Of a stretch of 24,514 nt of DNA, positions 1-24,514 are shown piece after piece. Every line of letters starts with the position of its first letter. Within the stretch, counting starts at the first letter, position 1. The position numbers and the translations under genes are program-made. The notes below the pieces were generated by a model. The model had not been told where the DNA came from, made no database searches, and worked only from the letters and a program-made list of their open reading frames with translations. The DNA comes from a virus: positions 1 to 24,514 of IMG/VR virus record IMGVR_UViG_3300042378_000221; one strand, given 5' to 3'.

Positions 1-1
1 A

Positions 2-484
2 TTTGGTCTGAATCCAATTCATAAAAAGAATACGGAGAAACTACCCCAAAACAAACCAATTGATAGACAAAAGATAAGTACCGATAATATTACTGGCAAT
101 GTTGAAAGTATTCATCCTTGGGGACGAACAGAAGTTGTTCCCATGAAAAGCGTAGAGTTAGAATACTTTGAATATTGTGATGAATGGGTTATGTATGGAG
201 AGGTAGTTCAACCAACTGGACGTAAAGGTTATTTTATGCCGGTAATGAATGGTAGACTTAATTTTAAGGCTAGTAAACATCTTACTCAAACTTGGGTTGA
301 ACATGAAATAATTGATACAATGTCTATAGAAAAACCAGAAACTTTTGAGGAATTTAGAGTAGCAGATATTAGAGCAGAAAAAGGAAAAATTATTAACATT
401 CTATACAAACACTACAGACTTGACAATAACAAAACTTGGAGTATAATAGCCGTTTGGGAGGCAAAGTTTAATGAAAACCTATAA
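2..484 (+). CDS. Hypothetical phage protein, 5'-truncated by window edge
   Basis: The frame is open from base 2 to the stop at 482-484, giving 160 visible residues. An internal ATG at 143 exists, but no Shine-Dalgarno site precedes it and the frame continues upstream without a stop, so the real start is probably outside the window. The first 47 visible residues are polar and Lys/Asn-rich (FGLNPIHKKNTEK...), like a linker; the rest is acidic and aromatic (ELEYFEYCDEWVMYGEV), like a small beta-rich domain. I recognise no family. Its last codons overlap the next gene by 14 nt, and a consensus promoter is embedded near its 3' end. Confidence 0.7.
   Translation, partial: FGLNPIHKKNTEKLPQNKPIDRQKISTDNITGNVESIHPWGRTEVVPMKSVELEYFEYCDEWVMYGEVVQPTGRKGYFMPVMNGRLNFKASKHLTQTWVEHEIIDTMSIEKPETFEEFRVADIRAEKGKIINILYKHYRLDNNKTWSIIAVWEAKFNENL
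420..447 (+). promoter_or_regulatory. Candidate sigma70 promoter inside the first gene
   Basis: TTGACA at 420-425, a 16-nt spacer and TATAAT at 442-447 match the consensus fully. A transcript starting near 454 would have a short leader with GGGAGG at 456-461 ahead of the ATG at 471, as with the other promoters here. Unlike those, its spacer has no CGAT. It lies in coding sequence, so chance is possible. Confidence 0.55.
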
Positions 485-755
485 GAAAAAAACAGTTAAA
501 GTTCTTGACAAGATTCATTGTGATTGTTGTGGAGAAAATTGCTCCAAAGATATAGACCATGAATATGCTGAACTAAGTGCTACTTGGGGATATTGTTCCA
601 ATCAAGATGGTACTCAATATGATATTCAAATTTGTGAAAATTGTTTTGCTGAAGTATTAAATTACATTAAAGACAAACGACGAAAAGTTTTAGGCCCATT
701 TAATTTTCCATATGAAAAAGACCCATTAGAAGGGAAGTGTTATTTTCCATTATGA
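471..755 (+). CDS. Small Cys-rich, probably zinc-binding phage protein
   Basis: 94 residues. Cysteines at 17, 19, 20 and 24 (CDCCGENC) and a C55-x-x-C58 pair near the middle, with Cys42 between, suggest one structural zinc site. The N-terminus is basic (MKTYKKKTVK). GGGAGG at 456-461 sits 9 nt before the ATG, a strong ribosome site that supports this start although it overlaps the previous gene. The end overlaps the next gene by ATGA. Function unknown; nucleic-acid or protein binding is inferred from the zinc-site pattern only. Confidence 0.75.
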   Translation: MKTYKKKTVKVLDKIHCDCCGENCSKDIDHEYAELSATWGYCSNQDGTQYDIQICENCFAEVLNYIKDKRRKVLGPFNFPYEKDPLEGKCYFPL

Positions 756-979
756 AAGCCACATTTAATTTTGATCTGGATATTCCAGAAGATAAGGTTC
801 AGTATGACATAATGAACCAAGCACAAAAATCTCAGCGTATGTTGTGGCAATTTAGTCAACAATTACGAGAGTGGGAAAAATATGGTCATCAGTTTAATAG
901 TGCTGATAATGCTGTATATAGTATAAGAGAAGAATTCTATAAGATGCTCAACAATTACGAAGTAAATATTGATCTATAA
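752..979 (+). CDS. Conserved small phage protein (KATFNFDL type)
   Basis: 75 residues from ATG 752, whose ATGA overlaps the previous stop. A GTG at 737 in the same frame would add five residues, but the family I recall from other phages begins near MKATFNFDL. A beta-strand-like N-terminus is followed by amphipathic helices with aromatic residues (MLWQFSQQLREWEKYG). I recall many tailed phages encoding similar proteins of unknown role; this is memory, not a search. Stop and next start share a base (TAATG), so the two are probably translationally coupled. Confidence 0.75.
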   Translation: MKATFNFDLDIPEDKVQYDIMNQAQKSQRMLWQFSQQLREWEKYGHQFNSADNAVYSIREEFYKMLNNYEVNIDL

Positions 980-1710
980 TGTTTAAACTACTTAAAAGAA
1001 GTCGAATCAATTACTGGAGTTGTTCAAACTTCGCTAATCTTATTAGAGGCGAAGAAAAACCTTGTGCTTTGCCTTGGGACGAATGGGAAACTTGGCGACA
1101 AGAATCAGCAAAGAAACATCCTTATCGTTATTGGTTAGCAGAAAAAGGACTGGATTTTTTGCAAGACATTGTGAATCTTCCAATGGATATTTATCATACT
1201 ATAGAAGTTTATATTCGCAATAGATTCATTGATAAACTTCATTATCTTCGTACAGGATTAAAGCCTGGAGAGTATTATGATCCTGACTATCGTATTCTTC
1301 ATGGATTGTTCAATGAGTTGGTTATTTTTGTTGAGAGTGAGCAGGCTCATTTGATGAAAGCATATCCAGAACGAAAATATAAGTTCGTTAAAGGACGATG
1401 TAAACAAGCGGGTTTGGATTATCTAAACTGGGCAGGTCAATTAAAACTGAATGAAGATTATGGTTTCAATCCAGACGATGAAGATTATAATAAGCCAACA
1501 GCACAGGCTATAGACTCTCAGAAGATTTTACAACTTTACAATTGGTGGTTGGATAGAGATTATAGGGCTAGTCCATACGATTTGTTTACCAAAGAGAAAG
1601 ACGGTAAATATTACTATCGTAAAATTGATGAGATGGAACATAAGTATGATGAAGAAGATACTGAAAAACTAATTGAACTAATTAAGATAAGGAGTTCGTT
1701 GTGGACTTAG
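979..1710 (+). CDS. Conserved phage protein, W-rich N-terminal half
   Basis: 243 residues, no signal peptide or convincing membrane segment. The N-terminal half carries LPWDEWETWRQES, HPYRYWLAEKGLDFLQ and LKPGEYYDPDYRILHGLFNE, a pattern I recall in conserved phage proteins of unknown function. The C-terminal part is acidic and helical, ending in a segment rich in Glu and Lys. It starts on the TAATG junction and its end overlaps the next gene's GTG start by 10 nt. No catalytic motif seen. Confidence 0.8.
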   Translation: MFKLLKRSRINYWSCSNFANLIRGEEKPCALPWDEWETWRQESAKKHPYRYWLAEKGLDFLQDIVNLPMDIYHTIEVYIRNRFIDKLHYLRTGLKPGEYYDPDYRILHGLFNELVIFVESEQAHLMKAYPERKYKFVKGRCKQAGLDYLNWAGQLKLNEDYGFNPDDEDYNKPTAQAIDSQKILQLYNWWLDRDYRASPYDLFTKEKDGKYYYRKIDEMEHKYDEEDTEKLIELIKIRSSLWT

Positions 1711-2072
1711 AACAACATCTGATTAATAATGAACGCATTGTGACTAAATGTAAAACTAGCGACATTTACTCTCAAAATCTTTACGCTGCTCTTTGTAACA
1801 ATCAATTCTTGTATGGAGATAAAGAATGGACTTGCTCATGGAGAATGAGTGGTGGAATAATTGCTGATATTAGAGATCGTGGAGAATCATATTTAGATTT
1901 TTATTGTTCTGGAATTGGTGGTGAAGAAGGAGATGTTGGAGAAGGTTTTGTTACTGACGAAATTAAACTTGATCTAATGATGATGGGCTGGACAGTAAGA
2001 GATCATGATGAATATATGAATGCAAGTCGTAAACTTTTAAAAGGATTAAATAATGAAGAAGAAAGTTTCTAA
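1701..2072 (+). CDS. Conserved small phage protein with GTG start
   Basis: 123 residues. Translation begins at GTG 1701; AAGGAG at 1689-1694 lies 6 nt upstream, which makes this start convincing despite the rare codon. Recognisable segments are LYAALCNNQFLYGDKEWTCS, SWRMSGGIIADIRD and LDFYCSGI, then VTDEIKLDLMMMGW. I recall this Trp/Cys/Gly pattern in small phage proteins of unknown function. It is mostly beta-like and acidic. The overlap with the previous gene implies coupled expression. Confidence 0.8.
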   Translation: MDLEQHLINNERIVTKCKTSDIYSQNLYAALCNNQFLYGDKEWTCSWRMSGGIIADIRDRGESYLDFYCSGIGGEEGDVGEGFVTDEIKLDLMMMGWTVRDHDEYMNASRKLLKGLNNEEESF

Positions 2073-2253
2073 AAAGAAAAAACCCGTCAAGCAAAAGATT
2101 GATGTTGTAATAGAGTCATTAGTTCATCTTGAAAAAAGAGTGAAGGAACTAATAGATGGAGTAAAAGATTTGCATACACAAAGGTATTATCATCCATACA
2201 ACGCCGAACCCATAAAATATTGGCCCAACTGGAATCCACCAGAGTATAACTAA
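2053..2253 (+). CDS. Small basic protein with coiled-coil segment
   Basis: 66 residues. A very Lys-rich start (MKKKVSKKKKPVKQK) precedes an amphipathic helix (VVIESLVHLEKRVKELIDGV) and a Pro/Tyr/Trp tail (YWPNWNPPEYN). The basic part could bind nucleic acid and the helix could dimerise; both are inferences. AAGGA lies about 7 nt ahead of the ATG. It overlaps the previous gene by 20 nt, and its TAA shares a base with the next ATG. Confidence 0.7.
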   Translation: MKKKVSKKKKPVKQKIDVVIESLVHLEKRVKELIDGVKDLHTQRYYHPYNAEPIKYWPNWNPPEYN

Positions 2254-2420
2254 TGACGAGTTTAACAACTGAACAAAAGTTTGCTATCTTTTGGTGTTTC
2301 AATAACGCTATGAAATATATGGAAATTGATGAATATGATTCTGACAAAAATATGGTTGTAAACGGAATCAATATTAATGAAACTATTGCAGAATTACTAA
2401 AGGACAGATTATTTGTATGA
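2253..2420 (+). CDS. Small hypothetical protein, 55 aa
   Basis: 55 residues beginning MTSLTTEQKFAIFWCFNNAM on a TAATG junction and ending KDRLFV. It fills exactly the gap between two well-supported genes, and both ends make the compact overlaps seen throughout the window (ATGA into the next gene). It looks like a helical, slightly acidic domain. No family recognised. The support is position, overlaps and protein-like composition. Confidence 0.65.
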   Translation: MTSLTTEQKFAIFWCFNNAMKYMEIDEYDSDKNMVVNGININETIAELLKDRLFV

Positions 2421-2563
2421 GTATTGATATTAATAAAAATGAAGCATGGAAGATACTGGATGCTCTAGCATCCTATAAAAAAGACTACGCATTAAGTGGG
2501 GCGGTTGTTAAAATAATCGACTCTGCTATTAAGAAAATGAAGGATTTTGTAAATGAAAATTAA
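2417..2563 (+). CDS. Small hypothetical helical protein, 48 aa
   Basis: 48 residues (MSIDINKNEAWKILDAL... to FVNEN), predicted as two amphipathic helices: one around AWKILDALASYKKDY and one around VVKIIDSAIKKMKDF. It starts on an ATGA overlap and its end overlaps the next ATG by 11 nt. No clear ribosome site precedes it, so coupled translation is likely. Function unknown. Confidence 0.6.
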   Translation: MSIDINKNEAWKILDALASYKKDYALSGAVVKIIDSAIKKMKDFVNEN

Positions 2564-2750
2564 TAACAATACCCATATAACTATGAGCGAGGAAGATGTT
2601 AAGGATGCTATTATAAAATATCTTTATCAAAACCAAGGAGTGAGCGGAATATTCAATGTACAATTTAAGTTAGGTTACGCAACAAATGGACTTGGTACAG
2701 AGTGTTCTTTTGATGGAGCAGAAATAATGGTGGATCTAAATGAAAAATGA
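2553..2750 (+). CDS. Small hypothetical phage protein, 65 aa
   Basis: 65 residues. The segment ITMSEEDVKDAIIKYLYQNQ looks like a strand followed by a helix; the rest (VQFKLGYATNGLGTECSF) looks like beta strands. AAGGA at 2540-2544 supports the start. I recall SEEDVKxAI-like starts in small phage proteins of unknown role, but I cannot assign a family. It overlaps neighbours at both ends. Confidence 0.7.
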   Translation: MKINNNTHITMSEEDVKDAIIKYLYQNQGVSGIFNVQFKLGYATNGLGTECSFDGAEIMVDLNEK

Positions 2751-2970
2751 AACAATCAACTTTATCCTAATCTGTGTAGCATATTTCTCTATAGGATTAA
2801 TACTGGCAGGGAATTATGTTCAAGATAAAACATTAAAAATCACACAGGATACTCTGGAAACTCTTATTAAAATTGAAATGGTAACTGAAAAACAGTTTAG
2901 TAATTTACAAGATAGAGTAAAGGAATTAGAAGATGATGGCTCAAGAAGAATCGCCAATATTAGGAAGTAG
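2740..2970 (+). CDS. Single-pass membrane protein with coiled coil
   Basis: 76 residues. One transmembrane helix at about residues 6-24 (INFILICVAYFSIGLILAG) is followed by a charged heptad-like helix (TLETLIKIEMVTEKQFSNLQ and VKELEDD) ending in a basic tail. With a short N-terminus it is probably anchored in the inner membrane; orientation is uncertain. It overlaps both the previous gene and the small gene at 2936. It is one of five tiny membrane proteins in the window. Role unknown. Confidence 0.7.
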   Translation: MKNETINFILICVAYFSIGLILAGNYVQDKTLKITQDTLETLIKIEMVTEKQFSNLQDRVKELEDDGSRRIANIRK

Positions 2971-3046
2971 TATAAATGATGGAGTTAATGCTCCTTTTGC
3001 TGATTTGTATTTATTAGATTTTCCGGAGTGGTATGATGTCGAATAA
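2936..3046 (+). CDS. Very small hypothetical protein, 36 aa
   Basis: 36 residues (MAQEESPILGSSINDGVNAP... to PEWYDVE), acidic. It begins inside the end of the previous gene with AAGGAA about 10 nt upstream and ends inside the start of the next, so it fills the only gap here. The short length makes chance possible; the evidence is the fit to the gap and the ribosome site. Confidence 0.5.
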   Translation: MAQEESPILGSSINDGVNAPFADLYLLDFPEWYDVE

Positions 3047-3254
3047 AATTTCATTTAAAGATTTTCTACAACTTGCTGACGATACTTATAATCATTACTC
3101 TTTTGAGTTAAGATATGGTCAAACTATTATGAATACTCTATATAGTGTCTGGCCTGAAAAATACAAAGAATTAGTAGCAAGCAAAGAAGATTGTTTTTAT
3201 GATGACAGTATGGTTAAGTTAACGCTAGATAAGTTAGAAAAAGCATGGACATAG
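3036..3254 (+). CDS. Conserved small phage protein (RYGQT...VWPEKY)
   Basis: 72 residues from ATG 3036; ATG 3033 is also in frame, but GGAG at 3025-3028 is 7 nt from 3036 and only 4 from 3033. The core RYGQTIMNTLYSVWPEKYKE followed by DCFYDDSMVKLTLDKLEKAW matches, from memory, a small helical phage protein found in many lytic phages, function unknown. Its end overlaps the next gene by 10 nt. Confidence 0.75.
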   Translation: MSNKISFKDFLQLADDTYNHYSFELRYGQTIMNTLYSVWPEKYKELVASKEDCFYDDSMVKLTLDKLEKAWT

Positions 3255-3436
3255 ACGATTATATTAATTCTCTGATAAAGGATAATGAGAACTTAAAAAA
3301 TACTGTTGAGTCTCTTAAAAATGAAATAAGAACTCAACGAAAAGAAATTGCTGTTCTTAGAGAAGAAAGGAGGCTTATTCTAGACAAAGATAAAGGACCG
3401 AATGTTATAACATGGAAAGAAAATAATAACGATTAA
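3245..3436 (+). CDS. Small coiled-coil protein
   Basis: 63 residues, almost entirely a charged heptad-repeat helix from residue 5 to about 48 (IKDNENLKNTVESLKNEIRT, then KEIAVLREERRLILD). It probably forms a parallel dimer or binds a partner helix. No obvious ribosome site precedes the ATG, which lies inside the previous gene's end, so coupling is likely. Function unknown. Confidence 0.65.
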   Translation: MDIDDYINSLIKDNENLKNTVESLKNEIRTQRKEIAVLREERRLILDKDKGPNVITWKENNND

Positions 3437-3453
3437 TTTCAAGGAGGAAAAAT

Positions 3454-3798
3454 ATGAAAAAGCTTATTTTAGGACTAATGTTTGCAGGATTGATCGCTGG
3501 AGTTTGTGAGGCACGACCAAGATACTATTCTAATAATGGTAATAAGGTTTATTCTTACACAAATAACTCATCTGGAAATAACTCAACAGCACAAGGTGTT
3601 GCGGAAATTATGGCATCAAGAGGAACTGTGGGTCATTTTGGTGGAAATTCTGGTTATGAAGGATGTGGTAGCGGATTTTCTCAGCAACAAGCATATGGGA
3701 ATTGCTGTTTCGCTAATAGTGGCATGACAACAGTAGATGTTGGTTATGCTCAAGGCAAAGATGGAAGATGGTATTGTTGCCGACGATATTCTAGGTAA
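3454..3798 (+). CDS. Secreted Cys/Gly-rich protein with signal peptide
   Basis: 114 residues. The start MKKLILGLMFAGLIAGVCEA is a classic Sec signal peptide with a likely cut after EA (residue 20). The mature part has an Asn/Ser/Tyr-rich linker, then a compact domain with GHFGGNSGYEGCGSGFS, GNCCFANSG, VDVGYAQGKDGRWYCCRR; mature cysteines at about 71, 83, 84, 108 and 109. AGGAGG 10 nt upstream is one of the strongest ribosome sites here. From memory, the GHxGG...YEGxG...CC...DxGxAxGxxGxWY pattern occurs in exported proteins of uncultured aquatic phages and some Planctomycetota; this needs a search. A strong hairpin follows, so it closes its operon. Confidence 0.8.
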   Translation: MKKLILGLMFAGLIAGVCEARPRYYSNNGNKVYSYTNNSSGNNSTAQGVAEIMASRGTVGHFGGNSGYEGCGSGFSQQQAYGNCCFANSGMTTVDVGYAQGKDGRWYCCRRYSR

Positions 3799-3835
3799 TT
3801 TGTACTATCTAATCTATCAAGATTGATTTGACTAA

Positions 3836-3868
3836 GGGGGGCTGCGGAGCATTTTTCCGTAGCCCCCT
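3836..3868 (+). terminator. Strong GC hairpin, terminator-like
   Basis: GGGGGGCTGCGGA at 3836-3848 pairs with TCCGTAGCCCCCT at 3856-3868: 13 pairs including two G-T wobbles, loop GCATTTT. It stands between the end of the secreted-protein operon and the next promoter, as expected for a terminator. No T-tract follows it, so it may instead block the ribosome or protect the 3' end of the mRNA. Confidence 0.65.
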
Positions 3869-3874
3869 AAAGTC

Positions 3875-3903
3875 TTGACAACGGATTGTCGATATGGTAT
3901 ACT
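3875..3903 (+). promoter_or_regulatory. Promoter P1, CGAT-spacer class
   Basis: TTGACA at 3875-3880, 17-nt spacer, TATACT at 3898-3903. The spacer holds CGAT at 3890-3893 and ends in ATGG just before the -10. GGAG at 3917-3920 and ATG 3928 follow, so the leader is short. It lies directly after the hairpin and begins the 3928-7244 gene run. Confidence 0.85.
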
Positions 3904-3927
3904 AAAGAGAACCATTGGAGATAATGT

Positions 3928-4203
3928 ATGAATACTATTGAGGCAATTTGGACGATTCAAAGTAGTTTGGTTGAAAAAGACAACACCATTAAGAATATGG
4001 AAGAAAGAAATTCTGCTCTAACAAAAGTTGTGGCTGCTGTTAGATCAAATTTGGAACGTGCTATCAAGGGACATATTCCTCTTAATCAAGCAGTATACGA
4101 CTCTGTTGACCTTTGCAGAGCAAACTTTAAATACATGGACTACAGTTCGGGTCAGATTAAACAAGACCCGCCACTGACCGAATCGGATAAGATTTTAAAA
4201 TGA
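3928..4203 (+). CDS. Hypothetical helical protein, first in P1 operon
   Basis: 91 residues. A long charged helix (IQSSLVEKDNTIKNMEERNS) with coiled-coil character leads into a mixed helical part (LCRANFKYMDY) and a polar tail. GGAG 7 nt before ATG 3928 decides the start over an ATG at 3924, which is too close. It is the first gene after promoter P1 and ends in an ATGA overlap with the next gene. No family recognised. Confidence 0.7.
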   Translation: MNTIEAIWTIQSSLVEKDNTIKNMEERNSALTKVVAAVRSNLERAIKGHIPLNQAVYDSVDLCRANFKYMDYSSGQIKQDPPLTESDKILK

Positions 4204-4403
4204 AGAATAATGACCAATTAAAACAATTTATCAGTGAAATAGGATTTGATAGAACACTTCAGTGTTTGATTGAAGTGCTTGATGATTCTATACATAATGA
4301 GAATATTATTCCTTTATGGAAACTAAAGGTTGTCGAGTATCTGGAGCAGGCTTATGATGGGTACATGAACCCTGACAACGACCCATCATACGAAAATGCT
4401 TAA
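4200..4403 (+). CDS. Small hypothetical acidic helical protein
   Basis: 67 residues, predicted all-helical: DQLKQFISEIGFDRTLQCLI, then WKLKVVEYLEQAYDGYM, and an acidic Asn/Pro tail. It starts on an ATGA overlap, and its stop overlaps the next start by 8 nt. The N-terminal part resembles generic phage helical modules; I make no functional claim. Confidence 0.65.
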   Translation: MKNNDQLKQFISEIGFDRTLQCLIEVLDDSIHNENIIPLWKLKVVEYLEQAYDGYMNPDNDPSYENA

Positions 4404-5004
4404 AATAAAAAGTCAACCATATAACAGCGTCTGGATAAGTGCCGATTCTCAAGAAGAATTGGGGCGAACTTTTATTCGTTTCCAAGAATATTATGAAAGT
4501 CCCAACCCGGATTTTAGAGGTAAAATATTCACATTAGGAATGGTACGACAGTGGTATTCTGTTCAATATGGTGCTGATACTTATCATCATGATTGGACAG
4601 GATTTAACTTTCCAAGTAGAATATTGCTTCCATTTAAGCAAGGACTATTTGATCCGTTAACTAGTGAAGAAATCGAGTTGTTAAATCTGTTTAAATATCG
4701 ACATGATAACTTTTACATTATGGGCGCTCAAAATAACGCTACTTTAAGACATGAATTATCTCATGCTCTTTATGATTCTAATGAAAAATATAGGAACGAG
4801 ATTGATTCTTACATTAAAAAGAATAAAAGAGGACTAGCAAAAACAAGAAAGTATATTCTTGATAAAGGATACGCTGAAGAAGTCATAAATGATGAGTTGC
4901 AGGCTTATATTACAGATAATGATGATCAAACTATTATAACCAATACTGATCCTAATATTATTTTAGGCATAAATAAAATATACAAGAAATATAGGAAGTC
5001 ATAA
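4396..5004 (+). CDS. HExxH-type putative metallopeptidase-like phage protein
   Basis: 202 residues. Residues 119-123 are HELSH, a match to the HExxH zinc motif in which two His bind zinc and the Glu activates water. A helix context follows (HELSHALYDSNEKYRNEI). Downstream VINDELQAYI (Glu167) could supply a third zinc ligand as in gluzincins. The preceding FYIMGAQNNATLRHE looks like the strand leading to the active-site helix. No signal peptide, so it is cytoplasmic. I recall similar HExxH phage proteins without known function. It could process a phage or host protein, or be an inactive fold. Confidence 0.65.
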   Translation: MLKIKSQPYNSVWISADSQEELGRTFIRFQEYYESPNPDFRGKIFTLGMVRQWYSVQYGADTYHHDWTGFNFPSRILLPFKQGLFDPLTSEEIELLNLFKYRHDNFYIMGAQNNATLRHELSHALYDSNEKYRNEIDSYIKKNKRGLAKTRKYILDKGYAEEVINDELQAYITDNDDQTIITNTDPNIILGINKIYKKYRKS

Positions 5005-5189
5005 TGATTGAAGATGAGGACTTTAGTGATGAAGAAAAAAGTTACCATGAATGGGTAAGTAAGAATCTCTCCTTTATCAGTCAAAATAAACAAAGTGTTA
5101 ATGTTATGAAAAGATTATATTTGGAAGGTTTTGCTGCCGGATGGCAATACCGAAAAGAATATGACGCAAGAGAATGGCTACAAAAATGA
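5004..5189 (+). CDS. Small acidic hypothetical protein, 61 aa
   Basis: 61 residues. An acidic start (MIEDEDFSDEEKSYHEW) is followed by a helix ending FAAGWQYRKEYDAREW. AGGAAG upstream and a TAATG junction support the start. The AAGWQYR motif is typical of small phage helical proteins; function unknown. Its end overlaps the next gene by ATGA. Confidence 0.65.
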   Translation: MIEDEDFSDEEKSYHEWVSKNLSFISQNKQSVNVMKRLYLEGFAAGWQYRKEYDAREWLQK

Positions 5190-5497
5190 GTCCAAATTAT
5201 GATCCTGACTGGAATCCAGATGACTATGATATGACTCTTAAATATGAGCCAATGGATCAATCTAAAATTTCTTTTATCCTAGCGATGTATCAAAAGGAAC
5301 CAGTATTAGACTATATCAAACAGTTATGGAAACTTATTGATTATCAAAAACAAGAAATTTGGAAACAAAGAAAAGAAATTATCTCAGTCAAGCATAAAAT
5401 AGCATGGAAACATTATGACAAAGAAATAGACTATGCTGATCCTGTAAATAGAGTCAATACTAATAAACCAAAACGTACAGATGAAATGGGTTGCTAA
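5186..5497 (+). CDS. Hypothetical phage protein with basic helix
   Basis: 103 residues if the ATGA-overlapping ATG 5186 is used; ATG 5174 would add four residues and neither has a clear ribosome site. A Pro/Asp/Tyr-rich start (SPNYDPDWNPDDYDMTLKYE) leads to two helices (KISFILAMYQ and VLDYIKQLWKLIDYQKQ), then a long basic helix with KQRKEI repeats and a polar tail. Possibly an oligomerising adaptor; no family recognised. Confidence 0.65.
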   Translation: MSPNYDPDWNPDDYDMTLKYEPMDQSKISFILAMYQKEPVLDYIKQLWKLIDYQKQEIWKQRKEIISVKHKIAWKHYDKEIDYADPVNRVNTNKPKRTDEMGC

Positions 5498-5752
5498 ATG
5501 TTTAAGATTACAGAAGTAAAAAGTTGGGCTAAAACTTGGGGTTATTCTATCATTAAAGAGAAAGATGATAGTGTTAATGGTGCTAGTTATTACTGGTGCA
5601 AAAACGACGATCCAAATGCTACAGGAGTTGCTCTTAGTGTGAGTAAAGTTGCAACCGCTATTTATAATCATATGACTAATGATAAATATGTAGAACATCA
5701 AAAACAATATCAAGAGAAAAAAGATGATACAAAATTCTCAACAGCAGAATAA
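5498..5752 (+). CDS. Small hypothetical phage protein, 84 aa
   Basis: 84 residues. MFKITEVKSWAKTWGYSIIK then a short beta-like part with YYWCKNDDP and GVALSVSKVATAIYNHMTND, ending in a charged helix. The layout suggests a small alpha/beta domain that may bind nucleic acid, but I recognise no family. It starts directly after the previous stop; its last 29 nt overlap the small membrane-protein gene at 5724. Confidence 0.65.
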   Translation: MFKITEVKSWAKTWGYSIIKEKDDSVNGASYYWCKNDDPNATGVALSVSKVATAIYNHMTNDKYVEHQKQYQEKKDDTKFSTAE

Positions 5753-5903
5753 TGATATTGAAAATCAATGTTTAGTACCAGTTGTTGTTACTGCTCCTAT
5801 AATAAATGGTATAATTGGTGGAATATCCAGTGTAATTACTGCTTATTTTTTTAAGCCAGTATGGGAAAAAATAACAAAATTATGGAAAAATAAGGATAAA
5901 TAA
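5724..5903 (+). CDS. Small single-pass membrane protein, 59 aa
   Basis: 59 residues. A polar Gln/Asn-rich start (MIQNSQQQNNDIENQ) precedes a hydrophobic segment at about residues 17-43 (VPVVVTAPIINGIIGGISSV, then ITAYFF), and the end is basic (WEKITKLWKNKDK). By the positive-inside rule the C-terminus is probably cytoplasmic. It fills the gap before thyX and its stop touches the thyX start codon. The hydrophobic and basic layout makes it unlikely to be random. Function unknown. Confidence 0.6.
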   Translation: MIQNSQQQNNDIENQCLVPVVVTAPIINGIIGGISSVITAYFFKPVWEKITKLWKNKDK

Positions 5904-6545
5904 ATGAGTCAAGTAAAATTAGTTAGTGTTACTCCAGATGCTGAAAAATTAATGGCCTATTGTGCGAGAGTAAGTAATCCGAATAATCAAAACAACGATA
6001 ACTATGCTAAACTTTTAAAGTATTGTATTGATCATAAGCATTTTTCCATATTCGAGCAAAGTTTTATGACTGTGGAAATTAATACAACTAGAGGTCTTGC
6101 TGCCCAAATTCTACGACATAGATCGTTCACTTTTCAGGAGTTTAGTCAACGATATGCAGATGCGACATTATTGAGTGAAGAAATTCCATTATTTGAACTT
6201 CGTCGCCAAGACAATAAGAACAGACAGAATAGTATTGATGATATTGATCATGAAATAGTAGTTAAGTGGAATACTCAAATAAGAGAACATTTTTCAAAAG
6301 CAAAAGCGATATATGATAGCATGATTAAAGACGGGGTGGCTAAAGAGTGTGCCAGATTTATACTGCCATTAGCAACTCCAACAAGACTTTATATGAGCGG
6401 AACAGTTCGTTCGTGGCTACATTATATTGAATTACGTTCTGGTCATGGTACTCAAAAAGAACATATGATTATTGCTAATGAATGTAAGAAAATTTTTGTT
6501 GAACAATTTCCTACTATTGGAGAGGCATTAGGATGGACACTTTGA
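5904..6545 (+). CDS. thyX: Flavin-dependent thymidylate synthase ThyX
   Basis: 213 residues, usual ThyX length. ThyX methylates dUMP to dTMP using methylene-tetrahydrofolate, FAD and NADPH, as a homotetramer. The signature RHRxxSxNExSxRY appears as RHRSFTFQEFSQRY at residues 71-84; Thr and Gln replace the common Ser and Asn, and I recall such variants in other phages. The N-terminus (SVTPDAEKLMAYCARVSNP) and the C-terminal block SGTVRSWLHYIELR also fit. AAGGA 7 nt upstream supports the start. Phages carry thyX to raise dTTP during replication, which suits an AT-rich genome. It overlaps the nuclease-like gene downstream. Confidence 0.95.
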   Translation: MSQVKLVSVTPDAEKLMAYCARVSNPNNQNNDNYAKLLKYCIDHKHFSIFEQSFMTVEINTTRGLAAQILRHRSFTFQEFSQRYADATLLSEEIPLFELRRQDNKNRQNSIDDIDHEIVVKWNTQIREHFSKAKAIYDSMIKDGVAKECARFILPLATPTRLYMSGTVRSWLHYIELRSGHGTQKEHMIIANECKKIFVEQFPTIGEALGWTL

Positions 6546-7063
6546 CCATTAATATTACTCCAGAGATTTATCAAGAAGCAGAACAACGTAATCTGTCTTA
6601 TAAAAACAAATATGGAAATACTGGCACTCATAGATTAAACAAAGATCGTCAAAGAATGACGGGGTATCTAGCAGAAGCCAGTATTAGATCGTATTTTCCT
6701 CAACTAAATTATAGCGATAATGATAATGTAGATTTCATAATTGATTCAATAACAATTGATTCAAAAGCACAAGGATGTAATACGAAACCATTAGATAATT
6801 ATGTTGGAACACTTTATGAAGAACAAAAAGCAAGAGATGTAGATTATTATGTTTTTAGTAGAATAAAAAATGATTTTACCATCGCATGGATATGTGGGGC
6901 TATTTCAAAAAAAGACTTTTTCGATCTTTCGACCTTAGTAAAGGCTGGAACGACCAATAATAATTTTACATACGATCAAAGTAGGTATGAGATACAATAT
7001 AATAAATTAATAGATATCAAGTCATTTCTTAACCAGATTGGATCATATAATGAAACTGTTTAA
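6533..7063 (+). CDS. PD-(D/E)XK nuclease-like protein
   Basis: 176 residues. Residues 44-48 GYLAE, then VDF (Asp67) and IDSKA (Asp76-x-Lys78) follow the order E...D...(D/E)xK of the PD-(D/E)XK fold used by restriction, repair and recombination nucleases with Mg2+. Spacing and the hydrophobic strands around each acid fit. The later YYVFSRIKNDFTIAWICGAI strand pair is also common in such phage proteins. GGAGAGG upstream of ATG 6533 supports the start inside the end of thyX. The substrate is unknown: host DNA breakdown, repair or branch cutting are all possible. Confidence 0.65.
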   Translation: MDTLTINITPEIYQEAEQRNLSYKNKYGNTGTHRLNKDRQRMTGYLAEASIRSYFPQLNYSDNDNVDFIIDSITIDSKAQGCNTKPLDNYVGTLYEEQKARDVDYYVFSRIKNDFTIAWICGAISKKDFFDLSTLVKAGTTNNNFTYDQSRYEIQYNKLIDIKSFLNQIGSYNETV

Positions 7064-7244
7064 TATTACTGCTCAGGTTTATAAGAATAATGATCTTTCA
7101 AAACAGAATCTATTAATAAATGAGGTTCACGATGGCTTGTCCTCTGAAGAAGCATTAAATAATTTTAAGCTTCATTTTCCTTCCATAGAATACTCTTTAG
7201 TAAAAATCCTATCTGTTGAACAAATTTCTAAAGTTTTTGCTTGA
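7050..7244 (+). CDS. Small hypothetical protein, 64 aa
   Basis: 64 residues from ATG 7050 (MKLFNITAQVYKNND). A TTG at 7038 is in frame but lacks support. Beta strand, helix, beta strand layout: NLLINEVHDGLSSEEALNNF, then IEYSLVKILSVEQISKVF. It overlaps the previous gene by 14 nt, and its 3' end overlaps the -35 box of promoter P2, so it closes the P1 gene run. Function unknown. Confidence 0.65.
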   Translation: MKLFNITAQVYKNNDLSKQNLLINEVHDGLSSEEALNNFKLHFPSIEYSLVKILSVEQISKVFA

Positions 7245-7269
7245 CTGTAGCCGATGCTTGTGGTATGCT
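7241..7269 (+). promoter_or_regulatory. Promoter P2, CGAT-spacer class, before uvsE
   Basis: TTGACT at 7241-7246, 17-nt spacer with CCGAT at 7251-7255 and GTGG at its end, TATGCT at 7264-7269. A start near 7276 leaves a leader of about 13 nt containing GAGG before ATG 7289. It sits at the tail of the previous gene. Confidence 0.75.
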
Positions 7270-7288
7270 GGTCAAAAACGAGGAAACT

Positions 7289-8200
7289 ATGCGTTACGGA
7301 TTGTGTTGTATTTCGCTCAAACTTAAAGAGCAGGGTATTGGTCATCAGACCATGACTTTTAAACGCTTCAATTCTCTGCCGCGAGAAGAAGCCATAGCAA
7401 TACTTGGAGATAGGATTCTTAATAATCTTATTACTACTCGTAAAACTATTGAGTTTTGCGGACAAAGTGACTATGTTTATCGTGTTAGTAGCGATATTTT
7501 TCCTCTCATTACTTATGATGAGGCTAATGTAAGTTTGGAAGATTTGCCAAACCATGATGAAATTCAAGATGAGTTTGATAATATTGCACAAAGCATTATT
7601 GATAGTAATGTAAGAGTTTCTGCACATCCTTCTGAATTTAACAGTTTGTCTAGTTTGACTCCTAGAGTTGTTGAAAAGACTATTACAGAATTGAATTTCT
7701 ATAGTAGTTTTTTTGACAGAATCGGACTGCCAGCAGATACTAATTCACCAATGAATCTTCATGTTCATAATAATAACGGAACCAGAGAAGAAATCTCTCG
7801 TCGTTTTTACGAAAACTTTAAGCGTCTTGATGAAAATTGTCAGACACGACTTACTATTGAAAATGATGATAAACTTAATTGCTGGAGCGTGAAAGAACTG
7901 GTTGATATTTTTCATCCTATTACTCGCATCCCAATCTGTTTCGATTATCTGCATCATAAGTGTCATCCTAATAATTTGACAGAGTGTGAGGCTATTAATA
8001 TGTGCTTTGACACTTGGCAAACTCGTCCATTATTTCATTATAGTGAGAGTAGGCTTGGAAATAATCCAAGGGCTCATTCTGATTATTCAGAAAATGCTTT
8101 TAATACTTACGGACTAGAATTTGATGTGGACATGGAACTAAAAGCAAAAGACTTGGCTATAGAAAATCATATAGAAATTACTAAAGGGGTTGCAGTATGA
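7289..8200 (+). CDS. uvsE: UV damage endonuclease (UVDE/UvsE family)
   Basis: 303 residues, normal for bacterial UvsE. These TIM-barrel enzymes nick DNA 5' to UV photoproducts with a metal cluster. Family motifs in order: RYGLCC at the start, YRVSSDIFPL near 64-73, SAHPSEF (His113), NLHVH (His158, His160), LTIENDD (Glu191, Asp193), PICFDYLHH (Asp219, His222, His223), HYSES (Glu253), AHSDY (His263, Asp265), D-x-E-x-KAKD at the end. All expected metal ligands seem present. The frame stays open upstream to TTG 7241, but that codon is the -35 box; GAGG before ATG 7289 decides the start. Codon use (more CGT and ATT) differs from the glycan genes. Confidence 0.93.
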   Translation: MRYGLCCISLKLKEQGIGHQTMTFKRFNSLPREEAIAILGDRILNNLITTRKTIEFCGQSDYVYRVSSDIFPLITYDEANVSLEDLPNHDEIQDEFDNIAQSIIDSNVRVSAHPSEFNSLSSLTPRVVEKTITELNFYSSFFDRIGLPADTNSPMNLHVHNNNGTREEISRRFYENFKRLDENCQTRLTIENDDKLNCWSVKELVDIFHPITRIPICFDYLHHKCHPNNLTECEAINMCFDTWQTRPLFHYSESRLGNNPRAHSDYSENAFNTYGLEFDVDMELKAKDLAIENHIEITKGVAV

Positions 8201-8346
8201 GTCATAATTTAATTTTAATCACAGGACTAATTTATATCTGGGTGGCTTTTGAGCAAGGAATCTTGCACAAGAACTATGGTATGCTTATTACATATATTGG
8301 CTATGCTTTTGCAAATATCGGCTTATATATGTTAGCATCAAAATAA
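8197..8346 (+). CDS. Small two-helix membrane protein, 49 aa
   Basis: 49 residues: MSHNLILITGLIYIWVAFEQ is one hydrophobic helix, a short polar turn (GILHKNYG) follows, then MLITYIGYAFANIGLYMLAS is a second helix. I recall very similar two-helix miniproteins in other lytic phages, which supports a real gene despite its size. It begins on an ATGA overlap with uvsE, so it is cotranslated from P2. Role unknown; membrane location is firm, function is not. Confidence 0.75.
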   Translation: MSHNLILITGLIYIWVAFEQGILHKNYGMLITYIGYAFANIGLYMLASK

Positions 8347-8356
8347 GGACAAAACA

Positions 8357-8557
8357 ATGAAAGAACCAGTAAGAATAAAACTAACAGACTCCCCAGAAAA
8401 TAAAAAAGTTAATCTAACTCCTTTACCTTCATTAGAAGATAAATATTTTGACAGAATGGATGATGATGTTTACATAAAACCATTGGAAATATATGAAGAT
8501 AATCAACAAAACAATACGCAAAGCATATCAAAATTGGAATCCGAATCGTCTGATTAG
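8357..8557 (+). CDS. Small acidic, probably disordered protein
   Basis: 66 residues rich in Asp, Glu, Pro and Asn (MKEPVRIKLTDSPENKKVNL, later SISKLESESSD), likely disordered. AAGGA lies 7 nt before the ATG. The last 65 nt overlap the deaminase-like gene in another frame. The good ribosome site argues that it is real; it might act as a translational lead-in for the next gene. No family recognised. Confidence 0.55.
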   Translation: MKEPVRIKLTDSPENKKVNLTPLPSLEDKYFDRMDDDVYIKPLEIYEDNQQNNTQSISKLESESSD

Positions 8558-8951
8558 ATGCTACCACTATGCTGCCGCATTTGATGGAACCAAACTAATT
8601 TGTTTCACCCAAAACAACCCGATTAAGACTCATACTGGTGCTTATAGAATCGGTGAAGATTTTAATCTGGAAAAATATAAGGAGTTCCCATATTATCATT
8701 CTGAATCTCGTCTTATTTCTAAACTTTTGGATAAGTATAATACCATTGATTCTAATTGGTCAATTGTTGTATTGCGTATCAACCGAAAGGGACTTATTTT
8801 AGGAAGTAAACCTTGTAAAAATTGTGATAAACTTCTTAATGCTGTAGGATTGAATAGTGTCTATTATAGTACCGACGATGGGAATTTTATTGACAGTGTT
8901 GGAAATTTGATTGAAGGCAACGAGTTGACAATGCCGATGGTTATGGTATAA
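8493..8951 (+). CDS. Cytidine-deaminase-fold-like phage protein
   Basis: 152 residues. YYHSESRL has His69-x-Glu71 and SKPCKNCDKLL has Cys108-x-x-Cys111, the H-x-E / P-C-x-x-C pairing of zinc-dependent deaminases, where Glu71 would shuttle protons. The 36-residue spacing and the IVVLRINRKGLILGSK strands between the motifs fit the fold. dCMP, cytidine, tRNA or DNA bases could be substrates. GGAA about 6 nt before ATG 8493 is a weak ribosome site, and the gene overlaps the previous one by 65 nt. Its last codons form the -10 box of promoter P3. Ser between His and Glu differs from the common Ala. Confidence 0.7.
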   Translation: MKIINKTIRKAYQNWNPNRLIRCYHYAAAFDGTKLICFTQNNPIKTHTGAYRIGEDFNLEKYKEFPYYHSESRLISKLLDKYNTIDSNWSIVVLRINRKGLILGSKPCKNCDKLLNAVGLNSVYYSTDDGNFIDSVGNLIEGNELTMPMVMV

Positions 8952-8952
8952 T
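8925..8952 (+). promoter_or_regulatory. Promoter P3, CGAT-spacer class
   Basis: TTGACA at 8925-8930, 16-nt spacer with CCGAT at 8934-8938 and ATGG at its end, TATAAT at 8947-8952: full consensus. GGAGG at 8962-8966 and ATG 8973 follow after a leader of about 14 nt. It overlaps the end of the deaminase-like gene and starts the 8973-10029 block. Confidence 0.88.
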
Positions 8953-8972
8953 CCGCTATACGGAGGCTACCT

Positions 8973-9191
8973 ATGAATTGTATTTATTGTCAAGAAAATG
9001 TTGGATTTGATCGCTACGAGTTTCTGGTTGAAACTGGTCGCAAAATGATTTGCAAGGATTGTAGTGTAGAAAATCGTGCTGTGGGATTTATGGATTGGGG
9101 ACATAAAACTGCACCTAGTCTTGTTATGGTTCCCGCTAATGCTACACAAACTATTCGTAAACTTGATCGTGCCAACAGGAGAGCAAGATGA
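8973..9191 (+). CDS. Small zinc-ribbon phage protein
   Basis: 72 residues. C3-x-x-C6 (CIYC) and C27-x-x-C30 (CKDC) should hold one zinc. The middle EFLVETGRKMICKDCSVENR and VGFMDWGHKTAPSLVMV, with a basic end (LDRANRRAR), match a conserved small phage protein I recall, role unknown. GGAGG 6 nt upstream gives an optimal start. First gene after P3; overlaps the next by ATGA. DNA, RNA or RNA polymerase binding are possible inferences. Confidence 0.8.
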   Translation: MNCIYCQENVGFDRYEFLVETGRKMICKDCSVENRAVGFMDWGHKTAPSLVMVPANATQTIRKLDRANRRAR

Positions 9192-9400
9192 AAAATAATA
9201 TGACTTGGTTACAACTGTATAACTTTCTTTATGAACGAGCAAACGATATTAATAATCCCGGCAGTTTTCCTTGGCAAGAAAATGTGCAAGTATTTGATTT
9301 TGAAACTCTAGAATATTATCCTACTGATTTTATTCAAATGCCGGATAATAAAATTTCTTTGAGTATTGATACTTCTAACACAAATATGGAGACTGTTTAA
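9188..9400 (+). CDS. Small hypothetical phage protein, 70 aa
   Basis: 70 residues. MTWLQLYNFLYERANDINNP then strand-like VQVFDFETLEYYPTDFIQM and a Ser/Thr/Asn tail. AGGAG before ATG 9188 plus the ATGA overlap support the start. MTWxxLxxFL openings are common in small phage proteins of unknown role. Predicted helix plus beta hairpin. No function assigned. Confidence 0.7.
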   Translation: MKNNMTWLQLYNFLYERANDINNPGSFPWQENVQVFDFETLEYYPTDFIQMPDNKISLSIDTSNTNMETV

Positions 9401-9401
9401 A

Positions 9402-9647
9402 ATGGATTTAGAAATTGAAAGCCTCTTGTTTAAGCAAGTTGAAAAGCCTAAAAATCATCTTATGACTAAGATTATTAATGTCTGGGAGAATCGCTATCGT
9501 ATTAATGTTTATACTGAAATTTTTGATGAAACCATTCAACTAACCAAGCGTAAGATTAGTGCTAGTTATTTTTGTCATTATAGTTCCGGTAAACTAGAAA
9601 TAAAGGATAGTCCAAATGGATCAGGAATTACAGCAACAACTATTTGA
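9402..9647 (+). CDS. Small conserved phage protein, 81 aa
   Basis: 81 residues from ATG 9402 (MDLEIESLLFKQVEKPKNHL). GGAG at 9388-9391 is 10 nt upstream; an in-frame TTG at 9366 lies inside the previous gene and is less likely. The core IINVWENRYRINVYTEI and KISASYFCHYSSGKLEI looks like an antiparallel beta sheet; similar text is familiar from other phages. The 3' end overlaps the next gene by 32 nt in another frame. Confidence 0.7.
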   Translation: MDLEIESLLFKQVEKPKNHLMTKIINVWENRYRINVYTEIFDETIQLTKRKISASYFCHYSSGKLEIKDSPNGSGITATTI

Positions 9648-10029
9648 TAAATATCCAGACTTTTTCAGTAATAAAGATAAAAGTCCTATGGAAAGTTGTA
9701 TGAGTATGGGTATAGAGTGCGGAAATGGATGGTATGATCTTATAAATTCAATTTGCCAGATAGTAGAGAGTCTTAATAAGAATATCAAAGATAGAAATAG
9801 ACTTATTGCTGGTAACAATGAAACAATTATTGATTTCAAATTTGATCAGATTAAAGAAAAGTTTGGCGGACTTAGGGCTTATTATTCTGGTGGAAATGAT
9901 TACATTCGTGGTTTGGTTACTATGGCTGAAACGATGAGTTATAAAATTTGTGAAGTTTGTGGGAATAAAGGAAAAGCAAATAAAAGTGGCTGGATTATCA
10001 CACTTTGCGATGGCTGTAGAAAATCTTAA
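9616..10029 (+). CDS. Conserved phage protein with C-terminal zinc ribbon
   Basis: 137 residues. The N-terminal half has GIECGNGWYDLINSICQ, the middle has FDQIKEKFGGLRAYYSGGND, and the C-terminus has CEVCGNKGKA...LCDGC (C-x-x-C twice), a zinc ribbon. I recall this ECGxGWxxL / KEKFGGLR / zinc-ribbon order in many lytic phages, function unknown. AAGGA 9 nt before ATG 9616 supports the start. Last gene before promoter P4. Confidence 0.8.
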   Translation: MDQELQQQLFDKYPDFFSNKDKSPMESCMSMGIECGNGWYDLINSICQIVESLNKNIKDRNRLIAGNNETIIDFKFDQIKEKFGGLRAYYSGGNDYIRGLVTMAETMSYKICEVCGNKGKANKSGWIITLCDGCRKS

Positions 10030-10039
10030 AGAAACCGAC

Positions 10040-10067
10040 TTGACAACGCCGATAATCTTGTTATACT
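10040..10067 (+). promoter_or_regulatory. Promoter P4, CGAT-spacer class
   Basis: TTGACA at 10040-10045, 16-nt spacer with CCGAT at 10049-10053, TATACT at 10062-10067. The leader is about 34 nt, longer than for most of the other promoters, and carries GGAG at 10095-10098 before ATG 10108. It begins only 10 nt after the previous stop. Confidence 0.87.
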
Positions 10068-10107
10068 TGGAGCATAAGGCTTAACAAACGCACCGGAGAT
10101 AAATAAA

Positions 10108-10515
10108 ATGGGTAAGGGACAAAAGGCTTGTGAGAATTGTGGTCAAACTACTGGCCCCCGTGCTTATGCGTGTAAGAAGTGTAATACTCCTTTCGTCTTT
10201 AAGGCAAAGAGTAAGGAACATAAAAATACAAGGGCTATCCAGAATGTTAATTGGCGTGAACTGGTAAAGGGAGATAGAATTAAGGTTGGTGGCGGGCCTT
10301 ATTTTTTTAGCAAGGGGGAGTTTATCCCTATGGGCTATAGGGGTAAGTTTGTGGTTGAATCAGTAGATAAGAATGGTATTCTTGCTTGGGGCATTGACAA
10401 GAACGCTGGATTTGCACATATTTATATGGCTGGAGATATTCAGAATAAGGAAACTGGTGTTTGGAAAACCAAGCACAAGTTGATCAAATTGAAGCAGAGA
10501 GAGCAGGCCGTATGA
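10108..10515 (+). CDS. Zinc-ribbon protein with C-terminal beta domain
   Basis: 135 residues. The N-terminal GKGQKACENCGQTTGPRAYA with C8-x-x-C11 and C22-x-x-C25 is a treble-clef or ribbon zinc site of a type I recall from phages and large DNA viruses. Residues 48-130 look like an SH3-like beta barrel (WRELVKGDRIKVGG, GYRGKFVVESV, GILAWGI). The end is basic. Such a pair suggests binding to nucleic acid or the translation machinery (inference). First gene under P4; ends in an ATGA overlap. Confidence 0.78.
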   Translation: MGKGQKACENCGQTTGPRAYACKKCNTPFVFKAKSKEHKNTRAIQNVNWRELVKGDRIKVGGGPYFFSKGEFIPMGYRGKFVVESVDKNGILAWGIDKNAGFAHIYMAGDIQNKETGVWKTKHKLIKLKQREQAV

Positions 10516-10790
10516 GTTTAAGTCCTCAACAAAAAGAAGCACTAGAAAATCTATATTCTCATAGAGATCATATAGAAGATCATCTCAATAAAATTGACAC
10601 TATTTTAAAGATGTCTTTTCCAAAAGAATATGCTCTAGCCTATCAGCATTGGTTGCCACAAATAAAAACTGGCCTAAGAGATAATACTAAATGGCTTCCT
10701 AGAGGACAATACTCAATGGACTATACTCTAAATAGTTTAATTGACCATGTGATTAATGATTTGGATAAAGGTGTAAGTAAGTATATCTAA
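10512..10790 (+). CDS. Conserved small helical phage protein
   Basis: 92 residues from ATG 10512 (MSLSPQQKEALENLYSHRDH), on an ATGA overlap. A TTG further upstream in frame is inside the previous gene and unneeded. FPKEYALAYQHWLPQIKTGL and TKWLPRGQYSMDYTLNSLID match from memory a conserved helical phage protein of unknown role. GAGAG upstream is a weak ribosome site, so coupling to the previous gene is probable. Confidence 0.78.
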   Translation: MSLSPQQKEALENLYSHRDHIEDHLNKIDTILKMSFPKEYALAYQHWLPQIKTGLRDNTKWLPRGQYSMDYTLNSLIDHVINDLDKGVSKYI

Positions 10791-10816
10791 TAAATTACTT
10801 TTTGGAGAGTATGAAC

Positions 10817-11221
10817 ATGAGCGACGTTTATGCGATTACTGATCTTGAAGGATACGCCACAGAAATGCGTGAGGCTGCGGCTAAAAGTCTATCACAGTCT
10901 TATGAAGAAAATCTTGATGATTTTATTAGCATCGGACAAATGATTAATCTTGTAAATAGCGAATGTGTTGGATTCGATAATAAAGATCGTCCGTTACTCA
11001 ATGAAGATGCAAATGAAACAATCTATGAGCGTACTGTAACATGGATTCATAATGTTGGATTGGCAAAACTCGCTGCTAAAGGATTGGTAGAATGTGCTTG
11101 GGATGAAAAAAGCAACGAGATGGTTTTTTGGGCTAATCCAGAAATCACAAAAACAACAAAGAAAAAGAGAAAATCAAATGACCAATCCATCAAACGAAGA
11201 AATAAGAAGAAAGATTCGTGA
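10817..11221 (+). CDS. Conserved phage protein with basic tail
   Basis: 134 residues from ATG 10817; GGAG at 10804-10807 is 9 nt away but only 3 nt from the alternative ATG 10811. Helical N-terminus with DDFISIGQMINLV, then VGLAKLAAKGLVECAWDEKS and EMVFWANPE, which reads like a winged-helix-like end and recurs in phage proteins I recall. The last 25 residues are Lys/Arg-rich and could bind nucleic acid. It overlaps the next gene. Confidence 0.75.
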   Translation: MSDVYAITDLEGYATEMREAAAKSLSQSYEENLDDFISIGQMINLVNSECVGFDNKDRPLLNEDANETIYERTVTWIHNVGLAKLAAKGLVECAWDEKSNEMVFWANPEITKTTKKKRKSNDQSIKRRNKKKDS

Positions 11222-11357
11222 TCTAGAAGATAAGATTCATGATTGTAAAGCATATATCTCATCTGATTTTTGTGTGAGTTGTAATGAGATGTATGAAAAT
11301 ATTAAAAAGTATGAAGCAGATATTAAATCTCTCAAGGAATTATACCACAACGACTAA
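11178..11357 (+). CDS. Small coiled-coil protein with CxxC
   Basis: 59 residues from ATG 11178 (MTNPSNEEIRRKIRDLEDKI). AGAG upstream is a weak ribosome site. The protein is a helical hairpin: one charged helix, a turn with CKAYISSDFCVSC (a C-x-x-C), and a second helix (NIKKYEADIKSLKELY). The Cys cluster at the turn could bind zinc or form a disulfide. It ends 17 nt before promoter P5. Confidence 0.65.
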   Translation: MTNPSNEEIRRKIRDLEDKIHDCKAYISSDFCVSCNEMYENIKKYEADIKSLKELYHND

Positions 11358-11374
11358 AAAAATATTCTCAAGAG

Positions 11375-11402
11375 TTGACAAGCCGCTAGTCGATGATATA
11401 AT
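11375..11402 (+). promoter_or_regulatory. Promoter P5, CGAT-spacer class, before tRNA gene
   Basis: TTGACA at 11375-11380, 16-nt spacer with CGAT at 11391-11394, TATAAT at 11397-11402: full consensus. The first feature downstream is the tRNA at 11436, about 27 nt past the expected start, so it probably drives the tRNA and perhaps the whole stretch through the tmRNA. Confidence 0.88.
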
Positions 11403-11435
11403 GGTGGCAGGACGGTGATTGATCTTTAACAATAC

Positions 11436-11511
11436 GGGGCGGAAGGTAAGCCGGTTGCATCCGACACTCTTATAAGGTGTTCATAGGTTGGTTCGACTCC
11501 AACTCGCCCTA
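11436..11511 (+). tRNA. tRNA-Ile (anticodon UAU, reads AUA)
   Basis: Acceptor GGGGCGG (11436-11442) pairs with TCGCCCT (11504-11510), G-T at both ends; discriminator A; CCA is not encoded. The T arm is perfect: GTTGG / TTCGACT / CCAAC. The anticodon stem ACACT/GGTGT holds loop CTTATAA, giving U33, anticodon UAU and A37. The D loop has the usual GG, but the D stem has only two clear pairs (G11445-C11462, G11446-C11461), unusual though not rare in phage tRNAs. UAU reads AUA, a codon common in the glycan genes downstream. A promoter sits just upstream. Confidence 0.7.
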
Positions 11512-11595
11512 TTTTTATTTTATAACTTGCTATAAAGAATAAATTATCTATTATTTGAATAGAGTAAAATTCATTATAACAAGCAAGGAAATTTT

Positions 11596-11853
11596 ATGAC
11601 TCATCGTTCATTATGCTGTATGCCAATAGTAACTCTTTTATTTGGTCTATTAGTTTTATCGGTTGGTTTCAATTTTATATTCGTTGAAAAAATCAATCAA
11701 CTACATCATATCGTTAATAGTACAACTTCGCCAGTAGATGATGACGAACTGAAGAAATTGATGGAAGAAGTTAAAAGGCTATCAAAGCAAACATATACTT
11801 CAGGCACTAAATACGATATTAAAACTAGAGAACCGATACAAAATGATTTCTGA
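11596..11853 (+). CDS. Single-pass membrane protein with coiled coil
   Basis: 85 residues. MTHRSLCCMPIVTLLFGLLV starts a hydrophobic helix running to about residue 30, followed by a charged helix (DELKKLMEEVKRLSKQ) and a polar end. AAGGA about 7 nt upstream supports the start. Same design as the protein at 2740: N-terminal anchor plus coiled coil, perhaps a bitopic inner-membrane protein. Its end overlaps the next gene by 11 nt. Function unknown. Confidence 0.65.
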   Translation: MTHRSLCCMPIVTLLFGLLVLSVGFNFIFVEKINQLHHIVNSTTSPVDDDELKKLMEEVKRLSKQTYTSGTKYDIKTREPIQNDF

Positions 11854-12055
11854 AATTATATACGATAGAGAATGGACATTAAAATATTCTCTATTTAATA
11901 GAAAATGTTATTTTAGTGGACAATCTTTAAGGTTTCAACCATGTTATGTTGGAAGAAAAAAGATTCGTTCATTATTGTCAAAAAGGTATCAGAATGATGA
12001 TATTTGGATAAGTAAAGAACACTATCTGGATATGATTAAGAATGGAATGGTGTAA
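11843..12055 (+). CDS. Small conserved phage protein (CYFSGQSL type)
   Basis: 70 residues. WTLKYSLFNRKCYFSGQSLR, then PCYVGRKKIRS and IWISKEHYLDMIKNGM. This arrangement (aromatic strand, Cys-x-x-SG, WISKEEY-like helix) is familiar from phage small proteins of unknown function. It has no ribosome site and begins inside the previous gene, so it depends on coupling. Basic overall. Confidence 0.7.
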   Translation: MISEIIYDREWTLKYSLFNRKCYFSGQSLRFQPCYVGRKKIRSLLSKRYQNDDIWISKEHYLDMIKNGMV

Positions 12056-12115
12056 CTTATGATAACCTTCCTTCATATTAGTTAAGTAACTAACCCGCCT
12101 AAAAGAAAGATTATC

Positions 12116-12292
12116 ATGAAATACAGACTTCTGTTTATATGTCTATTATCAGTTTTATTTGCTTCTTTAACAATGAATGTTATTCATTCAGAATCTTTGG
12201 AGGCTGTTAAAGAAGTTAATAAGATCAATGATATGATACATACAAAAATGGTCAGTAATCTACACGATAGATTGATTGAACTGGAAAACTAA
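12116..12292 (+). CDS. Small membrane-anchored protein abutting tmRNA
   Basis: 58 residues. MKYRLLFICLLSVLFASLTM is a signal anchor or uncleaved signal; then VIHSESLEAVKEVNKINDMI and a charged amphipathic end. The TAA stop at 12290-12292 ends exactly one base before the first G of the tmRNA, so gene and tmRNA share a transcript and the mature 5' end of the RNA must come from cutting (RNase P is the normal enzyme). Function unknown. Confidence 0.65.
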   Translation: MKYRLLFICLLSVLFASLTMNVIHSESLEAVKEVNKINDMIHTKMVSNLHDRLIELEN

Positions 12293-12387
12293 GGGGGCGA
12301 AAGGTATCGACAGGTAAATAGAGATATGGATGGCATCGACTGGTTGAATAACAGGCCAGTATAAAAGTTATTCAAAAAATGTTAATT

Positions 12388-12417
12388 GGCGAAGTAAATC
12401 TCGCTCTCGCTGCCTAA
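12388..12417 (+). other. tmRNA tag-peptide reading frame
   Basis: Reading back from TAA at 12415-12417 gives GGC GAA GTA AAT CTC GCT CTC GCT GCC, i.e. GEVNLALAA, if GGC at 12388 is the resume codon. The ALAA end is the standard ClpXP signal. Tags starting GE with ALAA ends are, from memory, typical of Bacteroidota. The stop lies in the palindrome CCTAATTAATTAGG, the usual helix 5 position. The exact resume codon is inferred. Confidence 0.75.
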
Positions 12418-12633
12418 TTAATTAGGTACGAGTGGGGCTATATGGGCCTTATTACCCAATCATATTGACTCAGATAATTCTGATAAGGAAGTCTAACCCG
12501 AAAACATAGGCAATGATCGTAATCGATCTGATGAAGATAATTCTTCTAGGTTTGTCTAATGTCCAAATTACAATAGACTAACGATGTAGATGTTTATATT
12601 GAAATTACTCTGGACGCGATTTTCAAAGATCGC

Positions 12634-12642
12634 CGCCTCCAC
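12634..12642 (+). repeat. CGCCTCCAC copy 1 (tmRNA acceptor 3' strand)
   Basis: Nine bases of the tmRNA acceptor strand and start of ACCA. The same word recurs at 13251-13259, and its first eight bases at 12654-12661. A GC-rich 8-mer three times within 630 bases of AT-rich DNA is unlikely by chance. Confidence 0.6.
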
Positions 12643-12653
12643 CATATTTTTAT

Positions 12654-12661
12654 CGCCTCCA
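12654..12661 (+). repeat. CGCCTCCA copy 2 (5' arm of ribosome-site hairpin)
   Basis: Lies in a partial copy of the tmRNA 3' end: ATCGCC...TCCA...TTTTT at 12629-12651 is echoed at 12652-12672. This copy forms the arm that pairs with the HNH gene's Shine-Dalgarno sequence. Confidence 0.55.
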
Positions 12662-12692
12662 TTGCTATTTTTGGTGTATATAGTAATGGAGG
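12656..12692 (+). promoter_or_regulatory. Hairpin hiding the HNH gene ribosome site
   Basis: CCTCCATTGCTAT at 12656-12668 pairs fully with ATAGTAATGGAGG at 12680-12692 (13 pairs, one G-U), 11-nt loop. The 3' arm contains the GGAGG Shine-Dalgarno of the HNH gene (12688-12692, ATG 12700). In RNA that includes this arm, the ribosome site is closed. Phage T4 homing endonuclease genes are known to use such hairpins to block translation from long transcripts. A transcript starting inside or just after the 5' arm would be open. Confidence 0.8.
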
Positions 12693-12699
12693 TAATGCT

Positions 12700-13269
12700 A
12701 TGAAAACAATAAGTTTAATGTGCCATACTTGTGGAAAAACTATTTCCAAACCCAAAAATGAAATAAATAGACAGTTAAAAAATGGGAGAACAGAATTTTA
12801 TTGTAATTTAAGTTGTTCTGGAAAAAATAAAAATAATATTGAACATTTAAAAAACTTCAAAGACAATTTCAAAAATATAAGATATATAAAACAGACAGAT
12901 GAATATTCTAATTTTAGATGGTACATGAAAGTTATAAGAAAAAGTTCTAAAAGAAAAAATCAAAAACATAATGTCAATTGTCAATATCTTAAAGATTTAT
13001 GGGAAAAGCAAAATGGTATATGTCCATTTACACATAAAAAATTAGATTTAAGGACACATTCAAAAGATAGTCTTAAAAATCCATATTCTGCATCTATAGA
13101 TAGAATTGATAATACTAAAGGATATATAGAGGGAAATATTAGATTTGTCGCTTTAATATACAATTACGCAAGAAATACTTTCTCAGATGATGAGGTAATG
13201 GATTTTTGTAAAAACGTGTGGAACAGACTTGACAATGGCTTCAATGCCAACGCCTCCACTTTATTATGA
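12700..13269 (+). CDS. HNH endonuclease, probably homing type
   Basis: 189 residues. An N-terminal zinc motif (C8-x-x-C11, then C35-x3-C39) resembles those ahead of HNH domains. Residues 106-160 carry NGICPFTHKKLDLRTH, SASIDRIDNTKGYIEGNIRF (Asp134, Asp137, Asn146) and an NTFSDDEVMDFC helix: the order of HNH homing nucleases of the DRIDxxKGYxxGN type. The gene is very A-rich and follows the tmRNA directly with its ribosome site in a 13-bp hairpin. It would cut a tmRNA- or neighbour-related site in alleles lacking it. It overlaps the endonuclease VII-like gene by ATGA. Confidence 0.88.
   Translation: MKTISLMCHTCGKTISKPKNEINRQLKNGRTEFYCNLSCSGKNKNNIEHLKNFKDNFKNIRYIKQTDEYSNFRWYMKVIRKSSKRKNQKHNVNCQYLKDLWEKQNGICPFTHKKLDLRTHSKDSLKNPYSASIDRIDNTKGYIEGNIRFVALIYNYARNTFSDDEVMDFCKNVWNRLDNGFNANASTLL
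13251..13259 (+). repeat. CGCCTCCAC copy 3 (3' end of HNH gene)
   Basis: Nine bases identical to 12634-12642, lying in the last codons of the HNH gene (Ala-Ser-Thr). With copy 1 it brackets the hairpin and the HNH gene, as a short insertion duplication would. Confidence 0.5.
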
Positions 13270-13631
13270 TTAGAAAAATTTGTTCATACTGTGGCAAAAG
13301 GAAAAACTGTAAAAGTTTCCCCAAGCATAGTATGTATAAAGATAATCTGGATAGTAGATGTAGAAGTTGTGTTAAGAAACAAACTAAAGTTCGTGGAAAA
13401 CTTCACAAAAAAGCCCCTCCTCGCCCAGAGGTATGTGAGTGCTGTAAAAAAGCCCCATTAAAATGGTGCTTGGATCACGATCATTCTGATGATTCTTTTA
13501 GAGGATGGCTCTGTGATAGGTGTAATACTGGCATAGGTAAACTTGATGACAATTTAAACGGTGTAATTAAGGCTGTAAACTATTTAATTATGGCAAAAAA
13601 TAGGAAACAGCAAAATGATAACAATCCATAG
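13266..13631 (+). CDS. Endonuclease VII-like (T4 gp49 family)
   Basis: 121 residues. The C-terminal domain has CECC (57-60), LDHDH (Asp70, His71, His73), FRGWLCDRCNTGIGKLDDN (Cys83, Cys86, Asn87), the zinc-bound His-Me finger of recombination endonuclease VII. T4 gp49 resolves branched DNA before packaging and is somewhat longer, at 157 residues. An extra N-terminal zinc ribbon (C6-x-x-C9, C32-x-x-C35) precedes it. It could be a true resolvase or a solitary homing nuclease; standing next to the HNH gene favours the second slightly. It overlaps the first glycan gene by 17 nt. Confidence 0.88.
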   Translation: MIRKICSYCGKRKNCKSFPKHSMYKDNLDSRCRSCVKKQTKVRGKLHKKAPPRPEVCECCKKAPLKWCLDHDHSDDSFRGWLCDRCNTGIGKLDDNLNGVIKAVNYLIMAKNRKQQNDNNP

Positions 13632-14433
13632 TTTTTTCCCTAATGATATTTCTAGCATCAGGGCTAATACTTTATCAGCAAGTAAACAAGCAGAATTGTC
13701 AAATAAATTCTTAAAAAAGCATCAATATACTACAATATTATATACTGACGCAGAAAGCATATCTTATTTTAAACATATACCATATGATGATATAAGAATA
13801 TTAGATTTAAAAGATTATCAATTACCAAATACTTTTGACTTTTGGTCTGTTACTAAACTTGTTTCTTGTTTGTCTGTTAATGAGCCATTTTATCATGTAG
13901 ATTTAGATTTATTTTTAGTAGAAGATATTATACAACAATATAAAAATGAACCCTTTATAGCTTTGCATTATGAACCATGGATCAAAGATTGTTTTTTTAG
14001 TAAGTTGCCTAAAGATAAAATAGACGAATGGTTTAATATAGATAATGACATTGCTCAATGTTATAATTTTGGTATTTTTGGCGGAATGGATCATACTACC
14101 ATTAAAAACAGCATAGAACATCTAATAACGGGTGTTAATACTCATAATAATGAGATAACTGAATTTTTATCAACACTAGAAACAGACGGATATAATTGGA
14201 AGACATCAGTGTTTTTAGAGCAATATATATTGCCATCAATTATTGCGAAAAAATTGAACGTACAGAATTTACCAGTTTTAGTACCAGAATCCATAACAGC
14301 AAAAGGTGAAATCGGAATCAGACACAGACTTAAAAAACATAAAATATTACATTTGTGGGGATTAAAGAATACGTTTGAAGAATTTATGGGACTAAATTTA
14401 TTTTTAGATATGATAAACAAATATTATTTATAA
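13615..14433 (+). CDS. Glycosyltransferase-like, GT-A fold (DUF6734-like)
   Basis: 272 residues. YHVDLDLFLVEDI gives the D-x-D (Asp96, Asp98) that binds metal and nucleotide sugar. FDFWSVTKLVSC before it and NFGIFGGMDHTTI (about 151-163) after it are typical of GT-A enzymes; ILHLWGLKN near the end could add a metal-binding His. From memory, DUF6734 proteins look like this; I would search to confirm. AGGA 9 nt before the ATG is one of the few ribosome sites in the island. First gene of the glycan island, overlapping the endonuclease VII gene. Confidence 0.75.
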   Translation: MITIHSFFPNDISSIRANTLSASKQAELSNKFLKKHQYTTILYTDAESISYFKHIPYDDIRILDLKDYQLPNTFDFWSVTKLVSCLSVNEPFYHVDLDLFLVEDIIQQYKNEPFIALHYEPWIKDCFFSKLPKDKIDEWFNIDNDIAQCYNFGIFGGMDHTTIKNSIEHLITGVNTHNNEITEFLSTLETDGYNWKTSVFLEQYILPSIIAKKLNVQNLPVLVPESITAKGEIGIRHRLKKHKILHLWGLKNTFEEFMGLNLFLDMINKYYL

Positions 14434-14436
14434 CAT

Positions 14437-15123
14437 ATGAATATTCCAATATTTTGTATTAATCTTGAACGAGCAACAGAAAGAAAATCTTTAATACAGA
14501 AAGAATGGATAGATAAACTAAATTTAGATATTGTTTTTTGGAAAGGTTATGATAGAAAAAATATAACAAATAATAAATTTATATATCCATATGATAAAAA
14601 ATTAGCAATAAGTTTTATGGGCAGACAACTGAGCGAAGGAGAGATAGCATGTGCTACAAGTTTTTGCCTTCTCTATGAGCACTTATTAGAGAATAATTAT
14701 GAAGAAGTAATTATTATGGAGGATGATATAACTCCATTAATAAAAAACAAAGACGAATTATTTAATACAATATCTGAGGGAAAAAAAGAATTTCCTACAG
14801 CAGATATGATGCTTTTACACGAATATCCACACGCAAATAAGAAAAAAGTCTATAGTATAAAAAAAGAGATATTTTCAATGTGTGATGAAAGTCCATGGGG
14901 GAATCAATTATTTTATACAAAAAAATTAGCAATATTAGAACTTTATTTATTATTAAGAACCATGTCTATGCCAGCAGACCATCCTCAGAGACAACTTTCT
15001 AGTCAACAAAGAGTGATTATAGTAAACAAAGCATTATGTCATCACGAATGGACTGGGCCAAAATCTACAACATATATTGGTAACGAATACAGAAATTCAA
15101 ATAGAAAATTTATTGATAATTAA
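14437..15123 (+). CDS. Glycosyltransferase family 25 (LPS-type)
   Basis: 228 residues. FCINLERATERKSLIQK at the N-terminus, LSEGEIACATSFCLLYEHLL (66-85) and VIIMEDDITPL (Glu95-Asp96-Asp97) are the three GT25 signatures (Pfam Glyco_transf_25), used by bacteria to add galactose to lipooligosaccharide and in animals on collagen hydroxylysine. DHPQRQLSSQQRVIIVN near the end corresponds to the variable acceptor region. No ribosome site ahead of the ATG. Three bases follow the previous stop, so it is cotranscribed. Confidence 0.88.
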   Translation: MNIPIFCINLERATERKSLIQKEWIDKLNLDIVFWKGYDRKNITNNKFIYPYDKKLAISFMGRQLSEGEIACATSFCLLYEHLLENNYEEVIIMEDDITPLIKNKDELFNTISEGKKEFPTADMMLLHEYPHANKKKVYSIKKEIFSMCDESPWGNQLFYTKKLAILELYLLLRTMSMPADHPQRQLSSQQRVIIVNKALCHHEWTGPKSTTYIGNEYRNSNRKFIDN

Positions 15124-15125
15124 AT

Positions 15126-15971
15126 ATGAATAAAAATATTCTTATCACAGGAGGTGCTGGATTTGTGGGGTCAAATCTTGGAAAAAGATTATATTCTTTA
15201 GGATGTTCTGTAGTGTCTATAGATAATTATTCTACCGGATCAGAAAATAATCACACAGAAGGCATAGAATATATTAAGAATGACATTATATCAACCATAG
15301 ATTACCATAGATATGGTAAGTTTGATGCTATAGTTCATTGTGCAGCAAAGGCCAGGATAAAACAATCTTTTATTGACGATAAAGAATATTTCCATACTAA
15401 CATTCTTGGGACATATAATATTACAAAGTATGCTGCTCAAAATAGTATTCCAATAGTTTATATTGGAACAAGTTCTCATCATAGCGGCAAATTTAGTAAT
15501 CCATATACTTTTACGAAAGATGTTGGAGAAGACATAATAAGACTATATCAACAAAATTTTAGTTTATTAGCATCTATTGCTAGATTATATAATGTGTATG
15601 GACCGAATGAATTGATGGATGATAATGGAACATTAATTGGTAAATGGAAATATAATTATAAAAATAATTTACCTTTTATCATTTATGGTGATGGATCTAA
15701 ACGCCGTGACTTTACTCATGTTGATGATGTATGTGATGCAATAATTAAAATTATAATAAATCTCAAATACGGATTTGAATTTGAATTAGGCAGAGGTGAG
15801 AATTATAGCGTATCTGAAGTAGCAGATATGTTTCAATACAATAATATAATATACAAACCAGATTTGGTTGGAGAAGCACCAACTACTCTGGCAGAAAATA
15901 ATGAAACAAAAACCATTTTAAATTGGAATCCAAAAAATAATTTATCAGTATATATAAAAAGCATTAAATAA
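15126..15971 (+). CDS. NAD-dependent epimerase/dehydratase (extended SDR)
   Basis: 281 residues, slightly short for the family (about 310). TGGAGFVGSN (8-17) is the GxxGxxG NAD site; Asp33 (VVSIDNYSTGS) selects NAD; VHCAAKA, YIGTSS (Ser116/117) and Y127-TFT-K131 are the catalytic set; ARLYNVYGPNE and YGDGSKRRDFTHVDDVCDAI follow. It would act on a nucleotide sugar, as UDP-glucose 4-epimerase does, to supply the island's transferases. It is the only sugar-nucleotide enzyme here, so other donors must come from host or other phage genes. Confidence 0.92.
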   Translation: MNKNILITGGAGFVGSNLGKRLYSLGCSVVSIDNYSTGSENNHTEGIEYIKNDIISTIDYHRYGKFDAIVHCAAKARIKQSFIDDKEYFHTNILGTYNITKYAAQNSIPIVYIGTSSHHSGKFSNPYTFTKDVGEDIIRLYQQNFSLLASIARLYNVYGPNELMDDNGTLIGKWKYNYKNNLPFIIYGDGSKRRDFTHVDDVCDAIIKIIINLKYGFEFELGRGENYSVSEVADMFQYNNIIYKPDLVGEAPTTLAENNETKTILNWNPKNNLSVYIKSIK

Positions 15972-15974
15972 TTT

Positions 15975-16652
15975 ATGAAACAATTTTGTAATCTAATCTA
16001 TAATACAAATCCAACTATTTTTCATGCTCATGGAATACCACAAAAATCCCCTTTGTGGCAAAGAATTAAAGATTTATGTAACAACGATGTTTTTATACCT
16101 CATAATCTACAAATAGTCACATTTAATAATGGATCATCACACTGCAATAAAGATGTCGGGAGTTTAGAGAACTCAATTCAAAATAGATGCACAGTTATGG
16201 GAGCCGATATAAAAAAATGGAATAATATTCACAAAATATCACTAATAATAGATTACTTAAAGTCGAATCAGACCGATTATGTTCTCAGTATGGATTCCTC
16301 AGATGTTGTTGTTTTTTGTTTGGACGAAATTATAGAAAAGTTTTTATTGAAAAATTGTGATATTCTGTTTAATGCCGAAATAAATTGTTGGCCTAAAGAT
16401 TATAGCGATGAAAAAAAATGGTTTCGTGAACCCTTTTGTTATTTAAATGCTGGAGCGTGTATCGGCAAAAAAGAATCAATGCTTAAATTTTATAGCCAGT
16501 GCCTATCTTTTGTAAAGGTCGAAGATTACTCTGAACAAAAAATTGTTAAACAAAATTTTTATAAATGGTACCCTAAAATTTTAATTGACGATAATTGTAG
16601 TATTTTTCAAACACTTAACGGAACAACCGAAGACATATTACATATCCCATGA
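15975..16652 (+). CDS. Glycosyltransferase, PLOD-like type
   Basis: 225 residues. YVLSMDSSDVVVFC (Asp107-x-x-Asp110), ILFNAEINCWP (131-140), YLNAGACIGKKESM (157-) and ILIDDNCSIFQTL (Asp205, Asp206) match the glycosyltransferase domain of procollagen lysyl hydroxylase/glucosyltransferase (PLOD) enzymes, which glucosylate hydroxylysine-linked sugar. Such domains occur alone in large viruses and phages. It follows the epimerase gene by 3 nt with no ribosome site. No hydroxylase domain is fused here. Acceptor unknown. Confidence 0.75.
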   Translation: MKQFCNLIYNTNPTIFHAHGIPQKSPLWQRIKDLCNNDVFIPHNLQIVTFNNGSSHCNKDVGSLENSIQNRCTVMGADIKKWNNIHKISLIIDYLKSNQTDYVLSMDSSDVVVFCLDEIIEKFLLKNCDILFNAEINCWPKDYSDEKKWFREPFCYLNAGACIGKKESMLKFYSQCLSFVKVEDYSEQKIVKQNFYKWYPKILIDDNCSIFQTLNGTTEDILHIP

Positions 16653-17377
16653 TAAATACAGTTTTAGCATCATATTTCTGTTCAACGCCTGATCCTTTAT
16701 CCCTTAATGATTATAGAAAACATGTTGTTAGAGATGATCAAAGGATAGATTTTTGGAAAAATGATTATACTCTAATACTTCCACTAATTGATAGTGTTCT
16801 AAAAAATGGATCTAATATTGTTGTATTCCATGATTGTTTTGATAATATTCCGAATATAGATGGTTGTTTATGGGTAAGAATTGAAAACAATGAAAAATAT
16901 ACTCCAACAACATATAGATGGTTTGTTTATTATGAGTATTTAAAAAAACATAAATTTTCAAATTTATTTATGGTTGATAGTACCGACGTGCTTATGTTAA
17001 AAAATTATGATATAAAAAATAATACTTTATATTGTGGTAGTGAATATAAAGACAAACTTTTATCTACTTATATGAAAAAAAAATTTAAATATATAACCAT
17101 ATCAGATTTTGATGAAGTATTAAATCAATATAGAGATCATACTTTACTAAATGCAGGTGTAGTTGGTGGAGACTATAACATATGTATTAGATTATTAGAA
17201 AAATTAACACAATATCATTCTCAAGTTTCAAAAAATATAAAGATATCTTTAGATATGCCAATTTTTAATTATGTATTATTTAAATATTTTAAAGAGAACA
17301 TTGATTATGGCATTCATATAAATACTAGATTTTGGTGTAATGAATACAATAATATTTCTATTTGGAAACACAAGTGA
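16649..17377 (+). CDS. Putative glycosyltransferase, GT-A fold
   Basis: 242 residues. LFMVDSTDVLMLKN carries a D-x-x-D pair (Asp110, Asp113), LLNAGVVGGDYNIC (from 166) the N-A-G-x-x-G acceptor loop, and LDMPIFNYVLF a later acidic contact. This order parallels the PLOD-like gene before it, so the two may be distant relatives. It starts on an ATGA overlap without a ribosome site. Donor and acceptor unknown. Confidence 0.7.
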   Translation: MINTVLASYFCSTPDPLSLNDYRKHVVRDDQRIDFWKNDYTLILPLIDSVLKNGSNIVVFHDCFDNIPNIDGCLWVRIENNEKYTPTTYRWFVYYEYLKKHKFSNLFMVDSTDVLMLKNYDIKNNTLYCGSEYKDKLLSTYMKKKFKYITISDFDEVLNQYRDHTLLNAGVVGGDYNICIRLLEKLTQYHSQVSKNIKISLDMPIFNYVLFKYFKENIDYGIHINTRFWCNEYNNISIWKHK

Positions 17378-17413
17378 TCTTATTAAAGAAAAAACTAATA
17401 GAAAGTTTATTGA

Positions 17414-18127
17414 ATGAAAATAAATATAGTAGTAACCTGTATAGATCATACAGATAATTATAAATACATAAATATGTTAAAATATTGGATATATAAATAT
17501 AATAAATCTAATACAGATGCAAACTTAATAGTTCTATCTGACACAAAAACTGACTTATCATTTTTAGACAAAAAAATTGATTGTATTAGATACGATCTAG
17601 ATTATGATAAAGAGTATCAAGAAATTAAAAAAAAATATATATCATGTAACAATAAATGGTATGACCACAATATGGTAATATCAGATATTTTACGGTTTGG
17701 AAAAATGCCAGCAATGTTTCAAAATTTATTAATTATTGATTTAGACGCTATTGTGGAAAAAACAATAAATATTCCTGATGATATCGTATCAAAACCAATG
17801 GCAGGATGTGATCATGGGGAGTACAGCAAAAAATTAAATGCTGGATTTACATATATTAATACTAATTTAGGGCCCGAACTTTTAAATAAAGTAATTAATA
17901 CCAATTTAAATTATCCTTGGCTTTGTGAGGATCTTATATCTGAGATATGGATCGATAAATATTATCATAAACTACCCCCAGAATATAATTGGTTAGTAGG
18001 CTTATATGGATTTAACCCTAAAGCATATGTTAATCATTATTGGAACCATAGATATCCTAAATTTTTTGCAAAAAAAATGCTAGAATATAAAGTTAATAAT
18101 TTCATAAAAGGAAGTCAAATTATATGA
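17414..18127 (+). CDS. Putative glycosyltransferase, GT-A fold
   Basis: 237 residues. NIVVTCIDHTDNYKYIN starts the fold; LLIIDLDAIVEK gives D-x-D (Asp109, Asp111); KLNAGFTYINTNLG (from 140) is the acceptor loop; LCEDLISEIWIDKY and LPPEYNWLVGLYG then NHYWNHRYPKFF supply late metal and substrate contacts. In its first 40 codons all six Ile codons are ATA. 36 nt separate it from the previous gene. Its end overlaps the methyltransferase gene by ATGA. Confidence 0.72.
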   Translation: MKINIVVTCIDHTDNYKYINMLKYWIYKYNKSNTDANLIVLSDTKTDLSFLDKKIDCIRYDLDYDKEYQEIKKKYISCNNKWYDHNMVISDILRFGKMPAMFQNLLIIDLDAIVEKTINIPDDIVSKPMAGCDHGEYSKKLNAGFTYINTNLGPELLNKVINTNLNYPWLCEDLISEIWIDKYYHKLPPEYNWLVGLYGFNPKAYVNHYWNHRYPKFFAKKMLEYKVNNFIKGSQII

Positions 18128-18657
18128 GCCGTCTTGAAGAACTTTTAAAATGTAAAAGAATGGATTACGGCTATCCTGTAGACGGTAATTTATTGCATGG
18201 ATTATATGATTTGGTTTGTGATAATATAACAAAAGACAGCACTATAGTAGAGATAGGTAGTTATTCTGGAATTTCGTCAGAATTATTTGCATTATTCTGT
18301 AACAAATTATACTGTGTTGATATTTGGGAGGGTTTCTCCGCACCGGCAGAAAAAACATTTGATGAGCTAATTATTAAATACAACAATATTGTAAAAATAA
18401 AATTAAATAGTAGCAATGCTGCAAAAATTTTTCAGAATCATTTTATAGACCTAGTATATATTGATGCGGAACATAGTTATCATGCTACTAAAAATTATAT
18501 TCTTTCATGGATGCCAAAGATTAAACCAAATGGAATAATTTCTGGCCATGATTATTATTGGCCAGGAGTAAACCAAGTAGTTAATGAAATATTTTCTAAC
18601 AAACAGATTAAAATTTATAAAGATGACTCTTGGCTTGTAAAACTTAATAGCGATTGA
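18124..18657 (+). CDS. Class I SAM-dependent methyltransferase (MTase_24-like)
   Basis: 177 residues. IVEIGSYSGISSELFA (Glu43, Gly45, Gly49) is motif I for SAM, CVDIW (Asp66) motif II, LVYIDAEHSYHATKNYI (Asp114, Glu116, His117) and IKPNGIISGHDYYWPGVNQV typical of Methyltransf_24, whose members methylate small molecules and sugars. The island context suggests O-methylation of a sugar. GGAAG 9 nt before the ATG. It ends just before promoter P6. Confidence 0.85.
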   Translation: MSRLEELLKCKRMDYGYPVDGNLLHGLYDLVCDNITKDSTIVEIGSYSGISSELFALFCNKLYCVDIWEGFSAPAEKTFDELIIKYNNIVKIKLNSSNAAKIFQNHFIDLVYIDAEHSYHATKNYILSWMPKIKPNGIISGHDYYWPGVNQVVNEIFSNKQIKIYKDDSWLVKLNSD

Positions 18658-18670
18658 GTCAAGTTTCTGC

Positions 18671-18699
18671 TTGACAACGACGATATTGTATGGTATCGT
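18671..18699 (+). promoter_or_regulatory. Promoter P6, CGAT-spacer class, before ligase
   Basis: TTGACA at 18671-18676, 17-nt spacer with CGAT at 18681-18684 and ATGG at its end, TATCGT at 18694-18699, a poor -10 (4 of 6). GTCAAG at 18658-18663 and CTTGAC at 18670-18675 form an inverted repeat over the -35, possibly an operator. Confidence 0.7.
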
Positions 18700-18727
18700 A
18701 GAAGGACACAACAAGGAGAAATTGGGA

Positions 18728-20053
18728 ATGATTCACGATTTTAATTATGTTTGGGGAATGGTTCGTGATCTTAGGGCGACCAGTAGCACTATTGATAAGG
18801 TGGGTATTATTGAGGATTATTGTGCTGGTGGACGATCTGATCCATCTGCTGCTAATTTTACTAAAAAGATTCTACTCTATACTTATCATCCCGCTTGGCA
18901 GTATTTTGTTACGAGTGATAATCTTAAAAAGAAAAGTTCTCTCAGGGGCAAATCTTACAAGAATTTCTTTGATCTTCTGAATGACCTAAAGAATCGTGTT
19001 ATAACTGGTCACGATGCTATCGGAGCAATACATACTTTTATCGATTCTTGTTCTGATAAGTCGAACATAGAAGAACTAGTTTACTGCATTATCGACAAAG
19101 ATTTAAAAACCCGTGCTGGGGATAAGATTATTAATAAGGCTATTCCCGATCATATTCCAGAGTTTAGTGTTGCTCTTGCTGATAAGTATGAGCCTAAACT
19201 TGTAGACTGGAAAGACTCTTGGTTTGTCTCACGCAAACTAGACGGATTGAGATTGATTGCTGTTGTTGATGAGAATGGTAACTCCACTTTCTTTTCACGA
19301 ACAGGCAAAGTATTTGATACTCTAGATATTATTTCTGGTGGTATTAAGGCTTTGGGTATTACTAATGTTGTATTTGATGGTGAACTATGTTTGGTAGATG
19401 ATGATGGTAATGAAGATTTTCAGGGCATTATGAAAGAGATTAGAAAGAAAGACCATACTATTCCTAATCCATCATATAAGATGTTCGACATGATTAGCCA
19501 TGACGAGTTTTATAGTAAGAAGGGAGAGAAGAATAAGACTTATAGCCACAGATACAATAATCTGAGAGAAGTTATGAAAGAAAATACTTGCGTTTGTCTT
19601 AGCGTATTAGGTCAAGAAAAAATTAAAGATGATGAACATTTTCAAGAATGGGTTAAAAAAGCAGCAGATTATGGCTGGGAAGGAATTATGCTACGAGCAG
19701 ATGAGCCATATAAAGGTAAGCGTAGCAAAGATTTGCTAAAAGTTAAGAAATTTTTTGATGACGAATATGAAGTAGTTGATACTGAGATGGGGCCATTTCG
19801 TTATGTTAAAGATGGTGCAGAACATGAGGAGCCTATGCTTTCTTGCGTTATGATTCAGCATAAGGATCATACAGTTAGGGTTGGTAGTGGATTTAGTATT
19901 GAACAGCGTCAAGAATTCTACAAAAATCCTAAAAAGATTTTGGGTAAACAAATAACTGTACAATATTTTGAAGAGACCAATAACCAAGATGGAGGTATCT
20001 CTCTTAGATTCCCTACTTTCAAAATTCTGCATGGCAAACGCAGAGACACATAA
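18728..20053 (+). CDS. ATP-dependent DNA ligase
   Basis: 441 residues. The enzyme seals nicks through an enzyme-AMP intermediate. An N-terminal helical domain of about 150 residues is followed by SRKLDGLRLI (motif I, adenylated Lys170), VVFDGELCLVDDDGNE (motif III), YKMFDMIS (IIIa), WEGIMLRADEPYKGK (IV) and LLKVKKFFDDEYEV (V), then an OB domain with VRVGSGFS. Phage ligases of this size seal Okazaki fragments or repair nicks. AGGAG at 18714-18718 decides ATG 18728; the frame is open upstream to TTG 18671, but that is the -35 box. Codon use differs from the surrounding glycan genes (no ATA among its first four Ile codons). Confidence 0.93.
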   Translation: MIHDFNYVWGMVRDLRATSSTIDKVGIIEDYCAGGRSDPSAANFTKKILLYTYHPAWQYFVTSDNLKKKSSLRGKSYKNFFDLLNDLKNRVITGHDAIGAIHTFIDSCSDKSNIEELVYCIIDKDLKTRAGDKIINKAIPDHIPEFSVALADKYEPKLVDWKDSWFVSRKLDGLRLIAVVDENGNSTFFSRTGKVFDTLDIISGGIKALGITNVVFDGELCLVDDDGNEDFQGIMKEIRKKDHTIPNPSYKMFDMISHDEFYSKKGEKNKTYSHRYNNLREVMKENTCVCLSVLGQEKIKDDEHFQEWVKKAADYGWEGIMLRADEPYKGKRSKDLLKVKKFFDDEYEVVDTEMGPFRYVKDGAEHEEPMLSCVMIQHKDHTVRVGSGFSIEQRQEFYKNPKKILGKQITVQYFEETNNQDGGISLRFPTFKILHGKRRDT

Positions 20054-20070
20054 AATTTTAGGTAAAATGT

Positions 20071-22059
20071 ATGGTATTATCTATAGACAATTTTAATATC
20101 AACACACATTACGATGTTAAAGATAATCAGATATATAATAATCCAATATTTAAGATCAGTTATTGTATAACTTGTCACAACAGAACATGGCAGTTAAAAC
20201 AAACTCTTGCTCATAATATTCTAGGTCTTAAAGACGATGAACAAATTGTTTTAGTTAATTATAGCAGTAACGATGGGCTAGACGAGTTTATAAAAACTAA
20301 TCATATACAAAATATTGTAAACAACAAATTAAAATACATATATGTTTGTGATCAAAATTATTATAATTGCTCAATTGCTAAAAATATTGCTCATTATTTT
20401 GCAGATAGCGAATATGTAGTTAATTTAGACGGCGATAATTTTATAGATGAATTTAGAGCAACTATTGATTACACTATTGGTAACTTCAAAAATAACTTTA
20501 TTCTTCATCTAGCCGTTTTGGAAAAAGATTTTCACGATTCCCATAAACAACTAAAAGGATACGAAGGAAGTTTTGGTAGAATTTGCTGTCATAAAGAAGA
20601 TTTTATTTCTCTTGGAGGTTATAATGAAAGTTTTTTGCCAATAGCGTATCAAGATTCAGACTTGCTATTACGAGCAATAGCAAAAAAAATGAACTATATT
20701 AATATACCTATTAAAACCAAGTGTTTGAAAAATAATAAGAGCATAACCTATAAAACTAAAAACAACCATCAATATTCATGGATCGATTGTAAAAAAATTA
20801 ACCAATTAATTTCAAATTATAATATCTCTAATAATAAACTAATAGCACCAAACATTATAAAAAATTTTAAGTGCTACTTTAATTTGCATAGTACGCCCGA
20901 AAGAATTACTTATAATAATACCAAGGATATAGTATCTGACTGGCAAATAATAGAGCAAACAGAACATACAGAACCATTAGAAATGCAAAATATTATAGAA
21001 TTTTATAAATACAATGTATTAGACCAAGAATTTGATAGTAAATTTTATCAGACAAATTATCCTGAAACGATCAACTACTATCAGCCATTTTGTTTACAAA
21101 ATAACGTACCTGAACAACAAAGATTATTTCATCATTATGTCTTATATGGTAAAAAATCTGGCTATCTCAAAAATTTAAAAGACTTTATTCAACAAAATCT
21201 TTCTGTATTAGATATGACCAAAATAGATACTGGGGATGTGGATCAAATTTATCCAGTATCCCCCGGTTATGTTGAGCAATATATGATACAAACACAAAAT
21301 GGTAAGGACATTGCTGCTAAAAGTAAAATAGGCATAGTTTCCTTGGCGAGAAATTGTTCTAAAAATATTATTAAGTCTATAAAAAATATACAAAAAATAA
21401 TATGTAAAGATTGGAGAATGATAATTTATGAGAATGATTCTATAGATAATACAAAAAATCTTTTACAAAGCGTTGAGGATAATAGAATACATACTATTAG
21501 TATAGACGATAATAGCTCCTATTTAATAGACAGATCGCAAACTAGAACAAACAATTTGGCAAGATATAGGAATTTCTGCATAGACTGGATTGATAAAAAC
21601 TATTCAGATTGTGATTATGTTATTGTTTTAGATTTGGATGCTGATCTTGGTTTTTCTATAGAAGGAATTTATAATAGTATTAGTTGGTTAAGTTCACTAG
21701 ACGATGCTGGTGGCATAGGATCGTACTCGCCTCTTTTGTCTATAGAAAATAGTAAAATTGTATTTGTTCACTATGATTCGTTTGCTGTTAGAATGAATGA
21801 TTGGGAACCCATAGTCAATAACAAAGATATTCATAATCCTTGGTTTAAACACTGGCATCCTGTGGTTGGATCAAATCCTGTGCCTATTTATTCTTGTTTT
21901 GGGGGTTTGGCTGTTTATAAAACAAAAGCATTTCTTAAAGGAAGATACGACGGTAATTTAGGATCAGAACATATTGCATTTCATAAAAGCCTCAGAGATG
22001 AAGGATATAATATGTACTTAAATCCTAGTAGCCGATTTTTTCTATATACAAATCAATGA
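20071..22059 (+). CDS. Two-domain glycosyltransferase (GT2 plus CAP59-like)
   Basis: 662 residues. Domain 1 (about 25-260) is GT2-like: ISYCITCHNRTWQLKQTL, LVNYSSNDG, VVNLDGDNF (Asp120, Asp122), then GSFGRICCHKEDFISLGGYN and YQDSDLLLRA. A middle part ends with LFHHYVLYGKKSGYL (about 352), a motif I recall joining glycosyltransferase domains. Domain 2 starts near 421 (GIVSLARNCSKNI, IIYENDSIDNTKNL, ARYRNF, VLDLDADLG with Asp521/523/525), the layout of CAP59-type mannosyltransferases (GT69). It could add two sugars in turn. Largest gene in the window, weak ribosome site, first in the second island half. Confidence 0.82.
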   Translation: MVLSIDNFNINTHYDVKDNQIYNNPIFKISYCITCHNRTWQLKQTLAHNILGLKDDEQIVLVNYSSNDGLDEFIKTNHIQNIVNNKLKYIYVCDQNYYNCSIAKNIAHYFADSEYVVNLDGDNFIDEFRATIDYTIGNFKNNFILHLAVLEKDFHDSHKQLKGYEGSFGRICCHKEDFISLGGYNESFLPIAYQDSDLLLRAIAKKMNYINIPIKTKCLKNNKSITYKTKNNHQYSWIDCKKINQLISNYNISNNKLIAPNIIKNFKCYFNLHSTPERITYNNTKDIVSDWQIIEQTEHTEPLEMQNIIEFYKYNVLDQEFDSKFYQTNYPETINYYQPFCLQNNVPEQQRLFHHYVLYGKKSGYLKNLKDFIQQNLSVLDMTKIDTGDVDQIYPVSPGYVEQYMIQTQNGKDIAAKSKIGIVSLARNCSKNIIKSIKNIQKIICKDWRMIIYENDSIDNTKNLLQSVEDNRIHTISIDDNSSYLIDRSQTRTNNLARYRNFCIDWIDKNYSDCDYVIVLDLDADLGFSIEGIYNSISWLSSLDDAGGIGSYSPLLSIENSKIVFVHYDSFAVRMNDWEPIVNNKDIHNPWFKHWHPVVGSNPVPIYSCFGGLAVYKTKAFLKGRYDGNLGSEHIAFHKSLRDEGYNMYLNPSSRFFLYTNQ

Positions 22060-22793
22060 TAAAAAAATATTTTGTAATATACGGAGAAAGAAACAGTGGA
22101 ACTAATTATTTAGAAACCGTTCTGACTGGAAAATCTTATCATTTATCATATACGTCTTCTTGTTTTGAAACTATTGTAATTAATTCATCAATTGCAGAAA
22201 TTTATAATGATAAATATGGACACAAACATTTTTTTGGATTTTATGATAAAATAATTAAGAACACAAGCAGTAATATTGTATTCGTTGGAATAGTTAGAAA
22301 TCCTTATGATTGGATTATGGCTTTAAATAAATCCAAACACCATATTCCTCCAGACAATCAAAATATTGAAAGTTTTGTAAAAAATGAGTGGTATTCTATA
22401 CAACACAACACAAAACACGTTGACTATGGTAGAGAATTCATGGATGACAGAGATTTTACAACTGGGCATCTTCTTGATAACTTATATGGTTATTCTAATC
22501 TACCAAAACGTTACAAAAATATATTTGATATGAGAAGTAAAAAACTTAGATATTTATTATATACAATGCCAACACTAGTAACTAATTATGAACTAATCAA
22601 GTATGAAGATTTTATAATGGATCCTACGAGTATACTTACTGAATGGTCTAAAAAATATAATCTTGAATTAAATTCAACATTCATGCCACCAATTAAAAAA
22701 GAAGCCTATCCAATACCAGAAGAAATTAAAAAAAGTATCAATGAGGGAGTAGACTGGGAAATAGACAATAAATTAGGATACTATATTAAGTAG
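22056..22793 (+). CDS. Sulfotransferase-like protein
   Basis: 245 residues. VIYGERNSGTNYLE (7-20) is a PAPS 5'-phosphosulfate loop and VGIVRNPYDWIMAL (77-90, Arg81) the 3'-phosphate strand; TNYELIKYEDFIMDP near 180-200 also fits sulfotransferases. These enzymes move sulfate from PAPS to hydroxyls, often on sugars. It overlaps the two-domain glycosyltransferase by ATGA, so the two are tightly coupled. A kinase-like P-loop protein is an alternative, but the RNPYDW strand argues for sulfotransferase. Confidence 0.8.
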   Translation: MIKKYFVIYGERNSGTNYLETVLTGKSYHLSYTSSCFETIVINSSIAEIYNDKYGHKHFFGFYDKIIKNTSSNIVFVGIVRNPYDWIMALNKSKHHIPPDNQNIESFVKNEWYSIQHNTKHVDYGREFMDDRDFTTGHLLDNLYGYSNLPKRYKNIFDMRSKKLRYLLYTMPTLVTNYELIKYEDFIMDPTSILTEWSKKYNLELNSTFMPPIKKEAYPIPEEIKKSINEGVDWEIDNKLGYYIK

Positions 22794-22805
22794 GCGAGAA
22801 CCTTT

Positions 22806-23003
22806 ATGAGTGACGAAACTACAAATTACCAATTCTATACTGACGGATATACTGATGGCTACGCAAATAAAGAATATAATCCATATCGTCTATTAACAAA
22901 GGTAACACAAGAAAACGATATAGATATTATGATAAAAGAATATGCTAAAGGATATGAAACTGGTAAATTTAATGCTGAAATAGATGAAAAAAATTATGAA
23001 TAA
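22806..23003 (+). CDS. Small protein with repeated YxxGY motif
   Basis: 65 residues. YTDGYTDGYANKEYNPYRLL and later YAKGYETGKFN repeat a Y-x-x-G-Y unit, suggesting a small helical or capping domain. GGCGAG at 22794-22799 is a modest ribosome site. It overlaps the methyltransferase gene in another frame. Function unknown. Confidence 0.6.
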   Translation: MSDETTNYQFYTDGYTDGYANKEYNPYRLLTKVTQENDIDIMIKEYAKGYETGKFNAEIDEKNYE

Positions 23004-23679
23004 ACAAGAAAAAAAACAACTCGTTGATTCATATCGCCATTGGTGGCACTCTATAGATTTTGGTGATGGTATAATTTCTCAAGGAGAAAAAAGCACCATT
23101 GTTCACGAAAGAGAAAAAACTCAATGGTTTCCAAGTGATTTTTTTAAAGACAAAAGAGTTTTAGACGTAGGAACATGGGATGGATATTATGCGTTTTACG
23201 CAGAACAGGCTGGGGCATCAGAGGTTATAGCGGTGGATAAATTTGTATGGGAAGGAACTAGGGGCAGATGTAAACTAGGATTTGATATTGCTAAACAAAT
23301 TTTGAACTCTAAAGTTAAAGAACATGTCTTATATATTGAAGATATGACGCCTGAAATATTAGGAACATTTGATTCTATCATATTTACTGGAGTTTTTTAT
23401 CATCTTCAAAATCCTTATTGTGCATTAGAAATATTGGATAAGCTATTAAATAATAATGGAAGAATAATTATAGAAACTACAATGCGAAATTTAGAAATTG
23501 ATAAACCATTGATGGAATTTCATCCAAAAAAAACATTAAATAATGATCCAACTAATTTTTGGTCACCTAATACATTATGTTTAAGATTAATGTTTGAAGA
23601 AATTGGTAATTATGTTGTTGAGAAAATACACGAAGGAAAGCGTGGCATTATGATAGTAAAAAAGGGGATCACGATTTAA
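22984..23679 (+). CDS. Class I SAM methyltransferase (DUF1698/CmoB-like)
   Basis: 231 residues from ATG 22984; ATG 22996 is an equally possible start. The N-terminal WWHSIDFGDGII and KSTIVHEREKTQWFP precede RVLDVGTWDGYYAFYAEQAG (motif I, Asp61, Gly63, Gly67), AVDKFVW (Asp85), FDSIIFTGVFYHLQNPYCAL (motif IV) and FWSPNTLCLRLMFEEIG. CmoB, which modifies tRNA wobble uridine, has a similar core, but such domains also methylate sugars and lipids in glycan gene clusters, which fits here. Last island gene. Confidence 0.82.
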   Translation: MKKIMNKQEKKQLVDSYRHWWHSIDFGDGIISQGEKSTIVHEREKTQWFPSDFFKDKRVLDVGTWDGYYAFYAEQAGASEVIAVDKFVWEGTRGRCKLGFDIAKQILNSKVKEHVLYIEDMTPEILGTFDSIIFTGVFYHLQNPYCALEILDKLLNNNGRIIIETTMRNLEIDKPLMEFHPKKTLNNDPTNFWSPNTLCLRLMFEEIGNYVVEKIHEGKRGIMIVKKGITI

Positions 23680-23711
23680 AAATCCCATCTATCAGATTCA
23701 AGTAGTGGCTC

Positions 23712-23740
23712 TTGACAAACCGATACCTGTAGTGTAGAAT
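23712..23740 (+). promoter_or_regulatory. Promoter P7, CGAT-spacer class
   Basis: TTGACA at 23712-23717, 17-nt spacer with CCGAT at 23720-23724, TAGAAT at 23735-23740. A leader of about 29 nt holds GGAG at 23766-23769 before ATG 23776. It lies 32 nt after the methyltransferase gene. Confidence 0.83.
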
Positions 23741-23775
23741 CGTAGCATCGTGCTATTAAACTTTTGGAGAAAGCC

Positions 23776-24477
23776 ATGATTGTTGAGAACTCTGTTATTC
23801 CTGTTCAGAATAATACTTTGGATAAGACTAAGGCCGATATTTTCTTTGAGAATTTCCCTAAAGATAAGGTTGTTTCATACAAGGAATACTGGGAGAGTGT
23901 TCGTCCTCAGAATGCGGAGGATATTTTTCGTCGCTATCTCTTTGCCTATTGCTCTGTTCATACCACTTGGAAGGGTAATTGCTCAGGATATAATGCTATC
24001 AAGAATTTTAACGAGTGGATTGACAATAAAGAGACTCTGCTAAATAAACTCCACAAGAGCGGCGTTGGACTTCACAATAATCGCACCAACTATATTTGGG
24101 ATTTTAGTGAGAAGTTTTGGGCTAATCCTAAAGACTTTTACTTTACATCTAAGAAGGGTCATGTTAAGAAGCGTGACAGTATTCTGAATAAGATTAGTGG
24201 GATTGGTCTTGCTAAGATTAGTTTTGCTCTTGAAATGATTCATCCTAATGAGGCTAGGGTATTGTGTTTGGATGTTCATATGCTTCGTCTGTATGATATG
24301 GAACATTTGAAGTATAATAAGAGTAAAAATGGATCAACTACCTATAAAAAGGCTGAACGCCATTGGATGGTGAATTGTGGAAAAAATAAAATCCCATCTT
24401 ATATTGCCAGATGTGCTTATTGGGATAAGTTGCAGGGTAAAGAAGATTCTCGTTATTGGTCATTTTGTCTTGAATAA
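23776..24477 (+). CDS. HhH-GPD-like DNA repair protein, conserved in phages
   Basis: 233 residues from ATG 23776 with GGAG 6 nt upstream; an in-frame TTG at 23764 overlaps the ribosome site and is rejected. ILNKISGIGLAKISFALEMI has a helix-hairpin-helix G142-I-G144 with Lys147, and CLDVHMLRLYD has Asp166 where endonuclease III-type glycosylases keep the catalytic Asp. The C-terminus (IARCAYWDKLQGKEDSRYWS) is familiar from conserved phage proteins. A base-excision glycosylase or DNA-binding relative is the best guess; there is no iron-sulfur Cys cluster. Codon use matches uvsE and ligase, so it fits the repair set. Confidence 0.72.
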   Translation: MIVENSVIPVQNNTLDKTKADIFFENFPKDKVVSYKEYWESVRPQNAEDIFRRYLFAYCSVHTTWKGNCSGYNAIKNFNEWIDNKETLLNKLHKSGVGLHNNRTNYIWDFSEKFWANPKDFYFTSKKGHVKKRDSILNKISGIGLAKISFALEMIHPNEARVLCLDVHMLRLYDMEHLKYNKSKNGSTTYKKAERHWMVNCGKNKIPSYIARCAYWDKLQGKEDSRYWSFCLE

Positions 24478-24482
24478 ATTAT

Positions 24483-24514
24483 ATGGAGAAAGACTCCAAC
24501 CTTCTGTGGATTTG
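24483..24514 (+). CDS. Possible start of next gene, 3'-truncated
   Basis: ATG at 24483 opens a frame (MEKDSNLLWI) that runs to the window end without a stop. No ribosome site precedes it, but it follows the previous stop closely. Ten residues cannot show that it is real. Confidence 0.3.
   Translation, partial: MEKDSNLLWI

Follow-up and report, generated by a model that had tools for sequence, protein, structure and literature searches.

Glycosylated virions are known from a few phage isolates, and the gtr serotype-conversion modules of temperate phages combine a transferase with a flippase, both membrane-embedded. One phage with glycosylated virion proteins is Che8 (PMC12363180), and the virion glycosylation loci of mycobacteriophages include Che8 gp108-110 and Corndog gp38 (Freeman 2023, as cited in PMC12363180). 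The Megavirinae giant virus Moumouvirus australiensis has a glycogene cluster, ma457-ma468 (PMC10117803). In the literature that we searched, most of it outside subscription journals, there was nothing directly comparable on phage sulfotransferases, and sulfated viral glycans had been proposed for giant viruses only. To our knowledge no sulfated glycan has been described on a tailed phage, and the one considered below would, if real, be the first.

The window analyzed here is a stretch of 24,514 nucleotides from an uncultured bacterial virus (IMG/VR record IMGVR_UViG_3300042378_000221). At 13615-23679 it holds a co-directional run of carbohydrate-modifying genes (Table 1), predicted from families and fold to encode glycosyltransferases, a sugar-nucleotide epimerase, two methyltransferases and a sulfotransferase. 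The twelve ORFs lie where a preliminary description had put them, on one strand and with overlaps or gaps mostly below 40 bp. The data support its reading of the run as an island for glycan modification that includes sulfation and methylation, and the evidence for the sulfotransferase is now much stronger. It counted six transferase genes with about seven domains, of which four genes and five domains are secure; the glycosyltransferase calls for gA and gF, made from motifs, are weak.

Table 1. Coordinates of the island genes, the ligase promoter and the flanking backbone genes in the window.
Feature	Coordinates	Strand	Basis
Endonuclease VII-like gene; left border of cargo spot, backbone	13266..13631	+	Pfam Endonuclease_7 1e-10
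gA, DUF6734 protein, probable glycosyltransferase by DxD only	13615..14433	+	Pfam 3e-13
gB, glycosyltransferase family 25 (GT25)	14437..15123	+	Pfam 2e-21
gC, NAD-dependent nucleotide-sugar epimerase/dehydratase	15126..15971	+	Pfam 7e-39
gD, PLOD/LH3-type glycosyltransferase	15975..16652	+	Pfam GT_PLOD 5e-12
gE, glycosyltransferase, phage family phrog_1579	16649..17377	+	6e-25
gF, putative glycosyltransferase by motif only	17414..18127	+	DxD by eye
gG, methyltransferase Methyltransf_24	18124..18657	+	Pfam 1e-17
Ligase promoter, TTGACA-17-TATCGT with TG extension	18671..18699	+	sequence motif
ATP-dependent DNA ligase	18728..20053	+	phrog_114 6e-79
gH, two GT-A-type domains (GT2-like and CAP59-like)	20071..22059	+	Pfam
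gI, predicted PAPS-dependent-type sulfotransferase	22056..22793	+	fold; no Pfam hit
gJ, small YxxGY-repeat protein	22806..23003	+	no family match
gK, class I methyltransferase, CmoB-like core	22984..23679	+	Pfam 6e-14
OGG-type HhH DNA glycosylase; right border of spot, backbone	23776..24477	+	Pfam Ogg-HhH 4e-9

The DxD of gA is at residue 96, and homologues with 35-37% identity are present in two related loci (L003 and L063). Family, PDB, phage and cargo comparisons gave no match for gF, whose single-sequence AlphaFold2 model has a pLDDT of 38. A homologue of gB with 52% identity is found in another relative's cassette (L048). The PDB relatives of gC are Pal and UDP-glucose 4-epimerases, and the protein contains the motifs GGAGFVG and YTFTK. 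In the PDB, gD matches R699 (3e-5) and human LH3 (6e-4), and gE is 28.7% identical to the mycobacteriophage glycosyltransferase Renaud18 gp110 over 99% of gE (8e-16). An unnamed F-D-x-x-F-Y module joins the two domains of gH around residues 310-375. Family searches and comparison with the relatives' loci found nothing related to gJ, which had been listed as an island member; a glycan role is not evident for it, and it probably lies outside glycan function.

Fold comparison was needed for gI because the sole PDB match by sequence, CmeR, was spurious. The best 50 PDB matches that Foldseek returned for the AlphaFold2 model (pLDDT 86) are all PAPS-dependent sulfotransferases, with probability up to 1.00 and low TM-scores of 0.3-0.5. 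In an alignment of the family (n=21), the loop GER(H/N)SGTN is conserved and R81 of RNPYDW is invariant; the Ser that many 3'-phosphate motifs contain, eight residues past R81, is mostly Ala. Bacterial homologues adjoin Sulfotransfer_2 genes and ABC-2 polysaccharide-export genes, and in the single case of Aquimarina the neighbor is an APS kinase. The identification of gI as a PAPS-dependent-type sulfotransferase, originally proposed from motifs, is well supported by the predicted fold and by these neighborhoods. APS kinase, a phage-encoded source of PAPS, was absent from the 20 relatives searched.

The same neighborhoods resemble surface-polysaccharide loci and, together with the membership of gB in the LPS-type GT25 family, they favor a different role for the island, in which the host envelope is modified during infection and nascent surface polysaccharide gains sugars, sulfate and methyl groups that block competitors or protect the cell. 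We consider this improbable but not negligible. No island protein has a membrane span (maximum 19-residue hydropathy 1.37) and the enzymes look soluble; consequently the island has no flippase, ligase or polyprenyl-linked transferase, and export by the host would be required.

The position of the island was compared among 76 viral contigs carrying the ligase. The cargo spot lies between the endonuclease VII, the ligase and the OGG-type glycosylase, and the two border genes are present in 55/76 and 63/76 relatives, respectively. The ligase in the middle of the island is backbone rather than cargo, and it splits the island. Its start is ATG 18728, as indicated by relatives and the Shine-Dalgarno site AAGGAG; TTG 18671 was rejected as the start, since it serves as -35 box in a conserved promoter, and 23 of 46 ligase clusters have the TTGACA...TGGTA motif 5' of the gene. 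Cargo genes have fewer Shine-Dalgarno sites and lower GC than backbone genes. The TTGACA/TGGTATAC promoters and Shine-Dalgarno sites of the backbone genes speak against Bacteroidota as host, and the Bacteroidota relatives of gI would reflect the donors of the cargo, not the host itself. In one relative, the terminase is only about 22-25% identical to those of isolates.

Exchange at the spot occurs in blocks. Between the window and one relative (L141), nucleotide identity is 99.1, 99.7 and 96.6% for the 3' part of gC, gD and gE, in contrast to 79.4% for the ligase and 72.6% for the OGG gene. The second half of gH (64% identical to its counterpart in L145) and gK recur as a pair next to a different sulfotransferase. 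Near-identical relatives exist with the site filled or empty, and some relatives have no cargo at the spot. A sulfotransferase, from one of several families, is found there in 18 of the 31 ligase clusters in which both flanks are visible. Because the full island, present in one phage only among the 76 contigs, occurs in no other lineage, it is a composite assembled from modules, and we reject the idea of one conserved operon. The gene families, the sulfotransferase fold, the spot and the block-wise exchange are shown, and they are best explained by a modular, horizontally exchanged glycan-modification cargo at a fixed location. The uncultured lineage of tailed phages that carries it has genomes near 150 kb.

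A composite that is complete only once might also be a gathering of separate morons that share a recombination spot but no common pathway, each serving a minor purpose of its own. The spot also takes up DUF1501, trypsin and ferredoxin genes in some relatives, and of the gK homologues (L145, L146 and L147, 62-70% identity) those of L146 and L147 are located elsewhere. Against this, separate movement with loss of order was not seen: the order within gC-gD-gE and within gH (second half)-gK is preserved in other phages, and the larger insertions carry mostly glycan-related cargo. The methylation theme also extends beyond the window, where the same phage has a third methyltransferase, right of OGG, which is the closest relative of gG. 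A methyltransferase at that position accompanies the Sulfotransfer_4 and glycosyltransferase cassette in 9/9 loci, as well as glycan cargo in the window's phage, and is found in 0/26 other loci. We therefore regard unconnected morons as unlikely.

The best overall explanation, held with about equal confidence and doubt, is an exchangeable island that glycosylates, sulfates and methylates a phage-made virion protein. During infection, soluble gB, gD, gE and gH, and probably gA and gF, would add several sugars in the cytoplasm. The likeliest acceptor would be a virion surface protein, for example a tail fiber or capsid decoration protein, with the host envelope and DNA as its rivals; its chances of being the true acceptor seem evenly balanced. 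A collagen-like acceptor for the PLOD-type gD found no support in the loci examined, which contain no GXY run of at least 8 units. One sugar donor would be shaped by gC and the remaining donors supplied by the host; gI would cap the glycan with sulfate taken from host PAPS, and gG, gK and the third methyltransferase would add O-methyl groups. A single pathway that yields an oligosaccharide capped with sulfate and methyl is plausible, yet it is unproven because the full gene set is found in one phage only. Swapping a cassette would alter the sugar-sulfate coat and hence adsorption or shielding, and related viruses swap island versions, probably to alter the coat shown to hosts. More tentatively, the lineage may sulfate its own virion glycans, and the exchange of sulfotransferase and glycosyltransferase cassettes at one spot may act as a serotype-like surface switch.

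The presence of a sulfotransferase at one spot in about half of the sampled clusters, and of a glycosyltransferase block with 97-99.7% identity beside a ligase with 79%, suggests that a charged glycan coat is under strong and rapid selection. The defined cassettes and naturally filled and empty sites offer a test of how glycans benefit phages, whether through adsorption, shielding or competition.

Phage-encoded glycosyltransferases are also the basis of T4-type DNA glucosylation, and hypermodified phage DNA, glycosylated as protection against host nucleases, is a further conceivable product of the island. The island adjoins DNA repair genes, and various phage glycosyltransferases modify DNA (Pyle 2024, as cited in PMC12619734). 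However, the island genes match neither the alpha/beta-glucosyltransferase families nor other DNA glucosyltransferase families, a thymidylate-synthase-type hydroxymethylase (PF00303) is absent from 20 relatives, including six with a length of 122-153 kb, cargo-free relatives exist, and the relatives of gD and gE point to protein acceptors. Virion protein, DNA and host surface had all been put forward as targets; DNA is the least likely of the three, and we think it very improbable.

The gtr modules resemble the island in being phage genes that alter a glycosylated surface, and differ from it in their membrane-embedded components. The Megavirinae clusters, compared by gene content, share with it glycosyltransferases, sugar-nucleotide enzymes, a sulfotransferase and variability between clades. 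In both, sulfation is predicted only, and sugar methyltransferases occur in related giant viruses (PMC10117803). Megavirinae differ in being viruses of eukaryotes and in encoding complete donor pathways and an APS kinase, the latter absent from the 20 phage relatives searched.

With the mycobacteriophage loci the island shares adjacent soluble glycosyltransferase genes and a nearby HNH endonuclease gene, and the locus of Renaud18 gp110, the homologue of gE, has a layout similar to the Che8 locus. A clear homologue of the essential capsid glycosyltransferase Che8 gp110 (phrog_854) was not found in the island; gB, a member of phrog_2835, was rejected as its counterpart, with only a short 20% match. 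A sulfotransferase, an epimerase and an exchange spot are not described for the mycobacteriophage loci. Set beside these systems, the island represents a new, sulfation-centered variant of phage glycan modification.

The virus record containing the window is 24.5 kb long, and the 12 ORFs listed for its glycan-modification island in the preliminary description are all open and on one strand. Named from left to right, genes gA to gG precede and gH to gK follow a mid-island ligase, a strong phrog_114 member. Family searches identified gC as the proposed sugar-nucleotide epimerase and backed both proposed methyltransferases, gG and gK. They also supported the glycosyltransferase assignments of gB (GT25), gD (PLOD type, resembling protein glycosyltransferase domains (LH3)), gE (phrog_1579) and gH (two glycosyltransferase domains), whereas gA (DUF6734) and gF (no match in family searches) contain DxD and are called glycosyltransferases by inspection only. 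One stretch of gH is an unnamed ~60-residue module, FDxxFY...HYxxxGKxxGY, common to glycosyltransferases and Sulfotransfer_4 proteins at the same genomic spot (gH; L039, L072, L145), and is possibly an adaptor domain.

The gI protein has no Pfam match. Alignment of 21 phage members of its family revealed a conserved P-loop region and RNPYDW; its AlphaFold2 model is confident (pLDDT 86, pTM 0.85), and all 50 of the 50 PDB matches listed by Foldseek are PAPS sulfotransferases, with low TM-scores. Homologues of gI in Saprospiraceae and Chitinophagales adjoin Sulfotransfer_2, glycosyltransferase and ABC-2 export genes, with a gD-like domain nearby in one Saprospiraceae genome, and the Aquimarina homologue lies directly 5' of APS kinase. 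A search of 20 relatives revealed no APS kinase, so PAPS for sulfation would come from the host. One phage encodes a tandem pair of gI-type sulfotransferases.

We compared 76 viral loci from a ligase search, on contigs up to 153 kb that are fragments; the sampling is ligase-anchored and confined to the window phage's lineage, and local-script E-values refer to small databases. A backbone order of UvdE, a deaminase-like gene, three small genes, endonuclease VII, ligase and an OGG-type glycosylase recurs widely. The cargo spot comprises two gaps, one between endonuclease VII and ligase and one between ligase and OGG. Their length runs from some 10 bp to more than 6 kb, and in the window's phage they hold 5.0 kb and 3.7 kb. 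Sulfotransferase genes occupy the spot in 18 of the 31 ligase clusters with both flanks (L061 by weak matches only) and glycosyltransferases in six, ligases being clustered at 97% by single linkage, where short fragments may merge clusters. The families differ among the other loci: 13 loci have Sulfotransfer_4, L048 and L072 have Sulfotransfer_2, L072 has Sulfotransfer_1 as well, and L145 has Sulfotransfer_3. L072 encodes four family-supported sulfotransferases, a probable fifth and several glycosyltransferases. The L048 and L073 cassettes contain GT2, UDP-GlcNAc 2-epimerase and further glycosyltransferases (GT25 in L048), followed by small ~80-residue proteins with two LAKLxGVTGVLxKxTxxFTxReWTeEE repeats, conceivably an acceptor or virion piece.

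A methyltransferase lies right of OGG in all nine loci with a Sulfotransfer_4 plus glycosyltransferase insert and is absent from 26 of 28 loci without it, the two exceptions being the window phage's contigs; because the loci are related, this is an association and not independent proof. TylF, a macrocin O-methyltransferase family, methylates a sugar, and the window phage's methyltransferase right of OGG also scores above the TylF cut-off. This gene, a third methyltransferase (Methyltransf_24, TylF-like), lies in L002 about 700 bp beyond the window's right end.

Blocks of the island are exchanged between phages. The gC-gD-gE block stands directly 5' of the ligase promoter, in the same order, in L141/L150 and L142 (to the contig ends), with nucleotide identities of 99.1% for gC (3'), 99.7% for gD and 96.6% for gE, against which ligase and OGG reach 79.4% and 72.6%; gF, gG and gH-gK are missing there. 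L145 has the second half of gH (64% amino acid identity) and gK (70%), then its Sulfotransfer_3 gene. L007 and L045 are 90% identical across 3 kb left of the spot, but one of the two has an insert, a Sulfotransfer_4 gene with a glycosyltransferase, that the other lacks. Shine-Dalgarno matches precede 29% of cargo genes, whose starts are automatic calls, versus 67% of backbone genes, and in this window cargo GC is 0.235-0.305 versus 0.33-0.36; both are consistent with recent import. Glycan cargo does not have the spot to itself: in some relatives (L009, L015, L019, L063, L145) it holds DUF1501, trypsin-like and ferredoxin genes.

The ligase begins at an ATG with AAGGAG upstream; the TTG that the ORF caller chose instead is the -35 element of an extended promoter. 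This promoter is conserved, its pattern TTGACA...TGGTA recurring ahead of the gene in 23 of the 46 ligase clusters. OGG has a candidate promoter, TTGACA-17-TAGAAT. Judged from these sequences, the ligase is transcribed independently of the cargo, and OGG probably is.

Coordinates of features in the window and related loci
Feature	Sequence	Positions
Small protein, apparent signal peptide, mature part with Cys (inspection only); possibly secreted	window	3454-3798
ThyX, UV-endonuclease UvdE gene, tRNA-Ile (anticodon TAT)	window	5904-8200 and 11436-11511
Rejected TTG ligase start	window	18671
Ligase ATG start	window	18728
Candidate OGG promoter	window	23712
gH module	gH protein (window 20071-22059)	residues about 312-375
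Two-repeat protein	L048	6171-6413
Two-repeat protein	L073	9478-9726
Tandem gI-type sulfotransferases	L090	5222-6467
Third methyltransferase	L002	16512-17075
GDP-mannose 4,6-dehydratase gene	L108	11342-12322

No island protein has a membrane span, so the enzymes should act in the cytoplasm. We favor glycosylation and sulfation of a virion surface protein, an acceptor that we infer, and give this reading about an even chance. Modification of the host envelope ranks below it and seems rather unlikely, closely followed by the reading that the island genes are unrelated morons. That the enzymes modify DNA is very improbable, since 20 relatives contained no thymidylate synthase of the hydroxymethylase type. 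In some relatives (L108; records G002, G006, G010) the terminase gene has a GDP-mannose 4,6-dehydratase gene as its neighbour, so the lineage also makes sugar nucleotides outside the island.

Virion glycosylation has a precedent in mycobacteriophages. gE shares homology with a Renaud18 glycosyltransferase whose locus has a layout similar to that of Che8 gp108-110, and the island may by analogy work like the virion glycosylation of these phages. Che8 virion proteins are glycosylated, and gp110 is reported to be required for capsid glycosylation (PMC12363180, citing Freeman 2023). This key transferase has no clear homologue in the island, which we therefore do not class as a member of that type. 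Among published viral systems that we found, giant viruses (PMC10117803) come closest in combining glycosyltransferases with a sulfotransferase, and their sulfation is, as for the island, predicted only.
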